From assembly GCF_019263745.1 (NCBI RefSeq), contig NZ_CP077107.1, forward strand, positions 1,240,001 through 1,304,000: a DNA stretch of 64,000 nucleotides, written 5' to 3'. Positions 1 through 64,000 of the stretch are shown one piece after another (the first letter of the stretch is position 1; the number at the start of each line of letters is the position of its first letter). Made by a program: the position numbers and the translations under genes. The notes below the pieces were generated by a model, which made no database searches, was not told the DNA's origin, and saw nothing but the letters and a program-made list of their open reading frames with translations. The stretch is from Methanospirillum hungatei (GTDB lineage Archaea > Halobacteriota > Methanomicrobia > Methanomicrobiales > Methanospirillaceae).

Positions 1-2
1 AA

Positions 3-800
3 GGAAGAGTTCCAAGGCCTCCTGTTGAAGACATCATAAAATCTGCAGTCGGCATCGCTACGGAAGGATATGTCCATCAGGCAGTCTTCTCATATCCGAT
101 CACCGGAGGAATTGAGGCCTTAATTCATGCCATTGCTGCCCCGGTCAAAAATAAGATAAAAACCGGATTTCGGATATCACAGATACGAAAACAAGCAGAC
201 GGATATGAAATAAGCGATGGAACGCAGATCGTTACAGCAGAAAGAATCATCAGTACTATTCCTCTGCAGCATCTTGCTCTCTGTCTCGATGATATCCCAC
301 AAGAAATAAAAAAGGCCATACGTGATTTGAAATATAATTCTGTTATTGCTGTGGGTGTTGGCATTACAGGTTCCGTCCCACCATACTCATGGGCATATAT
401 TCCGGATACTGGCACATCTCTGGCAAACCGGATATCATTTCCCTCTAATTTTTCAGACACCACTGCTCCGGAGGGGTGTTCTTCAATATTAGCTGAGATA
501 ACATACAATGATGGTGATGCAGTTTCACAGATGACCGATGCAGCGATTATAGACCATGTTGTGAGTTCGTTATCAGGAATCGGGCTTTTTAAACCAGAAC
601 AGATCATAACAACCCATGTATCACGATCTCCATTTGCATATGTTGTTTATGATCTCGCATACCTGAGAAATATTGAGATCATAAAAAAATACTTCCAGAA
701 CAGCGGCATATCCCTTGTCGGACGGTTTTCACAATTTGAATATCTGAACATGGATGGAATCATCCGTTCGGTCATGAACTTTACACGCGATCTGAAATGA
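3..800 (+). CDS. FAD/NAD(P)-dependent amine-oxidase-like oxidoreductase (5' end outside window)
   Basis: The reading frame is open from the window edge, so only the C-terminal 265 or so residues are present. The visible part resembles the substrate and FAD-binding C-terminal half of protoporphyrinogen-oxidase/amine-oxidase-like flavoproteins: an early 'YPITGGIEALIHAIA' segment, a mid-protein 'ADRIISTIPLQ'-type strand (here TAERIISTIPLQH), and a C-terminal 'GRFSQFEYLNMD' segment that in this family contacts FAD. The stop overlaps the next gene by ATGA (797-800), so it is co-transcribed with two glycosyltransferases. That context suggests a sugar- or lipid-modifying flavoenzyme of surface glycan synthesis (UDP-galactopyranose-mutase-like or carotenoid-oxidase-like) rather than haem synthesis. 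The substrate cannot be told from the sequence. Confidence 0.75.
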   Translation, partial: GRVPRPPVEDIIKSAVGIATEGYVHQAVFSYPITGGIEALIHAIAAPVKNKIKTGFRISQIRKQADGYEISDGTQIVTAERIISTIPLQHLALCLDDIPQEIKKAIRDLKYNSVIAVGVGITGSVPPYSWAYIPDTGTSLANRISFPSNFSDTTAPEGCSSILAEITYNDGDAVSQMTDAAIIDHVVSSLSGIGLFKPEQIITTHVSRSPFAYVVYDLAYLRNIEIIKKYFQNSGISLVGRFSQFEYLNMDGIIRSVMNFTRDLK

Positions 801-1774
801 AGATCAATTTTGTCGTAGAAGACATGTTTGTCTTTAAGTACATTGGGTGTTCCACTGTAGCGAAAACCCTGTACCGAGGATTGAAAAATCAGAACGGGAT
901 AGATATTAGCTGGGAGCGGTATAAATTTCAGGCTGACATCTCGCATTATCACACCTTTGGCCCGATTGCATTGTTAAACAGGCGTCTGGCATCCGGAAAA
1001 AAGATTCTGACCGCTCATTCAACTCCACGGGTAAACATTGGAAACCTTGCACTCACAAAAACCATCAATAAGAGGTACCCGGATATATATCGAAAATTTG
1101 ACCATATCATAACCATTTCAGAAGCATGTGAAAAGGAGGTGAAAGAGATGGTTCCTGATATTCCGGTCACCCGGATACCAAACGGTATTAACAGGGAGTA
1201 TTTCTCTCCATCTCACACAAAACGTGAAGAATTCAGAGAGGCATGGAACATATCACCAGAGGAACAGGTTGTTCTGACGGTTGCCCAGATTAGTCCAAGA
1301 AAAGGATTTTATGATTTCATGAGCCTTGCAGCAAAAAATCCGGAAGTCCGGTTTATCTGGGTTGGCGGCTTTCCATATGGACTTGCTTCCAAAGACTATC
1401 TGAAGATAAAGACGATGATACAGAGAAAACCAAAAAATGTTCTCTTCACTGGATTTGTCAGAGATATCGCAGAAGCATACTGTGCTGCAGATGTATTCAT
1501 TATGCCCACCTATGCAGAAACATTCGGACTTGCAGTTCTCGAAGCTCAAGCATGTGGTCTTCCAGTAATCGCTCGTGATATCCCTGAGTTTCATGAGATA
1601 TATGAAGATTCAGTCAGATATTTTTCAACTCCTGATGATGCCCATGCAGAACTCCATGATGAGTCCTCTTTGGAGAAGTGTGCACATGGAGCACGTGACT
1701 TTTCCTCACGATATGATATCAGGCAGGTCTGTGCTGAACATCTCTCTCTTTACAATAAACTGGTTACATCATGA
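797..1774 (+). CDS. Glycosyltransferase family 4 (GT-B fold)
   Basis: A 325-residue protein with the two-domain GT-B layout of family 4. The C-terminal half carries the nucleotide-sugar site: 'VAQISPRKGF' (phosphate loop and basic residue), 'ADVFIMPTYAETFGLAVLEA' containing the E-x7-E motif, and 'ACGLPVIARDIPE'. The N-terminal half (about residues 1-130) has 'HSTPRVNIGN' and 'ITISEACEKEV', typical of retaining GT4 enzymes. It probably adds a hexose to a lipid- or protein-linked glycan at the cytoplasmic side of the membrane. Both ends overlap neighbours by 4 nt (ATGA at 797-800 and 1771-1774), showing tight translational coupling with the flavoprotein upstream and the GT2 downstream. Donor and acceptor are unknown. 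Confidence 0.88.
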   Translation: MKINFVVEDMFVFKYIGCSTVAKTLYRGLKNQNGIDISWERYKFQADISHYHTFGPIALLNRRLASGKKILTAHSTPRVNIGNLALTKTINKRYPDIYRKFDHIITISEACEKEVKEMVPDIPVTRIPNGINREYFSPSHTKREEFREAWNISPEEQVVLTVAQISPRKGFYDFMSLAAKNPEVRFIWVGGFPYGLASKDYLKIKTMIQRKPKNVLFTGFVRDIAEAYCAADVFIMPTYAETFGLAVLEAQACGLPVIARDIPEFHEIYEDSVRYFSTPDDAHAELHDESSLEKCAHGARDFSSRYDIRQVCAEHLSLYNKLVTS

Positions 1775-2469
1775 TATCGGTAGTTATTCCGTCATTTAAT
1801 GAAGGTGAACGAATAGAACGATGCCTTGAGTCATTATTAAAACAGGATCTGCCACGAAATGAGTATGAAATTATTGTGGTTGATGGTGGCTCAAAAGACA
1901 ACACCCGTGAGATTGCAGAAAAATATGCAGATATCGTCTTTATTCAGACGAGTCCGAAGGTGGGCGGTGCCAGAAATGACGGGGCAGTTCGCGCCAGAGG
2001 GGAGATTATTGCTACAACCGATGCAGATACATTTCTTCCACCGGACTGGCTTGTCAGAATAAAGAAGGGATTTACGAATCCAAATGTGGTTATGGTGTAT
2101 GGTCCGGTCTGGCCTATCGAGTCAACTCTGAAAAACAGACTGTATTTGTTCATGGCAAATACTTTTGCACATCTGGGATATCTCACAGGAACAGTTCTTT
2201 TTACCCTTGGATGTAATAGTGCTTTCCGGGCTGATGAGTTTAAAAAGGCTGGCATGTACCGGGTATCTGATGCAGGTGATGATCTTGAGATTGCTCACCG
2301 GATGCGAAGGATTGGGAAGGTAAAATTTGACAGGAAACTCTTTGTTGGATTTTCAATGCGAAGGTATGATCAATTTGGTGCATTCCGTTCTATTTATGAA
2401 TGGTTTTATATTGTCTTCCATGGAGGCGATGCGGAAAAATACCAGTATACCAAAAAGGAATACCGGTAA
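1771..2469 (+). CDS. Glycosyltransferase family 2
   Basis: A 232-residue GT-A-type enzyme. Residues 1-20 'ISVVIPSFNEGERIERCLES' are the family 2 opening; 'IIVVDGGSKDNT' binds UDP; 'ATTDADT' holds the DxD metal/nucleotide motif. The later 'GDDLEIAHRMRRIGKV' matches the ED/catalytic-base region. A hydrophobic stretch near residues 125-150 may touch the membrane. It overlaps the GT4 gene by 4 nt and is the last gene of the three-gene unit; about 85 nt of non-coding sequence follow. Likely role: transfer of a sugar to a polyprenyl- or archaeol-linked acceptor. The specific sugar is not inferable. Confidence 0.88.
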   Translation: MISVVIPSFNEGERIERCLESLLKQDLPRNEYEIIVVDGGSKDNTREIAEKYADIVFIQTSPKVGGARNDGAVRARGEIIATTDADTFLPPDWLVRIKKGFTNPNVVMVYGPVWPIESTLKNRLYLFMANTFAHLGYLTGTVLFTLGCNSAFRADEFKKAGMYRVSDAGDDLEIAHRMRRIGKVKFDRKLFVGFSMRRYDQFGAFRSIYEWFYIVFHGGDAEKYQYTKKEYR

Positions 2470-2497
2470 TCAATCATCCGAGAAGTAATAAACCAGA

Positions 2498-2516
2498 GTA
2501 TACAACAGGTATACAA
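2498..2516 (+). repeat. 8-bp direct repeat GTATACAA, 11-bp period
   Basis: GTATACAA occurs at 2498-2505 and again at 2509-2516, separated by CAG. The 11-bp period places both copies on one helix face, and each contains the palindrome GTATAC. They lie 39 bp upstream of the response-regulator start, where a repressor or activator could bind. Function is inferred from position only. Confidence 0.4.
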
Positions 2517-2554
2517 GGATGAAACCCGTAATTCTGGCAACACACTGACATTAC

Positions 2555-3352
2555 ATGTTCGAATCCCAAAAAAAGAGTAAATCAGAGATACTCGTCGTTG
2601 AAGATGATGAGATCATTGCCACTCTTATCGAACGATTTCTGATCCAGTATAACTATACAGTTTGTGCCAAGGTTGCATCCGGTGAAGATGCCTTATATAA
2701 AACAGCTGAGCATCTTCCCGACCTTGTTCTTATGGATATTAACCTGGCCGGTAAGATAGACGGGATAACCGCAACGAAATTTATAGCCTCAATTTTTCAT
2801 ACTCCGGTCATTTTCCTTTCAGGCCAGGATGATGATACGACACTTGAACGGGCAGCACTTGCAGAACCAGCAAGTTTTATCATAAAACCATTTACTGCGA
2901 AAGATCTCTATTCAAACATAGAAATTGCTCTTCACAGGGAGAGAATATTTAAAAGATCCAAGGATTATCAGGAAGATAAAATTAAGCGATTGGCACGAGC
3001 AGCATTATCTGACCTGGATGCCTATTTCATTCTTGATATCCGGGGCAGGATAATTTTTATCAATCCTTATGGAGAGTATCTCCTGAATGTTCAGCGCAAT
3101 GACATTATATTAAAACCAATAGGGAATTTTCTGACATTTTATGATACCAGGCAAAAAATTGTCTTCTCTGACACATTCCTGGATGTTATAAGAGAAAGTC
3201 TGGTTCTCGGTATAAGACAACATATTGCTGTGAAAATGAAAGATGAAACCTACCGGCATGTCATCATCCAGTCAACTCACATCAGGAATGCGAGCAAAGA
3301 GTCAATTGGGATGATTGTCCGGATGCATATAAAGACAAAGAGTGAGTTATGA
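2555..3352 (+). CDS. Response regulator with REC and PAS domains
   Basis: A 265-residue cytoplasmic signalling protein. Residues 10-130 form a receiver domain: 'ILVVEDDE' (acidic pocket), 'DLVLMDINLAGKIDG' with the phospho-accepting Asp, 'VIFLSGQDD' (switch residue region) and 'FIIKPF' (conserved Lys). After a short helical linker (about 130-150) comes a PAS-like sensor, 'YFILDIRGRIIFINPYGEYLL' onward. There is no histidine kinase or DNA-binding domain, so output is probably protein-protein, as is common in Methanomicrobiales REC-PAS proteins. The gene stands alone between the glycosyltransferase unit and a tRNA. I see no strong Shine-Dalgarno before the ATG, so it may be leaderless. Confidence 0.85.
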   Translation: MFESQKKSKSEILVVEDDEIIATLIERFLIQYNYTVCAKVASGEDALYKTAEHLPDLVLMDINLAGKIDGITATKFIASIFHTPVIFLSGQDDDTTLERAALAEPASFIIKPFTAKDLYSNIEIALHRERIFKRSKDYQEDKIKRLARAALSDLDAYFILDIRGRIIFINPYGEYLLNVQRNDIILKPIGNFLTFYDTRQKIVFSDTFLDVIRESLVLGIRQHIAVKMKDETYRHVIIQSTHIRNASKESIGMIVRMHIKTKSEL

Positions 3353-3396
3353 ATACCTTCATATGCGATAATGAATAACATATACAGGCACGGTTA

Positions 3397-3468
3397 GTCC
3401 CGGTAGGGTAGTGGATATCCTAGAAGCCTGCGGAGCTTTTGACCTGGGTTCAAGTCCCAGCCGGGACG
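3397..3468 (+). tRNA. tRNA-Arg (anticodon GCG)
   Basis: A cloverleaf folds from 3397 to 3468. The 7-bp acceptor stem is GTCCCGG (3397-3403) with CCGGGAC (3461-3467), and G73 is the discriminator. The anticodon stem GAAGC/GCTTT encloses the loop CTGCGGA, with anticodon GCG at 3430-3432 reading CGC codons. The T arm is CTGGG-TTCAAGT-CCCAG. The D arm contains AGTGGATA and has one weak pair. There is no intron and no encoded CCA, as usual in archaea. Confidence 0.92.
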
Positions 3469-3554
3469 TCTTTTTGTTATTCTTTCAAAATCTTTGCCGG
3501 ATAATTTTATAATTTTTTTTGCTATCTGTTTAGTAAATGCTCTCGAATAGTCAT

Positions 3555-3767
3555 TCTCATTCCTTTTTCAATCCTCTCTGCAAATGAGAAACACTCTCTG
3601 ATATTCATGAACAAAAGAGATAGGATATTCTCTGATTGTGACAAGTTCGACTCTCCTATATCATGAATCTGGGCATTCGTACCTTGGGGAGGATTCTTTG
3701 GATAGTAGACGCTTCCTCAGGATTGCTCTTCCAATACGAGAAACCCCTGATCCACTAGAATATAAGA
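3555..3767 (-). pseudogene. Remnant copy of the C-terminal part of the Schlafen/AlbA-type ATP-binding gene
   Basis: This stretch aligns along its length with 6130-6395 inside the intact gene at 5905-7830, in the same orientation. Shared blocks include 'attcctttttcaatcctct', 'gtgacaag(c/t)tcgactctcct', 'gaggattctt(c/t)ggata' and 'cgagaaa(c/t)cc'. The 21-bp unit present three times in the intact gene occurs once here (3634-3654). Reading frames are broken and there is no start, so it is a decayed duplicate. No promoter or product is expected. Confidence 0.75.
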
Positions 3768-3799
3768 TAGACTGATTAGATACAAAATATAATACCAGT

Positions 3800-4522
3800 A
3801 TGCTTTCAGGAGTGGTTCGTCTATTTCAGTTATTGGTTGTGTTAACCATAATTACCTATTCCGCTTGTGCTTCTTCATCATCAGGGTTGATAACAATAAA
3901 TCTGTCTTTACCGACAAACCTGTCCGTTTTTTCTGATATTATTGATATTAACATATTCCAGACAGTAGGTCCATCGCATGAACTAGATTCGAATACTATT
4001 GAGCAAGCGGTACCTGAACAATCAAACGAGGTAAAAATTCCAGATTACTCAATACAGTGGTCAAGTAATATGAACAATATTACTCATGTATACAAAGCTG
4101 TAATTGCTCCTGGAATTACCTGGACTCAAGCAAGAGATGCCGCAATTACAGAAGGTGGACATTTAGTTACAATCACCAGTAAAGAGGAAAATGAGTTGGT
4201 ATTCTCATACATTAAGAACGCATCCTTTTGGTCTCCTTGTAGAGGTAATATTTTTGGACCATGGTTAGGTGGATACCAACCTTCAGGATCAGATAATTCA
4301 AGTGCTGGGTGGGCCTGGGTGACAGGGGAAAAATGGGAGTATACTAATTGGTTTGCTGAAGAGCCTAATGATTATAGAGGAGAAGAAGATAGGTTATTTT
4401 TCTACATGAAAAATTGTACTCCATCTGCAACATGGGGTGATCATCGAAACGATGGAGATGGGAATACTGCTTATATTATTGAATGGGAGAACCCCAATAA
4501 TTCACCCCATTTGGTTCTTTAG
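3800..4522 (+). CDS. Secreted C-type lectin-like domain (CTLD) protein
   Basis: A 240-residue protein with an N-terminal hydrophobic signal segment (about residues 5-24, ending near 'YSACASS') and a C-terminal CTLD (about 95-232). Recognisable CTLD elements are 'WTQARDAAITEGGHLVTITS' (helix 1 and strand), 'WLGGYQPSGS', 'WAWVTGEKWEYTNWFAEEPND' with the EPN triad at 188-190 that in mannose-type lectins coordinates Ca2+ and sugar, 'WGD' at 212-214 (in place of WND), and 'AYIIEWE'. Residues 30-90 are a low-complexity, Asn/Ser-rich spacer. The protein is likely extracellular or surface-bound and may bind glycans. The gene is AT-rich compared with the core genes and sits among remnants, which suggests recent acquisition. 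It ends with TAG. Confidence 0.82.
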   Translation: MLSGVVRLFQLLVVLTIITYSACASSSSGLITINLSLPTNLSVFSDIIDINIFQTVGPSHELDSNTIEQAVPEQSNEVKIPDYSIQWSSNMNNITHVYKAVIAPGITWTQARDAAITEGGHLVTITSKEENELVFSYIKNASFWSPCRGNIFGPWLGGYQPSGSDNSSAGWAWVTGEKWEYTNWFAEEPNDYRGEEDRLFFYMKNCTPSATWGDHRNDGDGNTAYIIEWENPNNSPHLVL

Positions 4523-4874
4523 TCAAATTTCCTTATTTAAATCGATGTTATACAGCCAATGGGAGTCCTTATCCTTTGTATTTCTCACAGTACTCTTGAG
4601 TTGGTAAAATTAGATGAAATTCAACCGTTTGAACGAAATAATTAAATATCATATATATTTTATTTTGTTCATTTTAGTTATGGTCAGACTCCTTTGACTG
4701 CAAAAGAGATCGATAATTGTAATCCAGATCCGAACGTTTTTTTCAGAGAACCATAAAATAAAAGAGGAATGTGGTACCTGCAGATGGATTGAGGACTGCA
4801 ACAGAGTAAGGGTATTTGCCCCTGGGACGACCTGAATAGGTGATAGAATTCTTTACATTGTTAGAAAAGAATTT
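4523..4874. other. Gene-free stretch
   Basis: AT-rich sequence between the lectin-like gene and the methyltransferase remnant. I find no credible ORF, tRNA or strong hairpin on either strand. Confidence 0.5.
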
Positions 4875-5195
4875 TTAACCCCTCAACATCCCGGCCTTGA
4901 TCACCATAAATGAAGGTATTCTGAAATGATGCATAATATCCGGATCCTGTTCTCCTCCTTTCATATCAGGGATTGGTTCATGAAGAGAGTGTACACTGAA
5001 GCCGTTTTTCTCAAGATACTAAAAATAATACGATAGTGGGCGATGATAATGCATTGTTTTCCCCCAAAAAAATAACGATTCAGATTTCACACTCAGATAA
5101 TCAGTTACTCTCTTATATGTTCGGGCGCCGGTTTCATCCATGACCCAATCACTCGAAAAAAAGCAGGGATGTGTGATTCATAAAGATCTGTATTG
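4875..5195 (-). pseudogene. C-terminal remnant of a class I SAM-dependent methyltransferase
   Basis: On the minus strand one frame, ending at TAA 4875-4877, reads 'HPCFFSSDWVMDETGA', 'KTMHYHRPLSYYF', amber codon (5019-5021), 'YLEKNGFSVHSLHEPIPD', 'DPDIMHHFRIPSFMVIKAG'. This is the typical C-terminus of archaeal class I methyltransferases: HRPLSYY, LEKNGF, EP.P and a final FMVIKA strand. The N-terminal SAM-binding half (GxGxG) is missing, and there is a TGA upstream of the HPCFF block. The gene is therefore truncated and interrupted and is not expected to be active. Confidence 0.78.
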
Positions 5196-5271
5196 CAACA
5201 TTGGAAGGTAGATAGGTCACAATCCAATGTCAAACGTTTTATTGTTAGACTTGACAAAAAAGATGGATTTA

Positions 5272-5418
5272 TCACTGTTCGATGGATTGTGCCAGCGTCT
5301 TTGCATCTTTAATTACCTACATTCCAGCGGGATTACAGATTGGATGCTTGATATACTGCATGAATACCTCGACATCCTCACCTTCAAGAATGAGTCCGAG
5401 ATCAATTGGTTCTGCCAT
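5272..5418 (-). pseudogene. Small conserved-type protein interrupted by an in-frame TAG
   Basis: An ATG at 5418 is preceded by a good Shine-Dalgarno (GAGGG on the minus strand). It encodes 33 codons beginning 'MAEPIDLGLILEGEDVEVF', then TAG (5317-5319), then 14 more in-frame codons including 'VIKDAKTLAQS' before TGA. The continuity of composition across the TAG suggests one roughly 48-residue protein with a nonsense mutation (AAG to TAG is one base). Its function is unknown to me. It lies just upstream of the methyltransferase remnant on the same strand, so both may belong to one decayed unit. Confidence 0.5.
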
Positions 5419-5904
5419 TATGTTCCCTCGTGTAAATTAACAAAATATTTGGAACTATAAAGGATTATTCTGTTCTGTAGAAAGAGAAGTTTCAAATCAT
5501 ACCTCTCCACCCATTCCCCTTCTATGAAAGCACCTCCATCTGAAGTTCGCCTCGTTAACACATATCTCAAGTTAGCAATAATTATCAGAAATAAGGCCAT
5601 CAAAGGACTTTCCTTCAGATATACACCTTAAAAGATATTTCATCGAGAATATGTTTAGATATACTTGATCATCCTTCAATCCAGAACACCTCTTTCTCCA
5701 CATATAGCCGGATATATGGATCAGCTCTTGAAAAATAATTAAGCGCTGATTATCGGTTTAATCCTTGTAAAAGATGAAGAATCTTACTTCAATTCGGGCA
5801 ATTGGATACGTGGATGGATACCCGATCCCTGACAGAAAAGGGAAAAGACAGGCATGGGCCATATAGCATGCAATCTTGAAGAATATCAATTAATAAAACA
5901 GATA
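5419..5904. other. Gene-free stretch
   Basis: No convincing ORF. A 61-codon minus-strand frame here lacks recognisable composition and a ribosome-binding site. The stretch carries the upstream region of the small interrupted ORF and the 3' region of the ATP-binding gene. Confidence 0.4.
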
Positions 5905-7830
5905 TCATAATGATTTACGAATATACGCCTGATCCGGGTGAGTTTTCTTATCAGGATACCGGGGAATCAGGATACCCTTCTGTACCATGGTCCGAATGTA
6001 ATTATTCCGAATCACTCTTTCACTCCGGTGCAGCATCAAAGCAATATCACCAAGGGTCTGAAATTGTTCTGAGCAGATATCAAGAATGAATGATTCCATC
6101 TCTTCCTTCGGAATATTTTTCCGGCCCCTCATTCCTTTTTCAATCCTCTTTGTCAGAGGGACTGCTCCGGTGTTCATGAGCGAAGGAGACAGGGTATTCT
6201 CTGAATGTGACAAGCTCGCTTCTGAATATGACAAGCTGCCACCTGAATGTGACAAGCTCGACTCTCCTGTATCATCAGTGAGATGGCTCTGGGTAACAGT
6301 ACTCTGAGGAGGATTCTTCGGATAATAGACTCTTCCTCGTGACTCTCCTTCCGGAACGAGAAATCCCAGATCCACCAGAATCTTCAGATCTTTAGTCAGA
6401 TCAGAAGGATGGATTCCTGACATCTCCCGGATCCTCTTATGTGTCACTTCACCATCAGAATAGGCCAATGCAAGAGCGATCTTCTGTTCATGTGAGAGTG
6501 CATGAAAGGATACTCCATAGGTAGAATCAAGATATGCCAGAATATTCTCCGGGAAGAGGTGTATCATGCAGAGAGTCAGGGTCGTCGTATCCGGTCCGAA
6601 TGACTCGACATAATGAGGATTGCGATACTGTTCCTGAGCCCAGTTGGAAAAGATGCTGGGAATGCCTGATCCTGCCTGGTCACCAAATCCTACCATCCGG
6701 AACATGACCTGCAATGCACGGTTCCGACAGTCACTCGTCCCCCCATGAGCTGCCAGTTCGAGGGGGATACGCATTGTCCCAGGATTTCTGAATATGATCT
6801 GATCTACCCGCTTTTCTATAAGAATTGAAACCGAACTTGAATAGTCTGCATGAATGAGAGCATTTACTAATGCTTCCCGGATGGCTGCCTCTGCCGGGGT
6901 ATCTTCCACCCGTTGCCCATCATGAAGATGAAACGGACTTTTCAGATCGCGTTTCAATCTCCGGTATGTCAGTTGGAAGAAATCAAACAGGTTGCCAGAC
7001 CAGCTTCCATCAGGAACCAACCGGTCAATCCACCGGACAGAACCACTTCCTTCAGGAATCTCACGATAATCGAGGAAGAACTCCGGGAGAAATTCGGTGA
7101 TCGTCTCCCACCTGCCAAACATCAACAGTCCGGCAACGGTAAGCCCTTCTTCTTCGGTCTCACGGTCTTTCCGGTATCCCTGGAGATGCGTAAGGAAATC
7201 ATAATCAGAGTCGTTGTTCCAGGTGTGTGACAGATTAGTTATCCTGAACCGGTTCCGATAGGCATGAAAGCTTTCAAGATGGAGATCATCAATGCCGGTG
7301 TGAGGAATTATCCGCTTATCCTGTCCATCACTGACCTGTTCAGCGAGCATTCGCTTTACCACCGATTCATCGCACCGGTAATCTCCCTGATAATTTCTGC
7401 GATATGTTCCGGTGATGGGATTATTGTTGAGGTAAATCGGTTTTTCCTTGCGGGTGGCACGAGGAACCCAGATGACAAGAATGGTCTTGTCAGCTACCTG
7501 GACTTCAGAGATATTTGAATCCTGTAAGAGGTTCTTACTTACTTTCTGCTTGTTATTCAGCGTATTGGTGAGGTCTTCCCTGATCTTTTGAACCTGGTGG
7601 AGTCCATATACAGAGAAATGATTCTTTGGTTTCTCTTCGATTCCAAGAAGAATCACACCCCCGTTAGTATTTGCCATAGCACTGTAGGATTCAAAGAATG
7701 ATTGCGGGAGTTCTCCATTGCCATCTCTCCCACCTGCCTTCTTTGCTTCCCGGTTCAGATCTTCATACAACTGATCGGTCTGGATCAGATCAACGAGTGC
7801 ATCAAGAACTATGGTTTCAGTGGCGGGCAT
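5905..7830 (-). CDS. Schlafen/AlbA_2-domain putative ATP-binding transcriptional regulator-like protein
   Basis: A 641-residue protein. The start is set at 7830 (MPATETIVLDALVDLIQ) because GGAGG lies 9 nt upstream; an in-frame ATG at 7926 lacks one. Residues about 20-150 form an AlbA_2/Schlafen-like domain ('NREAKKAGGRDGNGELPQSF', 'MANTNGGVILLGIEEKP'). Residues about 290-420 form a GHKL-like ATP-binding module ('AIREALVNALIHADYSSS', 'IIFRNPGTMRIP', 'GFGDQAGSGIPSIFSNW'). Winged-helix-like segments follow ('VTHKRIREMSGIHPSDLTKDL'), then a Ser-rich linker with three 7-residue repeats and a final helix-turn-helix-like part. Family members (COG2865) occur widely in archaea and in defence islands; the molecular activity is not established. 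A partial decayed copy lies at 3555-3767. Confidence 0.85.
   Translation of the reverse strand: MPATETIVLDALVDLIQTDQLYEDLNREAKKAGGRDGNGELPQSFFESYSAMANTNGGVILLGIEEKPKNHFSVYGLHQVQKIREDLTNTLNNKQKVSKNLLQDSNISEVQVADKTILVIWVPRATRKEKPIYLNNNPITGTYRRNYQGDYRCDESVVKRMLAEQVSDGQDKRIIPHTGIDDLHLESFHAYRNRFRITNLSHTWNNDSDYDFLTHLQGYRKDRETEEEGLTVAGLLMFGRWETITEFLPEFFLDYREIPEGSGSVRWIDRLVPDGSWSGNLFDFFQLTYRRLKRDLKSPFHLHDGQRVEDTPAEAAIREALVNALIHADYSSSVSILIEKRVDQIIFRNPGTMRIPLELAAHGGTSDCRNRALQVMFRMVGFGDQAGSGIPSIFSNWAQEQYRNPHYVESFGPDTTTLTLCMIHLFPENILAYLDSTYGVSFHALSHEQKIALALAYSDGEVTHKRIREMSGIHPSDLTKDLKILVDLGFLVPEGESRGRVYYPKNPPQSTVTQSHLTDDTGESSLSHSGGSLSYSEASLSHSENTLSPSLMNTGAVPLTKRIEKGMRGRKNIPKEEMESFILDICSEQFQTLGDIALMLHRSERVIRNNYIRTMVQKGILIPRYPDKKTHPDQAYIRKSL
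6203..6265 (-). repeat. Three tandem 21-bp repeats inside the ATP-binding gene
   Basis: Units at 6203-6223, 6224-6244 and 6245-6265 (gaatgtgacaagctcgcttct type) encode SLSHSGG, SLSYSEA and SLSHSEN in the linker. The pseudogene copy at 3634-3654 has one unit, so the array expanded or contracted by slippage. Confidence 0.8.
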
Positions 7831-7987
7831 GATGGGGTTCCTCCAGGAGTTTTTCCGGGTGTGCTTAGGATCTATTGACAGGTACCGGTCTTTATTCCAG
7901 CATATTCGTTTGTTCCACACTGACATGAGGGTTCTCCTGTCTAGTCCTTTTTATGCTATTCGAGGTATAATACTCAATGAGAATATT

Positions 7988-8092
7988 ATGGCAGATTTAC
8001 CAATTGCAGCAGTAATCAGGATCGCAAAAGCAAATGGAGCCGGGTGGAAGACACTCAAGGCCGAAGACATTGAAATGGCTGATAAGAACTAA
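7988..8092 (+). pseudogene. Archaeal histone gene with an internal in-frame deletion
   Basis: The ORF encodes 34 residues that join the first 18 residues of an archaeal histone, 'MADLPIAAVIRIAKANGA', directly to the last residues, 'KTLKAEDIEMADKN'. A normal archaeal histone is about 66-69 residues, so some 33 residues (most of the long central helix and loop 1) are gone, while the frame is kept. The product could not form a histone fold. The preceding sequence is AT-rich, with only a weak GAG before the ATG. A second histone fragment, which retains the part lost here, lies at 14736-14852. Confidence 0.82.
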
Positions 8093-8150
8093 TTTTTTTC
8101 TTAGAAGATTTCTTACCCTTTTTTTTAGATCCCAGTAATACACTACCCAT
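8093..8150 (-). pseudogene. Remnant of the 3' end of a TPR gene
   Basis: Immediately after the broken histone, the minus strand reads 'VYYWDLKK' followed by a lysine-rich tail, with one frameshift. This matches the end of the TPR gene at 14849-15675 ('VYYRDLSKQG' then a KKK-rich tail), in the same convergent arrangement with a histone fragment. Only the last 15-20 codons remain. Confidence 0.6.
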
Positions 8151-8227
8151 TCAAATCTTCCATGGACTTAACCGGGAGGGGGAGTGATGGGAAGGCATAC
8201 TGACGCAGAGGAGTCGGATTTAAGGGA

Positions 8228-8665
8228 TTATTTCCCTGCTTCAATAATTTTCCGATAGTCTTCTTCAGGAATTTCCCGCATCGCCTGCCTGAAGTGACCA
8301 GACCACATAGTCTTATTAGTTACAAATCCAAGTTCCGGAATGAGAGGTTTGAGTTCTACTGGCTCTTTGAATATCTTAACTGGTTTTAGCCTGAACCGGT
8401 ATGGAAATACTTCATCCCCCATTTGAGGAGGAGCGGTAAAGAGGAGTCTCACATCCTCATAAATTTCAGTCACCTTAAATTCTCCCATGATTGCCGATGG
8501 GAGTACATCTTTTCCACGGACTTCTGATCGAGTATACATGAGGATGGTATCCCCGACTTTCACCCGGGTGTGCAGGGATTTACTCCGTTTTGGAACTCCC
8601 CAGATATTGTGCGTCTTTACGACCTCCCAATTCTCCCGGTTCCCGGAGGCGATCCAGATTGCCAT
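8228..8665 (-). CDS. EVE domain protein (PUA-like fold)
   Basis: A 145-residue single-domain protein. The opening 'MAIWIASGNRENWEVVKTHNIWGVP', 'RVKVGDTILMYTRS' and the C-terminal 'KTMWSGHFRQAMREIPEEDY' are typical of EVE/UPF0310 proteins. The EVE pocket is aromatic and is thought to bind modified bases (established for relatives; the ligand is not known here). EVE genes are often found beside restriction-modification and other defence genes, and this one is divergent from the HsdM-SIR2 pair with 128 bp between starts, so the two could share a regulatory region. A role in recognising modified DNA or RNA is an inference. Confidence 0.85.
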   Translation of the reverse strand: MAIWIASGNRENWEVVKTHNIWGVPKRSKSLHTRVKVGDTILMYTRSEVRGKDVLPSAIMGEFKVTEIYEDVRLLFTAPPQMGDEVFPYRFRLKPVKIFKEPVELKPLIPELGFVTNKTMWSGHFRQAMREIPEEDYRKIIEAGK

Positions 8666-8793
8666 GATATCAGATCAGAGCAATGCGGATTATTTCTTTT
8701 GTTCTGTATCTGAATTTCTTACCTCAATTACCATATTAGAAGAAAACCCAATTAGCAATTAATTAGTGGTATCTTTTACAGATACTATATCGG

Positions 8794-10425
8794 ATGTCCC
8801 AAGCCTCATTTTCGAATAATTCCACTCTCGATGAAACCACGTTAGGAAACTGGCTCTGGGATGCAGCATGTAAAATTCGCGGAGAGATAGATGCAGCTAA
8901 ATACCGTGATTATATTCTTCCGCTTATCTTTCTTAAACGCCTCTCCGATGTTTTTGAAGACGAACTAACCCGCCTCATCTACGAGTATGGAGAGAGTGAG
9001 ATCGTTGAAGCGCTCATTCTGGAAGATCATAATCTTGTCAGGTTTTATCTTCCTGTTGATGCTCGCTGGGAAACAATCACAAAAAAGAAGAAAGATGTCG
9101 GCCAGTATCTTACCGATATCGTTCGAAAATTAGCTCGTGAGAATCCGAAACTGAGTGGTGCAATTGATATTGTAGATTTCAATGCAACCACATCAGGGGA
9201 ACGGATCATCAGCGACGATAGTCTTATCGTTCTGGTAGGGGTTCTCTCAAAATACCGGCTTGGGATCAATGATGTACAGGCTGACATCATCGGACGGGCA
9301 TATGAGTATCTGCTTCGTAAATTTGCCGAAGGTTCTGGTTCATCGGCAGGTGAGTTCTTTACTCCGCCTGAAGTTGCCCGCCTGATGGGATGTATTCTTG
9401 ACCCAGAACCGGGTGAGACCGTATATGATCCCTGCTGCGGGTCGGGTGGTCTGCTTATCAAGTGTGCTCTTCGGTTCCGTGATAAGTATTCAGAGCAATC
9501 GTCAACTGCCCCTCTCAAATATTACGGACAGGAGTGGCTCGCTCTTACATCTGCAATGGCAAAGATGAATGTCTTCCTCCATAATATGGAGGCAGAGATT
9601 GCCATCGGTGATTCGATGAATAATCCGAAGTTTCTCTCCAGGAAAGGGAAACTTCAGCATTTTGATATGGTCACGTCAAACCCGATGTGGAATCAGAAGT
9701 TTGATCAGAGAGTCTATGAGAATGATGAATTCTCCCGGTATTTCTCGGGTTATCCGAACAATTCTTCAGCAGACTGGGGATGGGTTCAGCATATGGCGGC
9801 TTATCTCACTGATTCGGGGAGAATGGCAGTGGTTCTTGATACCGGTGCGGTTTCACGGGGAAGTGGGAGCGGGGGCTCAAACCGGGAACGGGATATCAGA
9901 AAAGCATATGTCGAGCAGGATTTGATTGAATCAGTTATTCTTCTCCCTGAAAATCTCTTCTTCAATACAACTGCACCAGGAATCATCCTGATTGTGAATA
10001 AACAGAAGAGACACCCCCGTGAGATTCTTCTGATCAACGGGTCCGGTCAGTTTGAGAAGGGAAGACCGAAAAATTTCCTCACCGCTGATGCAATCAAAAC
10101 GATGGGGGAGATATATCTACAGTGGAAAGCAGTCGATGAGATATCCATCATCATTACCACTTCAGAAGCAGCGAAGAGTGATTATAACCTCTCTCCTTCC
10201 CGTTATATTGCAAAAGCAGCCGTAGATGATACGATTCCCTTGGAGGATGCCGTATTCTTATTGAAAGAGGCAGAAGAAGAACGGGCTCTTGCAGATCAGA
10301 GGTTATGGGAGGTTTTGGCAGAACTTGGATTAGGGGATGAACCGGTCTCCCCTCTCCTCAGTTCATCACCTCCGATGGCAGTTGCCGAGAAAAAGCAGCC
10401 GTATGGAAAAGGGAAAAAATCATAA
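8794..10425 (+). CDS. Type I restriction-modification DNA methyltransferase subunit (HsdM)
   Basis: A 543-residue adenine-N6 methyltransferase. Residues 10-150 are the HsdM N-terminal helical domain ('LWDAACKIRGEIDAAKYRDY', 'ILPLIFLKRLSDVFEDE'). Residues 180-480 are the N6-MTase fold: 'GEFFTPPEVARLM', motif I 'DPCCGSGG' at 212-219, and motif IV 'SNPMW' at 295-299. Motif IV deviates from the usual NPPF/Y by having Met and Trp, a variant form. The C-terminal 40 residues are helical and then low-complexity. In normal type I systems HsdM works with HsdS and HsdR; neither gene is present in this window. Instead a SIR2-like gene follows after 27 nt on the same strand, making an unusual pair. Start ATG 8794 follows an AT-rich leader with no strong Shine-Dalgarno. 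Confidence 0.9.
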   Translation: MSQASFSNNSTLDETTLGNWLWDAACKIRGEIDAAKYRDYILPLIFLKRLSDVFEDELTRLIYEYGESEIVEALILEDHNLVRFYLPVDARWETITKKKKDVGQYLTDIVRKLARENPKLSGAIDIVDFNATTSGERIISDDSLIVLVGVLSKYRLGINDVQADIIGRAYEYLLRKFAEGSGSSAGEFFTPPEVARLMGCILDPEPGETVYDPCCGSGGLLIKCALRFRDKYSEQSSTAPLKYYGQEWLALTSAMAKMNVFLHNMEAEIAIGDSMNNPKFLSRKGKLQHFDMVTSNPMWNQKFDQRVYENDEFSRYFSGYPNNSSADWGWVQHMAAYLTDSGRMAVVLDTGAVSRGSGSGGSNRERDIRKAYVEQDLIESVILLPENLFFNTTAPGIILIVNKQKRHPREILLINGSGQFEKGRPKNFLTADAIKTMGEIYLQWKAVDEISIIITTSEAAKSDYNLSPSRYIAKAAVDDTIPLEDAVFLLKEAEEERALADQRLWEVLAELGLGDEPVSPLLSSSPPMAVAEKKQPYGKGKKS

Positions 10426-10452
10426 TTCCTATTTATTACAAAGAGAGAAAGT

Positions 10453-12252
10453 ATGCCTGAATCCCCAATTGCACAAAGTAATTCACTTGTAAAACTTGCT
10501 TTCTCAATATACTCATCCCCTGGAGCATATGCTCTGCTTCTTGGCTCTGGTGTATCAAGAAGTGCTGAAATTCTGACGGGTTGGGAGGTAATGCTGGACC
10601 TGATTCAAAGAGTGGGAAAAATCAATGGAGAAAAAAAACTTGATAATCCGGTCCAATGGTATCAGGAGAAATTCGGAAAAGAGCCATCGTACGATACTCT
10701 ACTGGATGAACTAACCTCTTCCCAAGCAGGGCGAAGGGATCTATTGGCTAATTATTTTGAACCACGGGAGGCTGATATAGATGAAGGAAGAAAAATACCG
10801 CAGGCAGCTCATCGGGCAATTGCCTCATTAGTCAAAACGGGATATATTAAGATAATAATCACCACAAATTTTGATCGGCTTATTGAGACTGCTGTCTATG
10901 ATATCGGATTTCATCCGTATGTGATATTTCATGAAAGTGGGATACGCAGTTGCCCCCCTCCTGCACACATTCAGCATTCTTGTATCATCTTCAAAATTCA
11001 TGGGGATTATTTGGATACTCAACTCCGAAATACTCCTGAAGAATTAGCAAGGTATCCAGATTTGATAAATCAATATCTGGATCGAATTTTTGATGAATTT
11101 GGTTTAATTACCTGTGGATGGTCTGGAGAATATGATTGTGCGATAATCGAACGGTTGAAAGCAAGAAGGAGTGATTCGCCATATCCAATTTATGTTTCCT
11201 CTCGAGGTAAAAAGAAACCAGCGATTCAGGAGTTACTCAAAATACCAAATACCATACCAGTAGAGATTTCAGATGCAGATGATTTTTTTGAAAAATTGTC
11301 CGAAAATGTTACTTTCCTAATGGAACATAACAAAGAGCCGCTGACTGATGAATTGTTGGTAATCCGAGTAAGAAAATATCTCAGTGACACAAAAAATCAA
11401 ATAAAATTGTGGGAATTATTGAACACAGAAGTAAAATCTGTTCAGGAGAAAAACAATAACGAAATATTAAGGGCAATATCAAAGACTTCATTTACCGTCA
11501 AAGATTTGATGGCTCATTTCGAAACTAATATCAAAAATCTTGAAATTATTTGTATGAATGTTGCCTTTTTTGGAGATCAAAGTTACTCACCGTTTTTTAG
11601 ATCCATTATTGAACAATTAATGACTGTTCAGGAGAAAGGATGGTATAACAAGTTAGTTTCCTTACAATATTATCCAGCACTATTAATTGCTTATATTTCA
11701 GGAATCATTCTGCTTAAAGATGATAAATTTTCACAGTTATCAGAATTATTACTTAACCCAATTTGTTATGATTATAATGAACGAAAACCATCAATTTCGA
11801 TTATTAATACCCGAACAGTTTTTAGAGATAGTGCCGAAAAACAGATAGATTATCCAAATGCAGAAAATTTGTATGCTCCAGTCAGCGAATATCTTTATCA
11901 TCGATTAAAAGATCCTTTATCCACATTTTTTTCAAATGAAAATCACTATTCAGAGACTTTTGATTTGTTTGAATACTTATTATCATTGATCTATATTGAT
12001 CAGATCTACCCTGATCTATCCAAGGGTCGAATCTGGTCACCAATTGGCAGATATAATTGGAAACGTGAGTCATACTATAATGAAAAAACCCCTTTCTTTG
12101 AACAAAAGGTTGAACAGTGGTTGCATCAAGGAGAAAATCTCTCTCTTTTTAAAGAAGGGTTTTTCCAAGCGTCTCCAGAAAGATTGAACCAATGCCATCA
12201 AGGTTTATTACTATTATTAAAATCATCAAAAGAACAGTGGATTCGAATTTAG
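10453..12252 (+). CDS. SIR2-like domain protein, putative NADase effector
   Basis: A 599-residue protein. Residues about 20-290 form a SIR2-like fold: 'YALLLGSGVSRSA' (26-38, NAD phosphate loop), 'TTNFDRLIET' (137-146, with N139 and D141) and 'KIHGD' (181-185, with H183 as the expected catalytic His). This is the pattern of defence SIR2 proteins that cleave NAD+ on phage infection; NADase activity here is inferred from family knowledge. Residues about 290-599 are a long helical region of unknown fold, probably the sensor or oligomerisation part. The gene lies 27 nt after hsdM with a Shine-Dalgarno-like AGAGAGAA before the ATG, so the two are likely co-transcribed. It is clearly AT-richer than the neighbouring core genes. 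It ends with TAG. Confidence 0.85.
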   Translation: MPESPIAQSNSLVKLAFSIYSSPGAYALLLGSGVSRSAEILTGWEVMLDLIQRVGKINGEKKLDNPVQWYQEKFGKEPSYDTLLDELTSSQAGRRDLLANYFEPREADIDEGRKIPQAAHRAIASLVKTGYIKIIITTNFDRLIETAVYDIGFHPYVIFHESGIRSCPPPAHIQHSCIIFKIHGDYLDTQLRNTPEELARYPDLINQYLDRIFDEFGLITCGWSGEYDCAIIERLKARRSDSPYPIYVSSRGKKKPAIQELLKIPNTIPVEISDADDFFEKLSENVTFLMEHNKEPLTDELLVIRVRKYLSDTKNQIKLWELLNTEVKSVQEKNNNEILRAISKTSFTVKDLMAHFETNIKNLEIICMNVAFFGDQSYSPFFRSIIEQLMTVQEKGWYNKLVSLQYYPALLIAYISGIILLKDDKFSQLSELLLNPICYDYNERKPSISIINTRTVFRDSAEKQIDYPNAENLYAPVSEYLYHRLKDPLSTFFSNENHYSETFDLFEYLLSLIYIDQIYPDLSKGRIWSPIGRYNWKRESYYNEKTPFFEQKVEQWLHQGENLSLFKEGFFQASPERLNQCHQGLLLLLKSSKEQWIRI

Positions 12253-12297
12253 GGAGAGTATTTGAGTGATATTTTTTTTCATTTTTCAATTATTTCA

Positions 12298-12318
12298 GTA
12301 CCCTTTAAAAAGGGACTA
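12298..12318 (+). terminator. Palindrome between convergent genes, possible terminator
   Basis: CCCTTT-AA-AAAGGG, flanked by AGT/ACT, forms a compact hairpin 46 nt after the SIR2 stop, in the gap before the convergent pentapeptide gene. It could end transcripts from either side. Confidence 0.4.
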
Positions 12319-12453
12319 AAAATGGTTATAATGATTACCATTCGCATTGGACTTAGAATTATTAAATATTAATAAAAGAATCAGGTTTTTTATTGAATCG
12401 GATATAAAGGTTTTTGTTACTGAAATCATTTTAAAAGTAGAACATGAGGATTC

Positions 12454-14393
12454 TCAAGATCTCATATATTTTCTTGCGAATATTGTGATAAAAGAAGCTA
12501 TGAAAAAAGTTCCAACAATAGCTTCAAAACTGGCTAGATATTTCCCTAAACCTGGGTTAATTATCATTCCTCCATATCCTGGAGTTATTGCATTAGTAAG
12601 GCTGAAATAAACAAAATCACTTAGGTCTGTTGCGTTAAAGACTGGGTGCTGAGTCATGTCTAATACAAGATATAGAATAGTAAATAATGCAACAAATAAT
12701 AGCCAGTAGATGAATGTTAACCCCGGTCTAGTACCATAAAAGAAAAATTTTTGGAGTGGTAATTCGATGATTCGGAAATACCAGGGTTTTTGTTTCCGCC
12801 TAGCTATCATTTCTTTAAAGTAAAATTCATCAGCTTCATGATTATTACCCAAGTTTTCATAGTGGTTCTTAATATTTCTAAAAAAGTTTTCTTCCGAGAT
12901 ATAATTTTCAAAGCTAATATTATTTATACCATAAATTTCTCCAGAAACCTCTAAGTTATTCAAATTGATAATCCCGCCAATTCTCATGGGTTCAATAATT
13001 AGGTTTCCAGACACTTTTGTAGATATCATTTCAAGATGGGAGATGTCGCTTGAAGTTGAAAGATCTAAATGTAAATCATGTTCAAAGATTGAATTATTTA
13101 TTAGTAATTTTGCTTTTTTACCTATTAATTGCGGATTTATAATCGATGAATGTCGATAGTTTGTCCTAGATAAATCGAAATCATTCATAATTTTTGCATT
13201 ATGAAGGATATCAGCATTACTTGAAAATGTCACTCCAGAAAAATACGTTTCTCCTGAAAAAATCGTTCCTGAAAATATAATTTCTGAAAAAGTCATATTA
13301 GTATCATGAAAAATATCAAAGATTGCTTCTGAAAAATTGGTAATATTCGAGAATTCAGCATTAGTAAAATTGGTACTCGAATAAAATATCGCTTTTGAGA
13401 AATCTGAACTATCTTTGAATATTGTCCTACTAAAGTCAGTTATTCCGGAGAATATTGCCTTTGAAAAGTCAACTCCCATGGGAAATATAATATCTGAAAA
13501 AAAGGTCCAACCAGAGAGATTGACTCCGTTAAAAAATACATAATCAGAAAATGTAGCTTTTAATCGATTTTCTTTATCTTGAGTGTTCTGTTCTGAAAAA
13601 TAGATATCACCTGAAAAAAAAGAGTTGGAAAATATTATCATACCCGAAAAAACTGTTGATATAAAATTAGTGTGCCCTGAGAACGTAACACCACCAAAAG
13701 ATGCCCCATTAGGAAAAGTAGCCTTTGAAAAATTTATTTTCCCGAAAAAAACATCATTAAATAATGTACAATAGGGAAAATTTACCTCATTAAAATTTGT
13801 CTCTCCAGAAAATTCTGCACCCCTAAAATTTGGTCCCTCAGAAAAAGTTACTCCAAAAAAATCGGTAATACCAGGGAAAGTAGATTCAGAAAAGTTAACT
13901 TTACTTAAAAAATCAGACTTTGAAAAAGAAGAGTTTTCAGATTTTGCGAAAGATGCCCTTGAAAAATTCGTATCACCAATAAAGGTAACCCCTTCAAAAA
14001 GGGCTGCTCCAAAAAAAATTACATTCGAAAAATCGGGAGAACCGAGTTTTGCGCCTGAAAAATCTACCCAATTATAAAACACTGAATTCGAAAAGTCGGT
14101 TAAACCAATAAAGGAATTTGAAAAATCCACTCCTCCTAAAAACTTCGTATTTTTAAAATTAGGAGGTTTTTAAAAATACCATTATAATTGAGATTTCCAA
14201 ATATTCCCCCCTCAAAATTAAAGTCATCTTTTTTGATTTCCTTTTGAAAAAATTCTTGTTTTAAATTATCAAGTGTCTTCCACTCCTTACTACCTCGATA
14301 CTCTGGAAAATTAATGTGTAATATACAATAGTCCGAACCAGGGTAATTTATTTCAGAACACTCTTTATGATTTCCATATCTATATTGGCACAT
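12454..14393 (-). pseudogene. Pentapeptide-repeat protein with C-terminal ion-channel domain, split by a frameshift
   Basis: Two frames make one gene. The first (start 14393) encodes a Cys/His N-terminus 'MCQYRYGNHKECSEINYPG', 'SDYCILHINFPEYRGSKEW' and 'FNFEGG', the standard head of archaeal pentapeptide-repeat channels, and stops at 14136. The second (12454 to about 14155) carries more than 40 pentapeptides of the F-x-x-x/A-x-F type ('VDFSNSFIGLTDFSNS'), then about 12600-12850 a pair of membrane helices around 'TPGYGG', a K+-channel-like selectivity filter. One missing base in the run TTTTTAAAAA (about 14170) explains the break: adding an A gives 'NGIFKKPPNFKNTKFLGG'. Either the gene is dead, or the run is a sequencing error, or two polypeptides are made. 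It would act in the cytoplasmic membrane. It is AT-rich and convergent with the SIR2 gene. Confidence 0.78.
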
Positions 14394-14636
14394 ACTAAGA
14401 ACTCAAACTTAGACATTAATGAAATTGTAGCTTCTTTATTCAAAAATCTACGAAATATGATATTTCAGATTGTATGGGGACTATCCTATAGAAGGCTCAA
14501 AGACGCAAGGATCCAAATATTATATGTTAATTAGTAGGGGTTGTCATCACCGGTGTAGAATCCCCCATTCTGCCGGAATAATATTCCCCAGATCACTTAA
14601 ATGTATCTCCGGTGACTGCAATCTCGCTATCAGAGG
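14394..14636. other. Non-coding stretch with likely IS21-type flank
   Basis: No gene. The part nearest 14636 follows the stop codon of the IstB remnant and may be the outer end of the lost insertion sequence. I could not identify terminal repeats. Confidence 0.35.
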
Positions 14637-14750
14637 TTAATCATCAGATTTGAGGTGTAGTTTATGCTTTTTTCTGTCTTTCATCCGGTAACTCTCCCCT
14701 CTGATATTCATCGTAGTACAGTGGTGTAGGATCCTGTCAAGAAGGCCGAA
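14637..14750 (-). mobile_element. istB: Remnant of an IS21-family istB gene (C-terminus only)
   Basis: The minus strand reads 'GLLDRILHHCTTMNIRGESY' and then a basic tail ending at TAA (14637-14639). LLDRLLHH and N-I-x-GESYR are the hallmark C-terminus of IstB/IS21 helper ATPases. About 36 codons remain; the Walker motifs and IstA are absent. The remnant abuts and overlaps by about 10-15 bp the truncated histone gene at 14736, which suggests the insertion sequence cut the histone gene and was then mostly lost. Confidence 0.75.
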
Positions 14751-14852
14751 GAATACATCGCAAAACTGACAAAGGAAGCAGATAAACTCGCAACCCATGC
14801 AGGACGGAAGACGCTCAAAACTGAAGACATTGAGATGGCTGCCAAGAACTAA
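14736..14852 (+). pseudogene. Archaeal histone gene, C-terminal half only
   Basis: The frame 'VKKAEEYIAKLTKEADKLAT', then 'HAGRKTLKTEDIEMAAKN' and TAA (14850-14852), is the second half of an archaeal histone: end of the central helix, loop 2 and last helix. A TAG (14727-14729) lies just upstream in frame and no start codon is available, so it is a truncated gene. Its end is about 85% identical in DNA to the other histone fragment at 7988-8092, and like it faces a TPR gene. The truncation point coincides with the IstB remnant. Confidence 0.82.
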
Positions 14853-15675
14853 GTATTTTTCTTCTTGGGAGCTTTTTTCTTATTCATCATCTCAAACCCC
14901 TGTTTTGAAAGATCCCGGTAATACACACTGTCCAGGTTTGTGGGATCAAGGGCAAGAGATCGGTCAAAGGCATCAATGGCATCCTCAAACTTTCCGAGTT
15001 CAAACGAAGCCATGCCAATCCGGTGCCAGACCTGATAGTAATCAGGATCAATCCCGGTTGCCTCTCTCCATGCTGCGATTGCCTCTTCCCGTTTGTTAAA
15101 ATAAAGCAATTCGCACCCCTTTTTGTAATAAGCCTCCGTAGAAAAGGGGTCTAACTGGATCACCTGATTAAATGCATCAAGTGCCTTTTCATGCTCATGA
15201 AGAGATGAGAGACCAACCCCCAGAGTGTACCATGCTATCACTTTTTGAGGATCTTTCCTGGTTACTTTTTCAGCGATCTCTACTGCTTCTGTAATCCTGC
15301 CAAATATCAGCAGAACAATGGCCTTATGGATCCAGGCATCCGCTATTTTGGGATTGATAGAGATAGCCTGTTCAAAGGAGGAAAGTGCCTCTTCATCCCG
15401 GTTGAGGTTCCGTAAAGAAATTCCTTGCATATCCAGGTCGCTGTATTCCGGGGATCCATCACGATGGAAACCTCATATGCTGCCAGGGCTTCCTGATATT
15501 TACAGAGAGAATCCAGGGCCATTCCTTTATTTGCCTAGGCTTCTGCATTCTGCGGATTTAAGCGAATAGCCTGATCAGCAGCTTCAATAGCCTCTTCAAA
15601 CTCTCCCATCCGGTAGTACTGAAACCCTTTATGCGTCAAGTCGATATCTGATAGTGGCTCTGAAGATTTTTTCAT
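14849..15675 (-). pseudogene. TPR-repeat protein gene with an in-frame TAG and a frameshift
   Basis: The natural start is ATG 15675 ('MKKSSEPLSDIDLTHKG'). One TPR-rich frame runs through TAG at 15535-15537, where a Trp is expected ('NPQNAEA-stop-ANKGMAL'), then loses one base near 15435 (restoring an A gives 'WICKGISLRNLNRDEEA'), and continues to 14849. The last 193 codons (15430 down) are open and contain about five TPR motifs, e.g. 'AWYTLGVGLSSLHEHEKALD' and 'AYYKKGCELLYFNKREEAIA', with a Lys-rich C-terminus. A shorter product from an internal ATG at 15430 is possible but lacks a clear ribosome-binding site. The gene is convergent with, and overlaps by 4 nt, the broken histone gene. A remnant of a related TPR gene lies at 8093-8150. 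Confidence 0.75.
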
Positions 15676-15892
15676 CGACGGGTATTCCGTATCATATATT
15701 CAGGCTTCCCGGTTCATAACACCATTCCTTACGATTTACTGGAAAATGGTTTGGTCAAATCCCCCGGCATATCATACCCGATGCATGGATTAAAACAATA
15801 TAATTGAGAGATTGCGAGGATTTGTATAAAAAATTATCGGAAATTCAGTCTTTATGGTTTTTATTAAATTGTTACTCAACCGGTGATCGAGA

Positions 15893-17029
15893 TTACTTTT
15901 TCCCAAAATCGGATATTTCTTTTTGGCTGATGGTTTTCATCATTTCATCTTCAACTTTTAAACGGGCTTCAATTGTTGCTTCATACACAGCCCAATTTTC
16001 GATGTATTTTTCTTTTAGTACATCAACAACGGTCTTGGTTCGTTCACCACGACAATTTATTCTGAATGATTCTTTATCTTCATCGGCAAAAAGATCATAT
16101 CGTAAACCGTATGCAACGACCTCCTCTAATTTTCTTTTCACCATATCCTTTTTTACTGAGGGCGATGTTACGAGAGAGATCGATTTCATCATCTCATTCA
16201 TCATCAAATTTTTGGTTATTCGCTTTGGATCTTCGATGCTTTCCCGTTTAGCATACTGTTTTGGATAACACTGCCCGAGCACTGCCTGTTCAATGATAAT
16301 ATATGGATGGCTTGTGATGCAATAAGGGATGTCAAGACGTGTTTGTAATGACTTTTTTTCAGTTCCCATTTGAAGAAGTTCATGCAGAACAGGATCAGCA
16401 TGAGAATATTTCTCTGATATCTGAGCAATCTTAGAGAATGGATGGAATATCCATATAACAAATCCATCTCTATTCAACATAGAGGACTTGTTTTTCTGAA
16501 TAGAATCATCTTTAGATTGATGAATTTTTTCTGAATCTTTATCAGCGATACATAAGACATATTCACAGTCATCCCAAGAGATTGTATCATCTATCCTTTC
16601 AGAGAGATACTCCTTATTCTTTTGTACTAATTGAATCGATTGTTCAATTTCAGTGCTAACATTTTTCACACTGCTGATGGATGATTTACATTCGATAAAT
16701 ATTGCCTTTTTGCTAGTATCATTGAATAGTAAAAGATCAAAACTCTTATTCCCTTCCTGAAGACCCCCAAACTCAATGAGTGGTTCTGCACAAACAAAGT
16801 GGAATCCTGTTTTGATGGCTAGGTCTGTTCCGCAAAAAGCACGGCAACATGCCTGAACCATCTCCAAGTGTTCATATTCACTGGATAATTCCCGGTGAAC
16901 TCGACCGAGAAAATTTGGTTTGTTGATCAGTTTCCATTTTTCAAGGCGAACTTTATATTCTTCTTTTTGACTTGTCGATAGTCGATGAAAAAACGAATCC
17001 GTTTTATCCATCACCCCAGGAATATCCAC
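15893..17029 (-). CDS. Putative PD-(D/E)XK-fold nuclease, first recognised part of a two-gene unit
   Basis: A 378-residue protein I cannot assign to a named family. Residues 85-120 hold a PD-(D/E)XK-like core: 'IEFGGLQEGNKSFDLLLFND' with D98, then 'KAIFIECKSS' with E113-C-K115, preceded by a helix with a conserved-looking Glu ('YEHLEMVQACCRAF'). This matches the D-x(n)-E-x-K metal-binding pattern of restriction-like nucleases. The rest is mostly helical; residues 200-350 have no motif I know. It lies 7 nt after the stop of the upstream gene (17037-18110), so the pair is one operon. The two genes are AT-rich, have no recognised relatives nearby, and sit between defence-type genes and a decayed element. 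A role in defence is inference. Confidence 0.65.
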   Translation of the reverse strand: MDIPGVMDKTDSFFHRLSTSQKEEYKVRLEKWKLINKPNFLGRVHRELSSEYEHLEMVQACCRAFCGTDLAIKTGFHFVCAEPLIEFGGLQEGNKSFDLLLFNDTSKKAIFIECKSSISSVKNVSTEIEQSIQLVQKNKEYLSERIDDTISWDDCEYVLCIADKDSEKIHQSKDDSIQKNKSSMLNRDGFVIWIFHPFSKIAQISEKYSHADPVLHELLQMGTEKKSLQTRLDIPYCITSHPYIIIEQAVLGQCYPKQYAKRESIEDPKRITKNLMMNEMMKSISLVTSPSVKKDMVKRKLEEVVAYGLRYDLFADEDKESFRINCRGERTKTVVDVLKEKYIENWAVYEATIEARLKVEDEMMKTISQKEISDFGKK

Positions 17030-17036
17030 GAATTCC

Positions 17037-18110
17037 TCACACGGCTACTGCCATTGAATCAACAGATTCTATTATAAGTTCAAAAAATCGCATTGAAGAG
17101 CCAATACTTGTTTTTTCAACTGGATAGATACTGATACCTTCTTCTCTTGCTTCAATATCAATGAGAGAACCTGACAAGTTGTCAATTAATCTTGCTTCCA
17201 GATATTCCTGATTCTGATTCTCGTTTCTCCTTAAGAGTGTAAATTCCCATTCTTCTGTATGTATTTCTTTTATAATTTGATCAATTACATCAGAATTAAC
17301 GGGGCGGGAAAGGTTAAGGGACCATGGTTTTTGAATATTGTAATTAAAATATGGTTTATTTCCTTGATGAAGAGTGTATGAAGAACTCGTAATAGCATCT
17401 CGAAGAGGTCCAATCCGTTCAATAATATGATCCAAAATACCAAAAATGCCTGATACTGCTCCCTCTTTTACAGTAATGATGCCTTTATTATCTAATCTAA
17501 AAGACCCAACATTTGGAATAGTAAAATCAAGAATCCTTGGGAGAATACCATAATAATACTCCAACTCTTCAAGTGTGTCCTTTCCATCAACTCCTCGGTA
17601 TTGTATTCCCCGGGTAACTGAAGGTCGATAATATGATTTTGTTTTAGTGGTAGGTCCACGTTTTGCTGAGAAATAGGATATAATCAGGTTCTGATAATTA
17701 GATGCCAGATCATCTTTTATTTCTTTCATGACCGTTGGAGCTATCCAAAGATTCGAGAGTGAGCCGGAGAGATAGATATATTCAAATAAAAGATGGGGAA
17801 TTTCATCGGTTTTTTTTGCATCAGTAATGAATAGCCCGATTTGATTTGAAACGTCAAAGAAAACTGAAAAGGGAACAATTCTCTGGTCTTTGTGCTCTTT
17901 TGTTATTTCAAAATAGGAACCACATTCTTTGAGTATTGAAAACCCAAACTCGATAATTGAATCTTTAAAATTCTGAAGAGTCAACCCATCAGCTACTGTT
18001 GCGATCACCTGCAAATTCCCGGATTTATGGGGAATTACACTCAGGTCATCAAATGATTTTTTGAACTCTTCAAGATCGGTAGCATGAACAGAATTAAAGG
18101 AGAATTGCAT
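17037..18110 (-). CDS. Protein of unknown function, partner of the PD-(D/E)XK-like gene
   Basis: A 357-residue soluble protein with no signal peptide, no membrane segment and no motif I recognise. The first 130 residues alternate strands and helices ('VHATDLEEFKKSFDDLSVIP', 'ITDAKKTDEIPHLLFEYIYL'). The middle contains 'YYRPSVTRGIQYRG' and 'ELEYYYGILPRILD'. The C-terminal 100 residues are strand-rich and acidic. There is no transposase or recombinase signature. It is the first gene of a two-gene operon with the nuclease-like gene (7-nt spacing), so it may be a sensor, specificity or inhibitory partner. Start 18110 is chosen because it is the only ATG near the frame's open end. Confidence 0.6.
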   Translation of the reverse strand: MQFSFNSVHATDLEEFKKSFDDLSVIPHKSGNLQVIATVADGLTLQNFKDSIIEFGFSILKECGSYFEITKEHKDQRIVPFSVFFDVSNQIGLFITDAKKTDEIPHLLFEYIYLSGSLSNLWIAPTVMKEIKDDLASNYQNLIISYFSAKRGPTTKTKSYYRPSVTRGIQYRGVDGKDTLEELEYYYGILPRILDFTIPNVGSFRLDNKGIITVKEGAVSGIFGILDHIIERIGPLRDAITSSSYTLHQGNKPYFNYNIQKPWSLNLSRPVNSDVIDQIIKEIHTEEWEFTLLRRNENQNQEYLEARLIDNLSGSLIDIEAREEGISIYPVEKTSIGSSMRFFELIIESVDSMAVAV

Positions 18111-18431
18111 AGCCCCCTCTGCGTGTATATACCTTATGACAATAAAAGTACCTATCCCTTTCGTTTTGATCAGGGATGGACGATGATATCATGGATGAGG
18201 ACAGAGGAGAAATATCAAAAATACCGAAATGTGGAATTGATTTGTAGATTATCAAATTTAACCATTTTTAAGAAAGTGGGAAAGAGAGAGGTGATTTATG
18301 GGTATCTCTTACAAGGGATGTGAACAAATGTCAGCCACTGAACCATACAGAAGAACATTCCGATGAAACCATATGGAAAGGATAATCCGCGTTTATGCGT
18401 TCACGGAATTGCCGAGACTCAATCCGCGATT
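18111..18431. other. Gene-free stretch upstream of the nuclease unit
   Basis: No credible ORF. It should contain the promoter of the minus-strand two-gene unit. The codon pattern of the small plus-strand frames is not gene-like. Confidence 0.4.
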
Positions 18432-18466
18432 ATAAAGAATAAGGGAATGAACCCGCTATTCTTTAT
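18432..18466. terminator. Strong hairpin at the border of the decayed element
   Basis: ATAAAGAATA (18432-18441) pairs perfectly with TATTCTTTAT (18457-18466), and GGG/CCC inside the loop can extend the structure. It lies about 70 bp beyond the last gene of the decayed element (minus strand), where a terminator or structural boundary signal would be expected. Confidence 0.5.
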
Positions 18467-18536
18467 TCTCCCCAGAAAGCCGGCTTATCCATCAGGCACA
18501 ACAATATCTGACCCGCTCGTTTATAACTGCAATGAA

Positions 18537-18777
18537 TCAGAGCCGGACCCACTTGAGCAGCCCGGATAACTGGCTGATATGATCCATCGACGTAGCTGCC
18601 AGAGCAAGAAGATTAACTGATATCGTTCCATCCTCTGCTTCCTCAATCGAAGTTACCACCAGGGCTGCAAACTCCATCGGTTCAGATGCCAGTTTCAGAT
18701 ATCGGTACACCAGGAGAGCGGCAATCGCGTTGATCACCGTAGATCCCCCCCAGAATCCCGCTTACCATCTCCCACAT
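18537..18777 (-). pseudogene. Small membrane protein gene, frameshifted in a G run
   Basis: ATG 18777 has a good ribosome-binding site (GGGGGAG on the minus strand) and starts 'MWEMVSGILGG'. A run of G residues near 18747 shifts the frame; the second frame continues 'STVINAIAALLVYRYLKLAS' (a membrane helix) and ends 'LSGLLKWVRL' at 18537. The intended product is about 79 residues with one membrane segment and an acidic patch. I recognise no family. It is the last gene of the decayed element. Confidence 0.5.
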
Positions 18778-18804
18778 CACAATCTCCCCCCATACTTCAC
18801 AAAG

Positions 18805-19326
18805 TTACGAAGAGTCAGATTCCCGGGACACAAACCCGGAAGATTGCAGGGTATCGTTTCCGAACTTCAGCGATCCAAAACTCATCATACGGGATCCATA
18901 TACATCCAGACCACCGGTTAGACCGGGACCGACCACCCATGACGCTGCATAACTTCCCTTGTTCTATATCCCCATTGAATAGAGTTCAGATTCTTCTTCC
19001 TACCCCTGGACATGCCTGATGAACACAAAGGCAAGGCTGTCGGGAATCAAAGCCGACTTCCCGGAAGCGTAATCCGAGACCAGGACCGGACCGGAACTCT
19101 TCACCGAGAGATCTGAAACAAGGCTTTCCCCTCCCGTCATAGATCGCGTAATTTCTGATGCATCCGCAGCCATGACACGGGAGGCATACGATCCGTTCTC
19201 CGTCTGCCCTGAACTCGCAAGCACGAACGATCTGTCAGTGAGGATTGAGGTACTCAGATAATCAGCACCCACAAGACCGGAGAAAACCAGGATCAGACCA
19301 CCAGAAACCAGAAATATCCAGTTCAT
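18805..19326 (-). pseudogene. Membrane-anchored surface-type protein with two in-frame TAG codons
   Basis: ATG 19326 begins 'MNWIFLVSGGLILVFSGLVG', an N-terminal membrane anchor, followed by a Ser/Gly-rich exterior-type sequence. The frame meets TAG at 19000-19002 and again at 18964-18966, yet continues with gene-like composition ('NKGSYAASWVVGPGLTGGLD', 'YGSRMMSFGSLKFGNDTLQ') to TAA at 18805. The total would be about 173 residues. There is no family I recognise; the small size and anchor suggest a structural or envelope protein of a virus- or plasmid-like element. TGA of the preceding frame overlaps this ATG, which is typical of operon neighbours. Confidence 0.5.
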
Positions 19327-19777
19327 TTTCCCGTCTCGGCTGGAAACCGTCAAACTATCGCGATTGATGCAAACGGTATAAAACTCGCTATTTGCATCAT
19401 GACACTTAAAGGTGCAGCTAAAGGCATCTTCTAAGCTGTCATGAGAGGGAGAACCACCCATCGCTGTTCCAAGAGCGGCAGTTCCCAGAATGGTTTTGTT
19501 ACATCCGTGTTGAAAGCCGCTACAGTAGGAGCCTTAATACTGATCTGACCAACCGTCTTCGCCTCAGCGTTCTCATAGATGATCTTTCCAGAGTATGCCT
19601 GAGATGATCGGTTTACCCCCTCGACATTCGCACCACTCAGGGTATAATCGGTACATCCCAAGGGGTTCGTATCGAGTATGGTCTGTGCAAACGTAATGAC
19701 GTGGTGAGATCTGGGATCGGAGATGCGAACTTCCGAACAGAGATCTTCACGAGCGATTTCTGAACAAAATCTGCCAT
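19327..19777 (-). pseudogene. Frameshifted gene of the decayed element (unknown product)
   Basis: ATG 19777, preceded by GGAG and by a TATA-like 'TATTTATACC' further upstream, starts 'MADFVQKSLVKISVRKFASP'. The coding signal then moves to another frame ('TILDTNPLGCTDYTLSGANV', 'SQAYSGKIIYENAEAKTVGQ') and again to the frame of 'GTAALGTAMGGSPSHDSLED'. At least two indels are needed, so the gene is broken. Intended length is about 150 residues. No known family; a two-Cys, strand-rich composition is all that can be said. Confidence 0.5.
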
Positions 19778-19802
19778 TAAATTACTCCACTCGAATGACT
19801 CC

Positions 19803-19812
19803 GGTATAAATA
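19803..19812 (-). promoter_or_regulatory. TATA-like box upstream of the element's structural-type genes
   Basis: The minus strand reads GTATTTATACC about 25-35 bp before the ATG at 19777, the right place for an archaeal box A. It is the best promoter candidate for the genes down to 18537. Confidence 0.4.
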
Positions 19813-19929
19813 CATACGGGAGGAGTTTACAAATAGTTTAAACGGAACCAAAAACAGGGCGATAGGTGGCCGAATTGAGGATTCAGGAGCGTCTATGTGT
19901 TTGCAACTCATAAGAGGAGCGTTGCAGTA

Positions 19930-20160
19930 TCAGATCAGCGTGAGAACCGATAATAGATCTTCAATATCAATTCCGGCTTGTTTTAAAATCGCCTTGAGAG
20001 TTCCCCTATCAAGTTCATCGTGATCAGGAACGACAATGGTTCGTTGTTCATTGGTATTTTTTAGAACAATATGACTTCCCTTCTGGTGATCGATTGAGTA
20101 CCCCAGACGAATCAAAGCGTTAATTACTTTTCGTGCAGGGAGAAGTGGGAATTTTGCCAT
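19930..20160 (-). CDS. hicA: HicA-family toxin (mRNA interferase)
   Basis: A 76-residue protein starting 'MAKFPLLPARKVINALIRLG', with the dsRBD-like HicA core: 'YSIDHQKGSHIVLKN' (the catalytic His lies in GSHIVL) and 'TIVVPDHDELDRGTLKAILK'. HicA toxins cleave mRNA at ribosomes. The start at 20160 is chosen because it overlaps the stop of hicB (TAATG); an upstream in-frame start at 20193 would lie within hicB and encodes no conserved sequence. All key residues are present, so the toxin looks intact, unlike the genes around it. Confidence 0.88.
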   Translation of the reverse strand: MAKFPLLPARKVINALIRLGYSIDHQKGSHIVLKNTNEQRTIVVPDHDELDRGTLKAILKQAGIDIEDLLSVLTLI

Positions 20161-20393
20161 TACAGTACATCTACTAGGACTTCTCTGACACACACCTGAC
20201 TTGCCCGAACGGGGATCGCATGATTATGAACTGATTCAAGGTATGCTTCTATTGCTTCCTTAGAATTTTCAGTAGCCTCATCGATAGTCTTCCCCTGAGT
20301 GATACATCCTGGCAGACCAGGGACCGTCACGACAAACCATCCATCTTCTCCCGGCTCAATCACCACTTTAAATTTTTGAAACATCGTACCCAC
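20160..20393 (-). CDS. hicB: HicB-family antitoxin
   Basis: A 77-residue protein with the partial RNase H-like HicB fold: 'FKVVIEPGEDGWFVVTVPGL', 'PGCITQGKTIDEATENSKEA' and 'IEAYLES'. It is the short form without an added DNA-binding domain. HicB binds and blocks HicA. The order antitoxin-toxin and the TAATG coupling with hicA fit a functional module. The start may be ATG 20393 or 20384 (fourth codon). An AT-rich region upstream (about 20400-20430) probably holds the promoter. Confidence 0.88.
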   Translation of the reverse strand: MGTMFQKFKVVIEPGEDGWFVVTVPGLPGCITQGKTIDEATENSKEAIEAYLESVHNHAIPVRASQVCVREVLVDVL

Positions 20394-20582
20394 TTTTTGT
20401 ATATTGTTATTGTTAGTACCATATCTCTTTGTTTCTTTGTTGATAATCGGAGATCTATCGCCTCTTAGTCAACCACTATGAGCAACCCGGATAACGAATA
20501 TGCGACTATCCCATAGGAATTGCAGCAAATTCAAACGATTCCAGATCAATACATCCGAGAATTATCTAATTCAAAGACGAAT

Positions 20583-20765
20583 TCAAGGTACCCCTGAAAT
20601 CTGGCGAATAATTTGTTTAGTTACAGTATCATCTGCCCCAAAAATCGACGGGAATTCATAACAGGTATTTCCGTGTTGGGGGACTGGGGCTTCCTGGGGA
20701 TAATATCCAAGGCAACGAAGATCGAGAATCACCTCTTTCGTCTTAAGATCCCACTCCTCAAACAT
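20583..20765 (-). CDS. Small hypothetical protein (doubtful)
   Basis: A 60-codon frame 'MFEEWDLKTKEVILDLRCLG' to 'VTKQIIRQISGVP'. It lies in the correct strand and order for the decayed element, between the membrane/HTH gene and hicB. No ribosome-binding site and no recognised family, so it may be a fragment. Confidence 0.3.
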   Translation of the reverse strand: MFEEWDLKTKEVILDLRCLGYYPQEAPVPQHGNTCYEFPSIFGADDTVTKQIIRQISGVP

Positions 20766-20981
20766 GATATCAAAACCGTTCAGTGTAGATTTGAGTTAGT
20801 CACAATTCTGGCAATTTTCCATCGAATAAACAATAATTATACTCATAATTGTTCTCTTTTCATTATCGAATAGGGACTATATTCGCTATTCCTGATTTCA
20901 TATACACAAGGGTCGGGGTCGTCGTTTCGTTCCGTCCCCTCCCACTCACCCACGGTACACAAATCCTCCCCTACTTCGATA

Positions 20982-21657
20982 TCAAGCATTCTCCCTGCCT
21001 TCCCGGTCCGGAATCACAAATAGATCCCCATCTTTCTCCAGTATCCCATCTTCAAGCAAACTGGGGACATACCGGGAAACCGTCTTGTCGGGCAATGTTC
21101 AGGTTCGCAGCTGCAGTAACATAACTTGCACTCGGATTCTCCCGAAAGAACTGTAACACCTGATCAGATGTTACATTCTTACCAGCACCCTGATGTACCA
21201 TAGTAACAGGTGGTGTAACATCACTACGGTCTGGTGTAACAGTTGTAACTTTTACCTGATTCTTCTCTGAAGAAGAAAGATCAGATCGGACAATCGAAAG
21301 CAGAATCTCAACCGTTACCATCAGTGTAATCGGCTGGATAGCATGAAACGCCTGGCTGAGTAGATTGTTCGAACTGACTGTCACATTGAACAGAATACTC
21401 ACCAATGTAAAGACCGAGAACACGAACCACCCGAACCGGGTACTCTCCTGCCGAAGAGAGTTCCGGAGAATGAGCGGAAAACCGGAAACCAACAATGAAT
21501 CAATACAGACCGGCCTGGCCCAGGTGAGGACCGGATCAATCCTCGATAACTCTGCTGCATACCGCAAGTTTGAGAACGAGAGGATGAAGAAGCAGAGAAT
21601 GACGATAACGGTCAGGATTCCGGTGAGATTTGGAATCCATCGCTCTATCTATTTCAT
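20982..21657 (-). pseudogene. Membrane protein with C-terminal winged-helix domain (DUF2637-like), interrupted
   Basis: ATG 21657 follows GGAG closely and reads 'MK', then TAG (21649-21651), then 'IERWIPNLTGILTVIVILCF' onward. The frame encodes about four membrane helices ('FGWFVFSVFTLVSILFNVTV', 'IQPITLMVTVEILLSIV'), a Thr/Val-rich linker and a C-terminal winged helix ('VLQFFRENPSASYVTAAANL'). Near 21090 one extra base shifts the frame; without it the domain continues 'TVSRYVPSLLEDGILEKDGD' and ends at 20982. The layout, helices then HTH, is seen in plasmid and virus regulators or spread proteins (DUF2637 family), but the assignment is tentative. Two lesions mean it is inactive unless it is recoded. 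Confidence 0.6.
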
Positions 21658-21696
21658 GACTCCTCACGACCCTGACCCCAGACCGTTGTACCTCAC

Positions 21697-22104
21697 TCAT
21701 GCTTTCGCCCCTTGGGAAGAGGAGATGCAATCAAATGCACATGAAACGGGACACATCCCGTAAATCTTGGTATCAGGTCTCCAGCTCACCAGTTCAGAGA
21801 TCACCATTCGAAGCGAAATCTCCGGATGTTCTCCAACTCTCAGGTACTTATGCCGGTTCTCCCAGATCTCCTCTTCAGTCACATACCGAGGAATAATCGT
21901 CCGGTTCATAGTTTGAACGCTCTTAATTGCCTCATCAATCTCGGTTGAATACACAGTAACATCTCGTGCCATCACTGTCCCTCTCCCTCCGGCATTTGAA
22001 TAACAGGAATCACAGATCGAGATCTGGTTCTCGGGATCTTTCCAGACTGCCTTCCCGGTATTACAGACACAGCACTGCCCAACATCTACATATATCCGCT
22101 TCAT
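21697..22104 (-). CDS. Zinc-ribbon protein of the decayed element
   Basis: A 135-residue protein with an N-terminal treble-clef-like pair of Cys knuckles, 'CCVCNTGKAVW' and 'ISICDSCYSN', and a second pair near the C-terminus ('MCPVSCAFDC'). The middle ('ARDVTVYSTEIDEAIKSVQT', 'VTEEEIWENRHKYLRVGEHP') is helical and acidic. No named family. The frame is open throughout, though the C-terminus may have shifted. It lies 39 nt upstream of the membrane/HTH gene on the same strand. Confidence 0.55.
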   Translation of the reverse strand: MKRIYVDVGQCCVCNTGKAVWKDPENQISICDSCYSNAGGRGTVMARDVTVYSTEIDEAIKSVQTMNRTIIPRYVTEEEIWENRHKYLRVGEHPEISLRMVISELVSWRPDTKIYGMCPVSCAFDCISSSQGAKA

Positions 22105-22139
22105 CCCGGCGATATTCAGTGTTCCCGGAAGAGTCCGGA

Positions 22140-22418
22140 ATGATTATTCCTTCTTCTCAGCGTTCTTATAACATTTATTACAGATTTTCCGGAATAATTC
22201 GTTCTTCAGGGTCATCCATCCAGGCAGCCGCTCGATATACTCGGCATACCCAGTATTGTACCGGTCGAATGAATCAGGAGGAAAACATCCAGATTCTTGA
22301 AATCATCCCGAAATACCTCAAAAAGCTCATGCGTCCTTTGTTCTGCTTTTGAAGAAGAAGGATTTATGAGGGCAGAATCCGGAGAATGTTCGGATCCGTT
22401 CGCATCTTTCTCAATCAA
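22140..22418 (-). pseudogene. Small Zn-finger-type gene, frameshifted
   Basis: A frame from ATG 22418 ('MIEKDANGSEHSPDSALINP') shifts near 22282. The other frame continues 'PPDSFDRYNTGYAEYIERLP', then 'GWMTLKNELFRKICNKCYKN' with a Cys-x2-Cys knuckle and a Lys-rich end. One missing base joins them into a protein of about 92 residues. It is the first gene of the decayed unit on the minus strand. Function unknown. Confidence 0.45.
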
Positions 22419-22665
22419 TAATATGGAGGTTAAACGTTAGAAATGGAATAGACATATGAACCGGATTTCCATGAAATCATTCATTTTTTTCATCTTGGGA
22501 GACATCAGATAACTTGTCCAGACATAATGAATACAGTTTATTTTTAAAATTCTAAACAAATTGTCCTGAAAATTAACCATTATCCGCAATTTCACACCTT
22601 AAGAGAGGAATTATCAAACAGAAAACGATTGTGCCAAAAACAGCTTTTACTGATCCACTGACCTT

Positions 22666-23043
22666 ATGAGCGGGGATGAAACCAGTAAACCCCATCATCC
22701 CCGGATTGATATGAAAACAAAAACAACCCCTCATATGACCAGGATCATAATCCTGGGCATTCTTTTAACCATTGCAGTTGCCCTTACAGGTATAGTAATG
22801 GCTGCAGTAGAAGAAGAGATAACCATTTCAGGAGCCACCAAACTCGAGTGTACAGAATCTTTATGCACCGTTACCAATGCTGACACCGGAGAAATTCTGG
22901 AAACGATGACCCCTACCGAGATGGAAATTCGTGCATCAGAATCAAAAAATGATTTCAGGATAGAAGGTCCGGATGCATCCGGAAGATATACCTTTTATGA
23001 TAAAAAAACGGGAGAATTCGCAGGTTATGGATATAAAGGATAA
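22666..23043 (+). CDS. Small secreted or membrane-anchored protein
   Basis: A 125-residue protein. The hydrophobic stretch 'IIILGILLTIAVALTGIVMA' at about 27-46 is a signal peptide or anchor. The rest is a small acidic domain ending 'YDKKTGEFAGYGYKG'. Translation may start at codon 16 (22711, MKTKTTPH), which would give a more normal signal-peptide length; neither start has a strong Shine-Dalgarno. It precedes a second secreted protein (gap 80 nt) and a membrane regulator on the same strand. No family recognised. Confidence 0.6.
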   Translation: MSGDETSKPHHPRIDMKTKTTPHMTRIIILGILLTIAVALTGIVMAAVEEEITISGATKLECTESLCTVTNADTGEILETMTPTEMEIRASESKNDFRIEGPDASGRYTFYDKKTGEFAGYGYKG

Positions 23044-23123
23044 CTCCTGAATTTCCTTACCCATTTTATTGGAAAAGAGATGTGCCAGAACGATTCAATA
23101 TACATCAGACAAACAATAGGAAC

Positions 23124-23702
23124 ATGATGTTCAGGACCCCACAGATCCCAATCATCGTTATATATTTAATTCTTGTTATTTTTGCGGTTATTTCTCCAGT
23201 ACAGGGAGATCCTAATTTAACGGATGCCATAACCTATGCAGATCCCATTAATAATTCCGTAACAGTCATTGCAATCGGAGACGAAGGCAACAAAACATCT
23301 GTGAAATATGGGATAATTCGCACAACCTCTGTCGGAACAGAAAATGTTGTTGTCGCAATAATCTCTGATGAACCATTTTCAACCGGTAACAATTCATCAT
23401 CCGGATCTGAACTATTACATCCCGGAGAAACCAGGTTTTTTTCTGATACCATATCAGAGGATCAGACAAAAAAATACGTTCGGGTGACATATGACACACA
23501 GGCTCCTGTTTCACTACAGGTACTGACCCCGGATGAGGAGTATGGAACATACTCCGATATTGATGATGGTATCGAAGACAACGCAATATTCATGAGAATT
23601 TATTCAGAAAGCGGCCTTGATCCGGGAAGATGGTATTACCAGGTTCATCTACCGGAAGATGCAAGCCCGGTATCCTTCCAGATAGAATCATGGGATGAGT
23701 AA
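23124..23702 (+). CDS. Secreted protein of unknown function
   Basis: A 192-residue exported protein. The start at 23124 is preferred over the GTG at 23082 because AGGAAC precedes the ATGATG. The signal segment 'IPIIVIYLILVIFAVISPVQ' ends before 'GDPNL'. The mature part is strand-rich ('NSVTVIAIGDEGNKTSVKYG', 'VRVTYDTQAPVSLQVLTPDE') with an acidic tail ending 'VSFQIESWDE', perhaps an Ig-like or jelly-roll fold. It overlaps the next gene (membrane regulator) by 8 nt, indicating co-expression and possibly joint sensing at the cell surface. Confidence 0.65.
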   Translation: MMFRTPQIPIIVIYLILVIFAVISPVQGDPNLTDAITYADPINNSVTVIAIGDEGNKTSVKYGIIRTTSVGTENVVVAIISDEPFSTGNNSSSGSELLHPGETRFFSDTISEDQTKKYVRVTYDTQAPVSLQVLTPDEEYGTYSDIDDGIEDNAIFMRIYSESGLDPGRWYYQVHLPEDASPVSFQIESWDE

Positions 23703-24429
23703 CATGAGAATTTTACCCATCTTTCTGTTCATACTTCTTCTCCTTCCGGTCCAGGTTATGGCAGACCGGTACATCGTCACCAGTGCATACGAGGATTTAC
23801 CAGATACTCAGTCGAAAAGTCCGGACAAGGTTCAGATTTGGGAACTTCCCCTTTGGTTATTTATAACCCAGGTAGTGCTCTTAAGTCCCATCTTCATGCT
23901 GATGAAACAGCTCCTCTTTCTTGGGTACCGGGTAATCAATAGAAATACCCTGTTTGAATCCAGATCAAGGAGAGATATTTATGAATTCATCGTTCAAAAC
24001 CCAGGAATTCACCTTCGGGGAATTGTTTCAGCCATGAATATGGAACTTGGGACTGTCCGGTATCATCTTGATCAACTGGCACGGTTTTCACAGGTGACAA
24101 AACTCCACTCCGGAGGGTTTGCAAGATATTATCCACCAGGATACTCTGCGGATGAGAAAAGAGCCATTAACCTTACCACTTCTCCTTCGAGGCACCGGAT
24201 CATGTTGATGTTAAAGGAGAATCCGGGTCTTACCAGGCAGGAGATAGGAGATAGATTAAAGATTTCAGCTCAGGCAGCAGGTTGGCACCTTTCACAACTT
24301 TTGGATAAAGAATTAATAAGAAAACAGAAATCCGGAAGAACTATCAAATATCTGGTAACAGAAGCATCAGATCCTGCTTTCGGACAAAAAAAGATGAAAC
24401 AGTGTATAATACACAGACCATATGACTAA
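23695..24429 (+). CDS. Membrane-anchored regulator with two winged-helix domains
   Basis: A 244-residue protein. An N-terminal signal or anchor segment ('ILPIFLFILLLLPVQVMA'), a short outside part (about 24-48) and a second membrane helix ('WLFITQVVLLSPIFMLMKQL') place the C-terminus in the cytoplasm. Two ArsR/MarR-like winged helices follow: 'RRDIYEFIVQNPGIHLRGIV' with 'GTVRYHLDQLARF', and 'RHRIMLMLKENPGLTRQEIG' with 'QAAGWHLSQLLDKELI'. This is a known Methanomicrobiales architecture for one-component membrane regulators. Likely job: to sense an outside signal, perhaps through the two secreted partners encoded just upstream, and bind DNA at the membrane. Confidence 0.8.
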   Translation: MSNMRILPIFLFILLLLPVQVMADRYIVTSAYEDLPDTQSKSPDKVQIWELPLWLFITQVVLLSPIFMLMKQLLFLGYRVINRNTLFESRSRRDIYEFIVQNPGIHLRGIVSAMNMELGTVRYHLDQLARFSQVTKLHSGGFARYYPPGYSADEKRAINLTTSPSRHRIMLMLKENPGLTRQEIGDRLKISAQAAGWHLSQLLDKELIRKQKSGRTIKYLVTEASDPAFGQKKMKQCIIHRPYD

Positions 24430-24460
24430 ATATATTTAAGAAACGGAAAGAGGAATAATG

Positions 24461-24489
24461 ATTGCTGATTGTTTGTGTAAACCAGCAAT
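24461..24489 (+). terminator. Hairpin downstream of the membrane regulator
   Basis: ATTGCTG (24461-24467) pairs with CAGCAAT (24483-24489), and GTTT/AAAC extends the stem after a small bulge. It lies 32 nt after the regulator stop, so a transcript-end structure is the simplest reading. Confidence 0.45.
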
Positions 24490-25152
24490 GATATCACAAA
24501 GATGCGAAGAATTATTCCCCGGAAAATATCAATTGGTTTGATCTCCCTCAATTTTTTGTCAGACTAGGCACAGGACATTCAATCAGAACCGAAATGCACC
24601 CCATTCTTTCCCGGATCTCCATAATTTCACACCATTTTTTCGATGTGCTTCCCCCCGTTTAAAATAGACATAGATGTTTTTAATATACCGCCTAAAAGAG
24701 TATATCATAGTAATCATCATATCATCGGCTCATCAATAGGCATTAATAGCGACCCCGTGAGAAATTGATTTTCAAGACCTAATCCTAAAATGAAGCCCAT
24801 TGTGGTAAGATAAATATTTCCTCCCAACAGGTAGGTATAAAATCCGGTATTTTCACAAATTAAGGCAAATATAGGGTATTTCAGATACATACCTGTGACC
24901 AAATATTGACCATAAACTTTTGAATTTATTACTGCTTCATTTATCAGTTGTTATGATAATAACCAAAATGTCCTTTTCTCCAGGTTCCGAATTGTGAAAA
25001 TCAATAAATCAGATTCCATAAAGTTACACTGACGATTTTTCAGATCCCTTTATCACCAATAGAGCCGGAAAGATCCATAGAGTTTTTGTGATCTTATGAC
25101 GATTTCGTATTAAAAACGATTATTCACTATTTTTTATGGATACAGGCGATGA
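24490..25152. other. Gene-free stretch
   Basis: About 660 bp without a convincing gene. A hydrophobic 61-codon minus-strand frame (24717-24902) has no ribosome-binding site and no recognised family. The part near 25152 is probably decayed sequence from the 5' half of the ABC exporter. Confidence 0.4.
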
Positions 25153-25632
25153 TTGCTTCTATCCATTGTTTTAAAAATGATCGTTGCCGGAGGCATCCAT
25201 GCAATTCTTACCCTTAGTGCTGCCCTGTTAGACAATGGAATCCTCACAGGAAATTTTGAAAATGTCCTGGATATTAAATTTTTTATGCTCATAGCGGCAA
25301 TCATCGCAAATATTTGTCAGATTGGGAATGTAACATCTGCAGCACATTACCTCCTTATCCTGATGAATTCGCTTCTTATCATGCAATTGTGTTACCCTTT
25401 ATCATCAAGGGCAAATGAATCAATGGCAAGGATTTTCGAAGTACTGGACGCAACTCCGGAGATCAGGGATCCGGAAAACTCTCTCCCGCTTGATCCCGAA
25501 GCAGTAGAAGGAAGAGTGGGCTTTGAGCATGTATCACAATCATACCCGTTCATACACGTTCATGATCTCCCCATAACAAGAACCATAGAAAATCTGTTAT
25601 ATCGGGTCCAGCAGGAGAGGTATCAGGAATAA
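25153..25632 (+). pseudogene. Truncated ABC exporter (end of membrane domain and start of ATPase only)
   Basis: The frame contains the last membrane helices of an ABC-type exporter ('HYLLILMNSLLIMQLCYPLS') and the linker to the nucleotide-binding domain ('ANESMARIFEVLDATPEIRD', 'VEGRVGFEHVSQSY'). It then loses similarity: Walker A, the LSGGQ signature and Walker B are missing. The first membrane helices are absent too, and the only start is a TTG. About 160 of some 600 residues remain, so it cannot be a working transporter. Confidence 0.78.
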
Positions 25633-26021
25633 TTCCGGAGAGGAGGTAATTTTTCCTGAGCGGAGGTCTATCGGAGAGAATGAGAAAGTCTGCGGAATAT
25701 GGGACAAGTACCGGTTCGGCTATAAATTCTTATTTTTGATCATTCATGTGACTCAAAACATTATACCAAAAACTGAAACGAACAATGCCAGAGAGGAGAA
25801 TTTTCTGATAATTCAGCGATTGACATTCGGGCAACACGGTATTAGGGAATTGAATTGAGATAGAAATACCATGATGTGCTTGATAAGATGATTCTCCCAA
25901 TAAAAACGGGGAAGAAGAAAAACAGGCTCTGAACTAACCCAGAGGATATCCCCACATTGAATAAATATTTGGATAAAAAAACAAAAGTGATACCAGATAT
26001 ATGAAAAATTTAATTATCGAT
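25633..26021. other. Gene-free stretch
   Basis: Between the ABC remnant and the PEGA-repeat gene (3' end). I see no ORF, tRNA or strong repeat. Confidence 0.4.
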
Positions 26022-27764
26022 TTATTCTGACTCCTCTTTCAGTTCATCCCATATCCCGGTCTCCATATCCACCTTCGTAGAAGCAGTTATGTAATTTCTC
26101 ACGTCTATCTGTTTAAAGGTGGGTTCATACCCATCCAACCGGAGTTCAATAAGATAAATTCGTGGCTTGACATCACGAGTAAAAGGAGTGGTTCCAATGG
26201 CTTTCCCTTTGTATAAGACATCAGCTCCCTGGGGATCTGAATCAATTTTTATATTCACGGTATCAGGCCCGGGGAAATAGACAATCGGCCCCATGTCATC
26301 ATTCTGCTCTTCTTCAGGAACGAGATTGATACTGATGCTGGTTGTCTTGTCCTTCTGAATAGTAATCGTGTTCTGTTGGCTGATGTACCCATCAGAGGAT
26401 GCCTTGACCAGATATTCACCAACATCCAATTCTAGTGGCTCAGAGATGTCAATATTTGATCCGTCAATATTTATTGTAGCATCTGCAGGAGAAACCTCAA
26501 CTTCAAGCCTGCCTGACCTTTCCGGAGACGGACTCATGTCATTATTCTGCTCTTCTTCAGGAACGAGGTGGATGCTGATGCTGGTTGTCTTATCCTTCTG
26601 AATAGTAATCGTGTCCTGTTGACTTATGTACCCATCAGAGGATGCCTTGACCAGATATTCACCAACATCCAATTCTAATGGCTGATAGATGTCAACATTT
26701 GACCCATCAATATTTATTGTAGCATCTGCAGGAGAAACCTCAACTTCAAGCCTGCCTGACCCTTCCGGAGACGGCCCCTGGATATCAGGGTGATCTGATG
26801 GTGACCTGACCAGTGGAACGACAAGTGGACTTTCATCAGGGAAATCTATCTCTTCATCATAGATCTGGTATGTAGATAATTCAAGACGAATCTGATTTAT
26901 TCCAGGATATACCCGGTATACACCAGGGGTTTTACCCTGCCTTTCTTCACCGTTGATATAGACGGTAGCTCCTTCTGGTTCAGAGGTGATACCAATATTT
27001 ATGATATCATCATTGACCCGGGTATACTGGCCACCAGGCCCGTAAAGAACAAAATAGACCTCCTGTGTATCTGCACCCTTCACGGTGATGTCTTTCTGGC
27101 CGACTTTATACCCTTCTTTTCGTGCAGTGATGGTATAGGTTCCAGGATCCAGTTCAACAATTCCTGGATTGTTCTCAAGATCGATAACTTCCCCGTCGAT
27201 CAGGATCGTGGCCTCAGGAATAGACCAGATGTATACAGCTCCTGATCCTGGTTTCAGGTTATAATGCATTCCCTGACGTTCTGCTTTCAATTCCACGGTC
27301 TTTTCAATAGTCTTGTATAACTGGTTTTCAATGACCAGTTCGTGTGATCCAACAGTAGTCAGGATATCAACTGGTGTCTGACCTTTATATTCCCCATCCA
27401 GGTATACAGATGCATCCTGAGGGGTAGAATCGATATGGAGGGTCCCTTCTACCGCTTTTTCCAGGTAAATTACCGGTAGTTCCTCTTCAGGAAACGAAAA
27501 TTCATCCATGTAGGTTTTATATCCAATCAGTGTGACCTTCATGCGATGAACTCCGGGATTCACATAGTAATATGCCGGAGTTTTTGCTTCCTGTTTCTCC
27601 CCATCAAAGAATACCGTTGCCCCATCTGGAACAGTTCGAACGTTCACTGCTACTGTGCCTGAACCACCGGGAAGTTCTCCAGAAAAATCCCCAGGTACGG
27701 CATTACTCATTCCTGTGAGCAGCAGAATGATAGCAATCAATATAATTGATACCCACATTTTCAT
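26022..27764 (-). CDS. Secreted PEGA-domain repeat surface protein
   Basis: A 580-residue exported protein. The start is placed at ATG 27764 because GAGGTG lies 6 nt upstream; the GTG at 27773 would be inside that site. The signal peptide 'MWVSIILIAIILLLTGMSNA' is followed by seven or so PEGA-type beta repeats ('TVPDGATVFFDGEKQ', 'STPQDASVYLDGEYKGQTP', 'SIPEATILIDGE', 'SEPEGATVYINGEERQGKTP', and so on), each about 70-80 residues. PEGA domains are found in archaeal surface-layer and adhesion proteins. There is no obvious sorting signal or C-terminal membrane helix. Two repeats are almost identical (see 26293-26774). No operon partner. Confidence 0.85.
   Translation of the reverse strand: MKMWVSIILIAIILLLTGMSNAVPGDFSGELPGGSGTVAVNVRTVPDGATVFFDGEKQEAKTPAYYYVNPGVHRMKVTLIGYKTYMDEFSFPEEELPVIYLEKAVEGTLHIDSTPQDASVYLDGEYKGQTPVDILTTVGSHELVIENQLYKTIEKTVELKAERQGMHYNLKPGSGAVYIWSIPEATILIDGEVIDLENNPGIVELDPGTYTITARKEGYKVGQKDITVKGADTQEVYFVLYGPGGQYTRVNDDIINIGITSEPEGATVYINGEERQGKTPGVYRVYPGINQIRLELSTYQIYDEEIDFPDESPLVVPLVRSPSDHPDIQGPSPEGSGRLEVEVSPADATINIDGSNVDIYQPLELDVGEYLVKASSDGYISQQDTITIQKDKTTSISIHLVPEEEQNNDMSPSPERSGRLEVEVSPADATINIDGSNIDISEPLELDVGEYLVKASSDGYISQQNTITIQKDKTTSISINLVPEEEQNDDMGPIVYFPGPDTVNIKIDSDPQGADVLYKGKAIGTTPFTRDVKPRIYLIELRLDGYEPTFKQIDVRNYITASTKVDMETGIWDELKEESE
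26293..26774 (-). repeat. Tandem 243-bp duplication inside the PEGA gene
   Basis: 26293-26531 and 26536-26774 are nearly identical, with an 81-codon period, and encode successive PEGA repeats ('EVEVSPADATINIDGSN', 'LELDVGEYLVKASSDGYISQ'). The high DNA identity indicates a recent duplication or gene conversion. Confidence 0.88.
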
Positions 27765-27999
27765 CTGATACACCTCGCGGTGATTAGAGATGTCATAGGG
27801 AGGAGATAATTATTTCGTCAAAGAGGGAGAAGAGAATACTCTCTTCTCTTTATTCGACTCTATCGATACATTGATGCCAATCTGTGTGTTTTGTTAGTAA
27901 TAACCATGAATTTGACAGGACACCAATTGGAAGACCAATACCTGAAAAGTTCATTTTTCAGGAATAATCAAACATTTGACAAAAAAGAGAAATTTAAAT

Positions 28000-29187
28000 T
28001 TATTTATTCAGTTTTTTCCGGACCAACCGTGCCTGCAGACCATAATACATGGAATACCCGATGGCATCAGTCTGATCAACCGTAGTCGAATCAAATGAAG
28101 CAATATCGATCGAATAGAACGAATCCTTAGAAGACCTTCCGATGATTGTTACTGAACCTTTAAAAAGACGAACATCCACATCACCATTCACTCTGAGCTG
28201 GGTTGTATCAATGAAAGCATTCAGGGCATCCCAGAGTGGTTCATAAATGAGGCCGTAATATGCAAGTTGTGCCCACTTTGCATCCACACTTTGTTTGAAT
28301 GAATACTCTTCCCTGGTCAGAACAAGGCGTTCTAGGTCTGCATGTGCAGCAAGAAGAACGGTAGCTGCCGGATGCTCATAGATCTCACGTGCCTTAATTC
28401 CCAGAACACGGTTCTCCATCATGTCATTGCGGCCGATTCCATGACTACCTGCAATTTCATTGAGCTTTCGAATGAGTTCAGCTCCCTTCATCCTGGTCCC
28501 ATCAAGAGCGACGGGTATTCCTTTCTCAAAGGTTATTGTCAGGATTTTTGGTTCATCCGGGGCTTTCAGTGGGGAAGCAGTCCAGGCATAGATCTCTTCC
28601 GGCGGGTGAAATGCAGGATCCTCTAATTTCCCACCTTCAATAGACCGGCTCCAGAGGTTTTCATCGACTGACCAGGGTTTTTCCTTGTCAACCGGAACCG
28701 GGACACCATGCTCTTTTGCATACTCGATCTCCCATTCACGGGTCATATTCCGCTCACGGATTGGTGCAACAACTTCAAGATCAGCTGATCGGAAGACAAC
28801 GTCAAATCTGAGCTGGTCATTTCCTTTTCCGGTACATCCATGTGCAACCGCAGTTGCTCCTTCCTTTTTTGCAACCTCAACAACCGCTTCTGCAATGACC
28901 GGCCGTGCAAGAGACGTTCCCATCGGGTACCCTTCATACAGACCATTTGCCTTAATAGATGGCATCAGACACCGATCAACAAATGGCTCGATGAGATCAA
29001 TCGTATAATGCTTGTCGGCTAACTTCTTGCCCTTCTCTTCTGCAACTGAAATTTCTTCTTTCCGCTGTCCGACATCAGCAGCAACGGTCACTACCCGGTC
29101 ATACCCATACTCCTCCTTGAGGAGCGGAATACAAATGGACGTGTCAAGACCGCCTGAATATGCAAGTACTACTGTTCCTTTTCCCAT
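28000..29187 (-). CDS. argG: Argininosuccinate synthase
   Basis: A 395-residue cytoplasmic enzyme joining citrulline and aspartate with ATP to give argininosuccinate (arginine biosynthesis). Residues 5-22, '[18 protein letters not shown]', are the N-type ATP pyrophosphatase loop. '[15 protein letters not shown]' and '[16 protein letters not shown]' bind citrulline and aspartate, and '[20 protein letters not shown]' is a family block. Length is normal (about 395-400). It lies 80 nt after carB on the same strand, so carA-carB-argG probably form one arginine/pyrimidine unit. The start is the only good ATG. Confidence 0.96.
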
Positions 29188-29267
29188 GGAAATTTCACCG
29201 GTTAATCTCCTACATATGAGTCACTAAGAAAGAAAAACCGTTTGTAAAAAAAGATACTGATGCAGAT

Positions 29268-32200
29268 TTAGCTGCAAAGGTAATGCTGGAGGGGTTCTAT
29301 GGTCAGGTTCTCTTCCTTGACCGAATTAATTGCTTCTGCTGCTGCGACTGCTGCCTGTACGGTTGTGATATATGGAATCCCATAATCAACGGCAATCCTC
29401 ATGATCTGTTCATGATCATGGCGTGACTGTTTATCAGCAAAATTATTGATTATCAAGCTTATTTCTCCAGCACGAAGCATATCAAGAACATTGGGTGAAC
29501 CTTCTGCAATTTTTCGGACAAGATTTGCAGTCACTCCTTGTTCTGCAAAAAACTCTACCGTACCGCTTGTTGCATATATCGAGAGGCCATTCTCAACAAA
29601 AGTCTTCGCGACTTTCAATATCTGATCTTTCAGGTCATCAGTCACAGAAATGAAAACATTTCCTGATTTCGGGAGCCGGTTATGTGCAGCAATACTTGCT
29701 TTGTAATATGCACGGCCGAAATCATAGTCAATCCCCATGACTTCTCCAGTTGATTTCATCTCAGGTCCCAAAACCGTGTCTACACCAGGGAGTTTGTTAA
29801 ATGGTAAAAGAACTTCTTTTACTGCAACATGTGAAATTTCCTGTTCTTTGTATGGGAGATCGGCAAGTTTACCGCCCATCATAACACGCGCAGCAATTTT
29901 CGCAAGAGGGATTCCAACGGATTTTGCTACAAAGGGAACCGTCCGGCTTGCCCGGGGATTTGCCTCAAGAACATACACAGTGTTTCCCTGAACAGCAAAC
30001 TGAATGTTTACAAGACCGACAACTCCCAGACCAAGTGCAATTTTCCGGGTATAATCCCGGACATCAGCAAGTATTTGTGGAGAGAGTGATTGAGGTGGAA
30101 TAACACAGGCAGAATCACCAGAATGGACTCCTGCTGTCTCAATATGCTCCATAATTCCACCGATGATGACATCAGTCCCATCACAGACTGCATCTACATC
30201 AAGTTCAATTGCATTCTGTAAGAACCGATCAATCAAAACCGGATGGCTTTTTGAAACCTTGACAGCTTCCCGCATATATGTTGAAAGTTCTGCGTCATCA
30301 TGCACAATCTCCATGGCCCGGCCACCGAGAACATAGGATGGTCTGACCAGAACCGGATATCCGATACGTTCAGCAGTATTAAACGCTTCCTTTTCACTAT
30401 ATGCTGATCCATTCGGAGGTGTGGGTATGCCAAGAGAATCTAACAGCACACTAAACCGGTCCCGATCTTCTGCCATATCCATTGCATCCGGGGTTGTTCC
30501 AAGGATACGGGTCTGTAATTTCAGTCGTTCAATCTCATTTTTCAGAGGCACTGCCAAATTGACCGCATTCTGACCTCCAAACTGAACCATAATACCATAA
30601 TAGGAATCTTTCTGGAGAATGTTTGAAACATCCTCAAGTGTCATCGGTTCGAAAAAGAGCCGGTCAGAAGTATCAAAATCAGTCGACACAGTCTCAGGAT
30701 TATTATTTACGACATGGACCTCATATCCTTCTTCTCTGAGTGCTGTGATTGCATGGACCGTGCAGTAATCAAATTCAATACCCTGACCTATTCGAATAGG
30801 ACCGGAACCCAGTATCATCACTTTCTTCTTGTCAGAATGGGAGATCTCACATACATCATCCCCATAGGTTGAGTAAAAGTATGGAGTCATTGCCGGAAAC
30901 TCTGCTGCACAAGTATCCACCATTTTGTAGACAGGATTTCCGGTTACTGCAGAGATATCAGCAACATCTTTGCCTGACAATTGTGCGATCTCTCCGTCAG
31001 AAAATCCATACTGCTTGGCTTTTTTAATGAGAGTTGTGTCAGCACCAATTGAGAGAGCCTTTTCAAGATTCACTATGTTCTGGATCTTTTCAAGCCAGAA
31101 CGGGGTGATTTTTGTTATATCTGCAATCTCTTCAAGAGTCATCCCCTGACGGAATGCATCAAACAGGGCACCAAACCGCTCATCTGTTGGTCGCTGAAGA
31201 ATCATCTTTATTTCAGAGAGGACTGAGTGATGATCAATATCAGTATCTAGTGAACGGATTGATTTGAGAAATGCCTCTTCTACGCACCGTCCGATCGCCA
31301 TCACTTCTCCGGTACTTTTCATCGCAGTTGTTAACGTCCGATCAGCGGTTTTGAACTTGTCAAAGGGCCACCGGGGAACCTTTACAACAACATAGTCTAT
31401 TGAAGGCTCAAAGGATGCTGGTGTTTTTCCGGTTACAGTATTCAATATCTCGTCAAGTCGCAGACCAATGGCGATCTTTGAAGCAACCCGTGCAATGGGA
31501 TAACCGGTTGCTTTTGATGCCAATGCAGAAGACCGCGATACCCGGGGATTGACCTCAATAACCCGGTATTCAGCATCTTTCTTGAACGCAAACTGAATAT
31601 TACATCCTCCCTGGACATCAAGGGCACGGATTATTTTGAGAGCAGCGTTTCGGAGAAGATGGAATTCATCATCACGCAATGTCAGAATTGGTGCAACAAC
31701 CACACTTTCCCCGGTATGAATTCCCATCGGGTCGACATTCTCCATCCCACAGATGGTAATGCAGGTGTCGTTGGCATCACGCATGACTTCAAATTCGATC
31801 TCTTTCCAGCCTGCAACACTCTCTTCTATGAGAACCTGGTGAATTCGTGACTTACCAATACCAAGTTCGACAATTCGCCTGAGTTCATCAAAATTGTATG
31901 CAATACCTCCACCGGCACCACCAAGGGTATATGCAGGCCGAATGATTGCCGGAAAACCAACAACAGATGCTGCATGTTCAAGCTGATCCAGGGAACTTAC
32001 GATCACTGAACGAGGAACCGGCTCTCCAATCCGGTTCATCAAGTCTCTGAATTTTTCACGATCTTCTCCTTCGTAAATTGCTTTCAGAGGAGTTCCAAGG
32101 ATTCTAACCCCATCAAGTGCCCCCATCTCTGCAAGTTCGGCTGTCAGATTCAATCCGGTCTGGCCACCCATTCCTGAGAGGATACCATCAGGTTTTTCTT

Positions 32201-32438
32201 TTTTAATTATTTTGGCGATGATATCAGCCTGTAATGGCTCAACATAGGTAACATCAGCCATATCAGGATCGGTCTGTATGGTAGCAGGATTGGAATTTAC
32301 AAGAACAACCGATACTCCCTCTTCACGAAGAGCACGACATGCCTGTGAACCTGAAAAATCAAATTCTGCAGCCTGACCTATCTGAATCGGACCAGATCCT
32401 ATGAGCAGAACCTTTTTAATTGATGGATCGCGGGGCAT
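29268..32438 (-). CDS. carB: Carbamoyl-phosphate synthase, large subunit
   Basis: A 1056-residue enzyme making carbamoyl phosphate from bicarbonate, ammonia (from CarA) and two ATP. It has the expected internal duplication: the first half opens 'KVLLIGSGPIQIGQAAEFDF' and the second 'KVMILGSGPIRIGQGIEFDY', each with an ATP-grasp domain ('VVKVPRWPFDKF', 'EANPRASRTVPFVAKSVG'). The C-terminal 130 residues are the allosteric MGS-like domain ('VFISVTDDLKDQILKVAKTF'). Length is full. Its ATG overlaps the TGA of carA (TGATG), so the two are translationally coupled. It feeds arginine and pyrimidine synthesis. Confidence 0.97.
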   Translation of the reverse strand: MPRDPSIKKVLLIGSGPIQIGQAAEFDFSGSQACRALREEGVSVVLVNSNPATIQTDPDMADVTYVEPLQADIIAKIIKKEKPDGILSGMGGQTGLNLTAELAEMGALDGVRILGTPLKAIYEGEDREKFRDLMNRIGEPVPRSVIVSSLDQLEHAASVVGFPAIIRPAYTLGGAGGGIAYNFDELRRIVELGIGKSRIHQVLIEESVAGWKEIEFEVMRDANDTCITICGMENVDPMGIHTGESVVVAPILTLRDDEFHLLRNAALKIIRALDVQGGCNIQFAFKKDAEYRVIEVNPRVSRSSALASKATGYPIARVASKIAIGLRLDEILNTVTGKTPASFEPSIDYVVVKVPRWPFDKFKTADRTLTTAMKSTGEVMAIGRCVEEAFLKSIRSLDTDIDHHSVLSEIKMILQRPTDERFGALFDAFRQGMTLEEIADITKITPFWLEKIQNIVNLEKALSIGADTTLIKKAKQYGFSDGEIAQLSGKDVADISAVTGNPVYKMVDTCAAEFPAMTPYFYSTYGDDVCEISHSDKKKVMILGSGPIRIGQGIEFDYCTVHAITALREEGYEVHVVNNNPETVSTDFDTSDRLFFEPMTLEDVSNILQKDSYYGIMVQFGGQNAVNLAVPLKNEIERLKLQTRILGTTPDAMDMAEDRDRFSVLLDSLGIPTPPNGSAYSEKEAFNTAERIGYPVLVRPSYVLGGRAMEIVHDDAELSTYMREAVKVSKSHPVLIDRFLQNAIELDVDAVCDGTDVIIGGIMEHIETAGVHSGDSACVIPPQSLSPQILADVRDYTRKIALGLGVVGLVNIQFAVQGNTVYVLEANPRASRTVPFVAKSVGIPLAKIAARVMMGGKLADLPYKEQEISHVAVKEVLLPFNKLPGVDTVLGPEMKSTGEVMGIDYDFGRAYYKASIAAHNRLPKSGNVFISVTDDLKDQILKVAKTFVENGLSIYATSGTVEFFAEQGVTANLVRKIAEGSPNVLDMLRAGEISLIINNFADKQSRHDHEQIMRIAVDYGIPYITTVQAAVAAAEAINSVKEENLTIEPLQHYLCS

Positions 32439-33493
32439 CAGGCCATCCTCCGAAACATGTTATCAAAGTACCGTTTTTCAGTGTCATGAGGACCTGCGTG
32501 TGCTTCCGGATGGAACTGAACACAATTAATATTCAGGGATGGATCTTCAAATCCTTCAAGACTTCCATCATTGCAGTTGACAAACGTAATTCTGCAACCT
32601 TCCGGAAGGGTCTCGCCATCAACCACAAATCCATGATTCTGGGAAGTGATAGAGATTTCTCCATCAATATGTCTTACCGGTTGGTTTGCCCCACGGTGAC
32701 CAAACTTCATCTTTCTACACTCAGCTCCAAGTGAAAGACCACATATCTGGTTGCCCATACAGATACCAAACACCGGCAACTGTCCAATCAGTTCGCGAAC
32801 AGTTTTTATTGTATCTTTTGCCTGTTCTGGATCACCTGGTCCATTGCTGATAAATAATCCATCAGGACGGCATGCAAGAATCTCATCTGCCCTGGTATCA
32901 TGTGGAAATACATAGAGATCTCCTCCACGCGACGACAGAGATTTGAGCATATTGGTCTTGATTCCTAAATCCAGAACAGCGATCCTTGGACCATTTCCAG
33001 GTTTATGCCAGGGCTCCGTACAACTTACACTTGGAATCAGGGACTGTGTAGTGATGTCAGGAGTACTTCTGGCCTGTTCAACCGCTGCCTGCCAGTCATC
33101 ACTGCCAGTCAGGAGAGCTGCCCGCACAGTTCCCTGCTCACGGATGCTGATGGTAAGGTTCCGGGTATCAACCCCGGATATTCCAAAAAGACCATGTTCC
33201 TCAAAAAAAGTTTCAAGAGAAGAGTTTTGCGCGGGTTTGCGACAGAGTTCATGGATAACACACCCCCCTGCCCAAACCCGTGAACTTTGAAAATTTTCTG
33301 TATCGACGCCATAATTTCCAATCAATGGATAGGTAAAAAGAAGAATTTGGCCATGATAACTCGGATCAGTGAGAGCTTCCATGTATCCGGTCATCTGGGT
33401 AGTAAACACGAGTTCGCCTCCTGTCGCACCCTCAACTCCAAAGCCCTCTCCGAAGAAATATCGTCCATTCTCGAGTCCGAGCACTGCCTTCAT
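32438..33493 (-). CDS. carA: Carbamoyl-phosphate synthase, small (glutaminase) subunit
   Basis: A 351-residue amidotransferase that releases ammonia from glutamine for CarB. Residues 1-140 are the CPSase small N-terminal domain ('LVFTTQMTGYMEALTDPSYH'). The class I glutamine amidotransferase part holds 'FGICMGNQICGLSLG', with catalytic Cys245, and 'CVQFHPEAHAGP' with the catalytic His and Glu. It is slightly shorter than bacterial CarA but normal for archaea. First gene of the carA-carB-argG unit. The 170-bp region to the divergent pdaD gene should contain both promoters. Confidence 0.97.
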   Translation of the reverse strand: MKAVLGLENGRYFFGEGFGVEGATGGELVFTTQMTGYMEALTDPSYHGQILLFTYPLIGNYGVDTENFQSSRVWAGGCVIHELCRKPAQNSSLETFFEEHGLFGISGVDTRNLTISIREQGTVRAALLTGSDDWQAAVEQARSTPDITTQSLIPSVSCTEPWHKPGNGPRIAVLDLGIKTNMLKSLSSRGGDLYVFPHDTRADEILACRPDGLFISNGPGDPEQAKDTIKTVRELIGQLPVFGICMGNQICGLSLGAECRKMKFGHRGANQPVRHIDGEISITSQNHGFVVDGETLPEGCRITFVNCNDGSLEGFEDPSLNINCVQFHPEAHAGPHDTEKRYFDNMFRRMA

Positions 33494-33663
33494 GGTGAAT
33501 ATCCCATATATGTTTGCATGATAAGATTATAAGGTACGACCGGAAAAGTGAACGCGATCTAAAAAAGGACATTTTATTATGTACCACGAATGATCAACAG
33601 AGGTTCTTTTTTTATCTTTTTTATGGACAAGGAACGGATTGTTTTTATCCTCCAGTATAGCTT

Positions 33664-34221
33664 ATGAATATATCAATGATGGTTCCGCGGAGAGTCTTCT
33701 TTACAAAAGGAGTTGGTATTCATAAAGACAGACTCGCATCTTTTGAAGCTGCATTGCGTTCTGCAGGCATTGAAATGTTTAATATCGTCAATGTATCAAG
33801 CATATATCCACCGAACTGTATCGAAATCTCCAGGGAAGAGGGTTTAAAAATGCTTAAACCTGGTGAAATTGTGTTTGCTGTTATGGCAAGGAATGATACA
33901 AATGAACCAAACCGCCTGGTAAGCGCAGCTATAGGTCTTGCAGTCCCTGAAGAAAAAAACCATTATGGGTATCTTTCAGAACACCATCCATATGGTGAAA
34001 CAGAGTTACAGGCAGGAGAATATGCTGAGGATCTTGCAGCAACTATGCTCGCAACAACCTTAGGAATAGAGTTTGATCCTGATACTGCCTGGCAGGAACG
34101 AGAACAGATCTATAAAGCAAGCGGAAAAATAATTAAAACGTCAAATATTTGCATTTCAGAAAAGGGAGAACTTAATGGTAAATGGACAACAGTTCTTGCT
34201 GCTGCAGTATTTATCATGTAA
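33664..34221 (+). CDS. pdaD: Pyruvoyl-dependent arginine decarboxylase
   Basis: A 185-residue proenzyme that decarboxylates arginine to agmatine for polyamine synthesis. '[10 protein letters not shown]' at 43-52 holds the self-cleavage site between Ser45 and Ser46, which makes the pyruvoyl group on the beta/alpha chain boundary. '[20 protein letters not shown]' and 'EHHPYGETE' are further family blocks. The length matches archaeal PvlArgDC. It is divergent from carA, so arginine formation and use are encoded back to back here. A 107-nt gap with a hairpin separates it from the TPR-CheC gene. Confidence 0.95.
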
Positions 34222-34292
34222 TGAGGCTTATTCAAAGTACTGTTGAGCAATGTATATAATCTATACACAGAATAGTTCTACTATCAGCCTTG

Positions 34293-34316
34293 TAACCCGG
34301 TTTTTTCTTCGGGTTA
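34293..34316 (+). terminator. Hairpin between pdaD and the TPR-CheC gene
   Basis: TAACCCG (34293-34299) pairs with CGGGTTA (34310-34316) around a T-rich 10-nt loop, 71 nt after pdaD and 14 nt before the next start codon. It may end pdaD transcripts or influence initiation of the downstream gene. Confidence 0.45.
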
Positions 34317-34329
34317 TGATACATATATC

Positions 34330-35976
34330 ATGATTGCTATGGATGCCGCACTACGCCGGGAAGTCAGAAATCTACTCCGAATGGGTGAATCAGCCTTGGA
34401 GCGAAGAGATTATGATCAGGCATCATTTCTATTTCGAAAAGCTTTCACACAGGATCCGGATAACGTCGCTGCGATAACCAATCTTGGATATACCTATGTT
34501 CGCATGGGGCGATTTTCTCATGCAAGAAAATGCTTTACAACAGCACTTGATATTGATCCTGAAAACCCGGTTGCAAGAAAAAATTTAAGCCTCCTCATGC
34601 GACCTGGACAAAAATCAGATCAATATCGTCCCAAATATCGTTCCCGGCCGGAGGAAGAGATCTATATCAGGTATATGCAGTGGGGCAACCTTCTGATGGA
34701 TCAGAAAAACTTCTATGCAGCAGTACAATATTTTGATTCTGCGAGTGGCATTCATCCCGACTTTATCGAACCTTTTTTAAAGATAGGGCTTGCATATGAG
34801 GAACTTGGAGAATATTCCCTTGCATGCAAGGCATTTGAAGAAGCTTTGGTAATTTATCCCGGAGATCCGGTAGCAAAAGAACATCTTGATCGGTGTCAGA
34901 CTTTTGAAAAGGATGGAAAAAAGAAACCTGAAATATCCGCAGGATTGGAAACGAAAGAACATATTCCAAATAACATAAAAGATGATGATCTCTTTGAAAA
35001 ACCAATTGTTGAACCGAAAAAAGAGCCAATAATGAAATCATCGGTTCCTGAAAAACCTCAGTCTGAAGCAGATCTTGTCATGTCAATTCTGGCTCAGTAT
35101 TCTTCTGACCAGCCAGAAGAAAAACCGGAAGAAGTGCCTGACGAAACAAAAGAATTACCTTCACAAGCACCATCACCAGCAATGATAGAGGACGATCCGG
35201 TCATGAGCATCCTCATGCAGTTTAAGGATGAGATTCCTGCCGAAGTGACCAATGAAGGAAATAAAGAAGAACAGGAAGATAGTATTCCTCAAACCGGAGC
35301 AGCACCGTTGAGTGGAACTATGGCTATGGAACAGAAAGAGGGCATTCGAGTTGATCTGAATGAAAATCAAAAAGATGCTCTTCGGGAACTAGGTAATATC
35401 GGTGCATCACATGCAGCGACTACCTTGTCAACAATGTTGAATACTCCGATTATGCTGAATGTTCCGGAGATAAATATTGTCGATCTTCAGAAGATAAACC
35501 AGGAGATAGAACAAACTCTTTCAGCGATGGTTATCTTTACCATGGAAGGTCAGATGGCAAAGGCCGGATATGTTATCCTGCATGTTCCACAGGAATCTGT
35601 CATTCAGATGACCTCCATTATGCTGGGTATGCCAATCGAGCCAGAACGGCCACTCAATGAAATGGATGAGAGTGCCATCAATGAGATAGGCAATATCATG
35701 GTATCAGCCTTCCTTGATGGAACAGCCGAACTTCTTGGAATAATTATGCTCCCTTCCCCTCCCCGGACCATATTTGATCTGCCTGAAAATGTCTTTGATC
35801 TGGTCATTCAGGAGAGCAATATTCTTTACGACAATGTAGTATTTTTCAAAACAGAATTAATTTGTGACGAGCATGAATTGAATCTGAACATTTTTATGCT
35901 GCCAAACCCTCCGGTGCTCCTCGACATTGTAAAGATGCTTGAAAAGATTATTGAAGATTCAGCAGCAGGAATTTAA
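34330..35976 (+). CDS. TPR-CheC fusion protein (putative CheY-P phosphatase)
   Basis: A 548-residue protein. Residues about 10-190 carry four or so TPR motifs ('DPDNVAAITNLGYTYVRMGR', 'PDFIEPFLKIGLAYEELGEY'). Residues 190-340 are a Pro/Glu-rich linker. Residues 345-548 form a CheC domain with both phosphatase motifs: 'ALRELGNIGASHAATTLSTM' and 'MDESAINEIGNIMVSAFLDG' (E and N in each helix are the catalytic pair known from CheC/CheX). It probably dephosphorylates CheY-P and docks to other proteins by its TPRs. It is convergent with cheD, 1 nt from its stop, which places it functionally in the chemotaxis block. Its CheC part resembles the CheC domain fused to CheA (36484-39516). Confidence 0.88.
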   Translation: MIAMDAALRREVRNLLRMGESALERRDYDQASFLFRKAFTQDPDNVAAITNLGYTYVRMGRFSHARKCFTTALDIDPENPVARKNLSLLMRPGQKSDQYRPKYRSRPEEEIYIRYMQWGNLLMDQKNFYAAVQYFDSASGIHPDFIEPFLKIGLAYEELGEYSLACKAFEEALVIYPGDPVAKEHLDRCQTFEKDGKKKPEISAGLETKEHIPNNIKDDDLFEKPIVEPKKEPIMKSSVPEKPQSEADLVMSILAQYSSDQPEEKPEEVPDETKELPSQAPSPAMIEDDPVMSILMQFKDEIPAEVTNEGNKEEQEDSIPQTGAAPLSGTMAMEQKEGIRVDLNENQKDALRELGNIGASHAATTLSTMLNTPIMLNVPEINIVDLQKINQEIEQTLSAMVIFTMEGQMAKAGYVILHVPQESVIQMTSIMLGMPIEPERPLNEMDESAINEIGNIMVSAFLDGTAELLGIIMLPSPPRTIFDLPENVFDLVIQESNILYDNVVFFKTELICDEHELNLNIFMLPNPPVLLDIVKMLEKIIEDSAAGI

Positions 35977-35977
35977 A

Positions 35978-36478
35978 CTAAATTTCTCTTGTTGTTCCAT
36001 CAGCCTGCCTGATAACAAGCCGTCCATTTTCTTTTGGGAAATATGTAACCGTCCTTCCAATCGTTCCGCCTAGATCTTCCCGAACGATAGGTATTGAGAG
36101 TTCTTTTAGAATTGCTTTCAGTGCCTCGGCATTTCGTTCGCCAATATTGAGATTGCCAGAAAAGTTCTGAAACATTGAAGCACCTCCTGCAAGTTTTGCT
36201 TTCATATTGGATATTTTACTTCCCTTAAGGGTAAGCTCTTTTATGAGCACTTCAACAGCGGTGTCTGCATATTTTCCCGCCCGCTCATTTGGTTTTCCAC
36301 TTGATTTTGGAAGCATAACATGAGCGAGTCCTCCAATTTTCTTTGTTTCATCATGAAGAACAAGCCCGATACATGAACCTAGCCCTATTGAGGTCATAAC
36401 GGAGTCCCCAGTACTCCATTCACCAATACCGATAATGATGACCTCACGCTGGTCATTGCCGGTAGTAGTTCCGTTCAT
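35978..36478 (-). CDS. cheD: Chemoreceptor glutamine deamidase CheD
   Basis: A 166-residue enzyme that deamidates glutamines on chemoreceptors and interacts with CheC. The conserved '[20 protein letters not shown]' holds the catalytic Cys, and 'GGLAHVMLP' the catalytic His. '[12 protein letters not shown]' and '[10 protein letters not shown]' are further blocks. It is the last gene of the motility/taxis unit and follows cheA after 5 nt. CheC partners are supplied here by the CheA-CheC fusion and the TPR-CheC protein rather than by a stand-alone CheC. Confidence 0.94.
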
Positions 36479-36483
36479 TCAAT

Positions 36484-39400
36484 TCAGCCTGAAATTGCGA
36501 TTACATTCTCCATGCGTGCAAATATTTCCTGTAATAGAGATCTGCTTGGAAGCAGTATGATATTGGCTTTTATCTCATGGGTTGCACATGTGAGTTCGGT
36601 TCTGAAAAGAACCACTTCATCAACATTCTCGCGGATCTCCTGTGTTGCAATTATTGACTCAAGTGCTGCATGAGGCATGTCTATGACCATTGAAGGTGGT
36701 GATGGTATCATGATGATATTGAGAAGTGTTGCACATGCATCAAGGAATGAAGAGGTCATAATGTTGCCAATTTCATTTATTGCACTCTTGTCCATGTCAT
36801 CAATCTCACGATTCAGTTCTGTTGTACCTATCATGATATTGGTCAGCCGAATGATGGAGTCTTCAGGAATGTGCAGAATAAGATACCCTTCGCCAGATAT
36901 CTGCCCCTGGATCTGAAAAACAGTCAGTGCTGCCCGTACATCATCCAGGTAATTACGAAGATTTGCAAGGTTGACCAGAATTATTTCCGGGACACGAATC
37001 TGAATCATCGTGTTTAATATTGTTGACAGGGTAGTCGCTGCATGGGCCGCTCCGATATTCCCAAGTTCCCGTAGTTCATCTGCCTGTTGTTCACTGATTA
37101 CCAGATCCCCGTCAGTCACCACATTTTTAACCATTTTTTTCCCCCTTCTGCCTCCAGCTTTTTTTGCTGATTTTTGCCCTCCTTCACGAAGAATTGCCTT
37201 TACATCAAGAACCGGAACGACTTCACCATCACCAGGAATGGTAACTCCGCTTACTCCCTCACATGTTCCAACAAATTTTGAGAGTGGTTTTATAACCACC
37301 TCCTGCTGGCCTTCGATAAGATCGGCAATGATCGCCCCTTTCTTTGGTCCATTCTGAAGAACTACAATGACTTCCTCAGTTTTTGAACGACCGAACATGT
37401 CATCCAGACGATAAAGAACAATTATTTCATCCCGCATCAGAAGACCTTCTCCATTCCCGATATTTTGAATTGGAAAAGCGGCTAAACTTGCCACTTCAGC
37501 AACGTTCGTAATGGGGATGGCACATCGTTTGCCATTGATCCGGATCATCATAACCATGACGATTGCCATAGTCGGGGGAAGCACAAGCTCAAATCTGCTC
37601 CCCTCTCCAGGGACTGATTCGAGTTTTATTGTCCCCTGTAATGATGCAATAGTGGTTCTGACAACATCAAGGCCAACTCCCCGACCACTAATATCGGTAA
37701 TCTTATCTGCAGTTGAAAATCCCGGTTGGAAGAGAAGATCATATGCCTCCTGATCACTCATTAAAGCCAGCGATTCTTCAGTAACCAGTCCCCGCTCTAA
37801 TGCCTTTTTCTTGATCTTCTCAACATTAACTCCACCGCCGTCATCTTCTATCACGATAACGACATTGTCTTTATCACGGGATGCTGATAATTTTAAAAGA
37901 CCTTTTGGATTTTTGCCATTTGCAATCCTGACATCAGGGGACTCGATTCCATGATCAAGGGCATTTCTGATCAGATGAAGGAGTGGATCATTCAAACCAT
38001 CCATTACCGAGCGATCAAGTTCAGTATCTCCTCCTTCAACGACAAAGTCAACCTCTTTGCCTTCTTTTGTTGCTATATCACGGACTGTTCGGGGAAACCG
38101 GTTAAAAATGTGGTTCAGCGGAATCATCCGGATATCCATCATCATGACCTGCAGATCAGATACTGATCTGCCAACCATGTTCAGGGTTTCATCAAGTTCC
38201 TTTATTTTGTATTGCTGCGCGATTTGTTCCAATCTTCCCCGGTTAATGACCAGATCTTCAACCAGGTTCATCATATGGTCAAGACGATCAATATCCACAC
38301 GGATATTTTTTACTTCGCGCTTTTTCTCAGTTTTATCCGGAGTTGAAGTGCGAGGTCCCGTTGGAGTTATATCGTCAGAAGAATCGACTGAGATCCCAGA
38401 GACAGGGGCGATCACAGGTTCTTCTTTTTGAACAGAATAGTTCTTGATATCAGATCCTTTGAGCAATGACAGAATTTTCTCTTTTGGTTCGTTTGTAATA
38501 AAGAGGAGATCGATGATGCCATTGAATGAATCACTATCTTCAATGATCGCCCTTTTTGGAGTTATTTGTGATATTTTTCCTAATCCTTCGATATTTTGGA
38601 GCAATAACATCGAGCGCAGATTTTTGGAGTCAACAGAGGACGATAGTTCTATATGAATTGTGTACTGTTCTTCTCCATCAGAAATCACTTCTACAGGAGA
38701 GAGAACTTCAATGTCATCTTTTTCAGGAATAACTGGTTCTCCGATGGGGTGCTGAGCGACAGTAATTGTCCTCGATTGAACATCAGATACCCCAAGAATA
38801 GTTTCAATCGCTCCGATTCCTGCATTTGTTCTGAACTGGAGGGTGATTGCACCGGAAAAATTTTCATCATCTTCAATGACCGAACGATCCGGGCCAGTCT
38901 GAATTATTTCCCCGATTGATTCCAGGTTTTGAAGGATCAGCATCCCTCGAAGATTTTTATTATCTACATTATCTGCGAGGGAAAGGGAGATTTCATACGA
39001 TTGACAACCAGCACCAGCATCCTGATCATATGACGGGCCTTCATACATATCACCAGACTGATCAGAATCTGGTTCATACTGAATGAGGGGGGTCGGTTCA
39101 GGATCAGGTCTGGTCTCTTTTGTTCCACCATCAGCAACAGTTAACCAGCGTTTCAGGCTTTTCACACGCTGGTCTTTATGCTCCAGCTGACCTTCCCCTC
39201 CTTCCTCGATCTCATCAATCATGAGTTCGATATCATCAGCTCCGCCGAGGAGATCATCAACTAAAGACTGTGTAACCTCAAGCTTTCCACTTCTGATTTG
39301 AGAAAATACATCCTCGAGGGCATGACATATCTCCTCCATGTGCATGAAACCCATCGAAGCAGACATACCCTTCAGAGAGTGAGCAGACCGGAAGATCTCA

Positions 39401-39516
39401 TCAATTGCATGAGAATCAGTCCCTTTTTCCAGAACCAGAAGATTACTTACAATTCCCTCAAGGTTTTCCCGCGATTCTGCAACATAGAGACTCCGGTATG
39501 CGTCAAGGTCAGACAT
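36484..39516 (-). CDS. cheA: Chemotaxis histidine kinase CheA with a C-terminal CheC domain
   Basis: A 1010-residue protein, about 200-300 longer than most CheA. The order is: HPt domain (phosphorylated His46 in 'IFRSAHSLKGMSASMGF'); two P2-like repeats at about 175-255 and 280-365 ('NKNLRGMLILQNLESIGEI', 'SKNLRSMLLLQNIEGLGKI'); P3 dimerisation helices; the P4 ATPase ('LIRNALDHGIESPDV', 'DISGRGVGLDVVRT'); a P5 CheW-like domain; and from about 800 a full CheC domain with 'LRELGNIGAAHAATTLSTIL' and 'MDKSAINEIGNIMTSSFLDA'. It joins kinase and CheY-P phosphatase in one chain, so signal output and termination would be at the same site. cheB lies 3 nt upstream and cheD 5 nt downstream. Confidence 0.95.
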   Translation of the reverse strand: MSDLDAYRSLYVAESRENLEGIVSNLLVLEKGTDSHAIDEIFRSAHSLKGMSASMGFMHMEEICHALEDVFSQIRSGKLEVTQSLVDDLLGGADDIELMIDEIEEGGEGQLEHKDQRVKSLKRWLTVADGGTKETRPDPEPTPLIQYEPDSDQSGDMYEGPSYDQDAGAGCQSYEISLSLADNVDNKNLRGMLILQNLESIGEIIQTGPDRSVIEDDENFSGAITLQFRTNAGIGAIETILGVSDVQSRTITVAQHPIGEPVIPEKDDIEVLSPVEVISDGEEQYTIHIELSSSVDSKNLRSMLLLQNIEGLGKISQITPKRAIIEDSDSFNGIIDLLFITNEPKEKILSLLKGSDIKNYSVQKEEPVIAPVSGISVDSSDDITPTGPRTSTPDKTEKKREVKNIRVDIDRLDHMMNLVEDLVINRGRLEQIAQQYKIKELDETLNMVGRSVSDLQVMMMDIRMIPLNHIFNRFPRTVRDIATKEGKEVDFVVEGGDTELDRSVMDGLNDPLLHLIRNALDHGIESPDVRIANGKNPKGLLKLSASRDKDNVVIVIEDDGGGVNVEKIKKKALERGLVTEESLALMSDQEAYDLLFQPGFSTADKITDISGRGVGLDVVRTTIASLQGTIKLESVPGEGSRFELVLPPTMAIVMVMMIRINGKRCAIPITNVAEVASLAAFPIQNIGNGEGLLMRDEIIVLYRLDDMFGRSKTEEVIVVLQNGPKKGAIIADLIEGQQEVVIKPLSKFVGTCEGVSGVTIPGDGEVVPVLDVKAILREGGQKSAKKAGGRRGKKMVKNVVTDGDLVISEQQADELRELGNIGAAHAATTLSTILNTMIQIRVPEIILVNLANLRNYLDDVRAALTVFQIQGQISGEGYLILHIPEDSIIRLTNIMIGTTELNREIDDMDKSAINEIGNIMTSSFLDACATLLNIIMIPSPPSMVIDMPHAALESIIATQEIRENVDEVVLFRTELTCATHEIKANIILLPSRSLLQEIFARMENVIAISG

Positions 39517-39519
39517 AAT

Positions 39520-40548
39520 TCACCCGTTCATTGCCCTGATAGATTCACTAATTTTTTCAGGAATCGCCTGGAGAGCAAGCACATGATCAACACAGTTCCG
39601 TGATAAAGCAGACCGCGCCATTCCATATACCAGACAATCTTCTTCTCTACAGACAATGGTAACCCCGCCTGCTTTCTTGATTGCTTCAGTTCCTTCTCCA
39701 CCATCATTACCCATTCCAGACAGGATTGCTGTCACACAATGAGGGCCAAAGACTTGTGCGGCCGAAATGAAGGTCTTGTCTACAGCAGGTTTCACATTAT
39801 GAACCGGAGGAGAATCAGTCAGAATAATCTTACCACCCTGACTACCTCCCCGATCAAGAACAGATGATATGACCGTATGAAAACCTGCTCTTGAAACGAG
39901 AACGGTTCCGTTTTTTAAAAGATCACCATTTTCGGTTTCGCGAATCTGCAGAGGTGAGATACGATTCAGTCTTGCAGCTAGAGCAGCGGTAAAACCACCT
40001 TTTGGCATGTGTTGTGTAATTATCACAGCAGCATTCAAATTCGCGGGTAGTTTTGAAACGATGGTATCAAGCATGGGCGGGCCGCCTGCTGAAGACCCAA
40101 TGAGTACAATATTTCGGGCATTCACATCCTTCAGCGCAGGTTTTGACGTAATGTACGCGATCGTACAGATGTTTTTTATCTTGTGCTTGAGTTCTCCACC
40201 AATCTCCCGGATATTTTTAATCCCCCGGGGCTTGAGCATAAAATCATCTGCACCAAGAGCAATCGCTCTTTTCGTCATCTCTGCGCCTTCTGATGTTAAT
40301 GAGCTTAATACCAGCGTCTTTGGAAATTTGTCAATCTCCTTTTTTCGCTCAAGCATCGACAATCCATCTAGTCTGGGCATCTCAATATCAAGCGTAATCA
40401 AATCTGGTTTTAATTCCCGGATTTTATCAAGTGCCTCTAGACCATCGGATGCAACTCCTACAATCTGAATATCAGGATCATCTGAAAGCATATCCTGAAC
40501 TACAGTTCTGATAAAGAGTGAATCGTCGATGACGAGAACCCTGATCAT
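39520..40548 (-). CDS. cheB: Chemoreceptor methylesterase CheB
   Basis: A 342-residue two-domain protein. Residues 1-120 are the receiver domain: 'VLVIDDSLFIRT', with the phospho-acceptor Asp54 in 'ITLDIEMPRLDG'. Residues 150-340 are the methylesterase: 'IGSSAGGPP' (catalytic Ser), 'ITQHMPKGGF' (His) and 'GMGNDGGEG' (Asp). It removes methyl groups from receptor glutamates when CheA phosphorylates it. No cheR or cheW gene is in the window. Gaps to cheY and cheA are 3 nt. Confidence 0.95.
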   Translation of the reverse strand: MIRVLVIDDSLFIRTVVQDMLSDDPDIQIVGVASDGLEALDKIRELKPDLITLDIEMPRLDGLSMLERKKEIDKFPKTLVLSSLTSEGAEMTKRAIALGADDFMLKPRGIKNIREIGGELKHKIKNICTIAYITSKPALKDVNARNIVLIGSSAGGPPMLDTIVSKLPANLNAAVIITQHMPKGGFTAALAARLNRISPLQIRETENGDLLKNGTVLVSRAGFHTVISSVLDRGGSQGGKIILTDSPPVHNVKPAVDKTFISAAQVFGPHCVTAILSGMGNDGGEGTEAIKKAGGVTIVCREEDCLVYGMARSALSRNCVDHVLALQAIPEKISESIRAMNG

Positions 40549-40551
40549 GTA

Positions 40552-40914
40552 TTAAGCACCAAGGACATTTCCAATTTCTTCCAGGACCTTTGGCGCCTGG
40601 AACGGCTTTACGATGTAGCCCCTCGCCCCACTTTTAATTGCAAGTTTGACCATCTGTTCCTGACCGACCGCAGTGCACATAATGACTTTCGCATTTGTAT
40701 CAAGTGCCTTAATCGCTTTTAATGCTTCAATGCCATTCATTTTTGGCATGACAACATCCATTGTGACAAGATCAGGTTTCAATTCTTTATACTTGGTGAC
40801 GCCGATATCACCATCTTCAGCTTCGCCGACAATTTCGTGTCCCCCGGAGCTGAGAATGTTCTTGAGCAAGGTTCGCATAAACAATGTATCATCGACAATT
40901 AGGATTCGTCCCAT
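40552..40914 (-). CDS. cheY: Chemotaxis response regulator CheY
   Basis: A 120-residue single receiver domain: 'ILIVDDTLFMRTLLKNIL', phospho-acceptor Asp53 in 'VTMDVVMPKMNG', and 'GYIVKPFQ' with the conserved Lys. Phospho-CheY is expected to contact the archaellum through CheF, whose gene lies 66 nt upstream. A GGAGGA ribosome-binding site precedes the ATG. Length and motifs are typical of archaeal CheY. Confidence 0.95.
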   Translation of the reverse strand: MGRILIVDDTLFMRTLLKNILSSGGHEIVGEAEDGDIGVTKYKELKPDLVTMDVVMPKMNGIEALKAIKALDTNAKVIMCTAVGQEQMVKLAIKSGARGYIVKPFQAPKVLEEIGNVLGA

Positions 40915-40980
40915 GGGTGAACGGTTCCTCCTATGAATTAAACGATATTAATTGGTAAAAGGGTTGTGGAATATCTGGTC

Positions 40981-41802
40981 TTAAGAAGGTGGTTTGAGAG
41001 CATCAGTGATGTATCGTACACCCTTTGGAGTGAGCTGTACCTCTTTCCTTACCATAACAACATCCACGAGTTTTAATTTTAAAAGAGTTTCATAGATTGC
41101 ATTTAATTCTTCAGGTGGAAGGCTGAGCATATTTTCTATTGATTTGGTATCCATACCGCTGTAGATAAGCATGGCAACCTGGGCAGTCTGGGCATCAAGC
41201 TGGTCAAGCTCTGAACCCTTCATATCCATGTCTTTTGTTGCATCCCGAAGGAAATTATATAGAACCTGTAAGGTTGAAAGAGGACAGAGAATAAAACTGG
41301 TAACCACCTCACCACTCTCCAGGTGGTCAATCTTAATCACATCAAGCTTCTTCTTTTGTAACTCACGCTTGGTAAGTTCAAGACTTGCTACTTCTTTGAG
41401 CGGGACACTGATCTGTTTTTCCTGGCTGACAAACCAGATACCAGTCTTTAAAACAGCAATAGCGCCCTTTTCCCATTTTGCATCAGTGACGAGCACACCC
41501 CCCCTGATAGCCGGGGACATGAAATGTGCCATGATCCTGTATGCATTACAGGCCATGATGATCTTCTTGGTTAAAATGGTGAGGACTTTTTCAACCGATG
41601 CGATTTTGTATGCCCGCTCGGTTTTATCAGGCATGGTGACCAGCAGGGTGATCATCTGTCCCCTTTTTTGAAGATCTACAATACTCCGGTAGCTAACTGT
41701 CGTATTCCATGGGTCTTTTAAAGCGATACCGTCATTTCCGATATCGATTCGTGAGGTCACCCATGACCCGCCCTTTTCCAGTTTTGCCGGAACCTCTGCC
41801 AT
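40981..41802 (-). CDS. cheF: Archaeal chemotaxis adaptor CheF
   Basis: A 273-residue protein of the archaea-specific CheF family (DUF439), which links CheY to the archaellum motor. An N-terminal beta-rich part ('GSWVTSRIDIGNDGIALKDP', 'YRSIVDLQKRGQMITLLVTM') is followed by a middle domain ('WFVSQEKQISVPLKEVASLE') and a C-terminal winged-helix-like part ('QTAQVAMLIYSGMDTKSIEN', 'KLVDVVMVRKEVQLTPKGV'). Its location between arlJ with the membrane protein and cheY fits the switch role known in haloarchaea. Confidence 0.88.
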   Translation of the reverse strand: MAEVPAKLEKGGSWVTSRIDIGNDGIALKDPWNTTVSYRSIVDLQKRGQMITLLVTMPDKTERAYKIASVEKVLTILTKKIIMACNAYRIMAHFMSPAIRGGVLVTDAKWEKGAIAVLKTGIWFVSQEKQISVPLKEVASLELTKRELQKKKLDVIKIDHLESGEVVTSFILCPLSTLQVLYNFLRDATKDMDMKGSELDQLDAQTAQVAMLIYSGMDTKSIENMLSLPPEELNAIYETLLKLKLVDVVMVRKEVQLTPKGVRYITDALKPPS

Positions 41803-41832
41803 ATTCCCCTTTCTGATCTCTTTATATGGTGT

Positions 41833-42924
41833 TTATCTTCTTTTTATTCTTCGGTTGATAATGCTCATGATCTCCTGAAGTTCTTCAGCAAGTTCCTCTG
41901 CAGTCACATGAATATCCTTCAAGTCACGCAGGAGCACATCATCATCCCGTTTTTTCAGGTCTTCAATATCTGCCTTCAGTGAGGCGATAAGGTCATCATC
42001 ACCGCTTCCCTTTGTCTGGCTTAGTTCAGACTGCTCTTCACCACCAGAGTCATCGTCATCCTGACCATACATATAGGGTGTTTCTTCAGATGAACTGTAG
42101 GTAGAGAGATCAGATGTACTGATCGAGTCTCCACCTTCCATATTAGAGATAACATCATCACCTGAATCAGAACCAATCTCTATCGTGCTGGAATAGATAG
42201 CATCTATCTCATCAGGACCCTGATCATCATCAAGGATGATCTCTTCTTCTTCATCATGAGTAGATATATCCATCTTTTTAACATCAGAGTCTGACGGCAG
42301 ATCTGACATTGCATCTGAATCTCCAAACGGAGTCCGGATGTTATCAAATTCCGGATTTACTGAATCCAGTTCAGCATCAATATCCAGGCTATCATCAAGA
42401 TCCAGCCCGTCAAGTAAATCTCCATCAAATGAACTATCTTCAGATTTTTCAACATTCCCTACGGCATCGGATTCTTCATCAGTGCCACCTGACGGGTCTG
42501 GAGTTTTTTCTGTTTTTGTAGTGGATTTTTTTGCTTTGCCCTTTTTCTCTTCCGTCCCCTTTTTCTTTTCATTACGGGGTTTTTCAGAGCGTGAAGGTAA
42601 CTTTATTGCAGGCAGAGAAATGGAGGGCAATTTAAATTTATCAGATAATGAAGAGAAAATTCCCTCTCCCGGAGCTTTTCCTTTCTCTTTGGCAGATTTT
42701 TCCTTTTTTGGTTTTTTAGGCCGACTTTTAAGCCATTGTCTTAAATTATGAATTAATTCAGATAGAATTATCGTGCCGGTGATGATGAGTAGAATAACAG
42801 CGATGCCAATGACACCCATCATGAGATATAATACAGGGATATCAAAAATGAGAAGAATTGAACCCCCAAGAACAATAGCCACGAATATTACAAGACGCCG
42901 GGTAGAGTCAGAGAGTTCAACCAT
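41833..42924 (-). CDS. Membrane protein with a long acidic tail, archaellum locus
   Basis: A 363-residue protein. Two membrane helices lie near the N-terminus ('LVIFVAIVLGGSILLIFDIP' and 'MGVIGIAVILLIITGTIIL'), then a Lys/Pro-rich basic stretch (about 65-140), then a long Asp/Ser/Glu-rich, probably disordered, region (140-310), and a short coiled-coil-like end ('IHVTAEELAEELQEIMSIIN'). No family known to me. It lies 3 nt after arlJ and 30 nt before cheF on the same strand, so it is expressed with the motor. It could couple the motor to the polar membrane or to taxis proteins; this is inference. Confidence 0.7.
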   Translation of the reverse strand: MVELSDSTRRLVIFVAIVLGGSILLIFDIPVLYLMMGVIGIAVILLIITGTIILSELIHNLRQWLKSRPKKPKKEKSAKEKGKAPGEGIFSSLSDKFKLPSISLPAIKLPSRSEKPRNEKKKGTEEKKGKAKKSTTKTEKTPDPSGGTDEESDAVGNVEKSEDSSFDGDLLDGLDLDDSLDIDAELDSVNPEFDNIRTPFGDSDAMSDLPSDSDVKKMDISTHDEEEEIILDDDQGPDEIDAIYSSTIEIGSDSGDDVISNMEGGDSISTSDLSTYSSSEETPYMYGQDDDDSGGEEQSELSQTKGSGDDDLIASLKADIEDLKKRDDDVLLRDLKDIHVTAEELAEELQEIMSIINRRIKRR

Positions 42925-42927
42925 CGC

Positions 42928-44532
42928 TTATACACCTTCAAAGACGGGGATCATAAAGAATATTCCGGTAATGATTGGGGCCACAATATAAAGAAGGCCG
43001 GATACGGAACAGATAAGACTTGTATAAAAATATACCAACGCATTATCTCCTCCTGATACAATCTTGCCTGCGAGAACATTCGATATCGTTAGCATTGATA
43101 TAATAATTATTACATAAAAACCGATAGCATCCTTGTCAAAATTTGAGAAGACAAACATGCTGCCACCCATTGCACCGGCGATCGATGCTCCCTGACCTGA
43201 AGTGAGGGCTGCTCCCGCTTCTCCAAGCGATGCCATTTTTTCAGCGATGGCATCTGCCATAACAACGAGAATATGGTAGAGAAATAAAAATATTGCCACC
43301 ATCATGGCATGCATCGGAACAAGAAGCGTCATAAATCCCATTGAAATGGTATGCCGATGATCACGCAGAAGAACCTGATCAAGCATTGATGAGCTTACAA
43401 TCTGTCCGACAGTATCAGCTTTCCCACCCAGCTTGAGCGCATCCCGATAGATATTCAAATATTTGTATATCAGGTAACTGCCCCCGTCATTGATAAACCG
43501 CTGCCATGTCCGGTCCTCATCAAGACCGAGATTCAGTTTGGAAAAAACCGCATTTATCAGAGGCTCAAGATACATAAGAGATTTTTTATCGATATCCTGA
43601 ATCGCAGGAGCGATGGTTGTACCTTTTCCACCCTGTACCGCACCGACTCCCCGAATAAATGTAGGAAATTCAGAGTCTCTGAGAGTGATGTTCCCATCAT
43701 CAATATAGGCAATAATTCCCAGTGGAAATAAGAGCATTCCAATTAACATGAGCACAAGGCCGAAATTCATACCCAATAGTAATAATAAAATAACAATAAT
43801 CGCAAGAATCGGAATGACTTTCTTCTCCATCCGATGGATCATATTCTGTTCAGGTGAACCCTGCTGGAGACGATGTGATTTTGGATCGGCAGGAACTGCC
43901 TTATACATCGTAACTATTCCTACGACAGAGATGAGAGCGATAATAAGATAAGAGGTCATCAGGGTCCCCTGAATGTCATCAGGTGCATATATTGCAATAG
44001 AGACCATGATGATGATCCCAACTAAAGCTCCAGAGAAGAGCATGGAGATGTACGCATCACCCCATTTTTTCAGCATTTCAATGCCCTGCTCATAGGTTGA
44101 CTTGTACACGTTCCTGATTGTCTCAAGCTCACGGGTTAGGTAATCGCTGTCAGGGACACCGGATTCAATAGCATTTGCATACCGGTTTATCATCGAAAAC
44201 AGCATCTGACTCTCGATTTTTTTGGCTACATTGGTAAGAGCTTCAACATAACTATACCCCCATCGTTTCACCAGCAAGTCAGCACGGCGGATATACTTTG
44301 TTGAGACATATTCAGCTCGTGCACCCGTATATGAAAAAATTTCCGGACGAGAGGCGTCGGCTGTGATAATTGCTGCCATGTAGGTAAGCATAAACAGAAG
44401 ATCTGACCCCATGTACTTATCTTCAATAAAAAATTTGTAGAGTCTTGCATGGACATCTGCATACAAATCCTCAAAGGGCAGCTTCCCTGAATTTGATGTC
44501 CTTAACCGGTCTAAAAATCCTTCAAGTGCCAT
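42928..44532 (-). CDS. arlJ: Archaellum motor membrane platform ArlJ (FlaJ)
   Basis: A 534-residue polytopic protein of the TadC/GspF-like family. Hydrophobic segments are grouped at about 175-215, 240-285, 400-430 and 460-530, with two cytoplasmic loops between them ('YVEALTNVAKKIESQMLFSM', 'FSKLNLGLDEDRTWQRFIND'). The basic loops contact the ATPase ArlI. It follows arlI with a 4-nt gap. Length is near the usual 550. With ArlI it forms the rotary and assembly engine of the archaellum. Confidence 0.93.
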   Translation of the reverse strand: MALEGFLDRLRTSNSGKLPFEDLYADVHARLYKFFIEDKYMGSDLLFMLTYMAAIITADASRPEIFSYTGARAEYVSTKYIRRADLLVKRWGYSYVEALTNVAKKIESQMLFSMINRYANAIESGVPDSDYLTRELETIRNVYKSTYEQGIEMLKKWGDAYISMLFSGALVGIIIMVSIAIYAPDDIQGTLMTSYLIIALISVVGIVTMYKAVPADPKSHRLQQGSPEQNMIHRMEKKVIPILAIIVILLLLLGMNFGLVLMLIGMLLFPLGIIAYIDDGNITLRDSEFPTFIRGVGAVQGGKGTTIAPAIQDIDKKSLMYLEPLINAVFSKLNLGLDEDRTWQRFINDGGSYLIYKYLNIYRDALKLGGKADTVGQIVSSSMLDQVLLRDHRHTISMGFMTLLVPMHAMMVAIFLFLYHILVVMADAIAEKMASLGEAGAALTSGQGASIAGAMGGSMFVFSNFDKDAIGFYVIIIISMLTISNVLAGKIVSGGDNALVYFYTSLICSVSGLLYIVAPIITGIFFMIPVFEGV

Positions 44533-44536
44533 AAAT

Positions 44537-46399
44537 CTAGATGTCGATCGCCAGAAGACCCTGCTTTTTCAGTTTCGTGATCATCAGGAAGAGTTCAATA
44601 AAATCAGTATAACCGGCTTTATGGAGTCTTTCAAGAATTTTCGCGCGCTTGTCAACTTCCATGTAGATCTGCGCTTTTTTGTGTTCCGGGATACCAAGCA
44701 TGGTTGCAATCTTATTCTCAAGAAGAAAACTAGAGCCTTTTCCGGTAAATTCATGTGTGTCAGTAACCGGGTCCCAGGTAAAAACTTCAACAAACGAGAA
44801 ACCTCCACTTTGTGGATCATATCCCACCAGTTCTGATACGTTTAACTGGCGTCTGACCATCGCTCCATCAGGACGACGTACTGCACTCTGGATTACCACG
44901 AGATTTAAGTTATCAATGAATGTCTTCGGGATAAGGATTGGATCTCCGGTAAGACGCTGAATGAGTTTTTCAACCGTTGCAGCATGGAATGTACTCATAA
45001 CCGGGTGACCGGTCTGCATCGCACCGAATGCAACTGCACCTTCAACTCCACGGATTTCTCCGACCATGATCATGTTCGGACGCTGTCTGAGTGCAGCACG
45101 GAGCAGATCGAACATGGTCACATCTCCACCTTCACCTTCTCCTTTCCCCTTCCCTTTTGATACTTCACGAGTCCAGTTTTTATGAGGGATAATGAGTTCA
45201 GGAGTATCTTCGATACTTACAATCTTCGACTCTGGTGATATGAATGTCGTAAGTGCATTCATCGAGGTGGTTTTTCCTGATGCTGTCTCACCAGACATGA
45301 AAAGGGACATACCGTTCTCTATGCAAATCCAGAGATAAGCTGCGAGTGCATAACTGCAGGTGCCAAACTCCACCAGCTTGGTGATAGAGATGACATCATC
45401 CATAGCTTTACGGATAGTGAAATTACTCCCCTGACGGCTGATCTCTGTTGAATAGACAATATTGATACGAGAACCATCCGGAAGAGTAGCATCGACAATC
45501 GGGTTTCTATACGTAATCGGCCTGCGGGACTTTTCTGCTAACTTTATACAAAAATCATCAAGTGCAGCTTCCTGATCAAATCCGACGACAGATTTGAGGC
45601 CTTTAAAAATTTTATGTTCGATAAAAATGGGACCTAATCCGTCACAAGTAATATCTTCAATAAAATTATCTGAAATAAACGGGAATAGCAGACCGACATC
45701 TATTTTATCCCTGATCATCTGGTATTCTATTGCATCAAATTCCTGGGGACTGACAATTATCCTGCCGTCGGCAAGATGAGGGACATCTGCAAAAAGGCGT
45801 TCAGCCCCAGGTTCTTCTTTCGCAGTCAGATCGGTTGTTAAAAAATTTTTAAATTTATCCCCAAACCCAGTCGGCCCTTCGATCTTCAAAAGGGATGGAT
45901 CGATGGCCTGCCCAGGTTTTTTAACATACATTACCTGCCTGAGCAAGCGTTTTAATACTGATGTACGCTCTTCCGGAGTGACTGGATCTTCATCTAATGC
46001 ATCAAGTAAGTCAACCAGACGGTATTCGATTGCCGGAAGCAACCGTCCGATATTATGCATGAATGAGGGTTCGATGGGGATGTAAAAATTCCGGACATCA
46101 TTTGGATCAAAAAATATATGAATGAATATTGGCGGTTTTGCTGGATAGATGAGATTTGGATCTTTGATTCCCTTCAGGTCTCGTTTTAGTTCAGAAAAGA
46201 ACAAGGGGATTCCAAACTCATCTACGGGAAATATATGCAGATATTCAAGGAGATGAGGATAATTTCTGGCATATTCTTTTGCATTCGCCGGAAGCATCCG
46301 GTAGAGAGCACAGGAGTCAGGATTTATGACACACTCTTCAGTATCATGACTTTCAGCTTCCTGAAAAGGTATTTTACCCTGAATCTGCAACCGGGACAT
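44537..46399 (-). CDS. arlI: Archaellum motor ATPase ArlI (FlaI)
   Basis: A 620-residue secretion/rotation ATPase of the type II/IV family. The C-terminal core has 'LFMSGETASGKTTSMNALTT' (Walker A), 'ESKIVSIEDTPELIIPHKNW' (Asp/Glu box), 'RQRPNMIMVGEIRGVEGAVA' (Walker B) and 'TGHPVMSTFHAATVEKLIQR' (His box). The N-terminal 250 residues are the archaeal-type domain. It lies 2 nt after arlH and 4 nt before arlJ. It hydrolyses ATP to assemble archaellins and turn the filament. Confidence 0.96.
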   Translation of the reverse strand: MSRLQIQGKIPFQEAESHDTEECVINPDSCALYRMLPANAKEYARNYPHLLEYLHIFPVDEFGIPLFFSELKRDLKGIKDPNLIYPAKPPIFIHIFFDPNDVRNFYIPIEPSFMHNIGRLLPAIEYRLVDLLDALDEDPVTPEERTSVLKRLLRQVMYVKKPGQAIDPSLLKIEGPTGFGDKFKNFLTTDLTAKEEPGAERLFADVPHLADGRIIVSPQEFDAIEYQMIRDKIDVGLLFPFISDNFIEDITCDGLGPIFIEHKIFKGLKSVVGFDQEAALDDFCIKLAEKSRRPITYRNPIVDATLPDGSRINIVYSTEISRQGSNFTIRKAMDDVISITKLVEFGTCSYALAAYLWICIENGMSLFMSGETASGKTTSMNALTTFISPESKIVSIEDTPELIIPHKNWTREVSKGKGKGEGEGGDVTMFDLLRAALRQRPNMIMVGEIRGVEGAVAFGAMQTGHPVMSTFHAATVEKLIQRLTGDPILIPKTFIDNLNLVVIQSAVRRPDGAMVRRQLNVSELVGYDPQSGGFSFVEVFTWDPVTDTHEFTGKGSSFLLENKIATMLGIPEHKKAQIYMEVDKRAKILERLHKAGYTDFIELFLMITKLKKQGLLAIDI

Positions 46400-46401
46400 T
46401 T

Positions 46402-47169
46402 TCAGACTTTTGCAACCGAGACCGGAATAATCTTCATACCATAACCGGGGTGGACTTCAAAACTCACCAGGTTACCAGTCGTTTTTCTGGCACCTCTGAC
46501 TTTGACCACTTCCAGAACCATGACATATTTATCTCCCATCAGTTTTCTCATCAGGAGCAGGTGTGCATCACAAATGGATCTGACCCGTGTCAGCACTTCA
46601 TCGGTAAACGCATAACTATGCATCGTAATAAGGATTGTTTTCCCCTGATCACAGATATTTTTCGCCTGGGTTAAAAATGAAAGGACGGCTTCATTCGTTG
46701 TATATTCTGTAAAGATGGTCAATGAATCAATAATTGCCACATCAGTATTACTAAATTTTACATGGGTGATAATACGTTCCAGAATATCATTCATCGCATC
46801 CGGAGTCCATTTGAATTCCACCAGGTGACAGTGAAACAGGCGGATATATCCCCAGGCAAAGAAATCAGAGATGTCAAGAGACATTGATTCCATCTGGGTC
46901 AGAAAACTTTTCGTGGTAAGCTCGGTTGAAAAGAGATCGACTCTGAGGTTGTTATGCATGCTTCCCCACATGAACTGCTGGGTGAGCACTGATTTACCAG
47001 TATCATTCTCCCCTTCGATGAGTGTTAACGAACCGAGTGGTAAACCATCTGCAATTTTTTTATCGATTTCAGCATTTCCCGTTGTGAGAATTTTTCGCTC
47101 TTCTTTCCCGAGGAGATCTGCAATGTCTCCCCGTGCTTCTTCGATAGATGTAAGATCTAGTTCCGCCAT
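46402..47169 (-). CDS. arlH: Archaellum regulatory ATPase-like protein ArlH (FlaH)
   Basis: A 255-residue RecA/KaiC-like protein. 'IEGENDTGKSVLTQQFMW' (Walker A at about 53-60) and 'DVAIIDSLTIFTEY' (Walker B-like, with Asp) are present. ArlH binds ATP and forms a ring that docks on ArlI and switches it between assembly and rotation (known in other archaea). A 164-nt gap separates it from arlF, so arlH-I-J may have an additional promoter. The arlI gene starts 2 nt after its stop. Confidence 0.94.
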   Translation of the reverse strand: MAELDLTSIEEARGDIADLLGKEERKILTTGNAEIDKKIADGLPLGSLTLIEGENDTGKSVLTQQFMWGSMHNNLRVDLFSTELTTKSFLTQMESMSLDISDFFAWGYIRLFHCHLVEFKWTPDAMNDILERIITHVKFSNTDVAIIDSLTIFTEYTTNEAVLSFLTQAKNICDQGKTILITMHSYAFTDEVLTRVRSICDAHLLLMRKLMGDKYVMVLEVVKVRGARKTTGNLVSFEVHPGYGMKIIPVSVAKV

Positions 47170-47209
47170 GTGATGAATGCCCCTATAATTATATTCCTTT
47201 CGTGTAGTA

Positions 47210-47230
47210 TTAGGTGTTATCTAAACCTAA
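47210..47230. promoter_or_regulatory. Inverted repeat TTAGGT/ACCTAA between arlF and arlH
   Basis: TTAGGT (47210-47215) and ACCTAA (47225-47230) form a 6-bp inverted repeat bordered by T8 on the plus strand (A8 on the minus). It lies about 40-60 nt before the arlH start in the only large gap of the operon. It could be an operator, an internal start region or a weak attenuator. Confidence 0.35.
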
Positions 47231-47333
47231 TTTTTTTTCTTTGATTTTGATTTTAAGTGAATTTGTTGTTTATTGAAATGATATTATTCGTGAGTTAGTT
47301 ATTTGCTTAGAGATATTATTCTATTTATATTAC

Positions 47334-47786
47334 TTATGAAGTCGCAGTAACGCCATTTGGTGTGACAAATTTTGCCCATGTAGGTTGTTGTGTCAGAGAA
47401 ATATTTACAATTAAAACTTCTGAAGGATCCCACATACCTTTATTAATGATGTCAGAAGCAGTAGTAACTTCAAAACGGACACAATTATTTTTCGTATACC
47501 TCTTTGTTTTATTTACAGAATCATATGTAAAAAGATCCATATTTAAAAAGTCTTTACTCGTAAATGATGTCGATCCATTATTAAATACATTTAATGAGAG
47601 AATGTTTGAATTCCACGAAGATTCCATCGATATATCTGTTTGTTTAATTAATTCCTGATTATATGAGACATCCATTTGAGTATAAACGGTGGTTTCTGCA
47701 ACCATGAGGATACCTGTTGCTATGACGTACCCTGCAATAATGATAAGTAATAGACTTACTGCCCCTGCGATTAGTGAAGATGCCAT
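47334..47786 (-). CDS. arlF: Archaellum stator protein ArlF (FlaF)
   Basis: A 150-residue protein with one N-terminal membrane helix ('LIAGAVSLLLIIIAGYVIAT') and a beta-sandwich outside domain ('SSWNSNILSLNVFNNGSTSF', 'VRFEVTTASDIINKGMWDPS'). The pattern N-x-G-S-T-S in the beta part is shared with archaellin-like ArlF/ArlG. ArlF is known to bind the S-layer and anchor the stator. It lies 3 nt after arlG. Confidence 0.87.
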   Translation of the reverse strand: MASSLIAGAVSLLLIIIAGYVIATGILMVAETTVYTQMDVSYNQELIKQTDISMESSWNSNILSLNVFNNGSTSFTSKDFLNMDLFTYDSVNKTKRYTKNNCVRFEVTTASDIINKGMWDPSEVLIVNISLTQQPTWAKFVTPNGVTATS

Positions 47787-47789
47787 TAA

Positions 47790-48284
47790 TTATGTGAGTG
47801 AGAAAGTTACAGATCTTCTTACACTATTTGGAAGAGTAAACGTAAAAGAAACAACATCACCATCCACAATAGAATCTGCTGATAGAGTAATTGTTACTTC
47901 TACGGTTTCCCCTATTGTCCAATATGCCTGCTCCAAATCATCAGAGAACGTTTTACTTCCTCCAACACTTGAATGAACATATCTATCGTAAGAATTGGTT
48001 CCAACTTCTTTATCGATTCCTAAAAAGACATCTGCCTTATATAAATCATTCTCAGAAATTCGATTAGAACCAACATTCTTCATCCATACTTTCACAACAG
48101 TCCCATCAGTATACGTATTCACTATCCGAAAATCCGTCTTAAGTTTCTGCTCAGCCGACGACGAAACAGTCCCGAAGGTATCACCAGCAGAAAATATTGC
48201 TGGAAGAATAGCGGTAATAAGGACTGCGGCCCCAAGGACCGCCCCTATTATCATGATCGATGATGAGATAGCTTCGCTTGCCAT
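47790..48284 (-). CDS. arlG: Archaellum stator protein ArlG (FlaG)
   Basis: A 164-residue protein with an N-terminal membrane helix ('IMIIGAVLGAAVLITAILPA') and an extracellular beta domain containing 'KTDFRIVNTYTDGTVVKVWM' and 'KNVGSNRI', characteristic of ArlG. In other archaea ArlG forms a filament capped by ArlF and joins the motor to the S-layer. It starts 8 nt after the arlD/E stop and ends 3 nt before arlF. The F/G assignment rests on these short motifs and on gene order. Confidence 0.85.
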   Translation of the reverse strand: MASEAISSSIMIIGAVLGAAVLITAILPAIFSAGDTFGTVSSSAEQKLKTDFRIVNTYTDGTVVKVWMKNVGSNRISENDLYKADVFLGIDKEVGTNSYDRYVHSSVGGSKTFSDDLEQAYWTIGETVEVTITLSADSIVDGDVVSFTFTLPNSVRRSVTFSLT

Positions 48285-48292
48285 ATTGGCAT

Positions 48293-49189
48293 TTACTCTC
48301 GGGAGGGAATATACTCAAACTCAGAGTCATCCTCAATCAGATTATCCGTCTCCTCAATCCGACCGGATGGCATTCCCATCTTACGTTTCTCGATCAGCAC
48401 ATCAAGCATATCCCGATCAAGGCCTGGATCTTCAGGCTGTAATATCCGGTTGAGTTCATAAAGAGCAAGTACGAATTCATCTGCTTTCATCTCATGGACT
48501 TCTCCGATAGACGGTGCCATAAGACGGGCAATATCTTTCACCTGTTTACAGTGTTCTTCGGAGATATGACCCATCTCCTTATACGATTCAAGCATGAGGT
48601 CAACCCGGTCATGCCCATATCGTTTCACATTATTTGTCGTCCATTCAAACAGGCTGTATACTTTCTGGATTTTCACCTTTTCACGTGGTTTTTTCTGTTT
48701 CACTGGTTCGGCTGACGTTGCAGGTTGCGTAAACAACTGATTTCTAAGTGCTTCAAGCATCCCTTTCTCTGCTGCAAGAGAGGACAACGCTGATGAGACA
48801 CTGGCTGCTCCCCCACCAATTCCTGCACTCATCCCCATATCCGGCTGACCAACCGGTTCCATAGCTTCTGGTTCCTCTGACACTGACATCGACCCCCCTT
48901 CTTCTGAAAAACCGCCTCCGGATGGTTCTTCATCATAATCATCAATATACCCCTCCATGGGAGTTGGAGTTGACGAGTGTTGCCCGACAAACTCCACCGG
49001 GTTCCCCTTTAACGCCTGAACAAGCGGATTTTCCGCATCATTCATACGTTCCCGTATATCGATAAGCAGGCGTTTAATCGAGGTCTTCAGCAACTCAACC
49101 TCATCTCTGAGCTTAAGCAGTTGAATCTCAGGATCTTCGGCAGATGCCGAAGAAATGATGCTGTCGACCTGCGCCTGGTTGACTGGCAT
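48293..49189 (-). CDS. Archaellum accessory protein ArlD/E (FlaD/E)
   Basis: A 298-residue cytoplasmic protein. Residues 20-55 form a coiled coil ('PEIQLLKLRDEVELLKTSIK'), 60-175 are Pro/Gly/Ser/Glu-rich, and 190-260 form the FlaD/E domain ('VYSLFEWTTNNVKRYGHDRV', 'LMLESYKEMGHISEEHCKQV'). In euryarchaea ArlCDE link CheF/CheY to the motor. It is the first gene of the arl unit; the archaellin genes that normally precede it are not in this window. A TATA-like sequence lies close upstream and no Shine-Dalgarno is visible, so the transcript may be nearly leaderless. Confidence 0.88.
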   Translation of the reverse strand: MPVNQAQVDSIISSASAEDPEIQLLKLRDEVELLKTSIKRLLIDIRERMNDAENPLVQALKGNPVEFVGQHSSTPTPMEGYIDDYDEEPSGGGFSEEGGSMSVSEEPEAMEPVGQPDMGMSAGIGGGAASVSSALSSLAAEKGMLEALRNQLFTQPATSAEPVKQKKPREKVKIQKVYSLFEWTTNNVKRYGHDRVDLMLESYKEMGHISEEHCKQVKDIARLMAPSIGEVHEMKADEFVLALYELNRILQPEDPGLDRDMLDVLIEKRKMGMPSGRIEETDNLIEDDSEFEYIPSRE

Positions 49190-49214
49190 AATAATGTAAA
49201 CATTGCCGCCGTAA

Positions 49215-49237
49215 GTATAAATACATTTTTTATACCC
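49215..49237 (-). promoter_or_regulatory. TATA-box region of the arl operon
   Basis: On the minus strand GGGTATAAAAAATGTATTTATACT (here spanning two TATA-like cores) lies 26-48 bp before the ATG at 49189. Transcription from either core would give a leader of at most about 17 nt. Confidence 0.5.
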
Positions 49238-49469
49238 GGATAGAACGCCTATTTCTAAAATTAAAGACTAATAATTAAATAACCCAAACCAGATCCTGTA
49301 CCCGGATTATTGGAGAGTTTTTCACAAAGTAATTCGTACTACACCATTCCGGTGCTCAGGATTACAGCATCCGTCGAATATGAAAAAGACAAAAATAAAT
49401 CCGCCTATATCATCGTTTTCAATCATTTAGCCACAACCCTTATTTCATACCATTCCAACCGTGTACGGA

Positions 49470-50201
49470 ATGAATCGATCATTACTTGTCGTCACTATTT
49501 TGGCACTATTCATACTGGTTCCAATATCTTCTGCTGAAACTGATGAGATGACGGCTGATGAACATTATTTAATGGGAAATGCACTCTCCTCATTTGGTCA
49601 ATATGAGAATGCAACGAAAGAATACAGACTTGCGCTGGATATGCGACCCGACTTTTCAGATGCGCTAAACAACCTGGGCATCGTCCTGAACAGACAAGGA
49701 AAATATGAAGAAGCACTTGAAGTAGCAGATAATGGTATCAGGGTAAGTCCCAATGATGCAGATGCCTGGTACAACCGGGGCATCACCCTTGGAAAACTCT
49801 CACGATATGAAGAGGAAGTAGACTCATATCGTCAGGCCCTTGCCATCAGACCAAATTTCTCCAGTGCATGGGAAAATATGGGAGCATCATATTTTGACCA
49901 GGGGAAATATACCGAAGCAATAAGTGCATACAAAAATGCAACCTCCAATGATCCGACAAATGCTATCGGCTGGTATTATCTCGGAACAATTTACGAGAAA
50001 GTTGGTCAGTATAATGAAGCAGTCACCTCTTTTGAAAAGGCAATTGAGATAGATCCAAATCTGACTGTTGTCCAGACTCGTTTGGAATCAGTTCGAAAAA
50101 ATGCCACTACAACCAATTTCTCTCAGGATGTAGTTCCCCAAAATAATACGAAGCCTAAAGAAAAAGAATTACTATCCGGTATTTTGAATATTCTAAAATA
50201 A
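49470..50201 (+). CDS. Exported TPR-repeat protein
   Basis: A 243-residue protein. The signal sequence 'SLLVVTILALFILVPISSAE' is followed by five TPRs (about 30-205), e.g. 'AWYNRGITLGKLSRYEEEVD' and 'GWYYLGTIYEKVGQYNEAVT', and by a short polar tail. An in-frame GTG at 49461 precedes the ATG at 49470 by three codons; the ATG is preferred. It probably acts outside the membrane as a protein-binding scaffold, perhaps at the cell envelope. It is divergent from the arl operon and convergent with the DUF1624 gene. Partner proteins are not known. Confidence 0.82.
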   Translation: MNRSLLVVTILALFILVPISSAETDEMTADEHYLMGNALSSFGQYENATKEYRLALDMRPDFSDALNNLGIVLNRQGKYEEALEVADNGIRVSPNDADAWYNRGITLGKLSRYEEEVDSYRQALAIRPNFSSAWENMGASYFDQGKYTEAISAYKNATSNDPTNAIGWYYLGTIYEKVGQYNEAVTSFEKAIEIDPNLTVVQTRLESVRKNATTTNFSQDVVPQNNTKPKEKELLSGILNILK

Positions 50202-50209
50202 TCCCGTTT

Positions 50210-50947
50210 TTATACAATACTTTTTCCGGATAATAATATCAGCAGGGTAATGAGTATTGGCTGATGGATAAGGTATATAAGAAGCGACTTTTTTCCAAGA
50301 TACGAAAGAGTGGTCATCCAGACCGAATCATGAAAATGATTCAGATATCCGGATGAGTTTTTTGAGTAAAAATAGTTCCCGAGTGATAATCCTATTAAAA
50401 AAACCGAAAGCCAGGGAATGAGTGGAGTATAGTCGACTGAGTAAAAACTGGTGGGATACATTCCAGACCATGCCATCCATAATGGACCTGAGGGAAGTAT
50501 TCCGCTGTATGAGATGAGAAGAAGAATTGCTGCACACACGATTCCATAATACCCAAGACGGTGGAGAAAAGGTGCCAGGATCAAGGAAACACCAATCAGA
50601 TGTAAAATTCCAAATACAACAAATCCGTGACCGTTTAAAATCCACCATGTTACAAGAGTGATTCCAAAGCCAATGAGTAACAAAAAAACGCCCCTTCTGA
50701 AAAAACTCAGGATCTGATCTGATAAATCAGGAGTTTTGGAGATCTTAATATTGGCAGATACACCCGCAATTCCAACAAAAAGAATTGCAGTACAAAGCCC
50801 AAATCCACGGAGAAATCCAGCGAAAGGATCAGGACCAGGAATACCTAAAAAAACCAAATCAACAAAAAAATGGAAAATAATCATCATGACAATAGCAATA
50901 CCACGGCATGCATCCAGTTCCGGATATCTGCCCTGATGAACTGCCAT
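50210..50947 (-). CDS. DUF1624 / heparan-alpha-glucosaminide acetyltransferase-like membrane protein
   Basis: A 245-residue polytopic protein. 'YPELDACRGIAIVMMIIFHF' and 'LFVGIAGVSANI' are the marks of DUF1624, a family related to membrane acyltransferases. About seven hydrophobic segments span the chain ('GVFLLLIGFGITLVTWWIL', 'YYGIVCAAILLLISYSGILP'). The start is set at ATG 50947, 8 nt after the upstream gene's stop; a GTG at 50977 would overlap that gene. Substrate unknown; modification of a surface glycan or lipid is plausible. Confidence 0.8.
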   Translation of the reverse strand: MAVHQGRYPELDACRGIAIVMMIIFHFFVDLVFLGIPGPDPFAGFLRGFGLCTAILFVGIAGVSANIKISKTPDLSDQILSFFRRGVFLLLIGFGITLVTWWILNGHGFVVFGILHLIGVSLILAPFLHRLGYYGIVCAAILLLISYSGILPSGPLWMAWSGMYPTSFYSVDYTPLIPWLSVFLIGLSLGNYFYSKNSSGYLNHFHDSVWMTTLSYLGKKSLLIYLIHQPILITLLILLSGKSIV

Positions 50948-50955
50948 AAATGAAC

Positions 50956-51918
50956 TTATACTTGGGATTTTCCACACACCGGACAGAATCTGGCATACAG
51001 TGAGATCTTAGAGCCACAATGGATGCAAAACCTGGGTTTCCCCCCACTTGTACTTGTGTGAGAGCCTATTTTTCTCCCAATCTTGATTGATGTGATATCC
51101 GGTTTTTCAACATGAATCAGTATTGAGTCGCTCCCCGGTGTTGGTACAATAATGGGTTGTTTTACCGGAGCTGGAGCTTTGGACGGTATTTTCGTTGCTA
51201 TTGGTGGCGATGGCTGAACAGGAATGGATGGCGGGATAACCGATTGCGGTGGAAGTGGAATCTCATCCTGGGGCTGTACTGGAGGTATGAAAGGTTGTTC
51301 TGGTTCTTTTATTTCAGAAACCGGTGGTTGTGGAACTGGTTCAGGCACCACATTTTGAACCTCCTGGGCAGGTACAGGAGGAGGAAGAGGCACCTCTGCA
51401 TCTATTATCGGAGCTGGTACCTGGACTACTGTTTCAGGAGAGGGGGCTGGAACAGGAGGTGGGACAGGTACTTGGGGTGCCTGAGGCTGCACTTGTTGTT
51501 CAGGTTCTGGTTCGGGTTCTGGTGAATACCCGTTAATTGCGGCAAACCACTCCCGACATTCAGTCTCCGGTTCAGTAATGAGACCGGTAAACACCAGTAT
51601 CATAAGCCGGGTTTGCCCACCTACTTCCATTGATACCGCAAGTGCAGGACGATTCTTCTCATCCCGTTCAATAACTGCACCCTGAATCATGGAAACAGGT
51701 ATCTCTTTTGCAATCGTCCCCGCACTCTGCTGGGCACTTTCAATCAAAACAAGTCGATCACTGGTCAGAATAGCAAGAAAATTGTAATTTTTGATCCGGA
51801 TACCATCACAATATCGGATCATGCTCTCTCCAATCTCTAGAATTCGAAATGGATTGAACTTTCCTCCACTCGATTCATCCCCATCTCCCCTGACACGGAG
51901 ATTGTCTATGATTGACAT
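50956..51918 (-). CDS. PH-like, proline-rich zinc-ribbon protein
   Basis: A 320-residue soluble protein in three parts: residues 15-130 are beta-rich and resemble a PH-like domain ('ILEIGESMIRYCDGIRIKNY', 'FLAILTSDRLVLIESA'); 131-255 are almost all Pro, Val, Glu and Gln, an extended linker; 290-320 are a zinc ribbon, 'FCIHCGSKISLYARFCPVCG', with four Cys. Its start is immediately after the stop of sucD, so it may be read with the kor-suc operon although the function seems separate. Similar proteins are common in Methanomicrobiales; a scaffold or regulatory role is possible. Confidence 0.75.
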   Translation of the reverse strand: MSIIDNLRVRGDGDESSGGKFNPFRILEIGESMIRYCDGIRIKNYNFLAILTSDRLVLIESAQQSAGTIAKEIPVSMIQGAVIERDEKNRPALAVSMEVGGQTRLMILVFTGLITEPETECREWFAAINGYSPEPEPEPEQQVQPQAPQVPVPPPVPAPSPETVVQVPAPIIDAEVPLPPPVPAQEVQNVVPEPVPQPPVSEIKEPEQPFIPPVQPQDEIPLPPQSVIPPSIPVQPSPPIATKIPSKAPAPVKQPIIVPTPGSDSILIHVEKPDITSIKIGRKIGSHTSTSGGKPRFCIHCGSKISLYARFCPVCGKSQV

Positions 51919-52785
51919 TTACATCACTTCTCGAATCATTGCCGGGATTTCTGAGAGACGATCTGCTACGGGGACACCTAGACCCCTGAGACGGGAAATT
52001 TTTGCATTGGCATCTCCTTCCCCACCTGTAACAATTGCTCCTGCATGACCCATTCGTTTTTCAGCAGGTGCAGTGGTCCCGGCTATAAATGCAACAATCG
52101 GAAGGTCAGTATTTCGTGCTCCTTCTTCTTCAAGATTTCCGCCGAGTTCTCCCAGGATGACTACCGCTTTCGTTTGGGAATCATTCGCAAACTGATCAAG
52201 TGCATCTGCAAACGTCTGACCAATAATTGGATCACCTCCGATTCCTATTATCGAGCTCTGGCCTATTCCTGCACGAGTCAACTCATGAACCACTTCATAG
52301 GTTAATGTCCCGCTCCGGGAGATGACTCCAACTGATCCTCGAGTGGAGAGATGGACCGGCATAATTCCCATGCTGATCTCACCAGGAGATAATAATCCAG
52401 GACAATTCGGGCCGATGACCGTACAATCCCTGATTTTTGCATAGGTGACTGCTTTCATCACATCGTGGACCGGGATATGTTCCGTGATAGTAACTACAAG
52501 GTCCAGTCCAGCATCAGCTGCTTCCATGATAGAATCACCTGCTGCCGATCCGGGAACAAAAAGAACAGCTGCTGAAGCATCCTCTGTTTCTGCAGCCTCT
52601 CCTATTGAGTTGTATACAGGAACACCATGAACCTGCTGCCCGCCTTTTCCAGGGGTGACGCCGGCAACGACACCCCTTCCTCCAACTGAGCGGGCATACT
52701 GATTCATTCGGTCAATATGAAAAGAACCCTGGTTACCAGTCGCTCCACATACAATAACACCTGTGGACTTGTCAGCATAAATCAT
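51919..52785 (-). CDS. sucD: Succinate-CoA ligase (ADP/GDP-forming), alpha subunit
   Basis: A 288-residue subunit. 'VIVCGATGNQGSFH' (CoA-binding Rossmann fold), 'CTVIGPNCPGLLSPGE' and 'MGHAGAIVTGGEGDA' with the phospho-accepting His247 are present. With SucC it makes succinyl-CoA from succinate, CoA and ATP; in methanogens this feeds 2-oxoglutarate synthesis. Its ATG overlaps the TGA of sucC (ATGA). Normal length. Confidence 0.95.
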   Translation of the reverse strand: MIYADKSTGVIVCGATGNQGSFHIDRMNQYARSVGGRGVVAGVTPGKGGQQVHGVPVYNSIGEAAETEDASAAVLFVPGSAAGDSIMEAADAGLDLVVTITEHIPVHDVMKAVTYAKIRDCTVIGPNCPGLLSPGEISMGIMPVHLSTRGSVGVISRSGTLTYEVVHELTRAGIGQSSIIGIGGDPIIGQTFADALDQFANDSQTKAVVILGELGGNLEEEGARNTDLPIVAFIAGTTAPAEKRMGHAGAIVTGGEGDANAKISRLRGLGVPVADRLSEIPAMIREVM

Positions 52786-53861
52786 GATGCAGCCTCCACC
52801 GCAATATGCACCGCTTCTTCCATCGTATCAAGCATTCGGTACCCTTTCGAGGAAAGAAGGGCTTTTCCTTCTACTTCATTTGTCCCAGCAAGACGTACAA
52901 TAATCTGCTGACTGACTCCTGCTTCAATAATACCAGCAGCCACCTCATCACATCTGGTTATTCCACCAAGGAGGTTTACAATGATAACGGTAACATCTGG
53001 CATTGAGCCGAGCAGTCGCACTGCATGGGCAACCCTGACCCGATCGGCTCCTCCCCCGACGTCCAGGAAATTAGCTGGCTTACCACCCATCCGGTTGATA
53101 AGATCAACGGTTGCCATTGTAAGCCCTGCACCATTACCAATTACCCCTATATTGCCATTCAGTTCAACAAATGAGAATCCATGGGCTGCAGCCAGACGTT
53201 CACGTTCAGAAAGATCGCGATTTTCTGAAATTCCATGACGGGCTAGGGCATTATCATCAAGGATTAATTTTGCATCAGCTGCATAGAGTCCTTCAGGAGT
53301 CATTACCAGAGGATTTATTTCCGCAAGAAGAGCGTCCTGCGCCATGAAAACAGAATATAATTTCTGGATAACCGGTCCTATCTCTTTTGGTGCACCACTC
53401 AGAAGATACCGGAGTGAATAACCAGGAACTGAAGAAAGAAGAGGAAAAACAGTTACTTTTCTGATAGCATCGGGGTTTTTTTGTGCTACCTCTTCGATAT
53501 CTACACCACCTTCTGTTGTAAACAGAATCACTGGAGCTTTTTGGGAGCGGTCGATTGTAATAGAAAGATAATATTCATGTTGAATCTGAAGTTTTTCCTC
53601 AATGAGAATCTCCTCAACCGGAACTCCCTTTATGGTAGCACCAAAAAGCTGATCTGCTACTTCCTGGATCTTCGCATACTCAGCCATAAGGATGCCTCCG
53701 GCTTTTCCCCGGCCAGCAACCTCGACCTGGGCTTTCACCACTGCTTCCTTTATATCAGGAGTGACAATGAACTCTTCTCCTTTTTTTACATGTAACCCAC
53801 AGGGAATCCTGATCCCTGCTTTGTTTAACAGATCCTTTGCCTCGTACTCTTTCAGTTTCAT
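52782..53861 (-). CDS. sucC: Succinate-CoA ligase (ADP-forming), beta subunit
   Basis: A 359-residue subunit with an ATP-grasp N-terminal domain ('MKLKEYEAKDLLNKAGIRIP', 'VKAQVEVAGRGKAGGILMAE', 'LLAEINPLVMTPEGLYAADA') and a C-terminal CoA-ligase domain ('IGVIGNGAGLTMATVDLINR', 'LDVGGGADRVRVAHAVRLLG'). It overlaps korC by 1 nt and sucD by 4 nt, so all are coupled. Slightly shorter than bacterial SucC but typical for archaea. Confidence 0.95.
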   Translation of the reverse strand: MKLKEYEAKDLLNKAGIRIPCGLHVKKGEEFIVTPDIKEAVVKAQVEVAGRGKAGGILMAEYAKIQEVADQLFGATIKGVPVEEILIEEKLQIQHEYYLSITIDRSQKAPVILFTTEGGVDIEEVAQKNPDAIRKVTVFPLLSSVPGYSLRYLLSGAPKEIGPVIQKLYSVFMAQDALLAEINPLVMTPEGLYAADAKLILDDNALARHGISENRDLSERERLAAAHGFSFVELNGNIGVIGNGAGLTMATVDLINRMGGKPANFLDVGGGADRVRVAHAVRLLGSMPDVTVIIVNLLGGITRCDEVAAGIIEAGVSQQIIVRLAGTNEVEGKALLSSKGYRMLDTMEEAVHIAVEAAS

Positions 53862-54397
53862 TATGAACCGTCCTCCGATCCTAACTCCTGACCTCGTTTC
53901 ATCGCTTTCAAATTCAATTCTTCAGTTCCTTTTGGAACACTGTCCAATATTGCTTTTTCAAGAGCCGATCCGGTAACGACAGTAGTTGCAGTAGTTAATG
54001 CCCCGAGCATTATGATATTTGCAACAATTTCACGACCTAATTCTTTTTTTGCTGTAACTGTTGCCGGGATGCCAACCCAGGTACAGCTCGGGCGATCATG
54101 TACAAGCCCAGAATCGAGGAGCATGATTGCATCTTCTCTGGAATTTTTTCCGTATTTTTCAAATCCCTGCTGACTCATGATAACATAGGTGTCAGGATCC
54201 CGTACCTTTGGAAATAAAATCGGCTCATCATCAATGATGACCGCACTCATAGAAGCACCACCTCTCGCCTCCGGACCATACACCTGAGTCTGTACAACAT
54301 GCTTTTGATCATAGAGTGCTGCTGCACGACCAAGAATGACCGCAGACAGAATGATACCCTGACCACCAAAACCTGAAAACCGAACCTCATGCCTCAT
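53861..54397 (-). CDS. korC: 2-oxoglutarate:ferredoxin oxidoreductase, gamma subunit
   Basis: A 178-residue subunit starting 'MRHEVRFSGFGGQGIILSAV', the universal opening of gamma subunits of 2-oxoacid:ferredoxin oxidoreductases. 'TQVYGPEARGGASMSAVIID' and 'NIIMLGALTTATTVVTGSAL' follow. An ATG further upstream (54472) would overlap korB by 86 nt and encodes no family sequence, so 54397 is used (11-nt overlap with korB). It helps CoA-dependent reductive carboxylation of succinyl-CoA to 2-oxoglutarate. Confidence 0.93.
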   Translation of the reverse strand: MRHEVRFSGFGGQGIILSAVILGRAAALYDQKHVVQTQVYGPEARGGASMSAVIIDDEPILFPKVRDPDTYVIMSQQGFEKYGKNSREDAIMLLDSGLVHDRPSCTWVGIPATVTAKKELGREIVANIIMLGALTTATTVVTGSALEKAILDSVPKGTEELNLKAMKRGQELGSEDGS

Positions 54398-55178
54398 CAG
54401 GCACCCCCATAAAAGGACGATGCCTTCTGACAAACTCTCCGACAAGGAACGAATCATCGGGTAATTCATCACCAGGCTGTCCTGTCCGCTCCCACTTTTC
54501 CTTTAATATTGCGTGGGATTTCAGGTAGTTCATATAATCAACCGGCTCACGATATTTATTCCGCCGACCATACGAGGTCGGGCACTGACACCTGACCTCA
54601 ATAAGAGAGAAACCAGGTGTTTGAAGACCGGTAAGTACGGCATCAGTCAGTTGTTTAACATGAAATGATGTCCACCGTGCAACATAATTTGCTCCTGCTG
54701 CTATTGCCAGTTCTACAAGATCAAACGGTGATTCAGTTGCACCATAAGGTGTCGTTGTCGAAGTTTTCCCGAGAGGGGTTGTAGGACTACCCTGACCTCC
54801 AGTCATGCCATAAATGTGGTTGTTCATACAAACCACAGTGATATCGATATTTCTTCGGCATGCATGGATGAAGTGGTTTCCACCAATTGCCGCAAGGTCG
54901 CCATCCCCGGTAAACACAACGACATGCAGGGATGGGTTTGCCATTTTTACTCCGGTTGCAAACGCTAATGCACGTCCATGAGTTGTATGAAGTGAATCAG
55001 TCATTATGTAACCAGGTGCTCGAGATGAACACCCAATCCCTGAAAGAAACACCGTTTTCGTCTGATCCCATCCGGTCTTTGACACGGCTTCCAGGACACA
55101 GTTCATGATCGTCCCATTCCCACATCCTGCACAATAAATATGGGGAAGGCGATCTTCTCTGAACCAGTCGTCTCTCAT
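54387..55178 (-). CDS. korB: 2-oxoglutarate:ferredoxin oxidoreductase, beta (thiamine-diphosphate) subunit
   Basis: A 263-residue subunit. 'LPHIYCAGCGNGTIMNCVLE' (Cys for the cluster), 'VVFTGDGDLAAIGGNHFIHA' (GDG, Mg-thiamine diphosphate) and 'MNNHIYGMTGGQGSPTT' are diagnostic. 'PTSYGRRNKYREP' near the C-terminus is typical of KorB as opposed to pyruvate or 2-ketoisovalerate enzymes. Overlaps korA by 4 nt and korC by 11 nt. Confidence 0.95.
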   Translation of the reverse strand: MRDDWFREDRLPHIYCAGCGNGTIMNCVLEAVSKTGWDQTKTVFLSGIGCSSRAPGYIMTDSLHTTHGRALAFATGVKMANPSLHVVVFTGDGDLAAIGGNHFIHACRRNIDITVVCMNNHIYGMTGGQGSPTTPLGKTSTTTPYGATESPFDLVELAIAAGANYVARWTSFHVKQLTDAVLTGLQTPGFSLIEVRCQCPTSYGRRNKYREPVDYMNYLKSHAILKEKWERTGQPGDELPDDSFLVGEFVRRHRPFMGVPDEA

Positions 55179-56293
55179 GATGATCCTCCAGCAATCCTTA
55201 CAGCATCGATGAGTTCTTCAGGGGTATGCAGTTCCCCACCAATCTTACCAAGCGGGATCACTGGAACATGAACATGCCTGCCAATTTCCCGGGATATCAT
55301 TCCAAGGTTCATCTCAGGAACGATAAATGCCTTCACATGAGGGAAGCGGCTGAGTAAATCTTCGGGAAACGGCCAGACTATCCGAAGTTGCAGATACCCC
55401 GTATTTGGTACCTTCTTTCTTTCAACTACTTCGCGAACCGTTCTGACAGGTGCACCATAACAGACAAAAATATATTCTGCATCTTCATTGACGATGGTGT
55501 AGTCTGCTATCTCATGTCGTGCATCTTCTATCTTTGAAACAAGTCTCCGAACCAATGAATCATGTCTGACAGAGTTTGTTGTATCAGGATACCCTCGTTC
55601 ATCATGAGTAAGGCCAGTGACGGGGATATGCCGTCCGGTACCAAATGCTGCAAATCCTGGAATTCCGTCTGTTCCTGGTGAAAATGGGAGTGAATTTTCA
55701 GGCATCGGTTTCGGGCGGATGATTTCCACCGAATCCGGGATCTCAATCTTCTCCCGCATATGTCCAATCACCTCATCACCCATCAGGAAAACCGGCGTTC
55801 TGAATCGGTCAGCCAGGTTAAAGGCCTTTGCAGTGAGATCAAAACATTCCTGAACACAGGATGGACAGAGGGCTATGGTGCTATAATCTCCGTGAGAACC
55901 AAATCTCACCTGCATCATATCACCTTGTGCTCCCATGGTCGGTTGTCCGGTTGAAGGCCCTCCCCGCTGAATATTGACAAGGACGCAGGGAGTTTCAGTC
56001 ATAACTGCATACCCGATATTCTCCATCATGAGTGAGAAACCCGGACCTGAAGTTGCAGTCATGGAACGTGCACCAGTCCATGCAGCCCCAATAATCGCCG
56101 CCATGGAAGCAATTTCATCTTCCATCTGAATATAGCAGGAACCCTTCATTTTTGGCATACGCGATGCCATATGCTCAGCAACTTCAGTTGAGGGAGTAAT
56201 GGGATATCCGGCAAAAAAATTACATCCTGCTGCGAGGGCTCCTTCTGCACATGCAATATTCCCTTGCATAAACGCTATCCGGCTAATACTCAA
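55175..56293 (-). CDS. korA: 2-oxoglutarate:ferredoxin oxidoreductase, alpha subunit
   Basis: A 372-residue subunit opening 'IAFMQGNIACAEGALAAGCN' with 'FAGYPITPSTEVAEHMA', followed by 'MEDEIASMAAIIGAAWTGAR' and 'TATSGPGFSLMMENIGYAVM', the pyrimidine-binding fold of alpha subunits. 'GPSTGQPTMGAQGDMMQVRF' is the KorA-type loop. Overlaps korD by 11 nt and korB by 4 nt. The subunit split (A, B, C, D) is the usual one for methanogen Kor. Confidence 0.95.
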   Translation of the reverse strand: MSISRIAFMQGNIACAEGALAAGCNFFAGYPITPSTEVAEHMASRMPKMKGSCYIQMEDEIASMAAIIGAAWTGARSMTATSGPGFSLMMENIGYAVMTETPCVLVNIQRGGPSTGQPTMGAQGDMMQVRFGSHGDYSTIALCPSCVQECFDLTAKAFNLADRFRTPVFLMGDEVIGHMREKIEIPDSVEIIRPKPMPENSLPFSPGTDGIPGFAAFGTGRHIPVTGLTHDERGYPDTTNSVRHDSLVRRLVSKIEDARHEIADYTIVNEDAEYIFVCYGAPVRTVREVVERKKVPNTGYLQLRIVWPFPEDLLSRFPHVKAFIVPEMNLGMISREIGRHVHVPVIPLGKIGGELHTPEELIDAVRIAGGSS

Positions 56294-56555
56294 TCACCAC
56301 TTTCATTGGTTCATAGGGTTTTTCAGGCACCCACCGTATTGCCTGGTCTGGACAAATCAGCGCACACACGCCACATAATCTTCGTCCATATAACTCCTGG
56401 AGTCGGCAATTTGGGCATCGTTCCGGCCGATCCAGTTCAGGAACGTATATCCCCCTCCGGTTTGGACGACTCCCCGGCCTGTAAATTTTATACGGACAGA
56501 CCATGGTACACAGGTTGCATCCTTTGCACCGGGATTCGTCAATCTCGAGTTTCAT
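56283..56555 (-). CDS. korD: 2-oxoglutarate:ferredoxin oxidoreductase, delta (ferredoxin) subunit
   Basis: A 90-residue two-cluster ferredoxin. 'CKGCNLCTMVCPYKIY' at 10-25 gives one CxxCxxCxxxCP set. The second is spread by an insertion: 'CPNCRLQELYGRRLCGVCAL' followed by 'ICP'. It passes electrons from reduced ferredoxin to the thiamine active site. ATG overlaps the fumB stop by 4 nt. Confidence 0.94.
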   Translation of the reverse strand: MKLEIDESRCKGCNLCTMVCPYKIYRPGSRPNRRGIYVPELDRPERCPNCRLQELYGRRLCGVCALICPDQAIRWVPEKPYEPMKVVIEY

Positions 56556-57109
56556 ATTCCGGTCGTACTGGTTGGATACATACCCTGAAATACTTCATGT
56601 GCATGCCCCTCAACCACCGCAAAGAGATCTCCACCATGAGCATCCATTGCAACCGTAAGCGGAAGCTTATCCAGCTCAATAATCCATACTGCTTCTGCCA
56701 TACCAAGTTCAGAATAATGAACACCAGTCAGATTCATTCGGGCAGCAGCAAGATTTGCACACCCTCCGGTAAAAGCGAAATATACTGCTCTTCCCCTGAG
56801 CTGATCTCTGACATGAGCAGACATCCCACCTTTTCCTATGATACCTCTGATACCTGCATCAATCATAAAACCGGTCAGGGGATTCATTCTTGCCGAAGTG
56901 GTCGGTCCTGCAACGACAATGCGGTTGTCCTGGATTACCGGGCCGCAATGATATAATACAGCTCCATGGGGATCAAAAGGAAAACCATGCTCCATGATAT
57001 GGAGGTGAGCTTCATCACGTGCAGTATACACAATTCCGGAAAGGGTAACCATTTCTCCGGCTTTCAGATCTAAAATCTCTTCACCGAGAGGCGTTGTCAG
57101 ATGTTTCAT
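56552..57109 (-). CDS. Class I fumarate hydratase, beta subunit
   Basis: A 185-residue subunit starting 'MKHLTTPLGEEILDLKAGEM' and containing 'LSGIVYTARDEAHLH', 'GPTTSARMNP' and 'GKGGMSAHVRDQLRGRAVYF', the C-terminal half of class I fumarases and tartrate dehydratases. The start at 57109 overlaps the alpha-subunit stop (ATGA); the longer frame to 57187 lies within the alpha gene. It pairs with the alpha subunit, which holds the [4Fe-4S] cluster, to interconvert malate and fumarate. Confidence 0.93.
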   Translation of the reverse strand: MKHLTTPLGEEILDLKAGEMVTLSGIVYTARDEAHLHIMEHGFPFDPHGAVLYHCGPVIQDNRIVVAGPTTSARMNPLTGFMIDAGIRGIIGKGGMSAHVRDQLRGRAVYFAFTGGCANLAAARMNLTGVHYSELGMAEAVWIIELDKLPLTVAMDAHGGDLFAVVEGHAHEVFQGMYPTSTTGI

Positions 57110-57951
57110 AGAGAAACCTCCACCGTTGCACGCCGTGCTGCCCAGCATTGAATATTTACCGCTACCGGAAGTGATGCGGTATGACAACCAGCGAACTTAA
57201 CTTTGACAACAAGGCAGGTTGTATCACCACCGAGTCCCATCGGTCCAATCCCGAGCCGGTTTACCTGGTCACAAATATCCTGTTCGTACTCAGTCATAGA
57301 ATCAACCGGTTCTAATAATGCTTCTTTTGCAAGGGAAGCAGCTTTATCAAATGTTCCTCCGACACCAACTCCCAGAAAAACCGGAGGACAGGGTCGGCCA
57401 CCGGCTTTCAGCATGGTCTCAACAATGAATCGTGGAATCGAACCTTTTTCTGACGGATTCATCATGTGGATGCGGGACACATTCTCTGAACCAGCTCCTT
57501 TTGGTAATGCCGTGATGGTAAACCGGTCACCAGTACATACATGAACTGGTGGCATCTCAAGGCCGGTGTTTGTCCGGGTATTTTCCCTGGTTAATGGATG
57601 AACGAGGTTCGGCCGTAAAGGAACATCATTTGTTGCCTTTTTTATCCCTTCATGCACGGCTTGTTCCATCTCAGGTGACCAGGAAAAACCAGGAGGTATG
57701 GTGACATACATCACAGGTATTCCGGTATCCTGACAGAGTGGAGCTGATCGTTCTTCTGCCAGCCGGATGTTTTCTAAAATATTTTCAAGTTCCTTTCTGG
57801 CAACCAGAACAGATTCATTACGATGAGCGTGTTCCAGCCGGGTCTTCACATCAGGAGGAAGATTTATCTCAGCGTCCCTGACTGCCTTCCAGGTAGCATC
57901 AGATAGAGATTTCAGGAATGCAGGATCACCGGAAACAGACATGAGATACAT
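57106..57951 (-). CDS. Class I fumarate hydratase, alpha subunit
   Basis: A 281-residue subunit. Three Cys that can hold the substrate-binding [4Fe-4S] cluster are at 73 ('PLCQDTGIP'), 188 ('GRPCPPVFLG') and 256 ('KFAGCHTASLP'). 'GIGPMGLGGDTTCLVVKVKF' is a strong family block. First gene of the fum-kor-suc unit; translation may start at codon 1 or 4 (both Met). It is expected to be oxygen-sensitive like other class I enzymes. Together with the beta subunit it is the bacterial FumA split in two. Confidence 0.95.
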   Translation of the reverse strand: MYLMSVSGDPAFLKSLSDATWKAVRDAEINLPPDVKTRLEHAHRNESVLVARKELENILENIRLAEERSAPLCQDTGIPVMYVTIPPGFSWSPEMEQAVHEGIKKATNDVPLRPNLVHPLTRENTRTNTGLEMPPVHVCTGDRFTITALPKGAGSENVSRIHMMNPSEKGSIPRFIVETMLKAGGRPCPPVFLGVGVGGTFDKAASLAKEALLEPVDSMTEYEQDICDQVNRLGIGPMGLGGDTTCLVVKVKFAGCHTASLPVAVNIQCWAARRATVEVSL

Positions 57952-58013
57952 ATCTGTATGAAAGCGGTAAAGACCTGATGGAATTGATCACAAAAAAGAA
58001 TAGAAAGGAGAAT

Positions 58014-58526
58014 TCAGGCTTCCGGTTTCATCTTGATTTCGAGATGAGTCGGAGACGGGAGTTTGTGTCCACCATGACGAAGTGCATCCTTAATCTTCTC
58101 AACACCTGCAGGGTTTGAGAAGACTGAAAAGATCTTCTGGTTTTGCTGGACACGGGCTGCAGTACCTACTGCCTTTCCAAATGCAAGGCGCATCCCCTGT
58201 GACACACGGTCAGCACCAGCACCAGTTGCCTGTTTGTTTTCACGCAGGACATGATGTGGATAGGTCCGCAGTTTCAGGTGGTAGTTCATACGTCCCAGTT
58301 CCTTGTTCAACTTTCTGTTAATGCTCATACGGGCTGCTTCAAGAGCAGAATGACGAATCTGACAACTCTCATCCACAACCAGGGAAACTTCCATTGGAAA
58401 TTCGCTTGTCAGGTTCCCCATATCAAAGTGAACGACTTTAACCCCGGGGATACCTCCCATATATTCCTTGCGAGTATAGGCCTTCTTCGCAAGGTTTCTG
58501 TACATGCTGTTTGGTTTTCTGACCAT
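58014..58526 (-). CDS. rpl10e: Ribosomal protein L10e (uL16 family)
   Basis: A 170-residue ribosomal protein. '[20 protein letters not shown]', '[17 protein letters not shown]', '[20 protein letters not shown]' and '[20 protein letters not shown]' are conserved across archaea and eukaryotes. It sits near the peptidyl-transferase/A-site tRNA elbow of the large subunit. Stand-alone gene with normal length. Confidence 0.97.
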
Positions 58527-58556
58527 GAACCCGAACTCCTGTATTGATATGTGCTT

Positions 58557-59348
58557 TTATAAATTGCCGGATTTGCACTTAACCTTTTCTTCCTCTCGTT
58601 CCTCTTCTTCGATCATATCAAGAAGATGTCGCCTGAGATCAATAAACTCCTTATTCGTCCGATCACGGGGGCGAGAGATGGAGATGTTGACAATTTCCCG
58701 AATGACACCAGGACGGGGAGATAATACAACCACCCGATCCGAGAGAAACACGGCTTCATCACAACTATGCGTAACAAACAAAATAGTCTTTTTCTTTGTC
58801 TCCCAGATATCCAATAACTCACATTGCATATGATTCCGTGTTTGGGCATCCAGTGCGCCAAATGGCTCGTCCATTAAAAGAAGATCAGGATCAGTTGCAA
58901 GTGCCCGTGCAATTGCCACCCGCTGACGCATCCCGCCGGATAATTCATATGGATAACTCTGTTCAAACTGTGACAGACCAACGAGTGCGATGAACTTTTT
59001 GGCAATTTCGTTTCTCTCATCTTTCGCTATTCCCCGCATCTCAAGTCCGAAGGCAACATTACTTAAAACGCTCCTCCAGGGAAACAGCGAATATTCCTGA
59101 AATACCATCCCGACCTTCTGACCAGGACCAGTTATCAGAGAACCATCTACCCGCACCTCTCCGGAGGTTGCCGTATCCAGTCCTGCAATTATCCGGAGTA
59201 ATGTTGTTTTTCCACAACCAGACGGCCCGACAAATGAAACAAACTCATCATCAGCAATAGAGAGATTGATATCAGACAGAGCAATAACCCGGTCGCCATC
59301 ATCACGGACAAATTCTCTGCACAGGTGAGAGATCTCAACGCTGCCCAT
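58557..59348 (-). CDS. ABC transporter ATPase, nitrate/sulfonate/taurine type
   Basis: A 263-residue ATPase. 'FVGPSGCGKTTLLRIIAGLD' (Walker A), 'QKVGMVFQEYSLFPWRSVLS' (Q loop), 'YPYELSGGMRQRVAIARALA' (signature) and 'DPDLLLMDEPFGALDAQTRN' (Walker B) are all present; 'FVTHSCDEAVFLSDRVVVLS' is the His switch. The SsuB/TauB/NrtD subfamily is indicated by the FGALDAQTR block. The permease stop is just upstream of its ATG. Substrate uncertain: an oxyanion, a sulfonate or a related small organic anion. Confidence 0.93.
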   Translation of the reverse strand: MGSVEISHLCREFVRDDGDRVIALSDINLSIADDEFVSFVGPSGCGKTTLLRIIAGLDTATSGEVRVDGSLITGPGQKVGMVFQEYSLFPWRSVLSNVAFGLEMRGIAKDERNEIAKKFIALVGLSQFEQSYPYELSGGMRQRVAIARALATDPDLLLMDEPFGALDAQTRNHMQCELLDIWETKKKTILFVTHSCDEAVFLSDRVVVLSPRPGVIREIVNISISRPRDRTNKEFIDLRRHLLDMIEEEEREEEKVKCKSGNL

Positions 59349-60173
59349 TTAGTTCACCTCCCCTTCACGCCATTTCAGAAGTGTCCTGTTCATGGCAGAT
59401 CTGAATAAGTAGTCAATAAACAGACCAACGAATCCTAAAATCAACATATACACCATGACATTGTCCATCTGGTGAAGATTGTAATACCACCAAATCTTCT
59501 GACCCAGACCAAACCGGGATACTCCGAACATTTCAGCAGCAACAAGACACATCCAGGCAACACCACTGGCAACCCGGAATCCAGACGCCAGATGAGGCAG
59601 TGCTGCAGGCAGGGCTATGTGCCGGATAAGAGAGGCATTACTTGTGCATCCAAGCATTTTTCCAGCTTCCACAAAAATCCGTGGAATGTTTCGGAAACCT
59701 TCGTACGTGTTGACAAGTACAGGAAACACGGCACCGATAAAGATGACAAATCCTGCAGCAAGGTCTGTAAGTCCAAACCAGACTATTGCAAAAGGTATCC
59801 ATGCCAGAGGGGGAATAGGGCGAATGATCTCAATAATCGGATCTAATATCCTGTTTGCTATCGGGAACCAACCGATAAGGATTCCTGCCGGAACACCAAT
59901 AAGCACAGACAAACCAAGTCCGATAAAGAAATGAACCATGCTCACGGCAAAATCCATGGGCAGAGTCCCGGCAAAAAGAAGATTATAAAACGCAAAAACC
60001 ACATCGGTAAAGGATGGAAGAATAAAGTGGTTTTGAACTACTTCTACTGCAAGCAATTGCCAGAATATCAGAAGTGCCGATATTGAAAGGACAATGTAGC
60101 CGGGGGATCGTAATCCCGGAAGATTTCCTGTCATTAGTTTATTCTCACTATAGGTGCCAGCACGCTGACACAT
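59349..60173 (-). CDS. ABC transporter permease, SsuC/TauC type
   Basis: An integral membrane protein with about six helices ('GYIVLSISALLIFWQLLAVE', 'MVYMLILGFVGLFIDYLF') and the inner-membrane-component motif 'IARE'-like loop 'EAGKMLGCTSNASLIRHIAL' followed by 'PAALPHLASGFRVASGVAWM'. The true start is uncertain: the open frame begins at 60251 and overlaps the binding-protein gene by 29 nt, while ATG 60173 has GGAG just upstream and gives a more usual length; a third ATG at 60134 is also possible. It completes the transporter with the ATPase and binding protein. Confidence 0.85.
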   Translation of the reverse strand: MCQRAGTYSENKLMTGNLPGLRSPGYIVLSISALLIFWQLLAVEVVQNHFILPSFTDVVFAFYNLLFAGTLPMDFAVSMVHFFIGLGLSVLIGVPAGILIGWFPIANRILDPIIEIIRPIPPLAWIPFAIVWFGLTDLAAGFVIFIGAVFPVLVNTYEGFRNIPRIFVEAGKMLGCTSNASLIRHIALPAALPHLASGFRVASGVAWMCLVAAEMFGVSRFGLGQKIWWYYNLHQMDNVMVYMLILGFVGLFIDYLFRSAMNRTLLKWREGEVN

Positions 60174-60222
60174 CTCTCCTGAGTACTGGTCACTGAGAAA
60201 AGGAAAAAGTATGGGCTTAGCT

Positions 60223-61239
60223 TTATTGCTTGACCCAGAAACTCGTGTCAATCAGGTCGTCTTTGGTTACCTGAGTCTTGATGTACCCAAGAGCTGCCTG
60301 ATCATTCGCATAACTGGAAACTGATTCAACAATGATATTTGGATCAGATACCCACTCACCATCCCATTCCTCAAGTGATTTCAGAATTACTGAACGGTTC
60401 ATAGAGGTCATCTCTTCCATGTGCTGTGAAGCCTCATCCCAGTTTTCTTTGTTAAACTCGGTAGCCTGTTCATGAATTCTCATGACTTCAGCAACTATCT
60501 CGGGATGTTCCCGAATCATCTTTCCGCTTGCGACAAGGACACAACAGACATGGTTTGGTAACATTTCACCAGAATGGATGATAATTTTTCCAGCTCCGGC
60601 TTCCTCAATGGTGGTTGGGGAAGGTGCAGGAAGGAATACAGCGTCGACTTTTCCAGCCATGATAGCTGTGGTTGCATCTCCAGGTCCCATAGCGACAATT
60701 TTGACATCTTTCTCAGGATCCATACCCTGTTCTTTCAGCCAGGTTCGCAGTATTGTGTCCTGAATAGTCCCTGCAGGGAATGTAGCAATTGTCAGATCTT
60801 TCAAATCAGCTGGACTGGTATAGTTAAGTCCGGTTTTTAACACTACTGATGAACCCTGCGTCTGAGCAGCGGCGACGATTTTTCCATCAAGGCCTGTTGC
60901 AACAGCAGTCACAAAAGGTGCTGCACCAACATATGCAAAGTCAAGATCTCCAGCCAGCATTGCCTGCATCTCAGGAGCACCAGTCGGGAAACTGTATGCT
61001 TTCACTTCTTTGATGCCCATGGGCGCAAGTGTTTCATTATACATACCCTTGCTATAGGCGGTCATAAATGCCATCTGATGCGTGCTTGGCTGATATCCAA
61101 TATTTAAGACAGTCTTATCTCCGGCTGTCCCATTTTGTTCAGTGGTCTTGGCTGATTCCTGTGTCCCAGTACATCCGCACAGAAGCACCAGACCAATCAT
61201 GAGAAATAATGAGGCTATGAACCATACCTTCTTTACCAT
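60223..61239 (-). CDS. ABC transporter substrate-binding lipoprotein, NMT1/SsuA type
   Basis: A 338-residue exported protein. The signal 'IASLFLMIGLVLLCGCTGTQ' has a lipobox-like LLCGC/CTG with Cys as lipid site. The mature part is a two-lobe NMT1/THI5-SsuA-like binder: 'LNIGYQPSTHQMAFMTAYSK', 'GDLDFAYVGAAPFVTAVATG' and 'VDAVFLPAPSPTTIEEAGAG'. The 'AYVGAAP' loop binds oxyanion or sulfonate-like ligands in relatives. A GGTGA site precedes the ATG. An inverted repeat upstream (61262-61288) may be the operator. Confidence 0.9.
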   Translation of the reverse strand: MVKKVWFIASLFLMIGLVLLCGCTGTQESAKTTEQNGTAGDKTVLNIGYQPSTHQMAFMTAYSKGMYNETLAPMGIKEVKAYSFPTGAPEMQAMLAGDLDFAYVGAAPFVTAVATGLDGKIVAAAQTQGSSVVLKTGLNYTSPADLKDLTIATFPAGTIQDTILRTWLKEQGMDPEKDVKIVAMGPGDATTAIMAGKVDAVFLPAPSPTTIEEAGAGKIIIHSGEMLPNHVCCVLVASGKMIREHPEIVAEVMRIHEQATEFNKENWDEASQHMEEMTSMNRSVILKSLEEWDGEWVSDPNIIVESVSSYANDQAALGYIKTQVTKDDLIDTSFWVKQ

Positions 61240-61261
61240 AATTCACCTTTCTCATATACTA

Positions 61262-61288
61262 GGGGTATTCATATTCATAAAGTACCCC
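61262..61288. promoter_or_regulatory. Inverted repeat GGGGTA-N15-TACCCC upstream of the transporter
   Basis: GGGGTA (61262-61267) and TACCCC (61283-61288) are 6-bp arms with a 15-bp spacer, flanked by ATATAC-type sequences. Position 23-49 bp before the binding-protein start suits a repressor or activator site that senses the transported compound. No regulator gene is adjacent. Confidence 0.45.
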
Positions 61289-61397
61289 ATATACGAACGA
61301 ATTAAAGCAAAATAGCCAAATTATTTTAAAATTAGTTGTCTTATTGTATCACCTTTTTTGATTTCAAGAATAAGATCATACCGAATGATTCTCTGAG

Positions 61398-61405
61398 TTT
61401 ATACA
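61398..61405 (+). promoter_or_regulatory. TATA box of argH
   Basis: TTTATACA lies 29-36 bp before the ATG at 61434, so transcription would start a few bases before the codon, giving an almost leaderless mRNA. This supports 61434 as the start. Confidence 0.5.
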
Positions 61406-61433
61406 GTGGGAATTAATGATACTCCGGTGAAAG

Positions 61434-62927
61434 ATGTACCCGATTATGACCAGGGATGTCGTCAGAAAGGCACGGCTCTCCGGGGAGAGAACAGAAGATA
61501 TTGAATCACTCCTCTCCTCGATGGAGGCGGACAGGAATATTGCTTCTTCAGATGTTCTGGTCGATATGGCACATTTGGTGATGCTGACCAGGCAGAGAAT
61601 CGTAAATGAAACGCATTCAAAAACCCTCATGCGGGAACTCTTGGAGATGTACGAATCAGGCGTCCCAATTGATGCATATGATCCGTCATGTGAAGACATT
61701 CACGCAGGTATCGAAACGGTGCTCACCAAAAAAACCGGAGGGGATGCTGGTGGCCGGCTCCATATCGGCAGATCACGAAATGATGAAGTCGCTACTTGTC
61801 TTCGAATAAGAACGAGAGATACCATCCTTGATCAACTTGAAGCGGTGAACAGACTTCGGACTGCGTTACTGGAAGTGGCTGACGATCATGTAAGAACGGT
61901 GATGCCGGGATTTACCCACCTGCAACATGCTCAGCCGGTAACACTCGCCCACCATCTTCTTGCGTATGAGCAGATGTTTGCACGGGATTTTGATCGGCTC
62001 TTCGATGCTCTAAGGCGGGTAAATTATTCTCCTCTCGGAGCTGCAGCTCTTGCGTCCACAGGCTATCCTCTAGACCGTGAATATACAGCAAAGCTGCTTG
62101 GATGCAATGGGTATCTCGAAAACTCAATGGATGCTGTTGCTTCACGTGATTTTGCAGAAGAGATTCTTGCCTGTGATACGATCCTCCTCGTAAATATCTC
62201 ACGTTTTTGTGAAGAACTCATACTCTGGAGTTCCTCATTTGTACAATTTGTCATCCTGGATGATCGGTACTGCTCAACCAGTTCAATTATGCCACAGAAA
62301 AAAAATCCGGATGTTGCAGAAATCCTTCGTTCACGGGCTGGAACGATTCTTGGCACATTTGTTTCGGCGGCAACAATCATGAAAGGTCTTCCGATGGCTT
62401 ATAACCGGGATATGCAGGATCTCAATCCTCATCTCTGGCGCGGAATTTCAGATATAAGAAGAGATGTGGATCTTCTTGCCGGCATGATTGCATCTGCCCG
62501 ATTTAACACATCCCGTATGGCTGAAGAAGCAGGAAAGGGTGGAACAACTACAACAGAACTTGCGGACACCCTGGTTCGGGAATATAATATTCCATTCAGG
62601 ACGGCCCATCATATCGTTGGGAGAGCAGTCAGGGACGGATCATTAGACCTTGTAACCCTTGATAAAGCAGCGGAAGAGTTCCATGGCAAAACCCTCTCTT
62701 CTCTTGGCATTACCGAGGAAAAGATTGAATCAGCACTATCTGTTACAACATCCCTTTCAGTCAGATCCCTTCCCGGTGGTCCGGCTCCAGATGCGGTAAA
62801 AAAATCCCTGGCAGGACGAAAAAAGGAACTTCAAAAGGATATTGAAATGATTACGGATAAGAAAAGCCGGATTAACGAATCTATTGATGAACTTCTCACA
62901 CATGCACGGAGAATTGCACAATTATGA
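61434..62927 (+). CDS. argH: Argininosuccinate lyase
   Basis: A 497-residue enzyme splitting argininosuccinate into arginine and fumarate. 'GGRLHIGRSRNDEVATCLRI' (with the conserved His and Arg), 'FTHLQHAQPVTLAHHLLAYE' and the superfamily signature 'SSIMPQKKNPDVAEILRSRA' are present. The N-terminus is slightly different from bacterial ArgH. Start 61434 is supported by a TATA box about 33 bp upstream; ATG 61446 is a possible alternative. The stop overlaps gatD by ATGA. Confidence 0.96.
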   Translation: MYPIMTRDVVRKARLSGERTEDIESLLSSMEADRNIASSDVLVDMAHLVMLTRQRIVNETHSKTLMRELLEMYESGVPIDAYDPSCEDIHAGIETVLTKKTGGDAGGRLHIGRSRNDEVATCLRIRTRDTILDQLEAVNRLRTALLEVADDHVRTVMPGFTHLQHAQPVTLAHHLLAYEQMFARDFDRLFDALRRVNYSPLGAAALASTGYPLDREYTAKLLGCNGYLENSMDAVASRDFAEEILACDTILLVNISRFCEELILWSSSFVQFVILDDRYCSTSSIMPQKKNPDVAEILRSRAGTILGTFVSAATIMKGLPMAYNRDMQDLNPHLWRGISDIRRDVDLLAGMIASARFNTSRMAEEAGKGGTTTTELADTLVREYNIPFRTAHHIVGRAVRDGSLDLVTLDKAAEEFHGKTLSSLGITEEKIESALSVTTSLSVRSLPGGPAPDAVKKSLAGRKKELQKDIEMITDKKSRINESIDELLTHARRIAQL

Positions 62928-64000
62928 GTGAATTATTGGAGACTGGTGACAATGTCAGATGTACCTTGCAGGGCTCTTCCTGTGAGGGAACATATATTGC
63001 ATCACGGAATGGTATGGCAACGGTAAAACTGACATCAGGATATAATATTGGTATTCCGATTGAGGCCCTGACAAAAAATGGTTCATCAGAGATGACAGAA
63101 CCAAAAGTTCTCGAAGTTACCCAGGATAAAACTCTTCCTTGCATTTCAATCGTTTCTACCGGTGGAACTATCGCAAGTAAAATTGATTACCGTACCGGGG
63201 CTGTTACGAGTCAGTTCCGTGCAACAGATATTCTGAATGCAATTCCAGGTCTCGCATCTCTTGCACAATTCAGGGCAGTCCAGCTCTGTAATATTCTTTC
63301 TGAAAATATGACTCCTGCCATCTGGCAACAACTGGCACGAGCAATCCACGATGAAATAAAAGCCGGAGCACAAGGCATCCTGGTAACACACGGAACGGAT
63401 ACAATGGCATATAGTGCAGCAGCGGTTAGTTTTATGCTCAAGACACCGGTTCCCGTTGTATTTGTCGGATCACAGCGGTCAGCAGACAGGCCAAGCAGTG
63501 ATAATGTTATGAATGGCATGTGTGCTGCTAAAACAGCCTTGTCAGACCTTGGAGAGGTGGTTGTGGTCATGCATGGATCAACAAGTGATGATTCCTGTGC
63601 AATTCACCGGGGAACCAGAGTCAGAAAGATGCATACCTCAAAACGTGATGCATTTCAGACAATTGGGCAGGAAAAACTTGGAAACATCGTATATCCCTCA
63701 CTTGAGGTAACGCTCTCCCCTCATGCCATCAGGAGAGGGGCATCAGAACTAATACTGAAAGATAATCTGGAAGAAAAGTGTGGCGTTGTCTGGTATTATC
63801 CAGGCATGGATCCGAAGATCCTCTCGGCGTGGGATGGATATAAAGGAATTGTACTTGCAGGGACCGGGCTTGGGCATGTCGGAACTGAAATTATCAGTAA
63901 AATTCAGGACATGATTGCATCAGGAACAATGGTGATAATGACCTCACAATGCCTTCATGGAAGAGTATGTGACCGGGTGTATGACACTGGCAGGGATTTA
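62924..64000 (+). CDS. gatD: Glutamyl-tRNA(Gln) amidotransferase subunit D (3' end outside window)
   Basis: The open frame runs past the window, giving 359 codons here. The N-terminal 75 residues ('SELLETGDNVRCTLQGSSCE') are the archaeal GatD head domain; the rest is a type I asparaginase-like glutaminase: 'SIVSTGGTIASK' (first catalytic Thr), 'GILVTHGTDTMAYSAAAVSF' (second Thr and Asp), 'GSQRSADRPSSDN' and 'MHGSTSDDSCAIHRGTRVRK'. GatD releases ammonia for GatE to form Gln-tRNA from Glu-tRNA. It is coupled to argH by a 4-nt overlap. gatE is expected beyond the window. Confidence 0.96.
   Translation, partial: MSELLETGDNVRCTLQGSSCEGTYIASRNGMATVKLTSGYNIGIPIEALTKNGSSEMTEPKVLEVTQDKTLPCISIVSTGGTIASKIDYRTGAVTSQFRATDILNAIPGLASLAQFRAVQLCNILSENMTPAIWQQLARAIHDEIKAGAQGILVTHGTDTMAYSAAAVSFMLKTPVPVVFVGSQRSADRPSSDNVMNGMCAAKTALSDLGEVVVVMHGSTSDDSCAIHRGTRVRKMHTSKRDAFQTIGQEKLGNIVYPSLEVTLSPHAIRRGASELILKDNLEEKCGVVWYYPGMDPKILSAWDGYKGIVLAGTGLGHVGTEIISKIQDMIASGTMVIMTSQCLHGRVCDRVYDTGRDL

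Follow-up and report, generated by a model that had tools for sequence, protein, structure and literature searches.

A near-obligate archaeal gene pair encoding a predicted DNA-binding protein and a nuclease-fold partner, and its possible role in defence

We describe a pair of archaeal genes, A and B, that occur together as a real, near-obligate unit, far beyond what chance would give. Gene A encodes a protein whose predicted fold resembles RdgC and CENP-L/Iml3, and gene B encodes a predicted PD-(D/E)XK nuclease. The pair was studied in the window, by which we mean the whole 64,000-nucleotide stretch of Methanospirillum hungatei DNA that was analysed (Table 1). As far as we searched, the pair is found only in archaea, where it is sporadic and mobile. 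Our best explanation, which in our judgement has an even chance of being right, is that the pair is an uncharacterised virus-exclusion or defence module, with A sensing DNA and B acting as a nuclease anchored to the replication clamp PCNA.

A prior reading of the DNA from its letters alone (the sequence-only reading) had reported two intact open reading frames of 357 and 378 residues, 7 nt apart and AT-rich. The coordinates are correct, and both frames are intact and lie on the minus strand. Seven nucleotides separate the stop codon of A from the start of B, and the pair's GC content (35-37%) is lower than that of most of the window (about 43%). The GTG start of B is supported by an AGGA ribosome-binding-like sequence that overlaps the stop codon of A, and translation of B may be coupled to that of A.

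Table 1. Features of the gene pair and of associated genes (window positions unless a locus is named).
Feature	Coordinates	Strand	Basis or remark
Gene A, 357 aa, ATG start, first of pair	18110..17037	minus	ORF; predicted DNA-binding/sensor protein
Gene B, 378 aa, GTG start, second of pair	17029..15893	minus	ORF; PD-(D/E)XK nuclease-fold partner
A/T-rich TATA-like stretch and AGGGGG upstream of the ATG, probably promoter and ribosome-binding site of A	18111..18175	minus	by eye
Stop codon of A overlapping AGGA, ribosome-binding-like site of B	17030..17039	minus	sequence
A residues 22-243, RdgC/CENP-L/Iml3-like region	17382..18047	minus	structural matches
A residues 243-357, TBP/KA1-like C-terminal domain	17040..17384	minus	structural matches
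B residues 56-219, predicted PD-(D/E)XK core	16373..16864	minus	model and structural matches
B predicted catalytic residues D98 ... E113-C-K115	16685..16738	minus	intact in 26/35 homologues
B residues 240-340, predicted winged-helix domain	16010..16312	minus	structural matches
B PIP-box-like motif QKEISDF, residues 369-375	15905..15925	minus	motif scan
Pentapeptide-repeat protein with C-terminal two-TM ion-channel-like domain (PF13576 + PF07885)	12454..14130	minus	family match
One-TM protein genes	L074:10181-10723, L076:10091-10621, L077:7523-8119, L111:2017-2631		conserved, 176-204 aa

The claim that A belongs to no known family also held up, and neither A nor B reaches a Pfam, NCBIfam or PADLOC cut-off. 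For A there is no Pfam match at E <= 1 and nothing usable in Pfam, NCBIfam, PADLOC or the PDB sequences. The RdgC sequence family is matched neither by A (in Pfam) nor by any of 34 homologues, and no HEC family matches A. For B there are only weak nuclease matches, all below the cut-offs: HSDR_N_2 (E 0.021) and HEC-02B (E 0.0023), over residues 90-135. Of 33 B members, 12 weakly resemble HEC-02B, a PADLOC candidate defence protein, in the neighbourhood of the ExK motif (best E 5e-4); what HEC-02B and B have in common is only about 45 residues of the nuclease core. The NucS sequence family gives no Pfam or NCBIfam match to B. Among known defence systems, as represented by the HMMs of PADLOC-DB 2.0.0, only weak partial matches to A or B were found. 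In the open-access literature we found no described system that joins defence, PCNA and a nuclease, or RexA/RdgC and a nuclease.

The two genes have nearly the same distribution. In a class-level scan, A and B were confined to the identical 9 of 199 genomes. In a phylum-level scan, A was found in 18 of 393 genomes, all 18 had a full-length B, and no full-length B occurred without A. (The other signals for B in the 393 genomes came from two genomes with broken remnants and from three weak matches that covered the nuclease core only.) B directly follows A in every complete locus that we read, and the spacing is -4 to +9 nt in 28 of 35; for the larger spacings (76-175 nt), uncertain start codons are part of the reason, and the overlap in L084 comes from an overlong ORF call. 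In maximum-likelihood trees of A and of B, the main groups are common to both. The one apparent orphan A is in a genome of the Thermoplasmata group (L087/G538), which has no B. Conversely, a genome without A has a B remnant that is split into two pieces about 1.4 kb apart (G299:C19:7785-9930), which suggests recent decay or insertion. Another Thermoplasmata genome has two copies of the pair (L084:209-2469 and L037:2898-5166), with the nuclease residues intact in one copy and dead in the other.

The hosts belong to Methanomicrobiales, Methanothrix, Thermoplasmata and Halobacteria. Within these groups the pair is sporadic, and the other nine genomes sampled from the window's genus all lack it. 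Besides chromosomes, relatives are carried by haloarchaeal plasmids. We found no bacterial relatives: there were none on 72,556 plasmids, the scan of genome contigs gave only archaeal loci, and the E. coli genomes were empty. Three scans of the IMG/VR viral contigs gave no relative.

We then considered the predicted structure of B (structural matches of the A and B models are given as VIA Z scores). The AlphaFold2 model of B, from an alignment of 30 sequences, has a pLDDT of 88. As the sequence-only reading had anticipated, the model contains a restriction-like core of the alpha-beta-beta-beta-alpha-beta type: helix 19-64, strands 76-81, 99-103 and 108-115, helix 121-137, and strand 156-162. 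The proposed catalytic residues read FD98LLLFN...IFIE113CK115, with D98 placed on the second strand and E113-K115 on the third. The best matches to the core are Upx (9wuf, Z 9.7, 126 residues aligned, 2.9 A), XisH (2okf, Z 9.0) and NucS (2vld, Z 8.2). On the strength of the model, we predict that B is a PD-(D/E)XK DNA nuclease. Beyond the core, the model has a winged helix similar to those of JetB (8as8, Z 8.4), MukE (Z 7.7-8.0), DpnI (its winged helix, Z 7.3) and Orc1/Cdc6 (Z about 7). Residues 331-373 form a long helix, followed by a flexible C-terminus, and the pLDDT falls below 50 at residues 374-378.

This tail probably docks on PCNA, whose binding motif, the PIP-box, is usually found in a flexible terminus. 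The strict pattern Qxx[LIMV]xx[FYW] occurs within the last 30 amino acids of 20 of 31 B proteins. In a background of 282 other proteins encoded at these loci, it occurs in 7, one of which is itself a fragment of B. Kinship among the B sequences inflates the statistic. The hydrophobic position 372 is kept in 84% of sequences; only 24 columns of B, this one included, are conserved in at least 75% of sequences. The general definition of the PIP motif is QXXhXXaa (PMC4929162). In B, the second aromatic residue is mostly absent, and some members lack the motif altogether. The PIP consensus in Haloferax, QxxLxxFx, also has no second aromatic residue (PMC7776575). FEN1 from the same genome as the window ends in QKTLESWF, and NucS, a known archaeal RecB-type nuclease with a C-terminal PIP, provides a precedent for the tail of B (PMC4929162). 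Because the second aromatic residue is mostly absent and kinship inflates the motif statistic, we treat the binding of B to PCNA as a prediction. The combination of a predicted winged helix with a conserved, PCNA-binding-like C-terminal motif QxxLxx[FY] is new here.

Protein A, whose AlphaFold model has a pLDDT of 87, is predicted to consist of an RdgC-, CENP-L- and Iml3-like region followed by a TBP/KA1-like domain, and this likeness is also new here. Residues 22-243 match RdgC (2owl, Z 8.3, 186 aligned, 4.5 A; 2owy, Z 8.2, 193 aligned), CENP-L (7pkn_L, Z 7.5, 188 aligned) and Iml3 (4kr1, Z 6.6). A caveat is that the scores are middling, here as well as for the C-terminal domain, and that those to RdgC (Z about 8, rmsd 4.5-4.8 A at 8-11% identity) are not far from what common arrangements can produce. 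This region also contains the best-conserved part of A (R151, R162, R167, Y171, D175, G188 and R205). Residues 243-357 match KA1 domains (Z 9.4-10.3), RnlA (Z 8.1, 86 aligned), CENP-N (Z 7.3) and TBP (Z 7.1). A profile comparison gave no sequence signal for internal repeats among A's three putative modules. Independently of these models, the literature groups RdgC, Iml3/CENP-L and TBP together (PMC4080450, PMC5095916). It also assigns RdgC, the phage-exclusion protein RexA of lambda, Iml3 and Chl4 to a single DNA-binding fold (PMC11077077), and TBP-like lobes, including those of RnlA, are considered to be modules that bind double-stranded nucleic acids (PMC7221094). We infer that A binds DNA. 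Lambda RexA/RexB has no sequence match to the pair, and RexA was absent from the fold-search listing for A.

The D/E/K triad of B is intact in 26 of 35 sequences and altered in the other nine, and seven of the nine loci with a dead nuclease have a membrane-protein gene beside A, as against none of the 26 intact loci (two gene families were scored). This association is new here, but it was noticed after the fact and comes from two clades only. In L074, L076, L077 and the virus Harhisp1 (L111), the neighbour is a one-TM protein, whose gene lies about 90-100 nt upstream of A and was seen only in a clade with a dead nuclease. In L019, L080 and L112, it is a divergent member of the pentapeptide-repeat proteins whose C-terminus has two TM segments. 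At the locus L079 the nuclease is intact and the TM gene is missing, whereas its relatives in the same clade have a dead nuclease and a TM gene. In the window, where the nuclease of B is intact, a pentapeptide-repeat gene with the same architecture as in L019, L080 and L112 lies 1.8 kb downstream of B. Its product is 27% identical over 157 amino acids to the C-terminal part of the L080 protein. The source genome as a whole has just two Pentapeptide_3 genes, of which this is one. Possibly, the pentapeptide-TM protein is an accessory membrane effector of the pair.

One copy of the pair is in a virus. Harhisp1 is a temperate pleolipovirus of Haloarcula hispanica with an annotated integrase and attP, and its A and B genes overlap by 4 nt. 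The gene order is the one-TM protein, A, B, and then an Orc1-type rep gene (L111:2017-7582), and a pentapeptide protein with a predicted TM segment is encoded nearby. The viral B falls in the dead-nuclease group. Together, these genes of Harhisp1 are a possible superinfection-exclusion cassette in a haloarchaeal virus.

Known defence genes adjoin several copies of the pair. In Halovenus rubra (L048), a complete CBASS operon (cyclase, E1-E2-JAB and TIR-SAVED, at 2081-6974) ends about 0.7 kb upstream of the pair. The Methanoculleus copy adjoins a convergent type I restriction-modification (RM) operon with HsdM, HsdS and HsdR; L045 has an adjacent gene for a Lamassu LmuB-like SMC protein, which is also present in L070; L079 adjoins a DrmMI/type IIG gene; and a Halorubrum plasmid copy adjoins DUF499/DUF1156 and restriction endonuclease genes. 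Across the loci, 135 neighbour proteins matched 252 PADLOC families, while 125 control proteins from the same genomes matched 35 (the control matches were mostly Cas genes, and some of the neighbour matches were generic helicases). Clear defence genes lie beside roughly 6-9 of about 28 loci, versus 1 of 20 control regions. This moderate enrichment is supportive but not decisive. The sequence-only reading had proposed to check whether the two genes co-occur next to defence genes; they do co-occur in the genome scans, and several times beside such genes. Of the two outcomes that it named as refuting, a predicted structure with no restriction-like core and a lack of co-occurrence elsewhere, neither was seen. 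It had also placed the pair between defence-type genes and a decayed element, which is roughly right: the window has an HsdM-type methyltransferase and, 27 nt further on, a SIR2 protein of the PADLOC candidate family PDC-S65 (E 5e-176), together at 8794-12252. These two genes may form a methyltransferase-SIR2 defence unit; neither an HsdS nor an HsdR gene was seen alongside them. A lone HicA-like toxin ORF (19930-20193, E 4e-20) lies about 1.8 kb from the pair, within the 18-22 kb stretch that had been called the decayed element.

How might the pair work? We infer DNA sensing, recruitment to PCNA, cleavage and a defence function. With a fold of the RdgC/RexA/Iml3 type, A would bind DNA as a sensor or as a clamp-like protein, sensing or encircling abnormal DNA. 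B would dock on PCNA via its C-terminal PIP-box and on DNA via its winged helix. When A met an abnormal DNA state, such as a replication or recombination intermediate of a virus or plasmid, it would license B, and the licensed, PCNA-tethered B would cut replicating foreign DNA (or the DNA of the infected cell). In lineages where the active site of B is dead, A and B may instead signal to the linked membrane protein as the effector, as RexA does to RexB. A more ambitious version, which we put forward as a doubtful extension, is an immune system that reads replication: an RdgC/RexA-fold sensor would drive a PCNA-tethered nuclease to cut at the fork, membrane effectors would have replaced the nuclease at least twice, temperate haloarchaeal viruses would carry the sensor-adaptor core for superinfection exclusion, and A would be an archaeal relative of the eukaryotic kinetochore CENP-L/CENP-N fold.

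Other explanations need to be weighed against this defence module. The pair could instead serve the replication, partition or maintenance of mobile DNA. A would then bind the DNA of the element while B docked on PCNA, and the two would act jointly in regulating replication, resolving junctions or repairing the element. An RdgC/CENP-L/N-like fold would suit such a role for A, PIP motifs are typically found in replication and repair factors (PMC7776575, PMC4929162), and the active site of B is dispensable in several lineages. Also, the viral copy is directly upstream of the rep gene, a Cdc6/Cdc18 gene is near a Halomicrobium plasmid copy, and the Pfam tally of neighbours includes two Cdc6-type genes. 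But the pair has no constant association with replication genes, and many copies are chromosomal and lie beside RM, CBASS or Lamassu-like genes, so we consider a maintenance role unlikely. A chromosomal DNA-repair pair linked to PCNA, that is, a sporadically retained analogue of NucS/EndoMS working with an RdgC-like recombination factor, would fit the nuclease fold and C-terminal PIP that NucS has (PMC4929162) as well as the activity of RdgC in recombination (PMC11077077). The patchy distribution, the carriage by plasmids and a virus, and the catalytic decay make it very unlikely.

The loss of catalytic residues also bears on the readings in which B simply cuts or poisons. If the pair were a restriction-like system that distinguishes modified DNA, or an RM accessory, then B would cut unmodified or modified DNA and A would be a specificity or DNA-clamp subunit. 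The type I operon in Methanoculleus, the HsdM gene near the pair in the window and the type IIG gene beside L079 are consistent with this, as are the match to DpnI's winged helix and the weak similarity to HSDR_N_2. However, a methyltransferase is missing beside the pair in most loci and is not part of the unit, and both genes are kept in lineages with a dead nuclease; overall, this reading seems decidedly unlikely. The sequence-only reading had suggested an undescribed defence or toxin-immunity pair. Its first half remains the best reading (of a predicted function), while its second half is disfavoured because of the dead-nuclease lineages. If the two genes were a toxin-antitoxin or toxin-immunity pair of the classical kind, B would be the toxic nuclease and A its neutraliser. 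This would account for a two-gene, often overlapping operon with near-obligate linkage and A before B, and RnlA, which shares the TBP-like domain fold of A, is a toxin. Yet both A and B are kept in the nine of 35 cases where B has lost catalytic residues, both proteins are large and multi-domain, and B has a tail that resembles a PCNA-docking motif. We consider this the least probable of the explanations.

If the defence module is real, it would be the first archaeal module to join an RdgC/RexA-type DNA sensor to a clamp-tethered nuclease, in a domain whose defences are poorly charted relative to those of bacteria. The natural replacement of effectors would make the split between sensor and effector directly testable. 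Since haloarchaeal versions occur in culturable hosts and in an isolated virus, the pair can be tested in laboratory strains. A CENP-L/RdgC-like fold in archaea also bears on the origin of the folds of the inner kinetochore.

Among known systems, lambda Rex (RexA-RexB) is similar in that RexA has the RdgC/Iml3-type DNA-binding fold (PMC11077077) that the model of A also resembles, a likeness that runs through the published grouping of folds. Both Rex and A-B are carried by temperate viruses, and some A-B loci include a membrane-protein gene. But no sequence similarity was found, the usual partner of A is a PD-(D/E)XK nuclease with a PIP-like tail, and the hosts of A-B are archaea. RdgC itself is a toroidal, recombination-associated DNA-binding protein, and with CENP-L and Iml3 it aligns structurally to residues 22-243 of A. 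Unlike RdgC, A has no Pfam RdgC match, has an extra C-terminal TBP/KA1-like domain and a near-obligate nuclease partner, and is sporadic. RnlA/LsoA (RNase LS, a toxin-antitoxin phage defence) has TBP-like domains like the C-terminal domain of A (Z about 8), but no HEPN RNase domain was detected in A or B, and the partner here has a DNase fold. For B, the closest match to the nuclease core is Upx, which is listed as an anti-phage system (16% identity over the aligned residues), but the Upx chain has 1212 residues and the match is limited to the core. NucS/EndoMS resembles B in combining an archaeal RecB/PD-(D/E)XK-type nuclease domain with a C-terminal PIP-like motif. It differs in that B has a winged helix and a long helix in place of the N-terminal domain of NucS, and in that B is paired with A, mobile and patchy, whereas NucS is core.
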